From assembly GCA_025449935.1 (NCBI GenBank), contig JANWIJ010000072.1, positions 1 to 52,178 of the forward strand: a DNA stretch of 52,178 nucleotides, written 5' to 3'. Numbering within the stretch: position 1 is the stretch's first letter; each line of letters begins with the position of its first letter. Of the stretch, positions 1 to 52,178 are shown one piece after another. This DNA comes from Chitinophagaceae bacterium (lineage in GTDB: Bacteria > Bacteroidota > Bacteroidia > Chitinophagales > Chitinophagaceae). Position numbers and translations under genes: made by a program. Under the pieces are notes generated by a model. The model was given only the letters and a program-made list of their open reading frames with translations, was not told the DNA's origin and did not search any database.

Positions 1-634
1 CCAGCATCAGCAACCATTTCCAGTCCAGGAAAAGCTTCCACTCCTTCCGGTAAAAAATATAAAACAGTGCCGCTACTGCCGGTACAAATACTGCAATATG
101 CCCTTTGGTGCAAAACCCGAGTGCTAATCCCAGTGCTGCACCCGCCATATAGAGCAGTTTTTTTTGTTGTATAAACTCCACCAGCTGCCAGGTACAAAAA
201 GCAATACAGGCTGTCAGGATAGCATCCATCCGTACATCATTGTTGGCAAGGATATACGCAAAAGCGGAAGCCACCACCAGCGCGGCCAGTCTTCCCACTT
301 CCACATTATATAAGGCCTTTCCCAGGCGGTAGGTGGAATAAGTGCCGAGTATGGTAAACAACAGCGAAGGAAACTTGTAGGCAAAGGTTGTGACACCGAA
401 AATCTTATAGCTGAAAGCACAGAGCCAGAAATGTAAATGTGGTTTATCCAGGTAATCCCTGCCATAATCCACCAGGTTCACATAATCGCCGGTGAGGTGC
501 ATCCGCAAAGCAATATTGGCGTGGTGGGCCGAATCATTATCCATTAGCGGAACAAAGAGCCCAAAGCAATAGACCAGTCCCAGCAGGAAAAACAGGAACC
601 GGTACGTGTTGCGGGAAAGAAAAACAGTATCCAA
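1..634 (-). CDS. ArnT/PMT-like (GT39 family) membrane glycosyltransferase, 3' part outside window
   Basis: The frame is open from about position 634 leftward to the window edge, so the C-terminal part is missing. It encodes a hydrophobic N-terminal helix (RFLFFLLGLVYCFGLFVPL), then an acidic lumenal-type loop with DNDSAHHANIALRM and DYLDKPHLHFW, and then more membrane segments including NNDVRMDAILTACIAF. This order matches the first transmembrane helix and catalytic Asp loop of GT39 lipid-linked sugar transferases such as ArnT, which move a sugar from a polyprenyl phosphate donor in the periplasm. The start is unclear. There is no ATG before the first helix, so a TTG at 634 is proposed; ATG 544 would delete the first helix. 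The family is fairly sure; the acceptor (lipid A or protein) is unknown. Confidence 0.75.
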   Translation of the reverse strand, partial: MDTVFLSRNTYRFLFFLLGLVYCFGLFVPLMDNDSAHHANIALRMHLTGDYVNLVDYGRDYLDKPHLHFWLCAFSYKIFGVTTFAYKFPSLLFTILGTYSTYRLGKALYNVEVGRLAALVVASAFAYILANNDVRMDAILTACIAFCTWQLVEFIQQKKLLYMAGAALGLALGFCTKGHIAVFVPAVAALFYIFYRKEWKLFLDWKWLLML

Positions 635-732
635 GCCTTTCGATTTTATGCAAAATAAACAAATGGCCCAGAGTTTTATGAACGGGCCCGGAAAGAAAGC
701 AATGTTTGTTAACTTGGAAATCAAACCAGCAC

Positions 733-1266
733 ATGAAAAAATTATTTATGGCGTTCAGCGCCTTTTTGATCGCGTCAGCCGCGCTTGCCAACCAAACCGA
801 CAGCATACCTGCCGATCCCAACGATGTTTCGTCTGTTGATGCCCTCATTAAAGCCGTGTATGCTGTTATTTCCGGCCCCGCCGGTGAAAAAAGAAACTGG
901 GACCGGATGCGGACCCTGTTTGTGCCGGATGCACGGATGATCCCCACGGGTAAGAAACCAACAGGCGAAGGAGTGAGAAGAGCACTGAGCGTTGAAGACT
1001 ATATTGCCAGCTCAGGCCCTTTCCTGGAAAAAAATGGATTTTTTGAAACCGAGATTGGCCGCAAAACCGAACAATACGGGAATATTGTTCATGTTTTCAG
1101 CACTTACGAGAGCCGGAAAACAAAAGAGGATGAAAAGCCCTTTATGCGGGGGATCAACAGTTTCCAGTTGTGGAACGATGGCAAGCGCTGGTGGGTGATC
1201 AATATTTTATGGGAAAGTGAAAGCAAGGAAAACCCCATTCCTCCAAAATATATAGGGTCAAACTGA
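733..1266 (+). CDS. Secreted NTF2/SnoaL-like protein
   Basis: A 177-residue protein starts at ATG 733 with a signal peptide (MKKLFMAFSAFLIASAALA). An in-frame ATG at 706 would put nine polar residues before it and is less likely. The mature part has the feel of a single NTF2-like cone: an early helix (SVDALIKAVYAVISG), an RMRTLFVPDARM segment, and late strands GINSFQLWNDGKRWWVINILWE. This resembles small periplasmic SnoaL-like proteins found in many Bacteroidota, whose ligands are mostly unknown. No enzymatic residue can be assigned with confidence. Its 3' end overlaps the 3' end of the opposite-strand phosphatase gene by 9 bp, so the two transcripts converge. It is probably a single gene and is not part of the arsenic operon. 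Confidence 0.7.
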   Translation: MKKLFMAFSAFLIASAALANQTDSIPADPNDVSSVDALIKAVYAVISGPAGEKRNWDRMRTLFVPDARMIPTGKKPTGEGVRRALSVEDYIASSGPFLEKNGFFETEIGRKTEQYGNIVHVFSTYESRKTKEDEKPFMRGINSFQLWNDGKRWWVINILWESESKENPIPPKYIGSN

Positions 1267-1659
1267 TCTGAGAGACGCTATCAAAGAGGCTACTTTTTCT
1301 TTGATCAGGTCACGCACCCTGTTGAAATCCTCTTCATTCATTTCTTTTGGATCCGGGATATCCCAATCAATGAATTGCTTCGCAGGCATCCAGGGACAGG
1401 CATCCCCGCAACCCATCGTCACTACGGCGTCAAATGGCCCGTATTCTTTTACCTGGTCGAGTGATTTGGAACGGTGTTTTTTCAGGTCGTAACCCAGTTC
1501 CTTCATGGCAATGATCGCTTTCTGATTGATCCTTCCGGAAGGACGGGAGCCGGCGCTGTAAGCTTTCACCGTGGCGCCACCCAGCATTTTGGCAAAAGCC
1601 TGGCTCATCTGGGAGCGGTTACTGTTCTCAATACAAACAAAAAGAATCCTCTTCGGCAT
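1258..1659 (-). CDS. arsC: Low-molecular-weight phosphatase-type arsenate reductase
   Basis: This 133-residue protein has the LMW-PTP P-loop C-x5-R (FVCIENSNRSQ, Cys9 and Arg15), the DP loop (DIPDP, about 100-104) and two further cysteines in MGCGDACP (Cys84, Cys88). In thioredoxin-coupled arsenate reductases the P-loop Cys attacks arsenate, and a downstream Cys pair relays the disulfide. The three-cysteine set and the neighbouring arsR and arsM support arsenate-to-arsenite reduction rather than tyrosine phosphatase activity. The start is placed at 1659 (MPKRILFVC). The longer open frame to 1734 would run through a hairpin and the upstream peptide gene. It is the last gene of the leftward arsenic operon. 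The short Cys84-Cys88 spacing differs from the longer spacing of the classical plasmid enzyme. Confidence 0.85.
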   Translation of the reverse strand: MPKRILFVCIENSNRSQMSQAFAKMLGGATVKAYSAGSRPSGRINQKAIIAMKELGYDLKKHRSKSLDQVKEYGPFDAVVTMGCGDACPWMPAKQFIDWDIPDPKEMNEEDFNRVRDLIKEKVASLIASLRSV

Positions 1660-1670
1660 CCGGTAAAGGT

Positions 1671-1698
1671 AAAGAGCCGTCGGACAACGGCTCTTTTT
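1671..1698. terminator. Perfect 10-bp hairpin between Cys-rich peptide gene and arsC
   Basis: AAAGAGCCGT (1671-1680) pairs perfectly with ACGGCTCTTT (1687-1696) across a 6-nt loop. On the plus strand it is followed by a T-rich run, the shape of an intrinsic terminator. In the leftward operon direction the downstream T-run is weak, so it may act there as a partial terminator or processing site that lowers arsC relative to arsM and the small peptide. Function is inferred from structure only. Confidence 0.55.
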
Positions 1699-1703
1699 AG
1701 TTT

Positions 1704-1790
1704 TTAGCAGCAACCCCAGTCGCTTCCGCAGCAAATACTTCCTGCTTCACAACAACCGGGATCCTTCTGTAATTGAGTGTTCTTTTTCAT
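1704..1790 (-). CDS. 28-residue Cys-rich peptide in the arsenic operon
   Basis: ATG 1788-1790 opens a 28-codon frame ending in TAA at 1704-1706. The peptide begins MKKNTQLQKDPGCC and ends in GSDWGCC. It has six cysteines arranged as three CC pairs. It lies 38 bp downstream of arsM and upstream of arsC on the same strand. The spacing of CC pairs resembles the C-terminal tail of the neighbouring ArsM (CCEPGSGCC), and the ArsR protein also ends in CC. Vicinal thiols bind trivalent arsenic, so an arsenite-binding or metallochaperone role is a reasonable inference. I do not recognise a named family. It could also be a detached remnant of an ArsM tail. It is too short for ordinary gene finders. Confidence 0.6.
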   Translation of the reverse strand: MKKNTQLQKDPGCCEAGSICCGSDWGCC

Positions 1791-1828
1791 GGCTTTACTT
1801 TTTATAATTAAGAAATATAAAAACATGT

Positions 1829-2686
1829 TTAGCAACAGCCGCTCCCCGGCTCGCAACAGTTCCGCTCATCTTTGGCGGGCTTTTCAGCGTACACGGTTAT
1901 GCTGGTGATCCGGGTGTTGCTTTTCTTATAGTTTGCAATTTCTTCTTCGCTGAAATAGTTTTTTAAAATTTCATCCGGAACGGTGATCGTTTTATCCTTT
2001 TGCAGGGTAATATTTTTAAAACCGGCTTCTTCAATAATTCCAAGGTATTCTTTCTTTTGAACGGCACCTGAAACGCAGCCGGCATATAGTTCAGCCACTT
2101 CTTTCCATTTTTCCGGCAACTCACCTTCGAGTACGATATCAGAAATCGAAAAGTGGCCACCCGGTTTTAAGACCCGGAAGATTTCGCCGAACACTTTATG
2201 TTTATTGGGAACAAGGTTTAGTACACAATTGCTGATCACCACATCCGCTTTTGCAGCCGTTACCGGCATGTCTTCAATATCGCCCTGGCGAAACTCGATA
2301 TTGTTCAGCCCCAGTTTTTCAGCATTCTGACGGGCTTTTGTGATCATGGCATCGGTAAAATCAATCCCGATAACCTTTCCGGTTTCCCCGGTTAATTTCC
2401 TGGCTACGAATGCGTCATTCCCTGCACCACTGCCGAGGTCTATCACCGTGTTACCTTCCTTTATTTTCGCGAATTCGGTGGGAAGCCCGCAGCCAAGACC
2501 CAGGTCGGCTTCCGGGTTATACCCCCCGATTTTTGTGTAATCATCGGCCATGATATTGTAAATATCATCACCGCAGCAGGACGAGGTAGCACCGCAACAG
2601 GAGGATTGATTCTCTTCTTTGGATTGATTGGCGATGGCGGTGTATTTTTCACGGACCACGCGCTTGATGTCTGTACTTGTGTTCAT
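1829..2686 (-). CDS. arsM: Arsenite S-adenosylmethionine methyltransferase
   Basis: A 285-residue class I methyltransferase. The SAM motif I is VIDLGSGAGNDAF (81-93), with the acidic residue after strand 2 in IGIDF (107-110). The arsenic-binding cysteines of the ArsM family are all present: GLGCGLP (Cys66), SNCVLNL (Cys154) and AGCVSGA (Cys204). Extra CC pairs occur at 30-31 and 37-38 and at the end (277-278, 284-285). The enzyme methylates As(III) stepwise in the cytoplasm using SAM, giving methylated and finally volatile arsenicals. It sits 25 bp downstream of arsR and is presumably co-transcribed. No efflux pump gene (arsB or acr3) is present nearby, so methylation may be the main detoxification route encoded here. 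Confidence 0.93.
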   Translation of the reverse strand: MNTSTDIKRVVREKYTAIANQSKEENQSSCCGATSSCCGDDIYNIMADDYTKIGGYNPEADLGLGCGLPTEFAKIKEGNTVIDLGSGAGNDAFVARKLTGETGKVIGIDFTDAMITKARQNAEKLGLNNIEFRQGDIEDMPVTAAKADVVISNCVLNLVPNKHKVFGEIFRVLKPGGHFSISDIVLEGELPEKWKEVAELYAGCVSGAVQKKEYLGIIEEAGFKNITLQKDKTITVPDEILKNYFSEEEIANYKKSNTRITSITVYAEKPAKDERNCCEPGSGCC

Positions 2687-2711
2687 GGTTATACTTTTTT
2701 TAGTTATTAAA

Positions 2712-3047
2712 TCAGCAACAGGCTTTTTCGTTTTTTACTTTCAGGGTGGTAAAAAGGGAATTGAATTCGGTATTGAATTTTTCAAAAGCTTTCCAGTTGA
2801 TGCAGTAACAACTGCGGGGACCGTCAATATTTCCGTCAATCAGCCCGGCATTCTTTAATTCTTTCAGGTGCTGGCTCACGGTGCTTTGTGCCAGGGGAAG
2901 GAGTTCTACAATGTCGCCGCAAATACATTCATTCCTTTTCGCCAGCACATTCAGGATGGCGATGCGGGCGGGGTGACTTATCGCTTTGGCAAAGGCGGCC
3001 AGCGATTGTTCTTTGGGGTTGAATTCTTCTTTCTTGTTGAAGGCCAT
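2712..3047 (-). CDS. arsR: ArsR-family arsenic-responsive repressor
   Basis: A 111-residue winged-helix protein with the SHPARIAILNVLA helix, the ECICGD segment (Cys41, Cys43), the recognition helix QSTVSQHLKELKNAGLI and a wing GPRSCYCIN (Cys80, Cys82). It ends in ACC (Cys110-111). In ArsR/SmtB repressors, thiols near the recognition helix bind As(III) and release the operator. The C-x-C here matches the ELCVCDL-type arsenic site in position. The additional C-terminal CC may provide a further ligand. It is the first gene of the leftward unit arsR-arsM-peptide-arsC and is preceded by a promoter with an overlapping inverted repeat. Assignment to the family is secure; arsenic specificity is inferred from the neighbours. 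Confidence 0.9.
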   Translation of the reverse strand: MAFNKKEEFNPKEQSLAAFAKAISHPARIAILNVLAKRNECICGDIVELLPLAQSTVSQHLKELKNAGLIDGNIDGPRSCYCINWKAFEKFNTEFNSLFTTLKVKNEKACC

Positions 3048-3056
3048 GTTTTAAAT

Positions 3057-3098
3057 CTTATATCGCAAATATACGATAAGCAATTTCATAATTCCAAA
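3057..3098 (-). promoter_or_regulatory. Putative arsR promoter with overlapping inverted-repeat operator
   Basis: Read leftward, TTTG (3095-3098) is followed after 21 bp by TATATTTG (3066-3073). This fits the Bacteroidota -33/-7 pattern (TTTG / TAnnTTTG). An inverted repeat brackets the -7 box exactly: CTTATATCG (3057-3065) and CGATAAG (3074-3080). An ArsR dimer bound there would block polymerase, which suggests autoregulation of the arsenic operon. The box match and symmetry are seen in the sequence; binding is inferred. Confidence 0.55.
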
Positions 3099-3117
3099 TA
3101 TTTCCCGGAATTTTTTT

Positions 3118-4026
3118 TCAGGACCCCCCGGCGGGGGATTTCCGTTTGACCCCGGAAATGATAATACCGGATAAGATAATGCACAGCATACCCGAAAGGG
3201 ACATCCAGTCCGGGAAAGCATCCCCCAGCGCCATGCCAATGAATACGGAGAAGATAATGTTGGCGTAACCGATGGCGGAAACTACCCCGGCTTTATCAGC
3301 GCTGTAGGCTTTGGTGACAAAGTATTGCCCGAAAAGAGCGGCAAGGCCCAGCCAGGAAACATAAAACCATTCAATTCCCACCGGCCACTTCCACCTGATA
3401 AATAGAATATCATCGGGGGGAAGATTAGCGGCATACCCGGTAAGCATAAAAATAACAGGGATCAGCACGCCGGTTCCAATAAATGACAGCACAATAATTC
3501 TTGCATCATAATGACCCGCCAACCGGTTCACGGTGATATAGGCCAGCGCCGCCGTGATTCCCGAGATCAATCCCGCTACATGGTAATACCAGGGAAAATG
3601 CATGGCCGGTTTATAGATAAGGAGCATCCCGATAAAACCCAGCAGCACCGCCAGCATAACATAGCGTCCATGGTATTCCCGGAACAGGAGGAATGAAAGA
3701 ACCGCAATGAATAAGGCAGAAGTAAGATTGTAGGTCATGGCGGTACCCAGCGGAATGTGCAGGATACAATACAGCAACGTGTAAAGCGCTATTGTTCCCA
3801 TCAGGCCCCGGAAAAGAAGCAGGTGAAACTTTCCTCCTTTATTTACCGGGGGTTTAATAATAAACCCGGCCAGCAAAACCAGCAAACCAATTGCATTTCT
3901 CCAGAAAACCAGCTGTCCGGCACCAAAACTTCCTTTCAAAAGTTTGGCGGCGCCACCCATCAGCGAGAAACCAAGCGCTGCGAGCAGCATATAAAGAATT
4001 CCTTTGTATCGGGAATCAACGGTCAT
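3118..4026 (-). CDS. EamA/DMT-superfamily membrane transporter
   Basis: A 302-residue integral membrane protein with about ten hydrophobic helices, arranged as two EamA repeats. The first repeat starts GILYMLLAALGFSLMGGAAKLL and contains the LLVFWRN-type helix end (GQLVFWRNAIGLL). The second contains a paired helix followed by AALFGQYFVTKAYSADKAGVVSAI, a conserved EamA feature. Such proteins export small metabolites or amino acids across the inner membrane. Its start codon shares one base with the stop of the upstream aminotransferase gene (TGATG), so translation is probably coupled and the substrate may be an amino acid or keto acid. The exact substrate cannot be read from sequence. Confidence 0.85.
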   Translation of the reverse strand: MTVDSRYKGILYMLLAALGFSLMGGAAKLLKGSFGAGQLVFWRNAIGLLVLLAGFIIKPPVNKGGKFHLLLFRGLMGTIALYTLLYCILHIPLGTAMTYNLTSALFIAVLSFLLFREYHGRYVMLAVLLGFIGMLLIYKPAMHFPWYYHVAGLISGITAALAYITVNRLAGHYDARIIVLSFIGTGVLIPVIFMLTGYAANLPPDDILFIRWKWPVGIEWFYVSWLGLAALFGQYFVTKAYSADKAGVVSAIGYANIIFSVFIGMALGDAFPDWMSLSGMLCIILSGIIISGVKRKSPAGGS

Positions 4027-5168
4027 CAGAAACGGGATAATTTTTCAACGGCAGCTTCCAGGGTTTCTTCTTTTTTTGAAAAACAAAAGCGAAGCACTTT
4101 ATCATCTTTTCCCTGCTGGTAAAAAACCGAAACCGGAATGGTTGCCACACCGGCTTCCTTTGTAAGACGGACCGCAAAATCTTTATCGCCCTCATCGCTG
4201 ATGCGTTCATAAGTGCCGCAGATAAAGTAACTGCCATAGGAGTCAGCCATGGTAAACCTGGTTTGCTCCATCAGCTTTTTGAAATAATCTCTTTTCTGTT
4301 GCATAATGGAAGACAAGGAAAGGTAAGCCTCCTTTTTATGCAGAAATTTGGCCAGGGCAACCTGCGTGGGTGTGTGACAGGAAAAACAATTGAACTGGTG
4401 CACTTTCCTGAACTCTTTACTCAAGGGTTCCGGGGCAATGCAATAGCCCAGCTTCCAGCCGGTACAGTTATAGGTTTTGCCAAATGAAAAACAAACAAAG
4501 CTTCTTTGCAGCAGGTCCGGGTAGCGTAAAATACTCTGGTGGGGGATCTCATCAAAAATGAGGTGTTCATACACTTCATCGCTGATGATGAAGATATTTG
4601 TACCCGCGGTGATCTTTCTTAATTGCGCTATATCCTCTTCGCGGATCACGCTGCCGGTAGGGTTATGCGGCGAATTAACAATGATGGCTTTTGTTTTGGA
4701 CGTAACCGCTTTTTGTACAGTGGTCCAGTCAATATGATAGTCCGGGTAAACCAGGTTGATGGTGACAGCCTTTGCGCCATTGATCTCAATATTGGGGATA
4801 TAACTATCATAAGCCGGTTCAAACACAACCACTTCATCGCCGGGCTGGAGAATAGCGGTAAGTGCGGAATAGATAGCATAAGTTCCCCCCGGCGTAATGG
4901 TGATTTCTGTATCAGGATTGATACGGGCCTGGTAAAGGAAAGCCGCTTTCCCAGCAATGGCTTCCCGTAAAGGCATCCAGCCGGGCATCGGGGGGTACTG
5001 GTTAAAATCATTTTTCATTGCTTCATTCACCAGTGCTACCAGTTCTTCACTCATCGGGAAATCCGGAAATCCCTGGCCCAGGTTAATGGCATTGTGTTCA
5101 CTGGCAAGGCGGCTCATCACGGCAAAAATCGTGGTGCCTACAGCGGGAAGTTTGGATTGAATATGCAA
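4026..5168 (-). CDS. PLP-dependent class I/II aminotransferase, methionine aminotransferase type
   Basis: A 380-residue fold-type I aminotransferase. It shows the N-terminal INLGQGFPDFP motif typical of the YbdL/kynurenine aminotransferase group, NSPHNPTGS around the PLP-ring contact, ISDEVYEH with the pyridoxal-binding Asp and Tyr, and SFGKTYNCTGWKLGY carrying the Schiff-base Lys. Close family members transaminate methionine, glutamine, kynurenine or aromatic amino acids in the cytoplasm. The length is normal. It is the first gene of a two-gene unit with the EamA transporter, sharing a one-base stop/start overlap. Methionine is favoured from the LGQGFPDFP group, but substrate choice within this group is not secure. 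Confidence 0.85.
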   Translation of the reverse strand: MHIQSKLPAVGTTIFAVMSRLASEHNAINLGQGFPDFPMSEELVALVNEAMKNDFNQYPPMPGWMPLREAIAGKAAFLYQARINPDTEITITPGGTYAIYSALTAILQPGDEVVVFEPAYDSYIPNIEINGAKAVTINLVYPDYHIDWTTVQKAVTSKTKAIIVNSPHNPTGSVIREEDIAQLRKITAGTNIFIISDEVYEHLIFDEIPHQSILRYPDLLQRSFVCFSFGKTYNCTGWKLGYCIAPEPLSKEFRKVHQFNCFSCHTPTQVALAKFLHKKEAYLSLSSIMQQKRDYFKKLMEQTRFTMADSYGSYFICGTYERISDEGDKDFAVRLTKEAGVATIPVSVFYQQGKDDKVLRFCFSKKEETLEAAVEKLSRF

Positions 5169-5178
5169 AACAGGTTGT

Positions 5179-5218
5179 TTTAAAATAAAAAAACAGCTTC
5201 CTGTAATAAGAAGCTGTT
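5179..5218 (-). terminator. Intrinsic terminator downstream of the 582-residue secreted protein gene
   Basis: AACAGCTTC (5192-5200) and GAAGCTGTT (5210-5218) form a perfect 9-bp stem with a 9-nt loop. Read leftward the stem is followed by TTTTTTTATTTT, a strong rho-independent signature. It lies 26 bp past the stop of the upstream gene and just before the aminotransferase start, so it separates the two transcription units. Confidence 0.8.
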
Positions 5219-5244
5219 GCTAAGGTCTGCATTTCCCGTCAAAA

Positions 5245-6993
5245 CTACCGGACCGTAATCTTCGCAAACCGTAATTCTGTCTTAGCCATCATGTGCTGCC
5301 GCCAGGAAGGAATGAATAACTCATTCTTTACCACGAAAGCATGCCGGGGCATTAATATCGTTTCATCATTATTGGAACCGATTATTTTCCTGGTCATTTT
5401 ACCCGTGCCGAGGTCAATGGAAACGCCATATACGGTGCTTCTCTTCCGGAAATTGTATACGGTCTTAACCTTATTGCCATATTCGGGGTTAACATTGTTG
5501 CTGTTATGATCATTCATGATAATGACCAGGTTGTTATTATTGATAAGACTGGAATAGGAAGAATAATAAGGCATACCGCCGCGGGATGCAAAATAGCCGC
5601 TGTAATCATAACCAAAACTAATCCCTGAACCATAGCCTGACCTGCTGGTCCGGATCTCTTCCACCTGCGATTTGGGCAACGCATTCAGCCATTTAATGTT
5701 GCCGTCCTTATCCGCGTTGATCACCAGGATGTCCTGGTTTGTGAAACGGTGGACGCTGGTCGTGGTGGTGTTCCAGGTCCTGGTGGTATTATTATACGAG
5801 GAACTGGTGTAAGTATAGTGGGCATATTTGGAGACCTCGCTGGTGATGATCACCGAGTTATCCACGGGGTTGATATTAACTGACTTGATGACAAAACTAT
5901 TGGGGAATTCTTCCTCATCATCGTCATCCTTCGCTTTCTTCGCCTGTTTCTTTTCTTCTTTTGAAAGGTCATCATCGTCCGCCTCATCAATGAATCCCTT
6001 GCCGAGCATCCCGGAATTTATTTCCTTGTAAGAACTGAGAACCAGGACCCCTTTTTCGGGATCCACCTTGTTGATATAAAAACCATTCAGGTCTTCCTTT
6101 TTGGCTGCATTGCTGTAAAAACCGGCCAGCAGCATTTCGCCCCCCGGCTGTTCTATCAGCTTCCCGCTGATGACGTATTTGTCATCCGAATCAATTTTTA
6201 CATCGGTTTCCTTTTTACCATCCTGGTTATAAATAGACATTGCGTATTGCTTAAAAACCAGTCTTTTCTTTTTCTTTTTTCCGTACTGGGCCTCTTCGTA
6301 TTCCTTTCCCAGTAAAATGATTTTATTGTTTTTGGTGTATTGCACATCCTGCAAGGCGTAGTTGTCAGGATTAAAGGATAGATCAATAATGGCCGATTCT
6401 TTTCTTTTCAGGGATTTGTCCAGCAGGTGCACACCAAGGGTGACTTTTTCCTTTCCTGAAATATTGCTGACCATTAAAAAACTGTTTCCATCCTGGACAG
6501 GTGTGATCTTCATCTCGTAATCATCTTTTTTACTTTCCAGCTGGTAGCTTCCCAACTCGGTAAAGTCTCCCGACAGGTCCCCAGAATTCTTGTCAACCTT
6601 TGCCCCATAGACTTTGAATAGTTTTTCTTTCTTTTCAAAATCAGTGGCAAACATATAAAGGTCATTGCCGAGGGTTTGAAAGCTCTGGAAGTCCAGGCCC
6701 TTCAGTTCTTTTTTATATTCTTTGTCGAATACTTCGGCGAAGTTTTTATCGAGCTTCATCAGCTTGATGCTGGTACCGTAGCTGGCACCGATGATGAAAT
6801 AGCCTTTCATCTTTACACGCGACTCGGTAAAATAGAGGCCGGTATTATCAGCAGCCACTATATCAAGGTCGGCTGTTCCTTTTTTCAGTTTTATCTCTTC
6901 CCCCAGCGTCATGCGGTAGCTGGTCTGTGCCGTTTGGGAAAAGGCGAAAAGGGAGAAACAGCAGGCCGCGAGGAGTAAACAACGTTTTTTCAT
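5245..6993 (-). CDS. Secreted protein of unknown function, 582 residues
   Basis: The protein begins with a signal peptide (MKKRCLLLAACCFSLFAFSQ) and has no later membrane segment. The mature part is rich in beta-type segments, with repeated patterns of the kind KxxKIILLGKEYEE and GGEMLLAGFYSN that suggest propeller-like or repeated sheets. Near residues 345-375 there is a charged stretch of Asp, Glu and Lys runs (DEADDDDLSKEEKKQ). A Tyr/Ser/Gly-rich region lies near the C-terminal third (SGYGSGISFGYDYSGYF). I do not recognise a family or catalytic residues. It is likely periplasmic or surface located. It stands alone between an upstream gap and its own downstream terminator, so it appears monocistronic. 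Confidence 0.75.
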   Translation of the reverse strand: MKKRCLLLAACCFSLFAFSQTAQTSYRMTLGEEIKLKKGTADLDIVAADNTGLYFTESRVKMKGYFIIGASYGTSIKLMKLDKNFAEVFDKEYKKELKGLDFQSFQTLGNDLYMFATDFEKKEKLFKVYGAKVDKNSGDLSGDFTELGSYQLESKKDDYEMKITPVQDGNSFLMVSNISGKEKVTLGVHLLDKSLKRKESAIIDLSFNPDNYALQDVQYTKNNKIILLGKEYEEAQYGKKKKKRLVFKQYAMSIYNQDGKKETDVKIDSDDKYVISGKLIEQPGGEMLLAGFYSNAAKKEDLNGFYINKVDPEKGVLVLSSYKEINSGMLGKGFIDEADDDDLSKEEKKQAKKAKDDDDEEEFPNSFVIKSVNINPVDNSVIITSEVSKYAHYTYTSSSYNNTTRTWNTTTTSVHRFTNQDILVINADKDGNIKWLNALPKSQVEEIRTSRSGYGSGISFGYDYSGYFASRGGMPYYSSYSSLINNNNLVIIMNDHNSNNVNPEYGNKVKTVYNFRKRSTVYGVSIDLGTGKMTRKIIGSNNDETILMPRHAFVVKNELFIPSWRQHMMAKTELRFAKITVR

Positions 6994-7151
6994 ATGGTAG
7001 TTTTTGAGGCCGCTAAAGTAATTGAAAGTCCGGGGGAATAAAATAGTTCCCTGTCAAAATAATCCTAAAGAAAAACGTGCCTGGAAGGCCTTTAGATTCT
7101 CCGCCCGGGGCCTTAGGCATGCCGCGAATGAATAAAATTCTCTTGTATCTT

Positions 7152-8327
7152 TTATTTTGAAAGCTGAAAGCGGTTGTATTTTTTCAGGATTTCTTTTACC
7201 CGGTCATGCGGGAGGGCAAAAAATTTATTATGGTTGATGCCCTCCATGTCTTCAGCTGCCACCAGTGTATTAATGATGGCTTCTTCGGTTGCTTCAACCG
7301 TAGCCTTAAAAACCGGGTCCAGCCGCCATTTCGGAAGGACTTTCCAGGTTTCCTCTGTTGATTTGGGATTGTATTGGGGCATGGCAGTGGAGAGCGCCAA
7401 AAAAATCTCTCCCGATCCATCGTGGGAATAGGTTCCTGTCCGGGCAATCCCGTGCGTGATTCTTTTGGCCACTTGTTTTAGCTGACCGGGCAACAGCGGG
7501 GCATCCGTTGCGACAATAACGATGACCGATCCGTCTTTCCTTTTTGGATCATGCACCACCGCTTTCAGGTCCTTTATTTCTTTTCCTACGGGAACACCAG
7601 CGATCGTCAGTTCATTCCGGCCACCAAAATTAGCCTGCACAAAAACGCCGACAGTATATTGCACGGAATCAATCATAAATGTGCGGGAAGCCGTACCACT
7701 CCCGCCCTTAAACCCGTATAGTGCCATCCCGGTGCCACCGCCAACATTACCTTCGGCTACCGCGCCGTCTTTTGCACTCTCCAATGCCTGCCATACATGT
7801 TCTTTTTTTACATGATAGCCATTGATGTCATTCAGCATGCCATCCCATGTTTCACCCACCACCGGCAGCCCAAAAGAAAAGTCAATAAAAGCGCCGGTTG
7901 AAAACTTTTTGAAACACCATTCTCCGATGGCATCCCTTACTGTTCCTACACTGTTGGTATTGGTAATTCCAATGGGGCCATATCCCGTTCCGTAGTCTTC
8001 GATATACGGAAGACCGGTCATTTCACCATCCCCGTTCAGCGAAAACCAGGCAGCTGGATAACTTCCGTCCGTTTTTCCTTTTGGAAGTATTACGGTCACG
8101 CCGGTTCTGACCGGTCCCCTGCCATATTCCAGCTTCCCGGTGTCTTTAATAATGGTAGCATATCCCACTTCAACACCCGGCACATCGGTGATGCTGTTAT
8201 TTTTTCCGGGACTGCCATCAAAGGGAATTCCCAGGTCGCGGGCCCTGTTTTTCTTTTGGGATAGCGCCGGCGGGCCGGATAAAAAGATACTGAAGAGAAT
8301 CAACAGGAAGGAGGAATATATATTCAT
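7152..8327 (-). CDS. P1-family (DmpA/BapA-like) aminopeptidase, exported
   Basis: A 391-residue protein with an N-terminal signal peptide (MNIYSSFLLILFSIFLSG). It carries the hallmarks of the DmpA/ArgJ-like Ntn-hydrolase fold: GPVRTGVTVILPKG near the start, NTNSVGTVRDAIGEW, GNVGGGTGMALYGFKGG followed by SGTASR, and VIVATDAPLLPGQLKQVAKR. P1 peptidases cleave themselves before a Ser or Thr that becomes the N-terminal nucleophile, then act on D-amino, beta-amino or ordinary N-terminal residues. The Gly-Ser in KGGSGTAS is the likely self-cleavage site. The signal peptide places it in the periplasm. It lies 32 bp downstream of a RidA gene on the same strand. Confidence 0.88.
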   Translation of the reverse strand: MNIYSSFLLILFSIFLSGPPALSQKKNRARDLGIPFDGSPGKNNSITDVPGVEVGYATIIKDTGKLEYGRGPVRTGVTVILPKGKTDGSYPAAWFSLNGDGEMTGLPYIEDYGTGYGPIGITNTNSVGTVRDAIGEWCFKKFSTGAFIDFSFGLPVVGETWDGMLNDINGYHVKKEHVWQALESAKDGAVAEGNVGGGTGMALYGFKGGSGTASRTFMIDSVQYTVGVFVQANFGGRNELTIAGVPVGKEIKDLKAVVHDPKRKDGSVIVIVATDAPLLPGQLKQVAKRITHGIARTGTYSHDGSGEIFLALSTAMPQYNPKSTEETWKVLPKWRLDPVFKATVEATEEAIINTLVAAEDMEGINHNKFFALPHDRVKEILKKYNRFQLSK

Positions 8328-8359
8328 AAAAGCGATTAGTGGGTTTCACCGGTCAAAGA

Positions 8360-8746
8360 TCAGCGTATAATAGCAGTAGCTTCTATTTCAATCAGGTATT
8401 CGGGGGCAATCAGGCCTTTCACTTCAATCATACTGGTACAGGGTTTAATGAGGGAAAAGAATTCTCCGTGTGCTTTTCCATATTCTTCCCAGCGCGAGAT
8501 GTCAGTAACAAACATTCTTGTACGCACTACGTCGTTTAGTGTGGCACCGGCTTTGAGTAAAATCTTTTCAATTTTTTCAATGATATACTTTGTCTGCCCG
8601 TAAGCGTCATTTTTCCCCACGGGCTCGTTGTTTTCATCAACAGCCACCGTCCCGGTCACTTCGACAAGGTTACCCACTTTAACGGCACGGCTGTAACCTA
8701 CAATATCTTCCCATTTTGCCCCGGAGGAATAATTTACTCTTTCCAT
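8360..8746 (-). CDS. RidA/YjgF/UK114-family protein
   Basis: A compact 128-residue protein of normal family length. It contains GAKWEDIVGYSRAVKVGNLVEVTGTVA at the start, the YIIEKIEKILLKAGATL helix, and VVRTRMFVTDISRW with the conserved Arg of the ligand pocket. It ends with the family IEVKGLIAPEYLIEIEATAII strand. RidA proteins form trimers in the cytoplasm and hydrolyse reactive enamines or imines made by PLP enzymes. The presence of the PLP aminotransferase 3 kb away is compatible but not evidence of a link. It is 10 bp downstream of an exonuclease gene, probably in the same transcript. Whether it is a true imine deaminase or one of the other Rid subgroups is uncertain. Confidence 0.85.
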   Translation of the reverse strand: MERVNYSSGAKWEDIVGYSRAVKVGNLVEVTGTVAVDENNEPVGKNDAYGQTKYIIEKIEKILLKAGATLNDVVRTRMFVTDISRWEEYGKAHGEFFSLIKPCTSMIEVKGLIAPEYLIEIEATAIIR

Positions 8747-8756
8747 GTTTTCTCTC

Positions 8757-9479
8757 TCAGTTTTTTATTTCCACGTTTTCCTGTTTTATCAGCGATTCCC
8801 CATTCATCCGCAATAATACCTGCGCGACGGTTACCACATCTTTCTGGCAATAAGTAACAATGCGTGGCAGGTTCTTTTCTTTCCAGTACACTTCCCACAC
8901 CATACTTCCGTCAATATCATCCTTGGGTGTTTGAATACCTAATGTGTGCGCCAGCAGGTTCAGGGAGGTATAACTTTTAAAATCCCCAAATTTCCAGAGC
9001 TCCATGGTATCAAAGTGATTGATCTCCCAGGGTTTTTTCCCCGAAATGTTTAGCAGCGTGGGAACAGGGAGACGATGAACAATCATGCGCCGGCATAAAT
9101 AGGGAAAGTCGAATTCCTTGCCATTGTGTGCACAAAGGAATTTTTGTTCGCCCGTAGCCCATTTGTTCAGCATATCGCTGAACTGCTGAAGTAATAATTT
9201 TTCATCATCGCCGGAAAAACTCTTCAGCACTATTTTTTGCTGGTCACCTGTGCCCTGCAATACACCGCAGCTGATACAGATGATTTTTCCAAACTCTGCA
9301 TAAATGCCGGCGCGGGGGTAGAGGGTCTCATTGGTTTGTCCTTCGTGGTACTTTACAAGAGTATTCGATTTGGTATCCCACAACTGTTTCCAGTCTTCCG
9401 GCAGGGAAGAATAACCGGGAAATTGCGGGACTGTTTCAATGTCAAGAAACAGGATATTGTTTACAGGAAAGACTGGCAT
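8757..9479 (-). CDS. Predicted 3'-5' exonuclease, PolB-exonuclease-like (DnaQ/RNase H fold)
   Basis: A 240-residue protein with the DEDD-type exonuclease motifs: Exo I NILFLDIETVPQFPGY, Exo II-type CAHNGKEFDFPYLCRRM and the Exo III region ending in VTYCQKDVVTVAQVLL. The DIET, N-x-x-x-FD and final Asp supply the metal-binding acids. The tail region matches the stand-alone group related to the exonuclease domain of family B DNA polymerases. It would remove nucleotides from DNA or RNA 3' ends using two metal ions. No polymerase domain is attached. It precedes ridA by 10 bp on the same strand. The substrate in the cell is not known. Confidence 0.82.
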   Translation of the reverse strand: MPVFPVNNILFLDIETVPQFPGYSSLPEDWKQLWDTKSNTLVKYHEGQTNETLYPRAGIYAEFGKIICISCGVLQGTGDQQKIVLKSFSGDDEKLLLQQFSDMLNKWATGEQKFLCAHNGKEFDFPYLCRRMIVHRLPVPTLLNISGKKPWEINHFDTMELWKFGDFKSYTSLNLLAHTLGIQTPKDDIDGSMVWEVYWKEKNLPRIVTYCQKDVVTVAQVLLRMNGESLIKQENVEIKN

Positions 9480-9502
9480 AGATCATTTTTCTCCTCTAAA
9501 GT

Positions 9503-9525
9503 AAAAAACCCCGGATAAACCGGGG
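9503..9525 (-). terminator. Intrinsic terminator after mannose-1-phosphate guanylyltransferase gene
   Basis: CCCCGG (9509-9514) and CCGGGG (9520-9525) form a 6-bp GC stem with loop ATAAA. Read leftward it is followed by TTTTTT. It lies between the guanylyltransferase stop and the exonuclease start. Confidence 0.8.
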
Positions 9526-9551
9526 CTACTAGTTTTGAGGTATTTATTTTA

Positions 9552-10634
9552 TCAGAGATATTTATCACCCATATTCCGTTTCACATCAGCCACGTACTCT
9601 TTTATCTCCTGCTCCTTTTCTTTCTTACAGACCAGTAAGACATCCTTGGTATCCACCACGATAAAATCATCAAGTCCCTGCAAAAGAACCAGCTTATTAT
9701 CAGGAACATGCACGATGCAGTTTTTGGCATCCACCGCCATCACTTTTTTGCCGGCCACTGCATTTCCAAAATAATCTTTTTCCATGTTTTCCCAGGCGCT
9801 GTTCCAGGTGCCCAGGTCGCTCCAGGAAAATGTGGCAGGGATGACATACACGTTTTCAGCTTTTTCCATCACCCCAAAATCAACCGAAATAGTGGTGCAC
9901 TGCGGGTATATTTCTTCAATGGCGGCGGCTTCGGCCGGCGTATTAAATTTATCCATCTCGGCCGCGAACAATTCATAGATCTCCGGCAAATGCTTTTCAT
10001 AGGCCAGCAGGATGTTTTTTACTTTCCAGGTAAAAATGCCGGCGTTCCATAAAAAATCGCCACTGGCAATAAAAGTTTTGGCCAGTTCCAGGTTTGGCTT
10101 TTCCGTGAAGGTCTTTACTTTATATACATCAGGAGCCGCTTCAATGGTTTCGTGCTGGATATAGCCATAGCCGGTGTTCGGGTAAGTAGGTTTTACCCCA
10201 ATTGTCAGCAAAGCATTGATATGGTCGACAAAACTCAGCGCCTTTTTAGCTGTTTTCAGGAACTCATCCGTTTCCAGTATAAGATTGTCTGCCGGGGCCG
10301 CGATCATCACGGCGTTGGGGTCCTTCATTAAAAGCTTAAACGCCACATAAGCAATACAGGGTGCTGTGTTTTTCCTGGAAGGTTCGGCGAGGATATTTTC
10401 ATCACGCAGTTCAGGGAGTTGTTTTTTCAGGATGGGAACATATTCATGCGCCGTTACGATCACAATATTTTCTGGCGGCACCACTTTGCTGTATCGTTCA
10501 AAAGTATGTTGAACAAGTGTTTTGCCCGTACCAAGGATATCCAGGAACTGCTTGGGAAAATTTGTCCTGCTCATCGGCCAGAACCTGCTTCCAATCCCCC
10601 CGGCCATGATGGCAACGTAATGATGTTTGTTCAT
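9552..10634 (-). CDS. manC: Mannose-1-phosphate guanylyltransferase
   Basis: A 360-residue nucleotidyltransferase with the signature MAGGIGSRFWPMSR at residues 10-23, the PKQFLDI motif that follows, and FTEKPNLELA plus WNAGIFTWK typical of the GDP-mannose pyrophosphorylase subgroup. It makes GDP-mannose from mannose 1-phosphate and GTP in the cytoplasm, feeding surface polysaccharide, fucose or glycoprotein synthesis. The protein lacks the C-terminal phosphomannose isomerase domain of the bifunctional ManC/AlgA type, matching the short form common in Bacteroidota. The next upstream gene on the same strand is kdsD, 56 bp away, so both may serve cell-envelope sugar supply. Confidence 0.9.
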   Translation of the reverse strand: MNKHHYVAIMAGGIGSRFWPMSRTNFPKQFLDILGTGKTLVQHTFERYSKVVPPENIVIVTAHEYVPILKKQLPELRDENILAEPSRKNTAPCIAYVAFKLLMKDPNAVMIAAPADNLILETDEFLKTAKKALSFVDHINALLTIGVKPTYPNTGYGYIQHETIEAAPDVYKVKTFTEKPNLELAKTFIASGDFLWNAGIFTWKVKNILLAYEKHLPEIYELFAAEMDKFNTPAEAAAIEEIYPQCTTISVDFGVMEKAENVYVIPATFSWSDLGTWNSAWENMEKDYFGNAVAGKKVMAVDAKNCIVHVPDNKLVLLQGLDDFIVVDTKDVLLVCKKEKEQEIKEYVADVKRNMGDKYL

Positions 10635-10690
10635 TATTATTTGTGAATGGTGAACCTTACCGGGCGTTTTACCCCGATAAATATCACCGG

Positions 10691-11653
10691 TTAAATTATT
10701 CCTTCCCTGACCAGGTCATGCAAATGTATAATACCTGCATATTTTCCATTTTCTGAAACAGCTAATTGGGTTATTTCATTCTTTCGCAGCATATCGAGGG
10801 CATCCACTGCCAGTGCATCCGCATCAATCGTTTTTGGATTGCCCGTCATGATATCCCCCGCACTGACGGTATCTATCGCCGTATTTTTTTCCAGCATTCT
10901 CCTCAGGTCACCATCGGTAATAATGCCCAGCAGGTTATTCTCTTTATCCACCACGGCTGTTATACCCAATCTTTTCCGGGTCATTTCAACAATCACTTCT
11001 TTTAAGGACTGTCCCGCTAATACTTTCGGACTTTCATTATTCACATACAAATCGGCAACCCGCAGGTACAGTTTTTTTCCCAGCATTCCACCCGGGTGAA
11101 ATTTAGCAAAATCATCGCTTTGAAATCCTTTTAGCTCCATGAGGCAAACCGCCAGTGCATCGCCCATGACTAGTTGGGCCGTTGTACTGGTAGTTGGCGC
11201 CAGGTTGTTGGGACAGGCTTCCTGCGCCACGGTTGTATTAAGAACAATATTCGAGTTTTTTGCAAGAAAGGACTCCATGGTACCCACCATCCCAATAAGG
11301 GTATTGCCGAAATTCCTGATGAGGGGAACCAATACTTTTATTTCAGGACTTTCACCGCTTTTGCTGATGATCATGACCACATCATCCTGCTGTACCATGC
11401 CCAGATCGCCATGGATCGCATCGGCGGCATGCATGAAAATGGAAGGAATGCCTGTCGAATTAAAGGTGGCTACAATTTTTTGAGCTATTACAGCACTCTT
11501 GCCAATACCGCTGATGACAACCTTTCCTTTACAGGCAGCAAGAACAGTTACCGCTTTTTCAAAATCATTGTTGATAAACGAAGCCAACCCTGCAACGGAT
11601 TGTGCTTCTAACTCAATGGTTCTGAGAGCAACTTGTTTTACGGAAAGTGACAT
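10691..11653 (-). CDS. kdsD: Arabinose-5-phosphate isomerase (KpsF/GutQ family)
   Basis: The protein joins an N-terminal SIS domain and two C-terminal CBS domains. The SIS part has GKVVISGIGKSAVIAQKI, MHAADAIHGDLGMV and MIISKSGESPEI with the sugar-phosphate binding Ser residues. The CBS pair begins at VEMTRKRLGITAVVD and at DIMTGNPKTID. It converts ribulose 5-phosphate to arabinose 5-phosphate, the first committed step to Kdo for lipopolysaccharide. The start is placed at 11653 (MSLSVKQVALRTIE, 320 residues). An upstream ATG at 11686 adds eleven residues with no family equivalent. It lies upstream of manC in the same direction. Confidence 0.9.
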   Translation of the reverse strand: MSLSVKQVALRTIELEAQSVAGLASFINNDFEKAVTVLAACKGKVVISGIGKSAVIAQKIVATFNSTGIPSIFMHAADAIHGDLGMVQQDDVVMIISKSGESPEIKVLVPLIRNFGNTLIGMVGTMESFLAKNSNIVLNTTVAQEACPNNLAPTTSTTAQLVMGDALAVCLMELKGFQSDDFAKFHPGGMLGKKLYLRVADLYVNNESPKVLAGQSLKEVIVEMTRKRLGITAVVDKENNLLGIITDGDLRRMLEKNTAIDTVSAGDIMTGNPKTIDADALAVDALDMLRKNEITQLAVSENGKYAGIIHLHDLVREGII

Positions 11654-11771
11654 GATTGAAAGCCGCAAATTTAGAGGTTTTGTCATGAAGTATCCGCAAT
11701 GCAGGGGCTGTCCGGGAATTTTAACTCTCTGCCTTTCTCTAATACGCCAATCAACCGTAAATTCGCGGTTC

Positions 11772-11973
11772 TTGTCTGCCCAAGGCAGTCTTTGTGAAGC
11801 GAGGAAATAATGTGAAAGGACCTCTCCCCTGGAATCGAAGCTTGTGGATCTACATGGTTTTAGCAGATAACCCTCTGAAGTCCCGACCCTTCAGACAGAA
11901 GAAACACTTATTTCCCTGCCATTTGCACCCACTGACGGAAAATATGTCTGTGCAGGACGCGGCGGGCGGACAA
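11772..11973 (+). ncRNA. Candidate structured RNA upstream of recQ (fold inferred, family unknown)
   Basis: The 367-bp gap between kdsD and recQ holds no convincing ORF but can form a closed RNA. Helix P1 pairs TTGTCTGCCC (11772-11781) with GGGCGGACAA (11964-11973), ten pairs with one T-G. P2 pairs GGAAATAATGTG (11803-11814) with CACTTATTTCC (11905-11915) with one bulge. It encloses the perfect hairpin TCTGAAG/CTTCAGA (11874-11880, 11889-11895). P3 pairs TGCAC (11924-11928) with GTGCA (11950-11954). The 5' P1 strand can instead form a local hairpin, CTGCC-caa-GGCAG (11776-11788). Size and end closure recall 6S-type RNA, and the alternative pairing recalls a cis-regulator of recQ. Neither is established. 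A weak -7-like TAAATTCG lies just upstream. Confidence 0.35.
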
Positions 11974-12053
11974 AAAATGAGTATCTTAATTAAATCAGCA
12001 TTTATAGCAAGTGCGGTAGAATGAAGTAAAAACTTCGGCGAAAAAAAAGCGTA

Positions 12054-14333
12054 ATGGGAACAACAAAAAAGGCTGCCACAAAAGCTGCCGGTGCGGCAAC
12101 TGCAAAGCCTTCAAAAATTAAGGAAACAAAACCGGTATCCAAACGATTCGATCTTCACAAATCTTTGCAGGAACATTTTGGGTTTAATAAGTTCAAGGGA
12201 ACACAGGAAAAGGCCATTGAGTCATTAATGGCCGGCCGGGACACGTTTGTTATCATGCCAACAGGTGGCGGGAAAAGTTTGTGTTACCAGTTGCCAGCCA
12301 TGGTTAAAGAAGGAGTTGCCATCATTGTCTCCCCGCTCATTGCATTGATGAAAAACCAGGTGGACCTGGTGAGGGGATACAGCAGTAATGATGAAGTGGC
12401 GCACTTTCTTAATTCCACGCTTAATAAGCGGGAAATTAAAGAAGTGCATGATGACCTGCTTACTGGCAAAACTAAAATGCTTTATGTAGCCCCGGAAACA
12501 CTCACCAAACAGGAAAATCTTGAATTCTTTTCCGATTTAAAAATATCTTTTTTCGCGGTTGATGAAGCCCATTGTATTTCAGAATGGGGGCACGATTTCC
12601 GGCCGGAATACCGGCGTTTGCGGGAAATGATGGTCCAGATTAACCCCGATATCCCGGTCATTGCCCTGACCGCCACGGCTACCCCCAAGGTGCAGAGCGA
12701 TATTGTTAAGAATCTTGACCTGCGGGAGCCTAATATTTTTATCTCTTCTTTCAACAGGGCCAACCTTTATTACGAGGTATTGCCAAAAATTAAAAAGGCG
12801 CAAACCGATGAGAATATTGTCCGCTTCATCAAAGGGATGGGAAAGAAAAGCGGGATCATTTATACGCTGAACAGGAAAACAACAGAAGAACTTGCCGACA
12901 TATTAATGGCCAATGGCATCAAGGCGGTCGCTTACCATGCCGGACTTGACAGCAAACTGAGGTCAGAGCGACAGGATTTATTTTTAGGCGAAGACGTGCA
13001 GGTGATCTGTGCTACGATTGCTTTTGGAATGGGTATCGACAAACCGGATATCCGGTTCGTCATTCATTATAATATTCCCAAGTCCATCGAGAATTATTAC
13101 CAGGAAACGGGTCGTGCGGGCCGGGATGGCCTGGAAGGGAAATGCGTTCTTTATTATTCACATAAAGATGTAAGCAAACTGGAGCACCTGATGCGTGACA
13201 AACCGCTAAGTGAAAGAGAAGTGGGTGCGCAGCTGATAAACGAAACAGTGGGGTTTGCGGAAACGGGAGTTTGCCGCCGCAAAGTACTGATGAGTTATTT
13301 TGGAGAAGTCTATGAAAAGGAAAACTGCGGCCAGTGCGATAATTGCCAGCACCCGAAAGAAAGAGTAGAAGCAAAAGATGAAGTGGTGATTGTATTAAAG
13401 GGCATAAAAGCACTGGATGAAAGATTTGCTACCGAATACGTGGTGCAGATCATCAGCGGGAAGCTGACACCACAAATTCAAATGTTCCGGCATGATGTGC
13501 TTGAAGCCTTCGCCAGCGGTAATGACAGGGATGCTCATTTCTGGCACTCGCTTATCCGGCAACTGTTACTGGAGGGATTGCTGGTAAAGGATATCGAAGA
13601 ATACGGCGTCCTGAAATTTACAAAGAAGGCAGAGGCCTTCCTGAAGAAACCAAAGTCCTTTAAAATTGTTTTGAATAATACGTATGACGATGCGAATGCG
13701 GATGATGAAGAGGGTACCGAAGTAACCATGGGTACCGCAATGGATGAACAACTGATGACCATGCTGATGGAACTTCGCCAGAAGGAGGCTAAAAAGAAGA
13801 ACCTCCCGCCTTTTGTCATATTCCTTGAGTCATCCCTGCAGGACATGGCCACATTTTATCCCATTACCATGGAAGGACTGGAAAAATGCCAGGGAGTGAG
13901 TAAGGGTAAGGCGATGAAGTATGGACGCCCCTTTGTTGAACTGATCAGCAAGTACGTGGAAGAAAACAATATTGAACGCCCGGATGATTTTGTGATGAAA
14001 AGCGTGGTGAATAAAAGCGGGAGCAAAGTATATATCATCCAGAATACAGATAAGAAGGTTTCCCTGGAAACCATTGCTAAAAACAAAGGATGGCGAATGG
14101 ATGAGATGCTGGAAGAAATGGAAACCATTGCTGCCAGCGGTACCAAGCTAAACCTGGATTACGCGATAGATGAAATGCTGGATGAAAACGACCAGGATGA
14201 AATCATTGAATATTTCAAGAGTTGCGAGACCTCGTCTTTGCAGGTAGCCCAGGAAGAGCTTTCAGAATACAATTTTAACTGGGAACAGCTGAAGATCATG
14301 CGGATCAAGTTCTTAAGTGAGTATGGGATGTAG
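12054..14333 (+). CDS. recQ: RecQ-family ATP-dependent DNA helicase
   Basis: A 759-residue superfamily 2 helicase. After a Lys/Ala-rich N-terminal tail (about 30 residues) come the Q-motif region, Walker A MPTGGGKS (68-75), DEAH in FAVDEAHCISEWGHDFR, motif III TATATP, and the C-terminal RecA lobe with GIIYTLNRK and QETGRAGRDG. The RecQ zinc-binding cysteines occur in CRRKVLMSYFGE and CGQCDNC. Then follow the winged-helix region and an HRDC domain near 600-670 (LEKCQGVSKGKAMKYG). It unwinds recombination and replication intermediates 3' to 5'. The C-terminal tail after HRDC, about 90 residues rich in acidic residues, is longer than in E. coli RecQ, as usual in Bacteroidota. Confidence 0.95.
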   Translation: MGTTKKAATKAAGAATAKPSKIKETKPVSKRFDLHKSLQEHFGFNKFKGTQEKAIESLMAGRDTFVIMPTGGGKSLCYQLPAMVKEGVAIIVSPLIALMKNQVDLVRGYSSNDEVAHFLNSTLNKREIKEVHDDLLTGKTKMLYVAPETLTKQENLEFFSDLKISFFAVDEAHCISEWGHDFRPEYRRLREMMVQINPDIPVIALTATATPKVQSDIVKNLDLREPNIFISSFNRANLYYEVLPKIKKAQTDENIVRFIKGMGKKSGIIYTLNRKTTEELADILMANGIKAVAYHAGLDSKLRSERQDLFLGEDVQVICATIAFGMGIDKPDIRFVIHYNIPKSIENYYQETGRAGRDGLEGKCVLYYSHKDVSKLEHLMRDKPLSEREVGAQLINETVGFAETGVCRRKVLMSYFGEVYEKENCGQCDNCQHPKERVEAKDEVVIVLKGIKALDERFATEYVVQIISGKLTPQIQMFRHDVLEAFASGNDRDAHFWHSLIRQLLLEGLLVKDIEEYGVLKFTKKAEAFLKKPKSFKIVLNNTYDDANADDEEGTEVTMGTAMDEQLMTMLMELRQKEAKKKNLPPFVIFLESSLQDMATFYPITMEGLEKCQGVSKGKAMKYGRPFVELISKYVEENNIERPDDFVMKSVVNKSGSKVYIIQNTDKKVSLETIAKNKGWRMDEMLEEMETIAASGTKLNLDYAIDEMLDENDQDEIIEYFKSCETSSLQVAQEELSEYNFNWEQLKIMRIKFLSEYGM

Positions 14334-14467
14334 ACGTTGGAAGCTGACAGGTACTGGCTTTTAGCCGGCAGGCTGTCCTTTTGTTCCCGATACAGCGGGC
14401 ACGCCCAACCCACACTCCCATTCCATATTTAAAGGGCATTTCGCCTCTTTTTTTCTCAAAACCTGCC

Positions 14468-14475
14468 TATATTTG
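14468..14475 (+). promoter_or_regulatory. Putative -7 promoter box for tRNA-Phe
   Basis: TATATTTG is an exact match to the Bacteroidota TAnnTTTG -7 element and lies 88 bp upstream of the tRNA. A clear -33 TTG is not visible, only a T-rich stretch at the expected distance. A transcript from here would run through a tRNA-like remnant before reaching the mature tRNA. Confidence 0.4.
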
Positions 14476-14522
14476 CTGCCCGATTGGAATTTGGGACCTA
14501 AGGCCTGGAATTTTGATCAGAT

Positions 14523-14561
14523 GGTGCGGTATCCGCCAGAGGCGGAAAAGGGCTGAATAAT
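14523..14561 (+). pseudogene. Truncated tRNA-Phe-like remnant with palindrome in place of the D arm (copy A)
   Basis: The segment starts with the same GGTGCGGTA as the real tRNA-Phe. It then has the palindrome TCCGCC-AGA-GGCGGA where the D arm should be, and continues into AAAAGGGCTGAATAAT, a mutated version of the anticodon arm. It breaks off in the anticodon loop, two bases before the real tRNA begins. A nearly identical 5' segment occurs at 14931, 408 bp downstream. Confidence 0.6.
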
Positions 14562-14563
14562 TT

Positions 14564-14636
14564 GGTGCGGTAGCTCAGTCGGTAGAGCAAAGGACTGAAA
14601 ATCCTTGTGTCGGCGGTTCGATCCCGCCCCACACCA
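14564..14636 (+). tRNA. tRNA-Phe (GAA)
   Basis: A full cloverleaf of 73 nt with no encoded CCA. The acceptor strand is GGTGCGG (14564-14570), the D arm is around GCTCAGTCGGTAGAGC, and the anticodon stem is AAGGA/TCCTT with loop CTGAAAA and anticodon GAA at 14597-14599. The T arm is GGCGG-TTCGATC-CCGCC (14612-14628), and the 3' acceptor strand is CCACACC with discriminator A14636. The acceptor has one mismatch, C5 against A68. It is followed at once by a strong terminator. GGTGTGG would have given a perfect acceptor stem. Confidence 0.95.
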
Positions 14637-14642
14637 CGACAG

Positions 14643-14672
14643 GGACTCAACTAAAATTGAGTCCTTTTTTTT
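14643..14672 (+). terminator. Intrinsic terminator after tRNA-Phe
   Basis: GGACTCAA (14643-14650) and TTGAGTCC (14657-14664) form a perfect 8-bp stem with loop CTAAAA, followed by eight T residues. The ATG of the GIY-YIG gene starts directly after the T-run. Confidence 0.9.
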
Positions 14673-14963
14673 ATGTGGTACGTGTATGTTTTATATTCGG
14701 TGGCAGGCGTTAAAACTTATGTTGGGTATACCAATGATGTAGAAAGGCGCTTATTTGAACACAACGTGAGTGAGTCCCGGGGATTCACATTGCGATATAG
14801 GCCCTGGCAAGTGATTCATAGCGAATCATATATTAGCAAAACGGAGGGAATAGGTCGAGAGAAATTCTTTAAAACAGCCCGTGGGCGGGAAGACCTTAAA
14901 GTGTACGTAAAACAATTTTTAGACAATGGAGGTGCGGTATCCGCCGCGGCGGAAAAGGACTGA
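14673..14963 (+). CDS. GIY-YIG domain nuclease (URI-type, small)
   Basis: A 96-residue protein with the GIY-YIG core: the first motif as YVYVLYS (3-9), the second as TYVGYT (15-20), then the conserved Arg in NDVERRLFEHN. The later part has YISKTEGIGREKFFKTARGR, with the metal-binding Glu expected in this region. Such stand-alone URI-type nucleases are common in Bacteroidota genomes and have unclear roles. The last dozen codons (GGAVSAAAEKD) are encoded by the start of the second tRNA-like copy, so the tail was acquired by fusion into a tRNA remnant. It sits between tRNA-Phe with its terminator and tRNA copy C, which suggests a small mobile unit. Confidence 0.85.
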   Translation: MWYVYVLYSVAGVKTYVGYTNDVERRLFEHNVSESRGFTLRYRPWQVIHSESYISKTEGIGREKFFKTARGREDLKVYVKQFLDNGGAVSAAAEKD

Positions 14964-15000
14964 AAATCCTTGTGTCGGCGGTTCGATCCCGCCCCACAGC
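14931..15000 (+). pseudogene. tRNA-Phe pseudogene with palindrome replacing the D arm (copy C)
   Basis: It begins GGTGCGGTA like the true tRNA. The D arm is replaced by TCCGCC-GC-GGCGGA. From 14954 to 14998 it is identical over 45 nt to 14589-14633 of tRNA-Phe, covering the anticodon arm, variable loop, T arm and part of the acceptor. The 3' acceptor CCACAGC pairs poorly with GGTGCGG. No D-loop sequence (GCTCAG, GG) exists, so normal folding is unlikely. It is followed by its own strong terminator. Any protein predicted across it, for example one containing NPCVGGSIPPHST, is a translated tRNA artefact. Confidence 0.7.
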
Positions 15001-15004
15001 ACAG

Positions 15005-15032
15005 AACCGGAAGTAAAAGCTTCCGGTTTTTT
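15005..15032 (+). terminator. Intrinsic terminator after tRNA copy C
   Basis: AACCGGAAG (15005-15013) pairs with CTTCCGGTT (15020-15028) around loop TAAAAG, followed by a T-run to 15032. Its sequence differs from the terminator behind the intact tRNA-Phe, so it was not copied along with the tRNA segment. Confidence 0.85.
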
Positions 15033-15195
15033 CGTTTTAACGCGTAATTCGATTTATCTACGACTGTATTGTAGAAGGAATTCTACAATAAACCCACTCA
15101 ACCGCATTCCAAACCCCCTTTTTGGGCTGGATCTAACTTGGTATGGTATTAAGTTATAATAGCCGGAACAAATTTCATCACCTAAACTTTACAAC

Positions 15196-15357
15196 ATGTT
15201 ACGCTGGACAGTCATTTTCCTGGTCATAGCACTTATTGCTGCTTTATTTGGTTTTGGCGTCATCGCATCCGGTGCGGCCGGTATCGCCAAGATCCTGTTT
15301 TTCGTATTCCTGATATTGTTTATTGTTTCGCTCATAAGCGGCCGCAAAACAGTATAG
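15196..15357 (+). CDS. DUF1328/YtjA-like small membrane protein
   Basis: A 53-residue protein from ATG 15196 to TAG 15355-15357. It has two hydrophobic helices, [18 protein letters not shown] and [17 protein letters not shown], separated by VIASGAAGI. This is the layout and wording of DUF1328 (YtjA family), small two-helix inner-membrane proteins of unknown role often linked with stress responses. It lies 52 bp upstream of another small membrane protein on the same strand. The gene is below the size limit of many gene finders. Confidence 0.8.
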
Positions 15358-15409
15358 CAGCGGAAAAGTAATTTATCGTTCACCAGATTGTAAAAATTAA
15401 AACAAGCGT

Positions 15410-15622
15410 ATGAAGACCTTGAAAAGAAAACTGATGCTTTCCCTGGCCGCAGGCCTTTTGGCTATTCAATCATGGGCCCAGGATAAGGGGCTGGACGTTG
15501 ATGTGGATATCAATAAAAAAGAATCGGACTGGTACCAGCAACCCTGGGTTTGGATAGTAGGGGGAGCAATTTTTGTTCTATTGCTTGTGGCTATATTAAA
15601 AGGCAGTGGTAAGAAAGAATAA
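15410..15622 (+). CDS. Small exported single-helix membrane protein of unknown function
   Basis: A 70-residue protein with a signal peptide ending in QSWAQ (about residue 24), an acidic linker DKGLDVDVDINKKESDW, and one C-terminal helix WVWIVGGAIFVLLLVAILKG followed by a basic end GSGKKE. The topology is a short periplasmic segment anchored by one helix with the tail in the cytoplasm. I recognise the pattern from Bacteroidota hypothetical proteins but know no function. It shares direction and closeness with the DUF1328 gene, so both may respond to the same signal. Confidence 0.7.
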   Translation: MKTLKRKLMLSLAAGLLAIQSWAQDKGLDVDVDINKKESDWYQQPWVWIVGGAIFVLLLVAILKGSGKKE

Positions 15623-15662
15623 CCGCAGGCACCAAACCAGCAACTAATTAATCATTTGTAAC

Positions 15663-15690
15663 CCGGGAAACAATAGCTGTTGTTTCCCGG
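15663..15690. terminator. Hairpin between convergent genes
   Basis: CCGGGAAACAA (15663-15673) pairs with TTGTTTCCCGG (15680-15690), a perfect 11-bp stem with a 6-nt loop. It lies between the ends of two convergent genes. T-runs are poor on both sides, so termination efficiency is uncertain. Confidence 0.55.
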
Positions 15691-15696
15691 TTGCAA

Positions 15697-16074
15697 TTAG
15701 TCCTCTTTTCTCCTCACAATTAAATACCACTCACGATCGAGGGGCAGGTACCCGTATTCATAGCAGTAGTAATATATTTTTCCTGCTTTGGTGGTATATA
15801 AATGAGTGACATATTTAAAAAGAAACCCTTTTTGCAACAGTTTCTCCTGGGTTACTTTCGCTGTTTCCTCTCCTTCCGGTAATAACTCTTCCAGTATCCG
15901 GCGGTTCTTGCTAAGGGCATTGTTGACGTTCCGCATCTGGTTATTCGTCATCGCCTTTAACTGGTTATTATAGTTATTGCGGCAATAATCATCACAGAAT
16001 TTTTTGTCTGAGCGTCCTTTTAACGGCTTATCACACGCTAGGCAGGTTTTTATAGCTGTTTTGGGCTGTGGCAT
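15697..16074 (-). CDS. Zn-ribbon domain protein of unknown function
   Basis: From ATG 16074 (MPQPKTAIKT) the protein has 125 residues; a longer start at 16110 adds twelve non-conserved residues. The N-terminal part carries a four-cysteine zinc site, CLACDKPLKGRSDKKFC followed by DDYC, resembling DUF2116-type zinc ribbons. A helix rich in Asn and Arg follows (NNQMRNVNNALSKNRRIL), and the C-terminal half forms a compact domain with KGFLFKYVTHLYTTKAG and a Tyr-rich strand YYYCYEYGYLPL. It may bind nucleic acid, but no enzymatic motif is visible. It is divergent from ssb, with about 220 bp between their starts. Confidence 0.7.
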   Translation of the reverse strand: MPQPKTAIKTCLACDKPLKGRSDKKFCDDYCRNNYNNQLKAMTNNQMRNVNNALSKNRRILEELLPEGEETAKVTQEKLLQKGFLFKYVTHLYTTKAGKIYYYCYEYGYLPLDREWYLIVRRKED

Positions 16075-16291
16075 AGTGCAGGCAAGGATTTCAACCCATA
16101 AGTTAGTCATTTATTGTTTACGTACAACCGCTTACAAACGGCTACATCCGTAAGTAAAGGGTTAAAAACCGGCTTCGCCTACCTGTCCATTCATCTTTGC
16201 GTTGTCAACCGGAAATGACGTCACCGGCTGGCTGGGATAACAAAATTTAAAACCGTCACGGCGACCATAGCCGGGCACAAAACTTAAAACG

Positions 16292-16636
16292 ATGTACGCA
16301 TTAAAAAACAAAGTTCAATTAATTGGTAACCTGGGCAACGCTCCCGAAGTAAAAACATTGGAAAGCGGCAAAAAGATGGCCCGGTTCAGCGTAGCCACCA
16401 GTGAAAACTATCGTAACGCCAAAGGCGAGAAGATAACCGAAACGCAGTGGCATAACCTGGTGGCATGGGGTAAAGTAGCCGAGATCGCCGAAAAGTTCCT
16501 GACCAAAGGAAAAGAAGTCGTGATTGAAGGCAAGCTCATTAACCGTAGTTATAGTAATAAAGCCGGCAATAAGAAATACATTACCGAGATCCAGGTGAAT
16601 GAGTTGCTGTTGCTGGGAGCTAAGACAGCCGAATAG
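16292..16636 (+). CDS. ssb: Single-stranded DNA-binding protein, short form
   Basis: A 114-residue OB-fold protein with the SSB signatures NKVQLIGNLGNAPEVK, ARFSVATSENYRN, TQWHNLVAWGKVAEIAEKFL and KGKEVVIEGKLINRSY. It coats single-stranded DNA during replication and repair. The protein stops shortly after the OB fold (LLLLGAKTAE) and lacks the Gly/Pro-rich linker and acidic DDDIPF-type tip that recruits partner proteins. Bacteroidota often carry such a short paralogue besides a full-length SSB, so this one may be the accessory copy. A terminator follows 25 bp after the stop, so the gene is monocistronic. Confidence 0.92.
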   Translation: MYALKNKVQLIGNLGNAPEVKTLESGKKMARFSVATSENYRNAKGEKITETQWHNLVAWGKVAEIAEKFLTKGKEVVIEGKLINRSYSNKAGNKKYITEIQVNELLLLGAKTAE

Positions 16637-16661
16637 ATAGTGAAACGAATAGTTGTTAAGA

Positions 16662-16689
16662 GGTCGTCCCCATGGGGTGGCCTTTTTTT
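16662..16689 (+). terminator. Intrinsic terminator after ssb
   Basis: GGTCGTCCC and GGGTGGCC around CATG form a GC-rich imperfect hairpin (16662-16682), followed by seven T residues. It lies 25 bp past the ssb stop. The remaining 16690-16907 stretch is AT-rich and holds only a promoter and very short ORFs. Confidence 0.75.
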
Positions 16690-16852
16690 ATAGGATAAAT
16701 GTTTGCTACCGGCTGTTAGTATATGAAGGGGTCATGGATAACAGCAATGAATTATCAGTAACTATAGATGGATAAATGATGAATGACTATTGATCGGTTG
16801 TTGAATGTTATTAAGCATCTAACCTTAATTATTCACATTTAACGATAATAGA

Positions 16853-16883
16853 TTTGTTACATTAAAGTTTATATATATCTTTT
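16853..16883 (+). promoter_or_regulatory. Putative promoter of the SET/ATP-grasp unit
   Basis: TTTG (16853-16856) is followed after 19 bp by TATCTTTT (16876-16883), one base from the Bacteroidota TAnnTTTG -7 box. A transcript would start near 16890, giving an AT-rich leader of about 18 nt before ATG 16908. No operator-like repeat was seen. Confidence 0.5.
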
Positions 16884-16907
16884 CATATCAATACTTATTA
16901 ACCCATT

Positions 16908-17414
16908 ATGTCAACCCTTATTAACCCTGCTTATCTTACTATAAGCAATCATGAAATCGCCGAAGTGCGTCAAAAATTATCCAACCGGCAAAACTCATTA
17001 TTTGCGCTCCGCCCCTATCAGGCGGGTGAAGTGATCGCCAGTTTTTCGGCCGGTACTATTTCTGCTGAGCCCACTTACCTCACCGTACAGGTGGGTACCC
17101 GCAAACACATTACCCTGCAACCTGAATTCCTGCAGTATATCAATCACAGTTGTGATCCGAATGTTTTCTTTGATACATCCTCGATGCAGCTGGTAGCATT
17201 AAGGGAAGTGCAGCAGCAGGAAGAAATGACCTTTTTTTATCCGTCGACCGAGTGGAAGATGACACAAACGTTTAATTGCTATTGCGGAAGCCCCGTTTGT
17301 ATCGGGGAGATAAAAGGTGCGGCGTTTCTATCCAAGGAAGCAAAGGATAAATACCGTTTTACTGATTTTATTCAACAACAACTGGCCAAACGTGCGGCCA
17401 GAAAAGTAGCGTGA
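16908..17414 (+). CDS. Stand-alone SET-domain protein (putative lysine methyltransferase)
   Basis: A 168-residue protein made almost wholly of a SET domain. The SAM and lysine channel motif NHSCDPN is at 79-85, a possible catalytic Tyr is in MTFFYPS (Tyr111), and a post-SET zinc site CYCGSPVC has Cys124, Cys126 and Cys131. The N-terminal strand region RNSLFALRPYQAGEVIASF (consensus reading) matches SET motif I in a divergent form lacking the GxG. SET enzymes transfer methyl groups from SAM to lysine. It heads a three-gene unit; its stop overlaps or abuts the start of the ATP-grasp gene. The substrate is unknown: it could be a protein, or a product of the linked ligases. Confidence 0.82.
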   Translation: MSTLINPAYLTISNHEIAEVRQKLSNRQNSLFALRPYQAGEVIASFSAGTISAEPTYLTVQVGTRKHITLQPEFLQYINHSCDPNVFFDTSSMQLVALREVQQQEEMTFFYPSTEWKMTQTFNCYCGSPVCIGEIKGAAFLSKEAKDKYRFTDFIQQQLAKRAARKVA

Positions 17415-17419
17415 TTGTG

Positions 17420-18583
17420 ATGAAAATACCTGAAGCCACCCGGTTATTGAAACCCTATACAGTCTGGGTACTTGCGCCTCACCTGGAATCTGATGACCCC
17501 AACATCCAACACTATTATGATTTTACCCAAAGTATAAAAGAGTATACCGGGGTATTCCAGGAACTGAAAGCTGAATGGAAATGGCAGCCGGTTACACTCG
17601 ATAATTACAAGGATATAATCCGTTCCATTGCCATCAGTGCAAATGGTAAAACACCCCTGGTATTAAACCTGTGCGACGGGGACGAGGTAAATGGCACTCC
17701 CGGTCTGTCTGTTATACATGAGCTGGAGAAGTATGGACTTATATATACCGGGTCTGACAAGCATTTTTATACTATAACAACTTCCAAGATTCCTATGAAG
17801 AAGGCTTTTGATAAAGCCGGGGTTCCTACCGGGAACTGGAGAGTGATCACTGAAAAAAAGGGATCCATAAAGGGAATCTGCAAAAGAGTCGGTACACCTG
17901 TTATTATCAAACCAGCAGTGTCCGGCGGGAGTATGGGTGTTTCAGTTAAAAACGTAGTGCATACAGAAGAAGAGCTTGCAAACAGAGTGGAAGAAATATA
18001 TAAGGGCTACCATGGATGGAACCTGTTGGCGGATGGCCTGTTTGCCGAACAATTTATTACCGGCCCTGAATTTACCACCTTTATCACAGGGTCTGCTGAC
18101 GACCCGGATAATTGCCGGGTATATGAACCGGTAGAAAGAGTTTTTCACCAGTCCTTACCGGAAGCCGAGAAATTTTTATCCTTTGACCGTCTTTGGGAAA
18201 TTTATGAAGAAGAATCACCGATGCCGGCAAACGAGAATTTTTATGAATACCGGTCTGTGGAGCCATCCCTGGTCCCAGCGCTGAAGCAATTGAGCCTGGA
18301 TGCCTATCGGTCCTGTGGTGGAAAGGGTTATACACGGATTGATATCCGCCAGGACGCAGTCACCGGGAAATTGTATATGCTGGAAGTAAATGCCCAGTGT
18401 GGACTAAGCGAGGATGAAGACTATACTTCTATCGGGGCCATTTTGAAGGTATCGGGCATTTCATTTACAGAAATTATTGCCGAAATATTGAAAGACGCCT
18501 TACGCAGAAGTATGATCAAGCCTGTCTCCGGCAAAAAAGCAAAGAATTTAAAATCTAAAAAACCGTTACGGTTAAGTAAGTAA
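17420..18583 (+). CDS. D-Ala-D-Ala-ligase-like ATP-grasp protein
   Basis: A protein of about 387 residues starting at ATG 17420; a GTG at 17411 overlapping the SET stop is an alternative. The N-terminal lobe has LVLNLCDGDEVNGTPG and YTGSDKHFYTITTSKIPMKK, matching the Ddl pre-ATP-grasp layout. The ATP-grasp part has PVIIKPAVSGGSMGVSV for nucleotide binding, EQFITGPEFTTFI, and the metal-binding end YTRIDIRQ plus LEVNAQCGLS. Such enzymes activate a carboxylate as acyl-phosphate and join it to an amine. The usual Ddl ending E-x-N-T-x-P-G is changed to E-x-N-x-x-C, so the substrate is not simply D-Ala-D-Ala. The gene lies between two SET genes. Confidence 0.85.
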   Translation: MKIPEATRLLKPYTVWVLAPHLESDDPNIQHYYDFTQSIKEYTGVFQELKAEWKWQPVTLDNYKDIIRSIAISANGKTPLVLNLCDGDEVNGTPGLSVIHELEKYGLIYTGSDKHFYTITTSKIPMKKAFDKAGVPTGNWRVITEKKGSIKGICKRVGTPVIIKPAVSGGSMGVSVKNVVHTEEELANRVEEIYKGYHGWNLLADGLFAEQFITGPEFTTFITGSADDPDNCRVYEPVERVFHQSLPEAEKFLSFDRLWEIYEEESPMPANENFYEYRSVEPSLVPALKQLSLDAYRSCGGKGYTRIDIRQDAVTGKLYMLEVNAQCGLSEDEDYTSIGAILKVSGISFTEIIAEILKDALRRSMIKPVSGKKAKNLKSKKPLRLSK

Positions 18584-18624
18584 CCGTGTACTTTATATAG
18601 GTTCTGTTATTACCTTAGTGTGTC

Positions 18625-20058
18625 ATGAAAGTTTGTGTACTGCAACCGGATTATTCGACTACCGGCGTAGATTATAAAAACTACGACCCACCCCGGGATT
18701 TATCAGCATTATTGCCCGGTACAGAAGTACACAATGTATTTCTTAATAAACTTACCACCTACAAGCAACTCAAGGAACTCGGCCGGCAGGGGTATGATAT
18801 TTTTGTCAACCTCTGCGAAGGTTACCTCGAATGGGAAGTACCCAGCATTGATGTCATCTATACATTAGAACTGTTAAACCTTCCTTTCACGGGGCCCACT
18901 ACAAAGCTCTATGATCCTCCAAAGGAATTGATGAAATACCTCGCTTATTGCGAAGGAGTGAAAACCCCGGGCTATGTGATCATCCAAGAGTTGAAGGATG
19001 TGGAAGAAGCGGTTAAGCATTTGGCCTTTCCACTTTTTGTAAAGCCTGCCAAAGCGGGGGATAGCCTGGGAGTGGATGAACATTCGCTGGTGCATAATAA
19101 AATAGAGCTGCAGCAAAAATGTATCAGTATCCTGGAAGAGTACGGGCCCTTGCTGGTTGAAGAATATATTGAAGGGAGAGAGTTTACGGTCCTGGTAGCT
19201 GCCGATAAGGATATACACAGCTGTACTGTTTTTCGCCCGGTGGAATATTTATTCCCCGAGGGAAGGGAATTCAAAACATATGCCTTAAAAACATCCGAAC
19301 TTCATCCGGATTGCAATGTGCCCTGTGATGATCCCGTTTTGGATCAGCAACTCAGGGCTGCCACGGAAAAGATCTTCAAAGGATTTAACGGTGTAGGTTA
19401 TGGCAGGCTTGATTTCAGAATAAACGAAAAAAAAGAGATTTATTTCCTGGAGATCAATTTTACCTGTTCGGTCTTTTACACGGATGGGTTTGAAGGTTCC
19501 GCGGATTATATCCTGAAACATGACGGTATTGGCCAGGCCGGGTTCTTAAAACATATTATTTCGGAAGGGATCGCCCGTCACCAAAGAGGTAAAAAGCCTT
19601 TCGTTATGAAAGGGAATTCTATTGCGGGTTATGGAATTTATGCCAGCCGGAAAATAAAAGATGGGGAAACTATTTTTAAAGGAGAAGGCCGGGCGCAACG
19701 AATCATTACCAAAAGATTTGTTGAAAAGAACTGGAACGAGGATGAAAAAATGCATTTCCGGCGTTATGCCTACCCGGTAAGCGAAGAGCTTTTCATATTG
19801 TGGGATGAGGACCCCTCTGAATGGGCGCCGCAAAATCACAGCTGTGACCCGAATACCGCCTTCGACGGGCTGAATGTTTTAGCGGTTAAAAATATTTCAG
19901 CAGGTGAAGAACTTACCTTGGATTATGCTGAGTTCCTGGATGAAAACATGGAACCATTCCAATGCCGTTGCGGAAGTACGCAATGCCGCGGCGAGATTTC
20001 CGGCCTGGCGGCCAACTCGCTTACTATAAGAGAAAAGGTGCTTAAACAGGAAGCCTGA
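18625..20058 (+). CDS. ATP-grasp / SET domain fusion protein
   Basis: A 477-residue two-domain protein. Residues 1-310 are a Ddl-like ATP-grasp: VNLCEGYLEWEVPS and PFTGPTTKLYDPPKELMK in the first lobe, FVKPAKAGDSLGV (138-150), VEEYIEGREFTVLV (178-191), GYGRLDFR (258-265) and FLEINFTCS (274-282). Residues 325-477 are a SET domain: GNSIAGYGIYASRKIKDGE (330-348), NHSCDPN (404-410), LTLDY (Tyr434) and a post-SET CRCGSTQC (Cys447, 449, 454). Both active sites look intact. The fusion joins in one chain the two activities encoded separately by the two preceding genes, which strongly implies a shared pathway. It follows the second gene after 41 bp. Confidence 0.88.
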   Translation: MKVCVLQPDYSTTGVDYKNYDPPRDLSALLPGTEVHNVFLNKLTTYKQLKELGRQGYDIFVNLCEGYLEWEVPSIDVIYTLELLNLPFTGPTTKLYDPPKELMKYLAYCEGVKTPGYVIIQELKDVEEAVKHLAFPLFVKPAKAGDSLGVDEHSLVHNKIELQQKCISILEEYGPLLVEEYIEGREFTVLVAADKDIHSCTVFRPVEYLFPEGREFKTYALKTSELHPDCNVPCDDPVLDQQLRAATEKIFKGFNGVGYGRLDFRINEKKEIYFLEINFTCSVFYTDGFEGSADYILKHDGIGQAGFLKHIISEGIARHQRGKKPFVMKGNSIAGYGIYASRKIKDGETIFKGEGRAQRIITKRFVEKNWNEDEKMHFRRYAYPVSEELFILWDEDPSEWAPQNHSCDPNTAFDGLNVLAVKNISAGEELTLDYAEFLDENMEPFQCRCGSTQCRGEISGLAANSLTIREKVLKQEA

Positions 20059-20069
20059 CAACATTCTTC

Positions 20070-21398
20070 TTACCTCAGACCCCGTAACACCTGCTTGCTT
20101 CCGTCATCAAGCGCTTTCCTGGCTGCATCATCTACTTTGCCGTCATATTTTCCACTTACATTGGGCTGAACTTTCACAGAACCATCAGCTAACTTTTTCA
20201 GGGTAAGCGTTGCCTCCATATTAAATGAGCTGGCCGCATTGGGATCTGTATTCTTTATGGCTTTCAGCAAGCCGCCTACCTTGCTTGCCTGTTTGATCTT
20301 TGTAAATTCGGTGGTAAGGGAATAGTCACAATTATTTTTTCTTGCATCTTCCTCATCGGTAACCGCGATGGCTTCCACAGTTCCATTATTTAGCGTGCCG
20401 GCCAGGTATTGCTGCAGGGAGGAAACATCGCCAAGACCATCGCCACCGGGCGCCAATACACCAATCCGGATCATCCCCGGTTTTTTCTGTTCGGTCGGGT
20501 CAGTATTGTTCTTGTCGTTATTATTGTTTTGATTCTTGTACTGGTTTACCATGGCATTTACATCAAATTTATCCTGCAGCTCATCTTCGCTCTGAGCCAG
20601 CGTATACCCCGGGGGAATTTCAAAAAGCATGGAGTCTAATTTTGCAGTTGAGAACTCCAGGGTTTCAAGCGAGGTGGTAAATTCACTGGTCTGTGCACCT
20701 TTTCCACCCATAATGATGGTGCGGGTTTCTGTTAATGGAAAGCCCAGCTTCCCCTTCCCGCTTCTACGGGTTACATAACGGTCCTGGCACTCGGGCTTAC
20801 TATAGGTTGCCTGGGTGCTGGTTGCAGGACGGTAAGTAACCGGGCAATTAAACTGGGGCAGGTCAATGTACCAGCCATCTGTTTTGATGATAAAACTATC
20901 CTTCATGCTACAGGCATCAGCGGAGGGTTTCATCTTATTATAGGTCCAGATATGTCGTGCGGTTAATCCATGCATTTTTTTACGCTCGCCGGTATCGGTA
21001 ATGCTGTACCACATGGTAATTACCCCGCCTTTACGGGTTGTGCTATTCTCTTTCGCAGGAACCGTTTTGTTTTTCGCGGGGGTTACAGGTTTTGCATCTT
21101 CATCTATCACTTCATCTGTTTCTTTTGAAAATGGTTCAATAAAATAAAGTTTCTTCTTATCATTGATCTTGATCGTCCGTTGCAGGTCGCACTGTTCAAT
21201 GGTTGTAGGAGTGCTCATACCCATCAGGCCGGCACTTTCTGTTCTTTTACGCATCCCTTTTACATATACGGTTGATTCGGATTTCATACCGGATATCTCA
21301 TTTACCTGGCGGATCTTATATTGTTGGGCAGTAGCTGTATGAACGAAGGATAAGAGTGCAATGACAGCAGCGTAGAAAAAGAGGAAAAACTTTTTCAT
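20070..21398 (-). CDS. Secreted protein of unknown function, 442 residues
   Basis: It begins with a signal peptide (MKKFFLFFYAAVIALLSF, cleavage near TATAQQ). The first half resembles Bacteroidota DUF4412-type proteins: YVKGMRKRTESAGLMG, IEQCDLQRTIKINDKKKLYF and a later WYIDLPQFNC. Such proteins are often described from early metal- or redox-linked reporters, but no function is established. The second half has a Gln/Asn-rich linker (NQYKNQNNNNDKNN) and then a compact domain with IRIGVLAPGGDGLGD and a C-terminal DDAARKALDDGSKQVLRGLR. It is convergent with the ATP-grasp/SET fusion, 11 bp away, so it is not part of that operon. No catalytic residues could be assigned. Confidence 0.72.
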   Translation of the reverse strand: MKKFFLFFYAAVIALLSFVHTATAQQYKIRQVNEISGMKSESTVYVKGMRKRTESAGLMGMSTPTTIEQCDLQRTIKINDKKKLYFIEPFSKETDEVIDEDAKPVTPAKNKTVPAKENSTTRKGGVITMWYSITDTGERKKMHGLTARHIWTYNKMKPSADACSMKDSFIIKTDGWYIDLPQFNCPVTYRPATSTQATYSKPECQDRYVTRRSGKGKLGFPLTETRTIIMGGKGAQTSEFTTSLETLEFSTAKLDSMLFEIPPGYTLAQSEDELQDKFDVNAMVNQYKNQNNNNDKNNTDPTEQKKPGMIRIGVLAPGGDGLGDVSSLQQYLAGTLNNGTVEAIAVTDEEDARKNNCDYSLTTEFTKIKQASKVGGLLKAIKNTDPNAASSFNMEATLTLKKLADGSVKVQPNVSGKYDGKVDDAARKALDDGSKQVLRGLR

Positions 21399-21626
21399 AT
21401 CGGTTTGTTTTTATAAAGGTAATTATTTGCTCAACCCGGCGTGTACCGAAATGAATGAAACGGGAATATCCATACTTCAACCGCGGTTCTGATGAATAGC
21501 AAAAGCTTATAATATATTAATCCCGGTGCTGAACGGCGTTAATCCAATTCAGCGAAAAGATTCCGGAAAATACCCGGGATCTGGTCATGCAGGTTGCGCT
21601 TGCCAGGTTGAGGCTTTTGGGAATGC

Positions 21627-23489
21627 TCACCTGCCCATAAAGACCATCAGTATCTGGACATCGCTGGGGTTGATTCCCGAAATTCGGCTGGCCTGCCCAA
21701 GGGTCCGTGGTTGTATCCGGGTGAGCTTTTCCCGGGCCTCATTGCCAAGGGAGGCAATCTTTTTATAATCGAAAGTTTCCGGGATTTCCAGCTCCTCCAG
21801 CTGGCTCATACGTTGCACCAGTTCTTTCTCCTTTTCAATGTACACGTCATATTTTACCTGTATGGAAGCTTGCTCAAGGGAGTTTTTTGAAAAAGTTTTT
21901 AATTCCTCTTTGAGCCTGGGGAGGGCATCTGTAAATGCAGGCAAGCCCACATCCGGGCGCAATAATATCTTCTGTGCCTTTTGCTTCTCTGTAATCAGGG
22001 AAGAATTGATCGAAGAGAAATATGGATTTATTTCTCCGGGTTCAACCGCCATTTCACTGATGATCGCCTTTATCTTCTCTACATCAGATCTTTTTTCTAT
22101 GACCTTATCCATTCTTTCCTGGGAAGCAAGTCCAAGCCGGTAACTTAATTCTGTCAGTCGCAGATCAGCATTGTCCTGCCGGAGCAAGGTTCTGAACTCG
22201 GCTCTCGAGGTAAACATGCGGTAAGGTTCGTCTGTTCCTTTACTGATCAGGTCATCAATCAAAACACCAATATAGGCTTCGCTCCTTTTTAGAATGAGCG
22301 GGTCAAGATTTCTAATTTTTTGATTTGCATTGATACCTGCCATCAATCCCTGGCAGGCAGCTTCTTCATACCCGGTAGTTCCATTGATCTGCCCGGCAAA
22401 AAATAAATTCTGGAGACGCTTGGTTTCAAGGGAATACTTCAATTGCGTCGGGGGAAAAAAATCATATTCGATTGCATATCCCGGGCGGAACATTTTTGCA
22501 TTCTCAAAGCCAACTATATTACGAAGAGCTTCGTATTGAACTTCTTCGGGCAGCGAGGTGGAAAAACCATTGACATAGATCTCTACCGTGTTCCAGCCTT
22601 CTGGTTCTATAAATAATTGGTGTCGTTCCCGTTCTGCAAAGCGGTTGATTTTGTCTTCAATACTCGGGCAGTACCGGGGTCCTACTCCATCAATCCTTCC
22701 ACCGAACATGGGACTACGGTCAAATCCTGTTTTTAAGATATCATGTACTGTTTGGTTGGTATAAGTGATCCAGCAACTTCTTTGTTTCTTTGGCTTTTCA
22801 GTATCCAGGTAGGAAAAACCTACTATCTCTTCATCTCCAGGCTGTTCTTCCATTTTTGAATAATCCAGGCTCCGCCCATCAATACGGGGAGGAGTTCCCG
22901 TTTTTAAACGATCGCTTTCGAAACCCAGAGAAACCAATTGTTCCGTTAGTCCCGTTGCGGCTTTCTCCGCCATTCTCCCGCCTCCAAAATTCTTCTCTCC
23001 TATGTGGACAATACCATTTAGAAAAGTTCCATTGGTCAGAACAACCGCTTTTGCATTTATCTCATGCCCCAAGCCGGTTATCACACCTGAACATATGCCG
23101 TCCTTTACCAGTAAACCTTTTACCATATCCTGGTAAAAATCGAGATTGGGAGTATTCTCCAGCATTTCCCGCCATTTGATAGAGAAAAGCATCCTGTCAT
23201 TTTGCGCCCTGGGGCTCCACATGGCGGGACCCTTGCTCCTGTTGAGCATTCTGAATTGTATTAGCGACTGGTCGGTTACAATTCCTGAATAACCACCCAT
23301 TGCATCTATCTCTCTCACAATCTGTCCTTTAGCAATCCCACCCATTGCAGGATTACAGCTCATTTGAGCAATAGTCTGCATATTCATGGTTATCAACAAG
23401 GTACGGGAACCAAGATTTGCCGCCGCGGCCGCCGCCTCACAACCAGCATGCCCAGCTCCTACCACTATTATATCATAATCTGGAAACAT
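21627..23489 (-). CDS. mnmG: tRNA uridine-5-carboxymethylaminomethyl(34) synthesis enzyme MnmG
   Basis: A 620-residue FAD protein of normal length. It begins with the dinucleotide fold IIVVGAGHAGCEAAAAAANLG (two-part reading) and carries the MnmG signatures SCNPAMGGIAKGQIVREIDA, GPAMWSPRAQNDR, GTPPRIDGRSLDY, and the C-terminal GINPSDVQILMVF. With MnmE it adds the carboxymethylaminomethyl group to U34 of several tRNAs, using FAD and methylene-tetrahydrofolate. The gene was long called gidA because it lies near the replication origin in many bacteria. Here its upstream region holds two parS-like sequences, which fits an origin-proximal location. The gap 21399-21626 downstream holds nothing recognisable. 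Confidence 0.96.
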   Translation of the reverse strand: MFPDYDIIVVGAGHAGCEAAAAAANLGSRTLLITMNMQTIAQMSCNPAMGGIAKGQIVREIDAMGGYSGIVTDQSLIQFRMLNRSKGPAMWSPRAQNDRMLFSIKWREMLENTPNLDFYQDMVKGLLVKDGICSGVITGLGHEINAKAVVLTNGTFLNGIVHIGEKNFGGGRMAEKAATGLTEQLVSLGFESDRLKTGTPPRIDGRSLDYSKMEEQPGDEEIVGFSYLDTEKPKKQRSCWITYTNQTVHDILKTGFDRSPMFGGRIDGVGPRYCPSIEDKINRFAERERHQLFIEPEGWNTVEIYVNGFSTSLPEEVQYEALRNIVGFENAKMFRPGYAIEYDFFPPTQLKYSLETKRLQNLFFAGQINGTTGYEEAACQGLMAGINANQKIRNLDPLILKRSEAYIGVLIDDLISKGTDEPYRMFTSRAEFRTLLRQDNADLRLTELSYRLGLASQERMDKVIEKRSDVEKIKAIISEMAVEPGEINPYFSSINSSLITEKQKAQKILLRPDVGLPAFTDALPRLKEELKTFSKNSLEQASIQVKYDVYIEKEKELVQRMSQLEELEIPETFDYKKIASLGNEAREKLTRIQPRTLGQASRISGINPSDVQILMVFMGR

Positions 23490-23525
23490 AAGTTGGCAAA
23501 GGTAAGTCCGAAAAAGCTCACATCA

Positions 23526-23541
23526 TGTTTCACATGGAACG
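23526..23541. promoter_or_regulatory. parS-like site 1
   Basis: TGTTTCACATGGAACG matches the ParB-binding consensus TGTTTCACGTGNAACA at 14 of 16 positions by eye. It lies in the intergenic gap between mnmG and ybeY, 25 bp centre to centre from a second site. ParB-parS complexes organise the origin region for segregation. Confidence 0.45.
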
Positions 23542-23550
23542 GTAGTTGAT

Positions 23551-23566
23551 CATTTCACGTGGAACA
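23551..23566. promoter_or_regulatory. parS-like site 2
   Basis: CATTTCACGTGGAACA matches the parS consensus at 14 of 16 positions, including the central CACGTG palindrome. It ends directly at the ybeY stop codon. Confidence 0.5.
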
Positions 23567-24007
23567 TTATTTTGGGAAATATTGGAGATAAAAATCTTCC
23601 TTGATTCTCATCAGCTGTCTATCATTCTTGTTTTTGTCGCCGTAGCCGCAAAGGTGTAAGGCGCCATGAAAAATGACCCGGGAAAGCTCAGATTTAAAAG
23701 AATATTGAAGTTCCCGCGCATTTTCCCTTACCCTGTCAATGCTGATATAGACTTCAGCTTCGATTTCGGGTGAACCGGAAAGGTCGAAAGTGATAATGTC
23801 TGTGTAGAAATCATGGTCGAGGAACTGTCGGTTAATTTCAAGAAGGGCGGCATCAGTGCAGAATATATAATTCAAGGATTTAAGCCTTTTCCCTTCTTTT
23901 TTAAAGATCACCTGGATGTTTTTCTTTAACTGCGTTCGGTTAGTCAGGCTAACTTTTACATTTTGAAAAAAGAAGCAAACTTTTGATTTTGAAGAAGAAA
24001 GAGGCAT
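23567..24007 (-). CDS. ybeY: rRNA maturation endoribonuclease YbeY
   Basis: The start is set at 24007 (MPLSSSKSKVCFFFQ, 146 residues), since homologues begin just before the KVxFFFQ strand; ATG 24034 adds nine residues. It has IFCTDAALLEINRQFLDHDFYTDIITFD and the metal-site helix HGALHLCGYGDK. YbeY is a single-strand endoribonuclease used in 16S rRNA 3'-end maturation and ribosome quality control. The usual third zinc-ligand His (GYDH in E. coli) is Asp here (GYGD), a substitution I associate with Bacteroidota YbeY proteins. It lies upstream of mnmG on the same strand and divergent from feoA. Confidence 0.9.
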   Translation of the reverse strand: MPLSSSKSKVCFFFQNVKVSLTNRTQLKKNIQVIFKKEGKRLKSLNYIFCTDAALLEINRQFLDHDFYTDIITFDLSGSPEIEAEVYISIDRVRENARELQYSFKSELSRVIFHGALHLCGYGDKNKNDRQLMRIKEDFYLQYFPK

Positions 24008-24057
24008 AATTTCAAAATTCGTAAACAAAAACAAACTAACAAGGGTAGTTTTGTCGA

Positions 24058-24288
24058 ATGATTGTGAGATTATCTGAATTGAAACCCGGCCAGGAAGGTA
24101 TAATTAAAGAATTCAACAGTAATGAGATCTTTTTAAAGCTGATGGAAATGGGATGTTTGCCGGGGGAGAAGATCCTCCTGGAACAAATTGCGCCCCTTGG
24201 AGATCCCATTTCAATAAGCGTTTCAGGATATCATCTAAGCCTCAGGCTCAATGAGGCGGAGCATATCTTGGTTGAATTAAATTATTGA
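24058..24288 (+). CDS. feoA: FeoA-type SH3 domain protein for ferrous iron transport
   Basis: A 76-residue protein with the FeoA pattern: VRLSELKPGQEGIIKEF, IFLKLMEMGCLPGEKILLEQ, and PISISVSGYHLSLRLNEAEHILVE. It is a small cytoplasmic SH3-like partner that helps the FeoB iron pump. The feoB gene of the window is 5 kb away on the other strand, so the usual feoAB operon is split. It is followed after 15 bp by nadD. A TAGTTTTG box at 24046-24053 fits the -7 consensus but is only 4 bp from the ATG, which would make a leaderless mRNA, and no -33 box is visible. Confidence 0.9.
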   Translation: MIVRLSELKPGQEGIIKEFNSNEIFLKLMEMGCLPGEKILLEQIAPLGDPISISVSGYHLSLRLNEAEHILVELNY

Positions 24289-24303
24289 TTATCAATTTGT
24301 TAA

Positions 24304-24876
24304 ATGAAAATCGGTCTATATTTTGGCTCCTTTAACCCGGTTCATGTTGCACATCTTATTATTGCCAATCATATTTTGAATGAAACCGATATCGAAAAAA
24401 TCTGGTTCATTGTCTCTCCCCAGAATCCATTCAAAACCTCCTCAAACCTGTTGAACGAATATCACCGGCTTCACCTCGTGAAGCTGGCTATTGAAAACGA
24501 TAACCGGATGAAAGCCTCCGATATAGAATTTAGCTTACCAAAACCCTCCTATACGACCAACACGCTGGCTTACCTGAAAGAGAAGCACCCGGAACATGCG
24601 TTTTGCATCATTATGGGAAGTGACAGTTTTCAAAACCTCAACCAATGGAAAAATTACGGAGTGATAGTAAAGAACCATCCCATCTATGTTTACCGGCGCC
24701 CGGGCTTTGAAATGGAAAACGGGGTCAATGCGAACCTGACCATCGTGGAGGCACCCTTGCTTCAACTTTCGGCTACACAAATCCGTAAGTATGTGAAAGA
24801 AGGAAAATCAATCCGCTACCTGGTTACAGAGGCTGTGCGGGAGGAAATAGAAAAAGGCGGTTATTACAGGAAATAA
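24304..24876 (+). CDS. nadD: Nicotinate-nucleotide adenylyltransferase
   Basis: A 190-residue nucleotidyltransferase of normal length. The N-terminal motif GSFNPVHVAHL corresponds to the family GxFNPxHxGH, with Ala instead of Gly before the second His. Further features are IWFIVSPQNPFK, IMGSDSFQNLNQWKNY, YRRPGF and the C-terminal SATQIRKYVKEGKSIRYLV with the conserved S-x-T-x-I-R. The enzyme joins nicotinate mononucleotide and ATP to deamido-NAD in NAD synthesis. It is in an operon with feoA and is convergent with the chromate transporter gene, 2 bp between their stops. Confidence 0.93.
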   Translation: MKIGLYFGSFNPVHVAHLIIANHILNETDIEKIWFIVSPQNPFKTSSNLLNEYHRLHLVKLAIENDNRMKASDIEFSLPKPSYTTNTLAYLKEKHPEHAFCIIMGSDSFQNLNQWKNYGVIVKNHPIYVYRRPGFEMENGVNANLTIVEAPLLQLSATQIRKYVKEGKSIRYLVTEAVREEIEKGGYYRK

Positions 24877-24878
24877 GA

Positions 24879-26120
24879 TCAGAAAATAAAACCCAGCAGG
24901 AGGCAGCCCAATACAATTAATGGTGCTGCGATCTTTGTATAATTCAGTAGTAAGAATGTTCCCAAAATAACAATTACATTGATGGTGGTGCTGACGGGCT
25001 TAAATTCTGAAAAAGAAATATCCTTCATGATATAAAAGGTGGAGGCAATCATAATACCCACAACAGCCGCATTAATTCCTTCCAGCGAACGATAGACCGC
25101 CGCGTATTTTTTAAGGTTATTCCAGATTGGAAAAAAAAAGAGGACCAACAGGGCGCTCGGCAGAAAAATTGCAATCATACCAATAAAACAACCGATTACC
25201 TGCATTTCAGGGCCCATATCTTTCAGGGCCATCCCCCCGGCAAAGGCGGCAATAGAAAAAACAGGTCCAGGTACCGCCCTAACAATTCCCATCGCCGTAT
25301 ACATATCATTTTCGTCTATCTGCACAGCGTTGGGATTTTTTTCTTTGATGGCTTCCGGCCGTATACTCCATTGTTCATACATCATGGGCATCAGCACCTG
25401 CCCCCCTCCGAAAACAAGACTGCCCATCCGGTATGTGTTTTCAAAAAGATTAATCGGCTTCCGGTTGGGCCATTCATCTTTGCGGGCCAGTTCACTGATA
25501 ATACCGGCCGCAATAAAGATGATCCCAAACAGCCAGAAATTCCACCACTTTATTTTCCTCGGTTTCTGTTCGACCTGTGGAATCCGTTTACGGCTCAGGT
25601 TGGTACACACACCACCGGCGATGATTAATGCGGGGATTACCCAGGGTTGACCGAATAAAAAATAAGTGACAGCTGTTCCAACTATCATGATAATCCAGGT
25701 GATGGTATTCTTTACGGCCAGCGGAAAAGCTGTAAAAGCAGCATAGGCCAGGAAACCTGCCGCCATCGGGGGAATAAATTTAAAAATATCAGTGCCCAGT
25801 TGTCTTTTATCGATGTATTGAAGCAAAAAAGATAAAGCGCCCATTAGCAGGCAGGCGGGTAAAATCCATATCAGCAGTGTTAAAACAGCGAGGATAACCC
25901 CCCCTCTTTTATAACCAATTAATGTAAGTGTCTGGGTGGAGGATGCTCCCGGCAATAACTGGCAAAAAGCATTATATTCCAGTAATTCTTCTTCCGTTAC
26001 GTATGGTCGCTGGTGAACAAAGGTTTTCATCATCATCCCCAAATGTGCCTGTGGACCGCCAGAGGCAGTAACACTATGAAGCAAAACAGCTTTTAAGAAT
26101 GGAATATGGCGAAGCAGCAT
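24879..26120 (-). CDS. chrA: Chromate transporter, two-domain ChrA type
   Basis: A 413-residue membrane protein with the two homologous halves of long-chain ChrA. The first half has [10 protein letters not shown], then [32 protein letters not shown]. The second has [18 protein letters not shown] and [23 protein letters not shown]. Ten or more hydrophobic helices are visible. The CHR family drives chromate out of the cytoplasm and takes part in resistance; some members may handle sulfate or other anions. No chrB regulator is adjacent. The gene stands alone, with its start about 80 bp from a divergent amidohydrolase gene. Confidence 0.92.
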
Positions 26121-26203
26121 TGGAGTTTAAATATAAATAAAATCAACAAAGGAGTAATTGATTAAGCAAAACCCCTTTTCGGTAAATTCATAAAAAAATA
26201 CAC

Positions 26204-27508
26204 ATGAAACCAGTCCTGATAATATTTTTCGTTGCCCTTTTAACCACGACCCTGCAGGCACAGAATGAAGTGGCCAGGTTAAAAGAAAAAATTTCGCAGG
26301 CAGCAGATAAAATAGAAACAAAATGTATTGCCTGGAGAAGAGACATACACGAACACCCGGAACTGGGTAACAACGAATACCGGACGGCCAGGCTCGTTGC
26401 CGACCATTTACGGAAACTGGGGATGGAAGTAAAGGAGGGGGTAGCAAAGACGGGAGTGGTTGGCATTCTCCGTGGAGGCAAACCCGGCCCCTGCGTTGCC
26501 TTGCGGGCAGATATGGATGCGTTGCCGGTTGTGGAACGGGTAAATATTCCCTTTGCTTCAAAAGTAAAGGCGAGGTATAATGGACAGGAAGTGGGGGTGA
26601 TGCACGCCTGTGGTCATGATGCACACGTGGCGATGCTCATGAGTGCTGCAGAAATACTCTCGGCGATAAAAAGTGATTTAAAAGGAACAGTAAAATTTAT
26701 TTTCCAGCCAGCAGAAGAGGGTCCGCCGGAAGGCGAGGAAGGGGGTGCCGCACTAATGGTGAAAGAGGGCGTTATGGAAAACCCTTCCGTAGAAGCGATT
26801 TTCGGCCTCCACATTGAATCGGATATCGAAGTTGGGAGAATAGAATATAAATCAGGAGCTTTTATGGCTTCATCCGATTGGTTCACCATAAAAGTAAAAG
26901 GAAAAGGGAGCCATGGCTCACAACCGTGGAAAGGAATTGACCCTATTCAAATATCAGCACAGATCATACAGGGCCTGCAAACCATCGTAAGCCGGCAATC
27001 CGAATTGACAAAGGCGCCTGTTGTCATTACAGTTGGAAAAATTCATGGGGGAGTAAGAAACAATATTATACCGGAAGAATGTATCCTGGATGGTACGATA
27101 AGAACACTCGACAATGTGATGCAGCAACAGGTGCATGAACGAATAAAATGGACAGCAACCAAGATCGCAGAAGCCTCCGGCGCAACCGTGGAAGTAACGG
27201 TTGATACAAAAACACTGGTAACGTATAATACGCCCGAACTGGTAAAAAAAATGATTCCATCCCTGCAATCGGCTGCAGGAGAAAAAAACGTTTCGGAAAG
27301 GGAATGGGTAACCGGGGCGGAAGATTTTTCTTACTACGGTACAAAAGCCCCGGCATTCTTTTTTTACCTGGGGGGTATGCAGAAAGGCAAAGACCCCAAA
27401 AAAGCACCACCGCATCACACGGCCGATTTTTATGTGGATGAAAGCGGCATGAAAACCGGTATCAAAGCATTTTGTAACCTGGTTATTGACTATCCCAATA
27501 CAAAATAA
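26204..27508 (+). CDS. Secreted M20 family metallo-amidohydrolase
   Basis: A 434-residue protein with signal peptide (MKPVLIIFFVALLTTTLQAQ). It contains the M20D signatures RRDIHEHPELGNNE, ALRADMDALPV, HACGHDAHVAMLM (metal-binding His and Asp), FIFQPAEEGPPEGE (catalytic Glu pair) and GLHIESDIEVG, with a dimerisation domain in the middle and a late VTGAEDFSYYG. This group hydrolyses N-acyl amino acids or hippurate-like amides. It is followed after 5 bp by a beta-lactamase-like gene, and then another, so the three exported or predicted hydrolases likely form an operon acting on amide or ester substrates. Substrate specificity is not readable. Confidence 0.92.
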   Translation: MKPVLIIFFVALLTTTLQAQNEVARLKEKISQAADKIETKCIAWRRDIHEHPELGNNEYRTARLVADHLRKLGMEVKEGVAKTGVVGILRGGKPGPCVALRADMDALPVVERVNIPFASKVKARYNGQEVGVMHACGHDAHVAMLMSAAEILSAIKSDLKGTVKFIFQPAEEGPPEGEEGGAALMVKEGVMENPSVEAIFGLHIESDIEVGRIEYKSGAFMASSDWFTIKVKGKGSHGSQPWKGIDPIQISAQIIQGLQTIVSRQSELTKAPVVITVGKIHGGVRNNIIPEECILDGTIRTLDNVMQQQVHERIKWTATKIAEASGATVEVTVDTKTLVTYNTPELVKKMIPSLQSAAGEKNVSEREWVTGAEDFSYYGTKAPAFFFYLGGMQKGKDPKKAPPHHTADFYVDESGMKTGIKAFCNLVIDYPNTK

Positions 27509-27513
27509 TTAAT

Positions 27514-28410
27514 ATGAGGAAGACCAAGTTGTTATTGATATTGCTTTTTACAGCAATAGCTGCACAGTCGCAAAAACCAGATAAACGGCTCCAGCTAAAA
27601 CTGCAGGAAGCCATCACCGGGTTTAAGGGAGAAATAGGTATTTATGTAAAGAACCTGAAAACGGGAAGGACCGTGACTATTAATGCCGACACCGTTTTTC
27701 CCACGGCCAGCATTGTGAAAGTGCCGATACTGGTGGGCATTATGGATAAAATCCAAAAACAGGAGCTGCAATACGACTCCGCGTTGGTTTACACAGATTC
27801 ATTATTGTATGAGGGCGTTGATATCCTGGGATCATTCAAAAACGGCGAGAAAATCTTACTTAAAAAAATAATCATGCTGATGCTGACCACCAGCGATAAT
27901 ACAGCCAGTCTGTGGTTGCAAAGCCTGGCCGGCAAGGGAACCCGCATCAATGAAATTCTTGACAGCCTTGGATTTAAGGATACCCGGGTAAATTCCAGAA
28001 CTTCCGGTCGCGAAAATAACAGGACCCAGTACGGATGGGGGCAGACAACTCCAAGAGAAATGGGGATGCTGTTTGAAAAGATCTACCGGAATGAAGTCTT
28101 TTCTGCTGCTGCCTGTGAAAGAATGATGCGTTGTCTTGGCCGCAATTACTGGGATGAAAATGAAGCGATCTCCCAGGTTCCGCCGACTGTAGAGGTGTTC
28201 AGTAAAAACGGCTGTGTAAACGCCGTGCGCAGCGAAGTGTTACTGGTTAATGCGCCGGGAAGTCCCTATGTTTTTTGCATTTTTACCAAGAACAATAAGG
28301 ATACCAGCTGGACGCATACGAATGAAGCCTGGACACTGGCCAGGAAACTCTCTGCTTTATTATGGAATTATTTTGAACCGGGTCTTGCCTGGAACCCCTC
28401 AGTTAATTAA
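27514..28410 (+). CDS. Class A beta-lactamase-like serine hydrolase, secreted
   Basis: A 298-residue protein with signal peptide (MRKTKLLLILLFTAIAAQSQ). It matches the beta-lactamase2 group: ETGxxV-type strand GEIGIYVKNLKTGRTV, catalytic S-x-x-K in PTASIVKVPIL, the S-D-N motif in TTSDNTASLWL, and SGRENNRTQYGWGQTTPREM. The third box that should be K-T/S-G appears as FSKNGCVNAVRSE, KNG, an uncommon variant. The fold may make a lactamase, a transpeptidase relative or another hydrolase. The omega-loop Glu cannot be assigned with certainty. It lies in a tight unit with an M20 amidohydrolase before it and a class C-like hydrolase after it, so cell-wall peptide or antibiotic amide turnover is possible. 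Confidence 0.85.
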   Translation: MRKTKLLLILLFTAIAAQSQKPDKRLQLKLQEAITGFKGEIGIYVKNLKTGRTVTINADTVFPTASIVKVPILVGIMDKIQKQELQYDSALVYTDSLLYEGVDILGSFKNGEKILLKKIIMLMLTTSDNTASLWLQSLAGKGTRINEILDSLGFKDTRVNSRTSGRENNRTQYGWGQTTPREMGMLFEKIYRNEVFSAAACERMMRCLGRNYWDENEAISQVPPTVEVFSKNGCVNAVRSEVLLVNAPGSPYVFCIFTKNNKDTSWTHTNEAWTLARKLSALLWNYFEPGLAWNPSVN

Positions 28411-28415
28411 AAAGC

Positions 28416-29429
28416 ATGACCGCGGATAACCTTAAAAAGATCCGGGAGAAGTTTAAAAAATATGCAGGTGCTGACAAGCTCTGCGGTTTCAGCGCCTTTT
28501 TAATAGCAGGAGACGCTATCGAACAATTCTGTGGCGGGACTCTTTCCCTGGACAACGGCGAGCTTGTAAATAATGAAACCCTTTTTGAAACCGGGTCACT
28601 ATCAAAACCCATCACTGCATCCCTATTTGCCGTGCTTGAAGCAAAAGGTATTATTGATCCCCGGAAAAGCATCCGCTATTACCTGGAAAGCACATACGCA
28701 GTAAACCCTATCCTTGACCAGGTAAAAGTTGCCGGTATCCTTACGCATAGTTCCGGACTGCCCCGTATTCCATCCACATTTATCAAGCGCATGGAGGACA
28801 CCGGTAACCCATATGAAGAAATAGAAAAATCAGACCTGCAGGAATATTTAGCACAACCCGATGGCTTGCGAAAACCCGGGACGTACAGGTATTCCAATTT
28901 TGGCTATGGAATCCTCGCGGAGATAGTAAAAATAATTTTCAATGAACCTTTTGATAAGATAACTGATACATACTTGTTCAACGAAGTAAAGATGAAAAGA
29001 ACGGGAACATTGAATCGCTTCAAATCAGATACAAACATAGCCACGGGGCACACGTCTAAAAACGCTGTAACCCCTTACTGGACAGGCGAAATGCTGGATG
29101 GGGCCGGTTCGTTTCTATCAACCAGCAATGACATGCTGAAGTTTCTCCAGCTTCATATGGGATATTATGATACAGCTGTTTCGGCCGCGGTGCTGAATAC
29201 GCAGGAATTAAGAAGCGGGGGAATGGGGCTGGGCTGGCATTATAAGAAGAACTTCCTGTCACGTATTATGGGTTATCATGGATTCGCCTGGCACAATGGG
29301 ATGACGGGAGGGTTTACCGGCTATATGGCATTTCACAAAAGGAAAAGAACCGGGATGTTGGTCCTGGCCAATAAAGCCATTATACTGGACCACTGGTTTT
29401 ATTATTACGCCAGCTTCGCGGGACAATAG
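28416..29429 (+). CDS. Class C beta-lactamase-like serine hydrolase
   Basis: A 337-residue protein with no clear signal peptide, so it is predicted cytoplasmic, which is unusual for this family. The three motifs are present: S-x-x-K in FETGSLSKPITASLF, Y-x-N in YRYSNFGYGILAEI, and the third box as HNGMTGGFTGYM (H-x-G). The class includes esterases, D-aminopeptidases and penicillin-binding proteins besides true AmpC enzymes. The middle has LTHSSGLPRIPS, also typical. It follows the class A-like gene after 5 bp. It ends within 1 bp of the convergent feoB stop. The physiological substrate is unknown. Confidence 0.88.
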   Translation: MTADNLKKIREKFKKYAGADKLCGFSAFLIAGDAIEQFCGGTLSLDNGELVNNETLFETGSLSKPITASLFAVLEAKGIIDPRKSIRYYLESTYAVNPILDQVKVAGILTHSSGLPRIPSTFIKRMEDTGNPYEEIEKSDLQEYLAQPDGLRKPGTYRYSNFGYGILAEIVKIIFNEPFDKITDTYLFNEVKMKRTGTLNRFKSDTNIATGHTSKNAVTPYWTGEMLDGAGSFLSTSNDMLKFLQLHMGYYDTAVSAAVLNTQELRSGGMGLGWHYKKNFLSRIMGYHGFAWHNGMTGGFTGYMAFHKRKRTGMLVLANKAIILDHWFYYYASFAGQ

Positions 29430-29430
29430 A

Positions 29431-31551
29431 TTACTTAAAGAGGGCATAGGTCAGCAAACTCATCAAATAGGCCAACCCTGTCATGTAGAGAAGCTGGATC
29501 AGCGGCCATTTCCATGTCTTAGTTTCCCTTTTAACCACGGCCAGTGTGCTCATGCATTGCATGGCGAATACATAGAATATCATCAATGATAAGCCCGATG
29601 CCAGGTTAAAGACCGGTTTCCCGTCTGGCCTTGTGGCGGCTTTCATTTTTTGTTTCAGCAACAGGCTTCCTTCGTCTTCGTCTCCCACACTGTACAGGGT
29701 AGCCATCGTTCCCACAAAGACCTCCCGCGCAGCAAAGGAAGTAATCAGGGCAATCCCGATTTTCCAGTCAAAACCTAAAGGAGCAATAGCCGGTTCGATG
29801 GTTTTTCCCATTATACCTGCATAGGAAGTTTCCAGTTTAGCTGTCTGGTATTCTTTATTCAGCTGCTGTGGATTTGCACCGGGTTGTGATTTTAATTGTT
29901 CATAGTGCTGTGAAACTTTTTGCATACTGTTTCCGGGTCCAAAAGAACAAAGGGCCCATAAAATTAAACTTATCACCATGATCACTTTCCCGGCATCCAT
30001 AACGAATATCCGGGCCTTGCTAATCATTGTAGGAAATATATTATTCCATCTTGGCGAACGGTAAGTGGGCAGTTCAAGAATGAAAAAACTCTTTTCCTTG
30101 ATTTTAATAAACCACTTGGCTACATAGGACACGATCAATGCCATGATCAGCCCCAGCAGGTACAGGCCCATCATAACAAGACCCTGCACGCCTAAAAAAC
30201 CAAGTAAATATGTTTTGGGAATCACCAGGCCGATTAAAATGGTATAAACCGGTAGTCTTGCCGAACAACTCATCAGGGGAGTCACTAAAATGGTGAGCAG
30301 TCTTTCTTTCCTGTTCTCAATATTCCTGGCACTCATGATAGCGGGCACCGCGCAGGCAAACCCACTGATCATCGGCATCACACTCTTTCCATTTAACCCG
30401 ACGGTTCGCATCAGCCGGTCAGATAAAAAACTGATACGGGCCATATAGCCGGTATCTTCCAGCAGGGTTATCAGGCCGAACAGGATCATAATCTGGGGTA
30501 CAAAAACCAGGATGCCGCTGAGGCCGGCAATCACTCCATTTATTAATAAATCAGTCCACCGGTTGTCTGGCAGGGAGAGAGAAAGTGACTGGCTGAGTTT
30601 TGCGAAACCGAGGTCGATCCAGTCCATCGGGTGCTGGGCCAGCCAAAAAACACTTTGAAAAAGAAGGAATAACACAGCCAGCAGGATCATATACCCCCAA
30701 ACCCGGTGCAATAATATATCGTCCAGTTTTTCTGTAAACAAAGTTTTCTGCAACGGATCCGGTTCAGATACCGTTTGTTGCATGATGAAACGTATGCGGC
30801 TATAACGCTGCAAGATCTCTTCCGCCTGTGTTTTGGTGGGAATAAAGTTGTTTTTCAGTTCTATCTGCTCTATTTTTTGCTGCATCACTTCATCCATCCC
30901 AAATGATTCATGGTTGATGAGATAATGGATGGCAGCATAATCGCTCAGGTGGGGGAAATGTTTTTTTACTTCTTCAATGGAAGTTTCTGCCAACGATTTA
31001 TTATCAATAAAATCCCTGGCCGGCGACTGATACAAATGCTGTGCTGTTTGTTCGATGGCTTTCCTGAGCTGGGTAACTCCCTTATTCTTTCTCGGGTTCA
31101 CCGCTACAACCGGAACACCCAACTCTCTTTCCAATGCAGGGATATCAATTTTAATACCTTTCCGGTTAGCGAGATCCATCATCGTCAAAGCAATTACCAC
31201 CGGGATTTTCAAATCAATGATCTGCGTACAAAAAAGAAGGTTCCGTTTCAGGTTACTGGCATCCGCGATGGCCACTACCACGTCCGCTTTAATATCCTTA
31301 TCCTGGTTCAATAAAACTTTATAGCTCACCCATTCGTCCATGCGCTTTGGGTATAAACTGTAGCTCCCGGGCAGGTCAATTACCTGTGCGGTCACCGTTG
31401 CAGATAACGAGGTGGTGCCGGTTTTCTTATCGACGGTCACACCCGGGAAATTTCCCACCTGTTGGTTTAGCCCGGTGAGGCAATTAAAAAGGGAGCTTTT
31501 TCCGCTGTTAGGATTACCAACCAGGGCAATATGTAAACGTTTTTCTTTCAC
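29431..31551 (-). CDS. feoB: Ferrous iron transport protein B
   Basis: A 706-residue protein. The cytoplasmic G domain has G1 GNPNSGKSS (11-19), a switch region with NFPGVTVDKKTG, DLPGSY (G3) and TMMDLANRKG (G4). A helical spacer follows, and then a polytopic membrane part with two Gate motifs, MISGFACAVPAIMSARN and TPLMSCSARLPVYTILI, both with Cys as usual. The protein imports Fe(II) across the inner membrane, with GTP hydrolysis needed. FeoA is not fused or adjacent, but encoded 5 kb away. The next gene to the right is divergent. Length and motifs are normal, so it should be functional. Confidence 0.95.
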   Translation of the reverse strand: MKEKRLHIALVGNPNSGKSSLFNCLTGLNQQVGNFPGVTVDKKTGTTSLSATVTAQVIDLPGSYSLYPKRMDEWVSYKVLLNQDKDIKADVVVAIADASNLKRNLLFCTQIIDLKIPVVIALTMMDLANRKGIKIDIPALERELGVPVVAVNPRKNKGVTQLRKAIEQTAQHLYQSPARDFIDNKSLAETSIEEVKKHFPHLSDYAAIHYLINHESFGMDEVMQQKIEQIELKNNFIPTKTQAEEILQRYSRIRFIMQQTVSEPDPLQKTLFTEKLDDILLHRVWGYMILLAVLFLLFQSVFWLAQHPMDWIDLGFAKLSQSLSLSLPDNRWTDLLINGVIAGLSGILVFVPQIMILFGLITLLEDTGYMARISFLSDRLMRTVGLNGKSVMPMISGFACAVPAIMSARNIENRKERLLTILVTPLMSCSARLPVYTILIGLVIPKTYLLGFLGVQGLVMMGLYLLGLIMALIVSYVAKWFIKIKEKSFFILELPTYRSPRWNNIFPTMISKARIFVMDAGKVIMVISLILWALCSFGPGNSMQKVSQHYEQLKSQPGANPQQLNKEYQTAKLETSYAGIMGKTIEPAIAPLGFDWKIGIALITSFAAREVFVGTMATLYSVGDEDEGSLLLKQKMKAATRPDGKPVFNLASGLSLMIFYVFAMQCMSTLAVVKRETKTWKWPLIQLLYMTGLAYLMSLLTYALFK

Positions 31552-31729
31552 GCAGGTAAGCCCGTGCCTGTATAAGGCAAGTCAGCAAAAATAGAGTTGA
31601 AGCCATTAAGCGCCTTACGAATTGCGATTTTTAAGCACCCTGATCTGGAAATAATTACCGAAATATGTTTTGTTCAAAGGACAAAAAACAAAACCGGTCA
31701 ATACCTTTGCCTCTACTAACCTGACAGCT

Positions 31730-33415
31730 ATGGTTTCTTTCTTTTTTTCTAAAAAGACCTTATTTGGTAAGCTTTTTTTCCTGGGAATAGGCCTTGCCAC
31801 CTGCTCCCCGTCAAAGCAAATCCCCAAAGCGGATACAGAAACGCTGAATAACCTGAAAAGACATATACAGTACCTGTCCGACGATAAGTTAGAAGGAAGA
31901 AGGACCGGAACCCCGGGAGAGCAATTGGCAGTAGATTATATTGTCAGCCAGTTCAGGACATATGGCATTTTGCCAAAAGGAACCGAATATTATACGCAAT
32001 CATTTCTTGTAAATGACGGCAAAAAAATAGACCCGCTTACAGAACTGGTCATAAACGGCAACAGGCTGGAAACGGGGAAGGAATTTTTCCCATTTCCCTA
32101 CAGCCCGGATATGAGCCTGGAAGCATTGCCGGCAATCGCGGTGCAGGAGGCTGAAATGCCATGGTTTTTTGACCTGAAAGAAACACTGGAAGAAAATAAA
32201 ACCAATCCACACTTCGATCTCCACGACTATATCCGGATCAATTCAAAAAAATCAAAAGACAGGGGTGCCTCGGCGGTCATTCTGTATAACAGCTCAGCGA
32301 TTGATGATAAGCTGGTGTTCGAGGGAAAAGACCGGTCAGAGCAGCTCACTATCCCGGTGCTGTATGTAGCGAAAGCAGCAGCGCAAAAATATTTTAACGA
32401 TAAAGCAGCGAGCCTGAACATAAAACTGCGGGTAAGTATTGGTCAGAAAAACAGGATCGGTTACAATGTCATTGGGTACATTGATAACAGGGCGGCAACT
32501 ACGGTGATACTGGGCGCGCATTTTGATCACCTGGGTTACGGGGAAGACGGGAATTCCATGCTGAGGAATGCTGAACAGGCCATGATCCATAATGGTGCGG
32601 ATGATAATGCCAGCGGGACATCGGCATTGATTGAACTGGCCCGAAAATTAAAATCTTCAAAAGCCAGGAATAACAATTATCTGTTTATTGCTTTTTCCGG
32701 GGAAGAGCTGGGATTGTTCGGATCAAAATATTTTACCGAAAATCCCACTATCGATCTGAAGCAGGTGAATTACATGATTAATATGGATATGGTTGGCCGG
32801 CTGAATGACAGTTCCAAAGCGGTAACCGTTGGCGGCTATGGAACATCGCCTGCCTGGAGCGAATATTATCTGGCACCAGCTTTAACCGGGAAAAGACAGG
32901 ACCTGCAATTCAAGAAAGACAGCAGTGGCACCGGCCCCAGCGACCATACCTCTTTTTACCGGAAAGATATTCCCGTGCTTTTTTTCTTTACGGGACTGCA
33001 CACAGACTATCATAAACCAACTGATGATGCGGATAAAATTAATTATGCCGGGGAACAGGCGATTATTATGCATATATATAACCTGGTTGAATCATTGAAT
33101 GACAGGGGCAAACTGGCTTTTTTGAAAACAAGGGAATCGCAGACAACTACCTCTGCAAGATTTAGTGTTTCCATGGGTATCATGCCGGATTATACTTATG
33201 CAGGTACGGGTGTCAGGGCCGATGGGGTTACGGAAGGCAAGCCGGCGCAAAAGGCCGGGTTGAAAGCAGGAGATATTATTACCGAATTGGGCGGCAACAG
33301 CATTTCTTCACTCGAAACCTACATGCAGGCGTTGGGGAAATTTAAAAAGGGAGACAGGGCCAATGTAAAATTCAAAAGAGGAAATGAGACCCTGGAAGCA
33401 ATCGTTGAATTTTAA
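31730..33415 (+). CDS. M28 family metallopeptidase with C-terminal PDZ domain
   Basis: Using ATG 31730 the protein has 561 residues and begins MVSFFFSKKTLFGKLFFLG, a signal peptide ending in GLATC, a possible lipoprotein site. ATG 31670 adds twenty polar residues, and a TACCTTTG -7-like box (31702-31709) lies between the two starts, favouring the later one. The catalytic part has GAHFDHLGYG, NGADDNASGTSALIELAR, FSGEELGLFGSKYF, INMDMVGR and the last metal His in FFFTGLHTDYHKPTDD. A protease-associated-type insert precedes it. Residues from about 480 form a PDZ domain (AQKAGLKAGDIITELGG). It probably degrades peptides in the periplasm or at the surface. Confidence 0.9.
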   Translation: MVSFFFSKKTLFGKLFFLGIGLATCSPSKQIPKADTETLNNLKRHIQYLSDDKLEGRRTGTPGEQLAVDYIVSQFRTYGILPKGTEYYTQSFLVNDGKKIDPLTELVINGNRLETGKEFFPFPYSPDMSLEALPAIAVQEAEMPWFFDLKETLEENKTNPHFDLHDYIRINSKKSKDRGASAVILYNSSAIDDKLVFEGKDRSEQLTIPVLYVAKAAAQKYFNDKAASLNIKLRVSIGQKNRIGYNVIGYIDNRAATTVILGAHFDHLGYGEDGNSMLRNAEQAMIHNGADDNASGTSALIELARKLKSSKARNNNYLFIAFSGEELGLFGSKYFTENPTIDLKQVNYMINMDMVGRLNDSSKAVTVGGYGTSPAWSEYYLAPALTGKRQDLQFKKDSSGTGPSDHTSFYRKDIPVLFFFTGLHTDYHKPTDDADKINYAGEQAIIMHIYNLVESLNDRGKLAFLKTRESQTTTSARFSVSMGIMPDYTYAGTGVRADGVTEGKPAQKAGLKAGDIITELGGNSISSLETYMQALGKFKKGDRANVKFKRGNETLEAIVEF

Positions 33416-33454
33416 GATGTAATTTGTAAAAAGCCTGCCAGGCAGGATATTATT

Positions 33455-33901
33455 ATGGCAGAACGCAGTACAAAATTATTGCTGGATAATAAGGAAATGA
33501 TCGGGAGCTTTTTTGAAGACGCCCGGCTGCTTGGCATCATGGCGCCCGTGAAGGATTACCAGTTTTGCTGGCACCTGAACAGTTCACTGGGGATGGATTT
33601 CCGGATCAATGATATCGAGATACAGCGAACCAATAAAAAGCGAAACTATTTTTTCGCCGTCTATGAATACAATGAACCAGCCGGTTCATTAACCCATTAT
33701 GTGTACAACAACCAGTTTGACGGCGAATACCTGTTACCGGAATTCCGGCATCTTGATTTTTTATGGCTGATGAAAGGCGACGAGGTTTCTGATGAATCAT
33801 TGCAGCAGACTATTCACACCATCAAAGCCATCAACAATGTGCAACTGGTGGTTGAGCTGAAAGCGGAGAAAATTAAGAACAAGGAAAACCTGGTTTTTTA
33901 A
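33455..33901 (+). CDS. IPExxxVDY family protein
   Basis: A 148-residue protein without signal peptide. The segment LLPEFRHLDFLWLM corresponds to the IPExxxVDY motif that names this small Bacteroidota family, and the early MAPVKDYQFCWHLNSSLGMDF fits its N-terminal part. No function is known; members are often found near core metabolic or cell-division genes. It lies between the M28 peptidase gene and the pterin dehydratase gene, 15 bp before the latter, so it is probably co-transcribed. The intergenic stretch before it carries the small palindrome CCTGCCAGGCAGG (about 33435-33447), which could be a dispersed repeat. Confidence 0.75.
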   Translation: MAERSTKLLLDNKEMIGSFFEDARLLGIMAPVKDYQFCWHLNSSLGMDFRINDIEIQRTNKKRNYFFAVYEYNEPAGSLTHYVYNNQFDGEYLLPEFRHLDFLWLMKGDEVSDESLQQTIHTIKAINNVQLVVELKAEKIKNKENLVF

Positions 33902-33916
33902 GTTAAAATCATCGTC

Positions 33917-34153
33917 ATGTGGGAAGAAAAAAATAATAAGCTGTATAAAAAATTCCAGTTCAGGAATTTCAGCGAGGCATTTGCGTTTATGACAAGGGTG
34001 GCTATTGAGGCGGAAAAAATGGATCACCATCCTTTATGGACCAATGTTTATAATACGGTCGAATTGTGGTTAAGCACACATGATGCTGGAGACATTGTAA
34101 CAGAGAAGGACCGAAAACTGGCAAAAAAAATTGATGCAATCACCGAAAGCTGA
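33917..34153 (+). CDS. Pterin-4a-carbinolamine dehydratase
   Basis: A 78-residue protein of the DCoH/PCD family. It has the motif [22 protein letters not shown], with the paired His residues of the active site, followed by [21 protein letters not shown]. The second His of the usual H-H-x3-W is present and the THDAGG motif reads THDAGD. It dehydrates 4a-hydroxytetrahydrobiopterin after aromatic amino acid hydroxylation, in the cytoplasm. It follows the IPExxxVDY gene after 15 bp. No phenylalanine hydroxylase is in this window. Confidence 0.9.
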
Positions 34154-34244
34154 TTTTAGGATTCACGGGTCCGGGTAGAGGGGCCTGAATAGTGTAAATC
34201 TGCATTCCGCCAAAACACACACACTGCCCATCGCAGCTACTATA

Positions 34245-35156
34245 TTGATGGTTCGGCCGGCCGCCTTTGGTTTCAATGAAGAAACCGCGGCCAACAATTA
34301 TTTCCAATCGAATCCTGCCATCCAAAAAGACAAACTCCAGCAAAAGGCATTGGCAGAATTTGACAACATGGTTAACGTATTGCAATCTCATGAAATCGAC
34401 GTATGGGTGATAGAAGATACCGTGGAACCCCCAAAACCAGACGCTATTTTCCCCAACAACTGGCTCAGCACTTCCCCGGCAGGAATTATTGCGGTTTTCC
34501 CGATGTATGCACGCAACCGCCGCGCAGAAAAAAGAGATGATATCCTGCAAAAATTGTCAGAAGAATTTATCATCCGGGATGTGCAGGACTGGAGCGAATA
34601 TGAAGTGGAGGGAAGATTTTTAGAAGGAACCGGCAGCATGGTGATCGACCATGAGCACAAAATGATTTATGCGTCGGTCTCCGAAAGAACCAATCTTTCG
34701 GTACTCGAAAAATTTGCCGCTACCAACAGCTACCAGGCCATTGTATTTTTGGCAACCGATAAGAATGGCCAACCTGTTTATCACACGAATGTGGTGATGG
34801 CGCTGGGAGAAAGCTTTTGTGTGTTATGTGAAGAAGCGATTGAGGAAGAATGGGAGCTGATTGCAGTAAGACAATTACTTGAGTCCACCGGTCATGCCAT
34901 TATTGCTATCTCCCGTGACCAGATGCACCGGTTTGCAGGAAACATGCTGGAACTGAAGAACAGGAAAGAAGAGAAATTCCTGGTGCTCAGCCAAACTGCT
35001 TATGATTCATTAAGAAAAGAGCAAATCGAAATGCTGGAAGCCTATGCCAGGCTGCTGCCCATTGCCGTACCCGTAATCGAGGAAGTTGAAGGCGGCAGCG
35101 TAAGATGTATGATGGCCGAAATATTCTTAGAAAAAAGATCTAGGGCTTCACCGTAA
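34245..35156 (+). CDS. ctlX: CtlX-like amidinotransferase-fold hydrolase (citrulline/arginine)
   Basis: A protein of about 303 residues of the guanidine-modifying fold. It has MVRPAAFGFNEETAANNYFQ (split reading), VIEDTVEPPKPDAIFPNNW with the acidic substrate site, EGRFLEGTGSMVIDH, YHTNVVMALGESFCV with the catalytic His, and GGSVRCMMAEIF with the nucleophilic Cys near the C-terminus. The family includes citrulline utilisation hydrolases and arginine deiminase relatives. The start is odd. The first strand of homologues begins before the in-frame ATG 34248, where only TTG 34245, CTG 34224 or ATC 34230 exist. It overlaps the convergent selD gene by 17 bp. The exact substrate is uncertain. Confidence 0.8.
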   Translation: MMVRPAAFGFNEETAANNYFQSNPAIQKDKLQQKALAEFDNMVNVLQSHEIDVWVIEDTVEPPKPDAIFPNNWLSTSPAGIIAVFPMYARNRRAEKRDDILQKLSEEFIIRDVQDWSEYEVEGRFLEGTGSMVIDHEHKMIYASVSERTNLSVLEKFAATNSYQAIVFLATDKNGQPVYHTNVVMALGESFCVLCEEAIEEEWELIAVRQLLESTGHAIIAISRDQMHRFAGNMLELKNRKEEKFLVLSQTAYDSLRKEQIEMLEAYARLLPIAVPVIEEVEGGSVRCMMAEIFLEKRSRASP

Positions 35157-36219
35157 CAATTTTTTCATTCTTATTTATCATGCGCCCTACAGGCTCCGTG
35201 TGAAGTTCCATATTTTCCTTTTGCAAAATTTCTTTCACCTCCCCGATGTTAGCTGGCTTTACACTGACCAGTAGCCCCCCGTTCGTCTGCGGATCGGGTA
35301 GAAGTGTAAAAGCTTCCATTACATTCACCCCTTTTTCAAATTTTACTTTATCGCTGTAGCTGCTCCAGTTTCGGGTGGTGGCATCGGGGAAAATGCGCTG
35401 GCTGATGTAATCTTTCACTCCGGCAGCGACGGGTATTTTGTCATAATATATTTCTGAACTCAGCCCGCTCCCCTCCGCCATTTCGATCAGGTGACCCAGC
35501 AAACCAAAACCGGTAACATCGGTCATGGCAGTTACAGCTTCCAGCTTCCCCAGTTCTTCCCCGACTTTGTTAAGTGCGGTCATCTGCCCGATCATTACGG
35601 CCAGGTGTTCTTCTTTCAACAACCCCCTTTTCTGGGCAGTAGATAGAATACCAACGCCAAGCGGTTTTGTGATGAATATATAATCTCCCTCCTGTGCGGT
35701 GTTATTCTTCTTTAAATGATCAACCGGTACAATTCCTGTTACTGCCAATCCAAAAATTGGTTCAGTCGAATCTATGCTGTGTCCCCCGGCTAGTGGAATA
35801 CCCGCTTCGTGGCAAATGCTTCTTCCGCCTTCAATAACTTTTTGCGCCAGCTCAACAGGCATTTTTTCTACCGGCCAGCCCAGTATGGCAATCGCCACCA
35901 GGGGCTTCCCGCCCATTGCATACACATCGCTGATGGAGTTGGCAGCTGCAATTCTTCCAAAATCGAAGGCATCATCCACAACCGGCATAAAGAAATCGGT
36001 CGTCGATACCAGGGCCATGCCATTTCCGAGATCATACACGGCTGCATCATCTTTGCTGTGATAACCTACCAGTAATTTGTTGTTGTTGGGTAAAACCAGG
36101 CCGCTTTTTAAAATTTCATCTAAAACCCGGGGGGCAATCTTACAGCCGCAGCCGGCACCACGGGAATATTGGGTGAGTTTTATGGGACTTGTGTTTACAA
36201 GCCCTGAGTCTTGAATCAT
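35140..36219 (-). CDS. selD: Selenide, water dikinase
   Basis: A 359-residue PurM-like protein. The active-site loop is RGAGCGCKIAP, with Cys24, Cys26 and Lys27, equal to the Cys17-Lys20 pair of E. coli. The Sec version is not used; the catalytic residue is Cys. Further signatures are AVYDLGNGMALVSTTDFFMP, RIAAANSISDVYAMGG and TDVTGFGLLGHL. It makes selenophosphate from selenide and ATP. The leftward order mnmH, a secreted protein, selD suggests the tRNA 2-selenouridine branch. No selA, selB or selenocysteine gene is in the window. It is convergent with ctlX. Confidence 0.95.
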   Translation of the reverse strand: MIQDSGLVNTSPIKLTQYSRGAGCGCKIAPRVLDEILKSGLVLPNNNKLLVGYHSKDDAAVYDLGNGMALVSTTDFFMPVVDDAFDFGRIAAANSISDVYAMGGKPLVAIAILGWPVEKMPVELAQKVIEGGRSICHEAGIPLAGGHSIDSTEPIFGLAVTGIVPVDHLKKNNTAQEGDYIFITKPLGVGILSTAQKRGLLKEEHLAVMIGQMTALNKVGEELGKLEAVTAMTDVTGFGLLGHLIEMAEGSGLSSEIYYDKIPVAAGVKDYISQRIFPDATTRNWSSYSDKVKFEKGVNVMEAFTLLPDPQTNGGLLVSVKPANIGEVKEILQKENMELHTEPVGRMINKNEKIVTVKP

Positions 36220-36238
36220 TCAGCAAATCTCGGGAAAA

Positions 36239-37876
36239 CTATTTCTTTCTTCTGAATACTACGCCGGCATTCTTCTGGTAGTCGGCACTGAAACGGAGAT
36301 TGTAAACATCATTCCCGTCACGAACCACCAGTAAGCCTGTATTAGGAGGATATTGTCCAAGGTTTTCCGCGAACAGCACCAGCGTGAACTCATCGTCTTT
36401 GCCCGGCTTCAGGTAAATGGTTTTTTTAATGGCACTGGCTTTTAACCCTTGTTTGGCAAGAATCACTTCCCCATTCATAAACACACTCACCGTATCACCG
36501 TCTATCACCCCATTATCATAAAGAGAGATAACAAGACTGTCTCCTTTAAAATTCACCTCCTGGGTGAATTCAGATTTCCTTCCTTCGACCACAGCGGCAT
36601 TTTCGGTTATATCCGCTTTCATAGCTTCGGGCTTTACAGCTATAGCTACCGTTTTGTTTGCAACATCATTTTTGTCTGTACCTGGAACCGGGGTTGTATT
36701 CGATTTGACCGGGACCGTACTGGCTATGTCTTCGCTGCCGGATACGGCCGTTGTTTTTTGTGGGCCGGGATTGGAGACCGTATTCTTCGCTTCCGTATTA
36801 TTTTTTGCTGGCGGTTGTTTGGTAAAGGAAGGTTTTTGCCCAGCTATATTACTTAAAGTATCATTTTTAAGAACAGTTTTTCCGCGGCTTTCAGGTTTTA
36901 TTTCGTTCCGCGCGGTCACAGGATCATTTTTCTTTAGTTCACTTACTTGTTGTTCAGTCATCGTGTTATTCGCCTGGATTTTTTCGGCCGGCCGGGTGTT
37001 CACCGCAACAGTATTGGCCGTAACAGGCTTCGTCGTTGATTTTGGTAAATCAGTAACTGGTTTTTTTACTGCGTCAGGCTTTTCATCTTCCGTCCTCGCG
37101 GTCTCTTCCCGTGTTTCGGCTATCGGTAAAGGCGGCCCTGTTTTTTTTGTATCCGTGATTGTTGCAGCAATTGCCGGGTCTACATCGGTCCGTTGCTTGC
37201 TGGTCTGCGGTTTAACTGCCAGGCTTTCCGTATTGTTTTTGAGTTGATCAGCTGCAGGACTTTTTGCAACAGCTGCGATTGTATTTTCGGGGCTGACTAC
37301 TTTTACTACCGGGATACTTTCCTTTCTTTCCTTATAGAAAGCTACTTTGTCAGCCAGGTTGAGCTCCTCGAGGTGAGGGAAAATTTTGGAGGCGTTCAGG
37401 TCTTTTTCTACGGAAAGATCAACTTTACCGGTGACGGCATAATATTTCTTTGTCGCATTTGTTTTCCAGGTACCAGCCAGGTACCAGGTACTGTCAGTTT
37501 GGTTGCGGAGAAATGTGCTGGTAACTTTTATTCCTTTATCCAGCTTTCCACGGAAATTATAAGAAATGATCTCGTCGTCGCTCACTTCGCATCTGTCACC
37601 CTCGATGATACCTTTCACTCTTTTTACAATATAGTACAACGTATCATTTACAATGAACTCGCTCCGGGAATAGCCATATACCTTGCCCCTGTATTCCGTC
37701 AAAACGATCTCAAATGACTGGTCTTTCCTGACCGTACTGCTGTCATTACTTAAAGTGCCCACCCATAAACCGGTAAGACTTTGGGCAAAGAAGAAAAGAG
37801 GGAATAGCAGGAAAAAAGCCAGGAGACTAAGGCTTTTAAGTTTGGTATTCAGTTTGGGTTGCAAGAAGGCTGGCAT
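36239..37876 (-). CDS. Secreted protein with long Thr/Pro/Lys/Asn-rich linker, function unknown
   Basis: A 545-residue protein with a signal peptide (LKSLSLLAFFLLFPLFFFAQS, counted without its first residue). A folded N-terminal part (35-180) has GLWVGTLSNDSSTVRKDQS, YYIVKRVKGIIEGD and STWYLAGTWK. Residues about 200-430 form a low-complexity linker of Lys, Thr, Pro, Val and Asn. A C-terminal beta domain has SLVISLYDNGVIDGDTVSVF and EFTLVLFAENLGQYPPNTG. It probably spans or anchors at the cell surface. I do not know the function. Its first 41 bp overlap the end of mnmH, and it ends 19 bp before selD, so it is embedded in the selenium gene pair. Confidence 0.72.
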   Translation of the reverse strand: MPAFLQPKLNTKLKSLSLLAFFLLFPLFFFAQSLTGLWVGTLSNDSSTVRKDQSFEIVLTEYRGKVYGYSRSEFIVNDTLYYIVKRVKGIIEGDRCEVSDDEIISYNFRGKLDKGIKVTSTFLRNQTDSTWYLAGTWKTNATKKYYAVTGKVDLSVEKDLNASKIFPHLEELNLADKVAFYKERKESIPVVKVVSPENTIAAVAKSPAADQLKNNTESLAVKPQTSKQRTDVDPAIAATITDTKKTGPPLPIAETREETARTEDEKPDAVKKPVTDLPKSTTKPVTANTVAVNTRPAEKIQANNTMTEQQVSELKKNDPVTARNEIKPESRGKTVLKNDTLSNIAGQKPSFTKQPPAKNNTEAKNTVSNPGPQKTTAVSGSEDIASTVPVKSNTTPVPGTDKNDVANKTVAIAVKPEAMKADITENAAVVEGRKSEFTQEVNFKGDSLVISLYDNGVIDGDTVSVFMNGEVILAKQGLKASAIKKTIYLKPGKDDEFTLVLFAENLGQYPPNTGLLVVRDGNDVYNLRFSADYQKNAGVVFRRKK

Positions 37877-38906
37877 TTTCAGGGGTTACGGATTTACAAA
37901 CTACAGTATGTAATAACGAATTTACCCCTTCCCGATTGTGTAATCCTTTCAAATAATACTTGTCGTAGTATTTCAGTAAAATCTCGAAACTTTCGCTGAT
38001 TTTGCCCTCATTTAGGAGTAAAATGGCTGTTTTTGCGTTCAAATTGCCCAATTTTTGACTTATCCGGCCGATGGCTTCAATCATCTTTAACCGGTCCAGG
38101 TTGCCGTATTCCAGTACCAGGTGTCTTATTCTTTCTTCAAAAGGGATATCCAGGAAATACAACTTCGACTCTCTCATAGATTTCCACAGGTCATGGGGAA
38201 TATTTACCAACCCGATTCGCTGGCTTTCATCCTCGAGCCAGATGGCTGAAGGACCCGGTAAAGAGGATTTTTTACTCAATTCTGCACCCAGTAAATTTTC
38301 AAACATTTCCTGTGTGGGCTGTGCCGGCATACCAATATTTCCAAATGCCGAACCCTTATGCCCTGCAATTTCTTCCAGATCTATTATCAATTCGCCTTTC
38401 TTTTCAAGCTCTTTGAGCAATTCAGTTTTTCCGGAACCCGTATATCCGCCCAGCACATTGAAAGAATGAGGAGAACGGAATGTATTTAAAACATAATGAC
38501 GGAATTTCTTGTAGCCGCCAGTGAGGGTATAAACTTTAAATCCATAAAGGTCCAGCAGCCAGGCTACGCCCGCACTCCGCATTCCTCCTCTCCAGCAATG
38601 GACGAGAACAATCCGTGGCCCCGGATGAATGGCGGAGTCCTGGATGGTAACGATTGACTCAGCCTCCTCTACCATTTTTTTCATTTTTACACCAAAGAAG
38701 TCCAGGCCGGTTTTAATTGCTTTTTCGCGGCTTTCCTGTTTGTAGGTTGTTCCGACAACTTTTCTTTCTTCATCGGAAAATAAGGGGAGATTGTGTGCGC
38801 CTGGAATATGCCCATGTTTATACTCGCCGGGGGAACGGACATCCATGACAGGATGCTGCTTTGCCATCTCAAGAAATTGTTTAATATCTATTTTTTCTAT
38901 ACCCAT
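37836..38906 (-). CDS. mnmH: tRNA 2-selenouridine(34) synthase
   Basis: A 356-residue protein joining a rhodanese domain and a P-loop domain. The rhodanese part has VMDVRSPGEYKHGHIPGA and the catalytic Cys in VHCWRGGMRSAG (Cys104). The Walker A is GYTGSGKTE (154-162). SelU/MnmH exchanges sulfur for selenium at U34 of Lys, Glu and Gln tRNAs using selenophosphate, through a geranylated intermediate. Its substrate is made by the SelD encoded 1.6 kb away in the same direction. The start lies just before a rho terminator, so it begins its own transcript. The C-terminus overlaps the next gene by 41 bp. Confidence 0.93.
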   Translation of the reverse strand: MGIEKIDIKQFLEMAKQHPVMDVRSPGEYKHGHIPGAHNLPLFSDEERKVVGTTYKQESREKAIKTGLDFFGVKMKKMVEEAESIVTIQDSAIHPGPRIVLVHCWRGGMRSAGVAWLLDLYGFKVYTLTGGYKKFRHYVLNTFRSPHSFNVLGGYTGSGKTELLKELEKKGELIIDLEEIAGHKGSAFGNIGMPAQPTQEMFENLLGAELSKKSSLPGPSAIWLEDESQRIGLVNIPHDLWKSMRESKLYFLDIPFEERIRHLVLEYGNLDRLKMIEAIGRISQKLGNLNAKTAILLLNEGKISESFEILLKYYDKYYLKGLHNREGVNSLLHTVVCKSVTPENASLLATQTEYQT

Positions 38907-38917
38907 GGAACGGTCAA

Positions 38918-38952
38918 AAATAAAAAAAGGCAGTGTTTTGCACCAGCCTTTT
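38918..38952 (-). terminator. Intrinsic terminator after rho
   Basis: AAAAGGC (38925-38931) and GCCTTTT (38946-38952) pair around an inner GTG/CAC step. Read leftward the stem is followed by a T-rich tract. It lies between the rho stop and the mnmH start. Confidence 0.7.
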
Positions 38953-38986
38953 ACTTATAATATCCATACTGTTTCAAACCCTGTAA

Positions 38987-40630
38987 TCAACGGTTCATGC
39001 TCGCCAAAAACTCTTCATTGTTCTTGGTTCCCTTCATCCGGTTCTGCAATTCCCGCATCGCTTCCTCGGTATTCATATCAGTCAGGTAAACCCTCAGCAG
39101 GTTCATTCGCTGTAATACATCCTTGTCCAGCAACAGGTCATCGCGCCGGGTAGAAGATGCCGTAAGATCGATAGCCGGGTAGATCCGTTTGTTGGAGAGT
39201 TTCCGGTCAAGCTGCAATTCCATATTTCCGGTTCCTTTGAATTCTTCAAAGATCACTTCATCCATTTTACTGCCGGTATCAACCAGGGCTGTTGCAATAA
39301 TCGTTAATGATCCACCACCTTCGATCTTGCGGGCCGCGCCGAAAAATTGTTTCGGTTTCTGCATGGCATTCGCTTCCACACCGCCGGACAACACCTTACC
39401 CGAAGCTGGGGCAACGGTATTGTGTGCCCTTGCCAGACGGGTGATGGAGTCTAATAATATCACCACATCATGACCGCACTCGACCAGCCGTTTTGCTTTT
39501 TGTAAAGCAATCGTGGAAACCTTTACGTGTTTTTCAGCCGGTTCATCAAAAGTAGAAGCGATCACTTCACCCCGGATGCTTCTTTCCATATCGGTCACCT
39601 CTTCCGGGCGTTCATCCACCAGCACCACCATCAGGTAACACTCCGGGTGATTCTCAGCTATAGCATTCGCCACCGCTTTCAGCAGCATGGTCTTACCTGT
39701 TTTTGGCTGTGCCACGATCAATCCCCGCTGACCTTTACCGATCGGTGTAAACAGGTCCATGATACGTGTTGAATAATCGGAAGGTGTTGTAAAGAGATTT
39801 AATTTCTCAAAGGGGAACAACGGAGTAAGATAATCAAAAGGTACACGGTCCCTTACTTCTTCAGGACTTTTGCCATTGATGGTATCTACTTTCAGTAACG
39901 CAAAATATTTCTCTCCTTCTTTGGGCGGACGAACAGCACCATGCACGGTATCACCTGTTTTCAAACCAAACAGCTTGATCTGTGAAGGAGAAACATATAC
40001 ATCATCAGGAGAGGACAGGTAATTATAATCCGAAGAACGTAGAAAACCATACCCGTCAGGCATCATTTCAAGAACACCTTCGCTTAGTATTACTCCATCA
40101 AATTCAATATTGAATTGCTGGTCACGGCGGGGAGGATAAAATTTATTTTGCCCCGCACCGGATGGGTTTTCTGCCGACTGCTGATTGCCTTCATTAAGAA
40201 TCACCTGGGCTAACCGGCTTTCTTCTGTTTTATTTTCTATCTCCGACTCTGTTTCGGTTGGCTGCATGTCAGCAACATCCTCAGTGATCACTTCTTTCTC
40301 ATCCGGTTTTTTACGGGTTCTTTTTACTACCGGTATTTTGTCTTCTTTTTTTGGAGGCATATGGACTCTTTTAGTAATTATTTTTTCTTCACCGCCACTT
40401 TCTACCACAGCTTCTTCACTGCTGATACCGGTGCTGGTCTTAATAATGCGTTTACGTTTCCCATCTTCGCTGGGTTTGGCGCCTTTCGAGCCGGCAATGG
40501 CCTGGCTATCCAGGATCTTATATACCAGGTCCTGTTTACCGAGTTTTTTGGCGTTGGGTATTTTGAGCTGCTCAGCAATGTCAAGCAACTCAGGAACGAG
40601 CATATCGTTCAGTTGGAGAATGTCATACAT
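38987..40630 (-). CDS. rho: Transcription termination factor Rho with enlarged N-terminal region
   Basis: A 547-residue Rho, against about 420 in E. coli. Residues 1-45 form the Rho N-terminal helix bundle ([21 protein letters not shown]). Residues about 50-170 are an added charged region rich in Lys, Glu and Asn ([19 protein letters not shown]). The RNA-binding cold-shock domain follows with [17 protein letters not shown], and then the ATPase with Walker [20 protein letters not shown] and [12 protein letters not shown]. It is a hexameric RNA-DNA helicase that ends transcription. The charged insert is typical of Bacteroidota and Actinobacteria Rho and may bind RNA or phase-separate. It is transcribed alone, away from asnS. 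Confidence 0.95.
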
Positions 40631-40914
40631 ACAAAAATCTTGAGGTTAATCACGACTCGCAGTCACCAATCTTAGAATCTGAAAATTTTGAGTTTATTGT
40701 TGAATGAAATTGGCGGGTAAATGTGAGCTAAATACTTGGGAGAACTATGTTTTATCAGCCTCTTTCCGCTGCAAGTATACGCCGATTTTGTCAAAACCAA
40801 AAATTTCTTGTCCAACACGCTGTGTGCAAGGGAGATGGGAGCATAAAGCAATCCCACCCGGGAAACGCAGCGTTCGCTGATGAATCTTACCTTTGCTGCT
40901 CTCAAAAAATCAAA
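40631..40914. promoter_or_regulatory. Divergent rho-asnS intergenic region, possible asnS leader
   Basis: The 284-bp gap must hold both promoters, but no clear TAnnTTTG box was found on either strand. On the asnS side two hairpins can form: TGGGA (40836-40840) with TCCCA (40852-40856), and CAGC (40868-40871) with GCTG (40876-40879). They lie 35-80 nt before the asnS start and could act as an attenuator. No T-box or riboswitch core was recognised. Confidence 0.3.
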
Positions 40915-42354
40915 ATGTTTAACAAAAGGACCAGGATTAAAGAACTGCTGGCACAGGAACCGGCAGGACAGGAAGTAACGGTAATGGGTTGGGTACGAAC
41001 TTTCCGCAACAACCAGTTTATAGCGCTGAACGACGGCAGCACCAATAATAATATACAGGTGGTGGTGACGCTTGGAAGCCAGGACGATGATTTTTTGAAA
41101 CGAATCACCACATCTGCTTCCCTGAAAGTAACCGGCACTGTTGTTCCTTCATTGGGCAAAGGGCAAAGAATGGACCTGAACGCCACCCGGATTGAAATAC
41201 TGGGCGACAGCGATGCAGAGATCTATCCATTGCAACCCAAGAAACACAGCCTTGAATTTTTACGCGAGATTGCTCACCTGCGTTTTCGCACCAATACATT
41301 TGGTTCGGTGTTCCGTGTCCGTCATGCACTGGCATTTGCTATTCATAAATTTTTTAATGATAAGGGATTTGTCTACATGCATACACCTATCATTACTGCC
41401 AGCGATGCGGAAGGGGCCGGCGAAATGTTTAAAGTAACCACGTTGCCATTTGACGATACACCCCGGAATGAAGAAGGCGCCGTAAATTTCGCGGAAGATT
41501 TTTTCGGAAAGGCCACCAACCTGACGGTTAGCGGTCAACTGGAAGGAGAACTGGGTGCAACCGCATTTGGTGATATTTATACTTTTGGCCCCACGTTCCG
41601 GGCGGAGAACAGCAATACGACAAGACACCTGGCCGAATTCTGGATGATAGAACCGGAAATGGCGTTCTCAGACCTGGAGGATAATATGAACCTGGCTGAA
41701 GAGTTTATCCGGTATATCATTAGATATGCTATGGATAATAACCGGGAAGACCTGGAGTTCCTGGCACAACGATTAGCCGAAGAAGAAAAACAATTACCCC
41801 AGGAAAAGCGGGGAGAATTAGGGCTGATTGAAAAACTGGAATTTGTACTTAACAATGATTTTGAACGCATCACTTATACGGAAGCGATTGATATTTTAAG
41901 AGAAAGCAACTATAACAAGAAAAAGAAATTCCAATATCCTATTACCGGCTGGGGCATGGACCTGCAGAGCGAGCATGAAAGATACCTGGTAGAGAAGCAT
42001 TTTAAAAAACCGGTCATACTTTCCAATTACCCCAAGGAAATAAAAGCCTTTTACATGCGGCAGAACGAAGACGGGAAAACGGTGGCCGCCATGGATATCC
42101 TTGCTCCGGGGATCGGGGAGATTGTGGGGGGATCACAGCGGGAGGAACGGTTCGAAAAATTACTCAGCCGCATGAAGGACATGCATATTCCCGAGGAAGA
42201 ACTCTGGTGGTACCTGGATACAAGACGCTTCGGTACCGTTCCCCATGCGGGGTTTGGGCTTGGGTTTGAAAGGATGGTCCAGTTTGTAACCGGGATGACG
42301 AATATCCGCGATGTAATTGCTTTTCCCCGGACACCGGGAAGCGCGGAGTTTTAG
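40915..42354 (+). CDS. asnS: Asparaginyl-tRNA synthetase
   Basis: A 479-residue class IIb synthetase. The OB-fold anticodon-binding part starts [21 protein letters not shown], and the catalytic part has the class II motif 2 region [22 protein letters not shown] and motif 3 [13 protein letters not shown]. It charges tRNA-Asn in the cytoplasm. The start is placed at 40915 ([12 protein letters not shown]), where homologues begin; an in-frame ATG at 40747 would add 56 residues without family support and read through two hairpins. It is divergent from rho. A weak hairpin CATG...CATG with a T-run follows the stop near 42375. Confidence 0.95.
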
Positions 42355-42476
42355 GCTTTATTATTCCGGCAGGGCATGCAAAAAAACTTTCATGTGTTTT
42401 TTTATATACCCATTGCGGGGTATTGAATGAATCATAATAATGCCTTAACTTTCCAATACACCAACTAAACTTCTTT

Positions 42477-43280
42477 ATGAAACGCATCATCCTGGTACCG
42501 GCATTAATCCTCATATCTATAGCGGGATTTACACAAGCAGAGACCGAGAAACTTTTCACTGCCGTTAAAGACAATGACCTTGCCGCGGTGAAACAGCTTG
42601 TAGCAAAAGGAGCGAATGTAAATGCCACCGACAGTAACCAGGCAACTGTCTTAATGTGGGCAGCCTATAAATCTGATCTGCCGGCCGTTCAATACCTGGT
42701 TAGCAAAGGGGCGGATGCTAAGAAGAAAGGCGTAATTTACCTGAATGCAGAAAAAACCGGTTATTATGGAAACCTCCTTGGAATTGCAGCCGGGGAAGGC
42801 AAGCTGGATATCCTGAAATTCCTGGTGGAAACCAGTAAAATTGATCTTGAAGACAAGGAGTATGATCCTGAAGCAAAATCGGATGCAGGCTGGACGGCTT
42901 TGCAATGGGCGGGATCAAACGGGCACACGGCCGTAACAGAATACCTGATAAAAAAAGGCGCCAACGTGAATGCGAATCATACTCCGGACAGGGGAACCCC
43001 CTTAAGTTACGCGATGCAAAATGCAAAATTTGATGTCGCCACCCTGCTGGTAAAAAACGGTGCCGATGTTAACCTTAAGGATAATAACGGCGTTGCCCCG
43101 TTAATGTATGCTGTTGTGCATAATAGCCTTGAAATGGTCATTTTTCTCTGGCAAAATAAAGCGGAACTGAATGCTGCTGCCAATAATGGCGCCACGGCAC
43201 TCAATCTTGCCACGCAGAGGGGATATACCGGTATCGCTGACTTTCTTAAAAATCCAACAGAACCCCCAAAGAGACAGTAG
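42477..43280 (+). CDS. Secreted ankyrin-repeat protein
   Basis: A 267-residue protein with signal peptide (MKRIILVPALILISIAGFTQ). Six or so ankyrin repeats follow. Clear examples are DLAAVKQLVAKGANVNATD, GWTALQWAGSNGHTAVTEYLIKKG (shown in part), KFDVATLLVKNGADVNLKDN and AALNLATQRGYTG-type ends. Ankyrin repeats bind proteins; exported versions in bacteria often protect or inhibit partners in the periplasm. It lies upstream of the CHAT fossil and two TPR-CHAT genes in the same direction, 242 bp away. Whether it is their partner is speculative. No catalytic domain is present. Confidence 0.88.
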   Translation: MKRIILVPALILISIAGFTQAETEKLFTAVKDNDLAAVKQLVAKGANVNATDSNQATVLMWAAYKSDLPAVQYLVSKGADAKKKGVIYLNAEKTGYYGNLLGIAAGEGKLDILKFLVETSKIDLEDKEYDPEAKSDAGWTALQWAGSNGHTAVTEYLIKKGANVNANHTPDRGTPLSYAMQNAKFDVATLLVKNGADVNLKDNNGVAPLMYAVVHNSLEMVIFLWQNKAELNAAANNGATALNLATQRGYTGIADFLKNPTEPPKRQ

Positions 43281-43345
43281 AACCCATTACTTCTTATTAT
43301 TATAATTACCGGGTGAAGTGTCAGGCAATTAACATAGCCCTTATC

Positions 43346-43413
43346 CAGGCGTGACTGACACTGGGAAAAAAATTTCTCCCTTTTTAATGGGCGGCAGTGT
43401 GCTGGTGGAGTTA
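43346..43413 (+). pseudogene. Fossil of the 3' end of a third CHAT gene
   Basis: The stretch aligns by eye with the last codons of the TPR-CHAT gene that ends at 46624. CTTTTTAATGGGCGGCA and GTGCTGGTGGAGT are nearly the same as CTTTTTACTGGGCGGCA and GTGCTGGTGGAGT there, with a two-base deletion and scattered changes. In the intact protein this part encodes PPFYWAAFVLVE. The reading frame is broken and no upstream CHAT sequence remains. It sits 110 bp before the first intact CHAT gene. Confidence 0.65.
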
Positions 43414-43522
43414 ATCTTATCAGCGAATAAGTTCACTTCAGCCTCCCATCAGAATTATATTGATTACCTGTGCAGGCATCAAATTATAAAGTGTAACTTC
43501 CTAGAACACCATTTTTTTCACC

Positions 43523-46500
43523 GTGAGAAAAGTATTCCTGTCTGCGCTATTATTCCTGCTGGGGTCTTCCGCGTTTTCCCAAAACTGGATGGATCTTTAT
43601 AAGCAGGTGATGAAGCATATACAACAAGGAGAATACCAAACCGCTATCCCCATTGCTGAGAAGGCAATGGAAATTGCCAAAAGGGATTCGGGTGAATTGC
43701 ATCTTGTTTATGCGGGGTCGGTAAATATAATGGGCGTTTTGTATTACTATACCGGCAAATATGAAAAGGCCGAATCAATGTATCTTCTCGCCAAAGATTT
43801 ACGTAAGAAAATATTCGGAGAAAATCACCCGGAGTATCTTGTTACACTGAATAACCTGGCAGCGTTGTATAAAGACATTGGGAAGTACAGCGAAGCAGAA
43901 AAATTGCACCTGCAGGTCATTGAGGCACGGAAAAAAATACTGGGTGAAGCCCATCCTGAATATGGACGAAGCCTTATTAACCTGGCTATTTTGTACAAAG
44001 ACCTTGATAAGTATGAAAAAGCGGAGAAGCTATTTATACAAGGCACGGAAATCCTGGTAAAAACCCTCGGAGAAGACCACGCTGATGTGGGAAACTGCCT
44101 GAACAACCTGGCAGTGCTATATGATAAGTTGACCTTTTACCAGAAAGCTGAACCATTGTTACTTCGGGCGAAAAATATCCGGGAAAAGCAGTTAGGCAAA
44201 AATCACCCGCTCTATGCCCAGAGCCTGAATAACGTGGCAGAATTATATGTGACCATGGGGCGCTATGAAGAAGTGGAACCCATGTACCGCCAGGCGCTGG
44301 ACATCAGGCGAAAAGTTTTCGGAACGGATCACCCGGAATATGTGCAAAGCCTGAATAATCTCGCCAATTACTATATTATTTTAGGTCAGTTTGAAAAAGC
44401 AGAGCCTTTACTGGCAGAAGGCAGGGATATTCTCAAGCGGGTGTTGGGAGAGAATTCCCAGGAATATGCCGCTTGCCTGAACAGCCTGGCCTATTTATAC
44501 AAAAGTCTTGCAAAATTTGAAAATGCCGAAATGCTGATGGTCCAGGCAGCAGCGATATGGAAAAAAATACTGGGTGAATGGCACCCGGATTATGCCAGTG
44601 CGCTAAGTAATCTATCGATCTTGTATACTGCGTTGGGTTACTTTGAAAAAGCAGAACCATTTTACCTCAAAGCAATTGAAATTCAAAAAAAATCATCAGC
44701 AGGTATTAATATTGGTTTGGCGCAAAGTCTTTTCAATTTGGCAGGAATGCAGGGTTTAGTTAAAAAGTACGGAAAGGCCGATTCATTATTCAAAGAATCA
44801 GGAGAAATTTTCGGAAAGTTACTGGGCGAAAATCATCCATCTTTTGCAGGCAGCCTGAATGAAAGAGCTAAACTTTATATGATAATGGGGCAATATGCGA
44901 AAGCCGAACCAGTATTGCTCCAGTCTTCGGGTATCATCCTGCAAAATGCCAGAAGAATTTTTACAACCTTGTCTGAAAAAGAAAGAATAAATTACCTGGC
45001 CCGAAATATTCTGCTGATAGACGACAATGGAAATCTTTTGTCCAAATATCCCCTTGCATCCCCGGCTGCTCAAATTAATAGCTACAACCTGCAACTTTAC
45101 TTAAAAGCGGTCAGCCTGGCAGATTCAAGAATCAGGCTCGAGGCGCTGCAAAATACCAGCGATACTTCACTCCGGCATCTATATGTGCTTTGGCAGACTG
45201 AAAAAAATATGCTGGCCAGGCAATATGCGTTACCGGTTACACAAAGGATAAAGAATTTGGATAGCGTAGAGGCCGGGGCAGAGAAAATCGAAAAGGAGCT
45301 TTATCGTATATCCGCTACGTTCCGAAACCTCCAGTCAACCTTCAATGTTTCTGTTCCTGATGTTCAAAAAAAACTGGGTCAGGATGAAGCTGCTGTAGAG
45401 TTTATCCGGTTCAGGTACCGGGGAAACAACGACACGATAAATGTTTTATACGCCGCAAGCCTTTTGAAAAAAGATGATGTGGCCCCACAGTTTATTCCAT
45501 TATTTGAAGAAAAAGAACTTGAAAGTATTTTGAGCGGTGCGGGTAAAACATCAGCTGCCATGGTTAGCAGTTTGTACAGGATGCCCGGCGCCGGCAATAA
45601 GCCAGCTTCTTCCCATGGCCAGGAGCTGTATAAACTAATCTGGCAACCACTGGAACCATACCTGAAAGGAATACGGAAAATTTCTTACTCCCCCGCCGGT
45701 AAGCTGTATGGTATCGCTTTTCATGCACTACCTGTAGATGGTACCAACTTATTAATAGATAAGTATCAATTGAATCAATATACCAGCACCCGGCAGGTGG
45801 CTCTGAAAAAGGAAAACGGGGATGTCAGGCCGGAAAATTTAGTTTTATTCGGCGATGCAAGGTTTTCAATGGACAGCCTGGAGCTGGCGGTTTTGAAAGA
45901 TCGAAAACGACCGGATAGTGGTCAGTTGGGCGCAGTATATATTCCATCAACAAGAGGTATTTATGGCAACTCATGGCCCAATTTGCCGGGTACGGCAGAA
46001 GAAGTTAACAAAATCAGAGTGTTATTTGACAGGCATAAAATTACCACCGAATCATTTGTTAAAGCAAAAGCGACTGAAGAAAAACTGAAAGCTCTTAGCG
46101 GCAACTCCCCGCAAATATTGCATATCGCCACACATGGTTTCTTTCTTCCTGAACCCGATGAAAACCAAAAGCAAAATGTATCCGGCGGCCAGAATACCTA
46201 CACGCTTGCAAATGACCCTTTGTTGAGAAGCGGTCTCATTCTTTCCGGTGGCAATTATGCCTGGAGTGGTAAAACGCCTGTTGGGGGAGTGGAGGATGGC
46301 ATCGCCACGGCATACGAAATCTCACAACTTAATCTAAGTAACACGGAGCTGGTTGTGCTCAGCGCCTGTGAAACGGCCCTGGGTGATGTAAAAGGAAGTG
46401 AAGGCGTGTTTGGTTTGCAAAGGGCATTCAAAATGGCGGGAGTAAAAAAAATGATTGTAAGTCTTTGGAAAGTTCCCGATAAGGAAACGGTCGAACTCAT

Positions 46501-46624
46501 GACCAGCTTTTATGGTTATTGGCTAAGGGGAAAAACGATTAACGATGCCCTTGCACAGGCACAGGCGGATATGCGGAAAAAATATCCTCCTTTTTACTGG
46601 GCGGCATTTGTGCTGGTGGAGTGA
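43523..46624 (+). CDS. Secreted TPR-CHAT protein 1 (caspase-fold protease)
   Basis: A 1033-residue protein starting at GTG 43523, chosen because the signal peptide (MRKVFLSALLFLLGSSAFSQ) begins exactly there. About ten 42-residue kinesin-light-chain-type TPRs follow (25 to about 460), with units such as GENHPEYLVTLNNLAALY. A helical linker follows, then a C-terminal CHAT domain with LYGIAFHALP, HIATHGFF (His871) and LSACETALGD (Cys949), the caspase-type dyad, and the end WAAFVLVE. CHAT proteases are usually activated through attached sensor repeats; the signal peptide here points to the periplasm or surface. It is followed after 75 bp by a paralogue with the same plan. Confidence 0.9.
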   Translation: MRKVFLSALLFLLGSSAFSQNWMDLYKQVMKHIQQGEYQTAIPIAEKAMEIAKRDSGELHLVYAGSVNIMGVLYYYTGKYEKAESMYLLAKDLRKKIFGENHPEYLVTLNNLAALYKDIGKYSEAEKLHLQVIEARKKILGEAHPEYGRSLINLAILYKDLDKYEKAEKLFIQGTEILVKTLGEDHADVGNCLNNLAVLYDKLTFYQKAEPLLLRAKNIREKQLGKNHPLYAQSLNNVAELYVTMGRYEEVEPMYRQALDIRRKVFGTDHPEYVQSLNNLANYYIILGQFEKAEPLLAEGRDILKRVLGENSQEYAACLNSLAYLYKSLAKFENAEMLMVQAAAIWKKILGEWHPDYASALSNLSILYTALGYFEKAEPFYLKAIEIQKKSSAGINIGLAQSLFNLAGMQGLVKKYGKADSLFKESGEIFGKLLGENHPSFAGSLNERAKLYMIMGQYAKAEPVLLQSSGIILQNARRIFTTLSEKERINYLARNILLIDDNGNLLSKYPLASPAAQINSYNLQLYLKAVSLADSRIRLEALQNTSDTSLRHLYVLWQTEKNMLARQYALPVTQRIKNLDSVEAGAEKIEKELYRISATFRNLQSTFNVSVPDVQKKLGQDEAAVEFIRFRYRGNNDTINVLYAASLLKKDDVAPQFIPLFEEKELESILSGAGKTSAAMVSSLYRMPGAGNKPASSHGQELYKLIWQPLEPYLKGIRKISYSPAGKLYGIAFHALPVDGTNLLIDKYQLNQYTSTRQVALKKENGDVRPENLVLFGDARFSMDSLELAVLKDRKRPDSGQLGAVYIPSTRGIYGNSWPNLPGTAEEVNKIRVLFDRHKITTESFVKAKATEEKLKALSGNSPQILHIATHGFFLPEPDENQKQNVSGGQNTYTLANDPLLRSGLILSGGNYAWSGKTPVGGVEDGIATAYEISQLNLSNTELVVLSACETALGDVKGSEGVFGLQRAFKMAGVKKMIVSLWKVPDKETVELMTSFYGYWLRGKTINDALAQAQADMRKKYPPFYWAAFVLVE

Positions 46625-46699
46625 TTTCAACATTCTTTTTACCAGGTCATAGCAGAAAAGATTGTGTAAATTAACGGTACCAATCAACCAAACCCTGCT

Positions 46700-49534
46700 A
46701 TGAAATTCATCCTGGTTTCATGCATTTTCTTTTTTTCCCTGCAGGCCAGGTCGCAGGACCTGACCGACCTGGTGCTGGAAGCCGGTCAGTTGTTTCAAAA
46801 AGGAGAATATGAAAAAGCAATCCCCCTGGCAGAAAAGGCAGTAGCTGAGATCGAAAAGATCATGGGGCGGGATAACATGTTTTACCGTGGTATGCTAACC
46901 GTCCAGGCCTACAGTTACTCAAAAACATTCCGCTACGATAAAGCTGAACCCTTATACATACAACTTTGCGAGCTGCATAAGAATTCTTCTGATCCCGAAA
47001 AAGAACAGCACTATTCCACCTGCCTGAATAACCTGGCCAATTTATACAATGACATGGGTCTCTATTATAAAGCAGAACCCATCATGATTCTATCAAAGGA
47101 TATCACAAAGCAGCTATTCGGGGAAAACGATTCGGCTTATACCTACAGCCTCAATAACCTGGCAGCCCTGTATCATTCTACCGGCCAATACCAAAAAGCG
47201 GAGCCCTTGTATATACAGGCCAGGGAAATACGGAAAAAAGTCTACGGGGAGAATCATCATTCCTATGCGACCAGCCTGAACAACCTGGGTACGCTTTACC
47301 TGGAAATGGGTCAATCGGGAAAAGCCGAGCCGCTTTTCATCCAGGCCCGGGACATATGGAAGAGGACAGAGGGCGAGTCGGGTGCCGATTATGCCATGTG
47401 CCTGAATAACCTGGCGTCCTTATACGAAGGGCTGGAACAATATCAAAAAGCTGAACCGCTGTACAATCAATCCAAAGAGATCAGGAAACGATTATTTGGT
47501 GAAACGCACCCCGACTATGCGATGAGTCTGAATAACCTGGCCAGTATGTATGCCAAAATGGGGCAGTATAAGAAATCGGAAGTGTTGATCGTACAGGCCA
47601 AGAACACCTGGAAAAATGTGCTGGGTGAAAACCACCCTAATTACGCGACAAGTATAAACAACCTCGCCGCCCTGTACCGGAAAAGCCAGGCACAGTATGA
47701 GCAGGCGGAGCTTTTATATAAACAGGCTATTGACCTCAGGAAAAAAATTCTTGGTCCTTCACACCCTCTTTGTGCCGATTCTGAAAATGACCTGGCCCTG
47801 CTATATTCAAATATGCGTCAATATGCCAAAGGCGAGCCATACCTGCTAACCAGCAGCAAACTGGTATTGCAGAATATGTTGAACACATTCACAATACTTT
47901 CAGAAAAGGAAAAGGGTAACTATCTCAATTATAATTTTGTCATCACAGAATCAAACAATAGTTTTTTATATAACTACCCCGCCGCTTCACCGGCCCTGAT
48001 AAAAAGCTGTTACAACCTGCAGCTCGGATTCAAATCCGTATCGCTTTCAGATACCCGCAATATGCTCGAATCCGTCAGGAATATGAAGGACACTACTATA
48101 CAAAGAATATTTAACGCCTGGCAAAGCAATAAGGTCTTACTGACCAAACAATACGCCCTGCCGCTCAGCAGCCGGATGCCTGGATTAAAAAGGACCGAGG
48201 AAGAAACTGAATCACTGGAAAAAGAACTGAACCGCCGCTCCTCCGTTTTCCGAAACCAGCAACAGGCACTGAAAGTATCAGCCGAAAATGTGAGCAACAG
48301 CCTGGATACAGATGAAGCTGCGATAGAATTTGTCCGCTTCAGGCTATACAAAAGCAACTGGACCGACAGCGTTATCTATGCGGCATACATACTCCGGAAA
48401 AAAGACAGCATTCCAACCTTTGTCAGGCTTTTTGAAGAAAAACAACTGGAAAAACTTTATAGCCGGAAAGGGAAAACCGCGACCGTATTGGCAAGGAATC
48501 TTTACACAGGAATTGATTCGGTAAAAAAAATCAAACCTACACCCGGAGATAGTTTGTTTATGCTGGTTTGGCAACCACTGGAACGATACCTGGAAGGAAT
48601 AAAAAAGATATCCTATTCACCGGCAGGCAAGTTGTACGGGATCGCTTTTCATGCCCTTCCCTGTGGACCTGATCAGCTCTTGATTGATAAATACCAGTTG
48701 CAGCAATATGTAAGTACCCGGCAAATAGCCCTGCGTGTGCAGGAAGATTTTATGAAGCCCGGGGATATTGTTTTGTTTGGCAACCCCAGTTTTACAATGG
48801 ACAGTTCAGCCATATCCAGGCAACGGAAGAGCCAATTCCTCTCCAGTACTATTCCGGCGGATAGGGGAACCCGTGGCTGGCTCTGGCAGGAGTTGCCCGG
48901 CACTGCAGAAGAAATAAAGATCATCAATGATCTTTTCTTGCAGAACAATATCCAGACAAGCATGTTTACAAAAGCGGAAGCTTCTGAAGAAAACCTGAAA
49001 GCATTCGGGGGCCGGTCGCCGCATGTTATGCATATCGCTACACATGGTTTCTTTCTGCCTGAGCCGGATAAACAATTAATCAATGCCAGGCCAGACCAGG
49101 CTTTCAGTTATTCCCTGGCAGACGATCCCCTTCTCCGCAGTGGTTTGATTTTAGCCGGTGGTAATTATGCCTGGAGCGGAAAAAAACCCGTTGAAGGTGT
49201 GGAGGATGGTGTAGCGACTGCATATGAAATTGCCCAGCTGAATTTAAGCCGAACCGCATTGGTTTCTTTGAGTGCCTGCGAGACAGGACTTGGAGATATA
49301 CAGGGCAGTGAAGGCGTTTTTGGTTTACAAAGGTCGTTTAAAATGGCCGGGGTTAATAAAATGCTGGTCAGCCTCTGGCAGGTGCCGGATAAAGAAACAG
49401 TGGAGCTTATGACTTCTTTTTATTCTTACTGGCTGGGTGGTAAATCCATTTCAGCCTCTTTTTACCAGGCCCAGGGTGAAATGAGAAGAAAATATCCTCC
49501 CTATTACTGGGCAGCGTTCGTGCTGGTTGAGTAA
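46700..49534 (+). CDS. Secreted TPR-CHAT protein 2 (caspase-fold protease)
   Basis: A 944-residue paralogue of the preceding gene product. It has signal peptide MKFILVSCIFFFSLQARSQ, about eight TPRs (25 to about 370; for example GENHPNYATSINNLAALY), a linker with LPLSSRMPGL, and a CHAT domain with the same LYGIAFHALP, HIATHGFF (His782) and LSACETGLGD (Cys860). The end WAAFVLVE is identical. It is shorter than its neighbour by about two TPR units. Both dyads are intact, so both should be active proteases, possibly with different recognition surfaces. The gene ends 22 bp before the convergent Usp gene. No substrate such as a gasdermin is visible nearby. Confidence 0.9.
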   Translation: MKFILVSCIFFFSLQARSQDLTDLVLEAGQLFQKGEYEKAIPLAEKAVAEIEKIMGRDNMFYRGMLTVQAYSYSKTFRYDKAEPLYIQLCELHKNSSDPEKEQHYSTCLNNLANLYNDMGLYYKAEPIMILSKDITKQLFGENDSAYTYSLNNLAALYHSTGQYQKAEPLYIQAREIRKKVYGENHHSYATSLNNLGTLYLEMGQSGKAEPLFIQARDIWKRTEGESGADYAMCLNNLASLYEGLEQYQKAEPLYNQSKEIRKRLFGETHPDYAMSLNNLASMYAKMGQYKKSEVLIVQAKNTWKNVLGENHPNYATSINNLAALYRKSQAQYEQAELLYKQAIDLRKKILGPSHPLCADSENDLALLYSNMRQYAKGEPYLLTSSKLVLQNMLNTFTILSEKEKGNYLNYNFVITESNNSFLYNYPAASPALIKSCYNLQLGFKSVSLSDTRNMLESVRNMKDTTIQRIFNAWQSNKVLLTKQYALPLSSRMPGLKRTEEETESLEKELNRRSSVFRNQQQALKVSAENVSNSLDTDEAAIEFVRFRLYKSNWTDSVIYAAYILRKKDSIPTFVRLFEEKQLEKLYSRKGKTATVLARNLYTGIDSVKKIKPTPGDSLFMLVWQPLERYLEGIKKISYSPAGKLYGIAFHALPCGPDQLLIDKYQLQQYVSTRQIALRVQEDFMKPGDIVLFGNPSFTMDSSAISRQRKSQFLSSTIPADRGTRGWLWQELPGTAEEIKIINDLFLQNNIQTSMFTKAEASEENLKAFGGRSPHVMHIATHGFFLPEPDKQLINARPDQAFSYSLADDPLLRSGLILAGGNYAWSGKKPVEGVEDGVATAYEIAQLNLSRTALVSLSACETGLGDIQGSEGVFGLQRSFKMAGVNKMLVSLWQVPDKETVELMTSFYSYWLGGKSISASFYQAQGEMRRKYPPYYWAAFVLVE

Positions 49535-49556
49535 TGAAGAAGTCTTTTCAGCATCG

Positions 49557-50381
49557 CTATTCATGCACACACATCACCGGGATATGCGCTTCAAAAACCA
49601 GCTGTTTGGTAGAGCTGGGTTTAAAAATTCCTTCCAGTAATTTATGTTTTTTGGGAATGGTGATGATGAGGTCAAGGTTATTCTTTTCAGCAAATTCATT
49701 GATACCGTCTTCCACGTCTGCATGTTCTATAAAATGGTATGCAGGTTTAAACTCGCTGAATAACGTGTGCAATAAGGCAGATTGCTCCGGCGTACCGGGT
49801 TTAAAATGCCGGTCTTCATGATCTACATTCAAAATATGTAACTCAGCATTAAAAGCAGCCAGGAATTCCTTTATGAGGTGGGCCGGTGTTGTTTGAACAT
49901 CTTTAAAATCACAGGCCAACCCGATTTTCTTAATACCGGTGCCAAATATTTTTCCCGGTGGAACACATATCACGGGCCATGAAAGATGGCGGATGGCTGT
50001 GAGGGTTGTACTCCCAAACAATACCCTGTCAAGCCCCGAATGGCCTTTGGTCCCCATGACTACGGCAAAGGGTTTTACTTCCGAACATAAATTTTCCAGT
50101 TCATCTACAGTGTTACCCAGGCTGGTTTTTGTATATATTTTAATTGAGCCGGAAGTGATATGCTCCACTTCTTTTTTTAATAAGGCCATTCTTTCTTCTG
50201 CTCCTTTCTGCAATTCTTCTACCGAAACCAATACCAGCGGAACATCGGTGTAACTGATGGGTATCTGGTACGCATGGAAAAGCAAGATATCTGCCTGCGT
50301 GGATATTGCCATATCAATTCCATAATGCAGTGCATTTGTCGCCACTGGCGAAAAATCGGTCGGGATGATAATTGTTTTCAT
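49557..50381 (-). CDS. Universal stress protein, two Usp domains
   Basis: A 274-residue protein with two tandem UspA domains. The first begins MKTIIIPTDFSPVATNALHYG and has the ATP-binding GTKGHSGLDRVLFGSTT (G-x2-G-x9-G-S/T). The second begins KIGLACDFKDVQTTPAHL and lacks a complete glycine motif (IITIPKKHKLLEGIFKPSS), a degeneration that is common in Bacteroidota two-domain Usps. Usps support survival under starvation and stress; binding of ATP by the first domain is expected. It is transcribed away from an ExbD-like gene; a short GTATC...GATAC inverted repeat (50402-50418) lies in the gap and could bind a regulator. Confidence 0.92.
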   Translation of the reverse strand: MKTIIIPTDFSPVATNALHYGIDMAISTQADILLFHAYQIPISYTDVPLVLVSVEELQKGAEERMALLKKEVEHITSGSIKIYTKTSLGNTVDELENLCSEVKPFAVVMGTKGHSGLDRVLFGSTTLTAIRHLSWPVICVPPGKIFGTGIKKIGLACDFKDVQTTPAHLIKEFLAAFNAELHILNVDHEDRHFKPGTPEQSALLHTLFSEFKPAYHFIEHADVEDGINEFAEKNNLDLIITIPKKHKLLEGIFKPSSTKQLVFEAHIPVMCVHE

Positions 50382-50501
50382 TGCAAAAAATTATACCTAA
50401 AAGTATCAAGAATGATACCCGATTGACATGAGACTGGTCAGGAATCTAAATGACTTTCTTATGGATTTGATACTCAGCAGCATCTACAATGAAAAATACA
50501 A

Positions 50502-51044
50502 ATGACCAATCATCATCTTCAAACAGCCCGGAAACACAGGCCAGGTATTAACCAAAAACCCAAATCCAGTCCCGCTATTGATATGACCCCCATGGTGGAT
50601 CTTGGGTTCCTTCTGATTGCTTTTTTTGTTGTTACAGCAGAACTTACGCGGCCTGCTTCGATGAATTTAGCTATGCCGGTGGATGGGCCTCCTTCAGAAC
50701 TCGCCGATTCAAATACCCTGACTTTCCTGCTGGATAAACAGGATAGGATCTATTATTACCAGGGCGGATGGAAAAAGGCAAAAAAGACAGCCGCTATTTT
50801 CAGAACAGACTACTCTGCCCGCGGCCTCAGGAAAGTAATAACTAACAGGCAGCGGGATCTTGATGCTGTTAATAGAAATACGGGACACAACGAACTCATG
50901 TTGCTGATTAAAGCTTCAACGGGGGCTTCCTACAGGAATGTAGTGGATATCCTGGACGAGGCAACTATTAACGTGGTAAGAAAGTATGCCCTTGTTCCGC
51001 TTTCTCCCGGCGAAACCGATTGGTTAAAGCGTGCAGGGGAGTAG
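50502..51044 (+). CDS. ExbD/TolR-family biopolymer transport protein
   Basis: A 180-residue protein with a short basic N-terminus (about 25 residues), one membrane helix DLGFLLIAFFVVTAEL preceded by IDMTPMVD, whose Asp is the conserved proton-path residue, and a periplasmic domain ending at about 175. This is the layout of ExbD/TolR, which with ExbB/TolQ uses the proton gradient to energise outer-membrane transport or envelope maintenance. No ExbB or TonB gene is adjacent, so it is an orphan copy that would have to pair with a subunit encoded elsewhere. The start was kept at 50502; an upstream ATG at 50489 is in another frame. Confidence 0.88.
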   Translation: MTNHHLQTARKHRPGINQKPKSSPAIDMTPMVDLGFLLIAFFVVTAELTRPASMNLAMPVDGPPSELADSNTLTFLLDKQDRIYYYQGGWKKAKKTAAIFRTDYSARGLRKVITNRQRDLDAVNRNTGHNELMLLIKASTGASYRNVVDILDEATINVVRKYALVPLSPGETDWLKRAGE

Positions 51045-51097
51045 TCTTATTGCAGCTGATACTATTTGATTTATATTACAGGCATAGTTTGTAAACT

Positions 51098-52178
51098 ATG
51101 TTTTTCGGCAGCCTATTTTCGGAAAGAAACACAGCGGTCTTTGCAGGAATGGTTTTCTTAGCCTGCCTGGTATACCGGGTAGCGTTAATTTTTTTTCAGC
51201 ACCCGGATGCCGGCGGGGTGGAAGGGAATGTTATTTATTTTATTCAACGATTGCTGGATGGTCAGCCACTTTATACTGATCCGGAAAAACCGCCGTATGC
51301 GATAGCCCAATACGCCCCGCTTTATTATTATATCGTTGCCGGGATCGCCAGGTTATCGGGTATCGGGCCAAATGAGATACTCCCGGTTTTTATCACCGGC
51401 CGGATCGTTTCACTCGTTTTCAACCTCGCGTTTATCCATATTGTTTACCGGGTAGCGAAAAACATTTTTGAAGTTTCGCGGGAGCGCAGTTTAATTGCCT
51501 CCTTCCTCGCTTTTATTTTCCTTGAAATCACATCTTTTGCCCGGCCCGATTCCCTGTACCACTTCCTGTTTTTTCTTGCCCTGTATGCATTTATGTGTAC
51601 GCAGAAAACAAATAACGGGAAAGAGGAAAAGAATAATCGGTTGCTTATCCTCTCTGCGGTCATAGCAGCCATAGTACTGTTCACCAAACAATCAGGGTTG
51701 GTTTTACCCCTTGTCATCGGTTCCTGGCTAATCTGGCAAAGGAAATACAAGGCAACTGCGCTTTTTGCCGGGTTCTATTTTCTGACGGTACTCCTCTTTA
51801 TTTCCATCATTCATTTTATTAACGGGACAGGTTTGTTTTATAAAAACGTAGTGCAGGGAATAGATAATGGGATCAGCCTGGGCTGGTTCAGGACCGTTAT
51901 TTTGCCCGACTTTTATTTGCGGTTTGGACTTATTCTTATCCCACTCTTTCTATGGATGACAGCCGCTTTACAAAAGGACAGGAACATCATTACCCGGTTT
52001 GCTGTTTTTTCCCTCATCATCCTGTTTATTCTCAACAATGCCCTTGCCATTAAAAACGGTTCCAACCCCGGATATTTTACAGAATGGTGGACCCTGCTTT
52101 TTGTTTTGTCTGCATTCTATTGGGAAAAGTTATTTGCTTTGGGAAGAATACCCGGCGCAAACCTTCTTGCCGGTATTA
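51098..52178 (+). CDS. Multi-pass membrane glycosyltransferase-like protein, 3' end outside window
   Basis: The frame is open from ATG 51098 to the window edge, about 360 residues. It has a first helix (FAGMVFLACLVYRVALIFF), an extracytoplasmic loop with GGVEGNVIYFIQRLLDGQ and LYTDPEKPPYAIAQYAPLYYY, and then at least seven more helices. The loop with Asp/Glu after helix 1 and the PLYYY segment resembles GT-C fold enzymes (GT39/GT87-like) that use lipid-linked sugars in the periplasm. The DPD-type catalytic residue seen in the other edge gene (DND) is not evident here, so the family is less certain. It lies 53 bp downstream of the exbD-like gene, same direction. Confidence 0.65.
   Translation, partial: MFFGSLFSERNTAVFAGMVFLACLVYRVALIFFQHPDAGGVEGNVIYFIQRLLDGQPLYTDPEKPPYAIAQYAPLYYYIVAGIARLSGIGPNEILPVFITGRIVSLVFNLAFIHIVYRVAKNIFEVSRERSLIASFLAFIFLEITSFARPDSLYHFLFFLALYAFMCTQKTNNGKEEKNNRLLILSAVIAAIVLFTKQSGLVLPLVIGSWLIWQRKYKATALFAGFYFLTVLLFISIIHFINGTGLFYKNVVQGIDNGISLGWFRTVILPDFYLRFGLILIPLFLWMTAALQKDRNIITRFAVFSLIILFILNNALAIKNGSNPGYFTEWWTLLFVLSAFYWEKLFALGRIPGANLLAGI

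What the first reader, a model, noticed from the sequence alone, without database searches (positions are those of the whole stretch)
16853..20058. Three-gene SET / ATP-grasp / ATP-grasp-SET unit of unknown product
A promoter-like pair leads into a stand-alone SET methyltransferase, a Ddl-like ATP-grasp ligase, and a protein in which the two domains are fused. The repetition of the same two activities, separately and fused, argues for one pathway that forms an amide or peptide-like bond and methylates a lysine (or amine) in the same substrate. No precursor peptide, transporter or regulator is visible, and ssb upstream is cut off by its own terminator. This is the best candidate for an undescribed system here. 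An ATP-grasp/SET link in bacteria may already have been noted in comparative genomics, which I cannot check.
Basis: partly seen in the sequence, partly recalled or inferred. Interest (0 to 1): 0.8.

Follow-up and report, generated by a model that had tools for sequence, protein, structure and literature searches.

The report
SET–ATP-grasp biosynthesis operon, product unknown
Three neighbouring bacterial genes, which seem to join building blocks with ATP and add methyl groups using a type of enzyme best known from histone modification, travel together in bacteria of several phyla and probably make a small methylated molecule that some of them may export.

Summary
Window 16908-20058 holds a stand-alone SET methyltransferase (S), a stand-alone Ddl-fold ATP-grasp ligase (G) and an ATP-grasp–SET fusion (F). 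They form a real, recurrent unit. Of 147 genomes of the family, 46 have F; G lies within 1.8 kb of F in 46 of 46; S is in 45 of the 46; 99 genomes have neither F nor S. Of 70 distinct F loci from several phyla, 52 have S nearby and 12 more genomes hold S elsewhere. Gene order changes between lineages while the partners stay.

Relatives often add a transporter: a TM-only ABC protein after F in 26 of 70 loci, a complete ABC exporter in 5 Chlorobium-type loci. The window's own genome lacks the former.

Catalytic residues are nearly invariant. S is closest, by sequence and predicted fold, to BurB, which methylates free methionine, not to histone enzymes. Best reading: a small-molecule pathway in which SET enzymes methylate and ATP-grasp enzymes ligate amino-acid-like units. 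The substrate is unknown; 'lysine' is unproven. I found no description in the open papers searched, but two likely comparative-genomics papers were not held. New variant of a known kind.

The parts
16658..16686 (+). Rho-independent terminator hairpin of ssb, separating it from the operon
   Evidence: fold of 16655-16692: -15 kcal/mol, z -2.77, running into a U tract
16854..16883 (+). Promoter-like pair TTG-N19-TATCTTTT (one mismatch to a recalled Bacteroidota consensus); weak
   Evidence: pattern scan; strict motif not clearly enriched upstream of S in relatives (2 of 41, 0.66 expected)
16908..17414 (+). S: stand-alone SET-domain methyltransferase, 168 aa, BurB-like, with post-SET cysteines
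   Evidence: Pfam SET; best PDB match BurB 1.4e-13; AlphaFold2 model pLDDT 94.9, best Foldseek matches BurB
17420..18583 (+). G: stand-alone Ddl-fold ATP-grasp ligase, 387 aa (GTG start at 17411 also possible)
   Evidence: Pfam Dala_Dala_lig_C; ATP/Mg residues invariant in 38 of 38 rows; lacks Ddl substrate motifs
18625..20058 (+). F: ATP-grasp (about residues 1-320) fused to SET (about 330-462), 477 aa
   Evidence: Pfam; catalytic residues of both domains conserved in 47 rows; model pLDDT 93.0, pTM 0.88, best Foldseek matches Ddl

Best explanation
S, G and F are the core enzymes of one small-molecule pathway. SET domains act here as metabolite methyltransferases (N- or S-methylation of an amino-acid-like unit) and the two Ddl-fold ATP-grasps activate carboxylates with ATP and join them to amines. 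F probably carries out a ligation and a methylation on the same or successive intermediates. The product, likely a methylated dipeptide- or tripeptide-like amide, is exported in many lineages with the help of a linked ABC protein. Shown: the genes, their linkage, co-occurrence, conserved catalytic residues and predicted folds. Inferred: small-molecule substrate, bond type, order of steps, export of the product. Unknown: the acceptor atom and the units joined.
For: (1) Linkage: G lies on the same contig within 1.8 kb of F in 46 of 46 family genomes with F; S is in 45 of these 46, within 6.5 kb in 41; 99 of 147 lack both F and S (Fisher 3e-34 for F and S, genomes not independent). The mismatches are G139 (F and G near a contig start, no S found) and G133 and G135 (S near a contig start, no F found). 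(2) Partners are kept when order or location changes: S-G-F-A, S-G-F, G-F-A-S, F-S-G, S-F-ABC-S; of 18 F loci without S nearby, 12 genomes hold S elsewhere; G352 has S-G and F on separate contigs. (3) Tight spacing: median S-G gap 4 nt (43 pairs), G-F 14 nt (53 pairs). (4) Catalytic conservation: F D263, E276, N278, Y434 and post-SET Cys in 47 of 47; S N79, H80, C82, Y111 in 50 of 50; G D308, E322, N324 in 38 of 38. (5) S is BurB-like by sequence and fold, sharing Y-x-S-T-E. (6) Transporter links: TM-only ABC protein after F in 26 of 70 loci; in the family sample it is in 20 genomes, 19 with F and one (G133) with S and G, and in 0 of the 99 without F and S; a complete ABC exporter in 5 Chlorobium-type loci, one of them checked by Pfam. 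(7) A FemAB-like gene lies inside the Brasilonema unit. (8) No conserved precursor peptide found.
Against: No substrate or product is known. The window's genome has no match to the ABC protein, so export by it is not essential; the TM-only protein has no ATPase gene recurring beside it in the neighbour tables printed. BurB contacts His72, Arg133 and His138 are not kept in the window protein (Leu58, Gln120, Tyr125), and BurB lacks the SET Asn that S keeps, so S need not act on methionine. In 6 of 70 F loci no convincing S was found in locus or genome (L065, L072, L078, L081, L145, L147; L065 and L081 are at contig edges, L072 is in a 1.2 Mb bin). G is absent beside F in Chlorobium. The SET could still act on a protein.
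Confidence: 0.6

Rival explanations
1. Protein modification system: the ATP-grasps ligate amino acids onto a protein (as RimK or TTL do) and the SET domains methylate lysines of the same protein.
For: SET domains are best known as protein lysine methyltransferases, and ATP-grasp ligases such as RimK and TTL modify proteins (recalled); S keeps the Asn of the NHSC motif, which BurB lacks; eukaryotic TTLL12 joins a SET-like and a TTL domain.
Against: Both ligases match Ddl-type families, not RimK or TTL (F by fold); S is nearer BurB than protein methyltransferases by sequence and fold; ABC linkage; no other protein recurs beside the operon outside shared synteny in the clusters seen.
Confidence: 0.2
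2. A methionine or sulphonium pathway (a special case of the best explanation): S makes S-methylmethionine like BurB, and the ligases build it into a sulphonium peptide-like compound.
For: BurB is the closest solved relative of S and makes S-methylmethionine (PMC12542666, abstract and results section; PMC7496086, passages).
Against: 27-29% identity only; His72, Arg133 and His138 contacts differ; BurB binds Met mainly through main-chain atoms (PMC12542666), so residues cannot decide; no BurD/BurE/BurI-like gene was recognised among the recurring neighbours, not all of which were annotated.
Confidence: 0.2
3. Ribosomal peptide (graspetide-like) pathway with an ATP-grasp cyclase and a methyltransferase.
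For: ATP-grasp plus methyltransferase plus ABC exporter is a common layout of such pathways (recalled).
Against: No conserved small ORF found within 700 bases outside the unit in 70 loci apart from what look like pieces of syntenic genes; gaps between S, G and F are a few nucleotides at the median; ATP-grasps are Ddl-type; the one TM-only and one complete ABC protein scanned show no peptidase domain in Pfam.
Confidence: 0.07
4. Chance neighbours of unrelated genes, or a lineage-specific relic.
For: Within Chitinophagaceae many copies share the ssb, mnmG, ybeY and nadD surroundings.
Against: Co-occurrence, reshuffled orders and several phyla.
Confidence: 0.02

Closest known systems
BurB (SET-domain methionine S-methyltransferase, bur/DMSP pathway, Burkholderia thailandensis; PDB 9l4t, 9l4v)
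   Same: Short stand-alone SET enzyme; best sequence match (1.4e-13) and best fold match (1.1e-10) of S; shared Y-x-S-T-E and T-x-Q stretches, active-site Tyr and post-SET cysteines
   Different: 27-29% identical; BurB has LHSC where S has NHSC; SAM contacts His72, Arg133 and His138 not kept in the window protein; substrate of S untested
D-alanine--D-alanine ligase (Ddl)
   Same: Fold (F model), ATP/Mg residues, Pfam Dala_Dala_lig_C
   Different: Far below the NCBIfam cut-offs; Ddl substrate motifs replaced; the genome has a separate Ddl-like gene on contig C6
TTLL12 (eukaryotic SET-like plus TTL protein)
   Same: Joins a SET-like and an ATP-grasp-type ligase domain (PMC3520985, passages)
   Different: Opposite domain order, TTL- not Ddl-type, SET nearest SETD3/4/6 and lacking the critical Asn
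Small amidoligase pathways (BacD-type dipeptide ligases and the like)
   Same: ATP-grasp ligase with tailoring enzyme and transporter; BacD is a weak match of G (3.3e-5); FemAB-like gene in Brasilonema
   Different: SET methyltransferase as tailoring partner and as a fusion; two paralogous ligases

Membership tests
BurB-type SET methyltransferase | Closest by sequence and fold among solved SET proteins | tested here: met
BurB-type SET methyltransferase | SET active-site Tyr and post-SET cysteines | tested here: met
   Y111 aligns with BurB Tyr124; C82, C124, C126, C131 invariant in 50 of 50
BurB-type SET methyltransferase | Side-chain SAM contacts of BurB (Arg42, His72, His93, Arg133, His138) | tested here: not met
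   only Arg42 (R27) and His93 (H80) kept in the window protein; the R27 column is Gly in 28 of 50 rows
BurB-type SET methyltransferase | Methylates methionine to S-methylmethionine | not testable with these tools
   needs enzyme assay
BurB-type SET methyltransferase | DMSP-pathway neighbours (decarboxylase, transaminase, dehydrogenase) | tested here: inconclusive
   none recognised among the recurring neighbour clusters, but most clusters were judged by eye and not annotated
D-Ala-D-Ala ligase | NCBIfam Ddl model above cut-off | tested here: not met
   best 94.7 bits against 243 (G) and 80.7 against 245.65 (F)
D-Ala-D-Ala ligase | ATP-grasp ATP/Mg residues | tested here: met
   D/E/N triad invariant in F (47 of 47) and G (38 of 38)
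D-Ala-D-Ala ligase | D-Ala site motifs (recalled: GGxSxE, HGxxGEDG, N-x-x-PG) | tested here: not met
   replaced, e.g. by NLC[DE]G and N-x-x-C, in alignment to the genome's own Ddl-like protein
RiPP / graspetide | Conserved precursor peptide | tested here: not met
   none found within 700 bases outside the unit in 70 loci (ATG-started ORFs only)
TTLL12 | SET-like domain before a TTL-type ligase | tested here: not met
   order and ligase type differ
Known anti-phage defence system | PADLOC model match | tested here: not met
   0 families for S, G, F and one relative's ABC protein
Protein lysine methyltransferase | Methylation of a protein lysine | not testable with these tools
   needs assay; NHSC and the Tyr are compatible with it

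The most novel reading that the evidence does not exclude
A widespread, undescribed biosynthetic pathway in which SET domains, otherwise famous for histones, serve as metabolite methyltransferases: a bifunctional ligase-methyltransferase (F) with a BurB-like SET (S) and a second ligase (G) builds a permanently charged, methylated amino-acid amide that is exported by dedicated ABC proteins, in Bacteroidota, Chlorobium, cyanobacteria, Gemmatimonadota and others.
Probability: 0.4. Interest if true: 0.8.

Novelty: new variant of a known kind. Interest (0 to 1): 0.63.

Why it matters
The 2020 paper on BurB called its role remarkable because natural-product methyltransferases had been found only in two other fold classes and little was known of prokaryotic SET enzymes (PMC7496086, passages). 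A conserved SET/ATP-grasp unit in many genomes would suggest that SET enzymes are regular small-molecule methyltransferases in bacteria, which bears on what the domain did outside chromatin. Cultured bearers (Lacibacter cauensis, Chlorobium ferrooxidans) make the product directly findable.

Tried and rejected
Promoter conservation: the strict Bacteroidota motif upstream of S was found in 2 of 41 relatives against 0.66 expected; no support. Precursor peptide: none found. Defence: no PADLOC match. Mobile element: no plasmid record (E 1e-25) or phage record (E 1e-15) matches F; 4 viral contigs gave only the ATP-grasp part at 27-31%. Chloroflexi: 15 of 251 genomes matched a Caldilineaceae F, but only that genome's own hit spans the SET half; in 19 regions taken from the other 14 genomes no SET gene was found near the ATP-grasp, so these were not counted as the system. 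The surroundings of unlinked S genes (12 regions) revealed no further recurring component except G beside S in G352 and G1129. TTLL12 kinship rejected. The VIA structure library was not available.

The F model used was built from sequences chosen for length and an NH[SA]C motif, which may inflate the conservation of that motif, not of the ATP-grasp residues, the Tyr or the post-SET cysteines. A2, A3 and A4 hold 47 of 65 listed F, 50 of 55 listed S and 38 of 52 listed G sequences (one search lists, picked by length and diversity) counting the window protein in each. Three duplicate loci were dropped (73 to 70). In one search the F hits of G073 and G010 contain one stop each and that of G095 ends at residue 420. 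Some bin labels look doubtful: L060 'Sphingomonadales' and L065 'Gemmatimonadetes' nest among Bacteroidota; L069, the other such Gemmatimonadota bin with G and F, was not in the tree.
Full report
What is there. The three ORFs are as described. S is 168 aa with a SET domain, G is a 387 aa Ddl-fold ATP-grasp and F is a 477 aa ATP-grasp–SET fusion. The paralogous pairs are far apart: 27% between the ATP-grasps, 39% between the SET cores. ssb ends in a good terminator; the promoter-like pair is weak. GC content of the three genes (0.443-0.456) equals that of the window (0.449).

It is a unit. In 147 genomes of the window's family (the window's own included), a near full-length F (61% identity or more; G095 ends at residue 420, G073 and G010 hold one stop each) is in 46. 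G is on the same contig within 1.8 kb in 46 of 46. S is in 47 genomes, 45 of them with F, in 41 within 6.5 kb of it. F without S is one genome (G139, F and G near a contig start). S without F is two (G133, G135, S near a contig start). 99 genomes have neither. In four genomes S lies away from F but is kept (G021, G053, G093, G118). Genomes are related, so the Fisher value of 3e-34 is not a true probability.

It recurs widely. In a phylum sample, 17 of 395 genomes have F at E 1e-30 or better, in five families. The f18 genomes include Chlorobium ferrooxidans: the F of G365 and of the named contig were the same sequence. Of 339 genomes of the Brasilonema phylum 2 have F at E 1e-50, Brasilonema included. 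Of 251 genomes of the Caldilineaceae phylum 15 match at E 1e-60, but only the Caldilineaceae genome itself shows the SET half. A tree of 47 F proteins has two deep groups, both 100/100: one with Chlorobium, Caldilineaceae, Longimicrobiales and two further families (f24, f54), the other with Bacteroidota, cyanobacteria and a Gemmatimonadota-labelled bin; its bootstrap had not fully settled.

Architecture. Of 73 F loci, 70 are distinct: S-G-F-A 22, S-G-F 20, G-F 8, F alone 7, S-F-S 5, G-F-A 2, S-F 2, and one each of F-A, F-S-G, G-F-A-S and F-S, where A is the TM-only ABC protein. So 52 of 70 have S within 6.5 kb. Of the other 18, 12 genomes hold S elsewhere: G021, G118, G093, G053 and those of L066, L067, L068, L069, L070, L079, L080, L144 (the L069 and L079 hits are weaker, about 143 bits; for L070 the S-G pair lies at a contig start, so the unit may simply be cut). 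L065, L072, L078, L081, L145 and L147 gave no convincing S. G352 (L144) has S-G on one contig and F on another. S and F thus look like the core; G is usual in the Bacteroidota group and not seen beside F in the Chlorobium-type loci.

Transporters. A is PF13748, a TM-only ABC protein, in the three copies scanned. It follows F in 26 of 70 loci. In the family sample it occurs in 20 genomes, 19 with F and one (G133) with S and G, and in 0 of the 99 without F and S; in G044 and G133 it is on another contig than the rest. Five Chlorobium-type loci have a complete ABC exporter between F and a second SET (one checked by Pfam). One cyanobacterium has a MATE gene next to S on the other strand, weak evidence. 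The window's genome has no match to A.

Catalysis. In 47 F rows, E179, K217, K222, R261, D263, R265, E276, N278, C281, H405, C407, Y434, C447, C449 and C454 are invariant, N404 in 46. In 50 S rows, N79, H80, C82, Y111, E115, C124, C126 and C131 are invariant. In 38 G rows, K164, E210, R306, D308, E322, N324 and C327 are invariant. Against the genome's own Ddl-like protein, both ligases lack the recalled substrate motifs and share NLC[DE]G and N-x-x-C; they look like Ddl-fold ligases of other specificity.

What S is like. PDB sequence search gives BurB first (1.4e-13; next 1.7e-6); BurB is also the best SET match of F (1.3e-8). An AlphaFold2 model of S (pLDDT 94.9) gives BurB chains as the first three Foldseek matches (1.1e-10 to 8.5e-10) before MLL4 at 1.7e-6. 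BurB methylates free methionine (PMC12542666: abstract and results section read; PMC7496086: passages read). S shares the active-site Tyr and Y-x-S-T-E, but keeps the Asn that BurB lacks, and several SAM-contact side chains differ. BurB binds Met by main-chain atoms, so residue comparison cannot settle the substrate. The F model (pLDDT 93.0, pTM 0.88) has only Ddl-type ligases among the 50 Foldseek matches listed.

Mechanism. I infer a metabolite pathway: SET enzymes methylate and ATP-grasp enzymes ligate amino-acid-like units, with export in many lineages. The rivals are protein modification, a sulphonium product (a special case) and a RiPP; for the last no precursor was found.

Literature. 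A search for SET domain with ATP-grasp found two papers, one on TTLL12 and one on drug side effects; SET domain, D-alanine-D-alanine ligase and operon together gave none; in broader searches nothing on this link appeared in the listings seen, and a paper on a divergent ATP-grasp clade has no 'SET domain' in its text. Two comparative-genomics papers that I recall as likely to touch on it were not held, so earlier mention cannot be excluded. None of the NCBIfam models shown reaches its cut-off for S, G or F (best 25 shown for G and F).

Noticed in passing
L145:3041-11099: In G351 (f24) F lies between a gamma-glutamyltranspeptidase gene and a run of N-formylglutamate amidohydrolase, MATCAP (tyrosine carboxypeptidase-like) and glutathione-synthetase-like ATP-grasp genes; a second amidoligase-type cluster beside F, seen in this one locus.
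   Followed up: partly
L073:11347-12543: A FemAB-like/GNAT gene sits between S and G in the Brasilonema unit.
   Followed up: partly
L168:8881-10481: A BglII-type restriction endonuclease and a DNA methylase gene lie between G and F.
   Followed up: yes
L146:4812-5174 and equivalents in L077, L149, L152, L153: Chlorobium-type loci carry a second, very short SET gene (about 118-120 aa) after the ABC exporter.
   Followed up: partly
L001 (G000:C6:61289-64585): The window's genome has a further SET-domain reading frame (164 aa) on another contig.
   Followed up: no
window 20070-21398, - strand: 442 aa protein downstream of F with no Pfam match at E 0.01.
   Followed up: no
L060: Labelled Sphingomonadales but has the mnmG, ybeY, nadD, chrA-like surroundings of Chitinophagaceae loci and nests among Bacteroidota F proteins: probably a mislabelled bin.
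   Followed up: partly
L218:6710-8649 and several loci of L092-L127: Tandem pairs of Ddl-like ATP-grasps without SET genes nearby occur in bins of several phyla.
   Followed up: no
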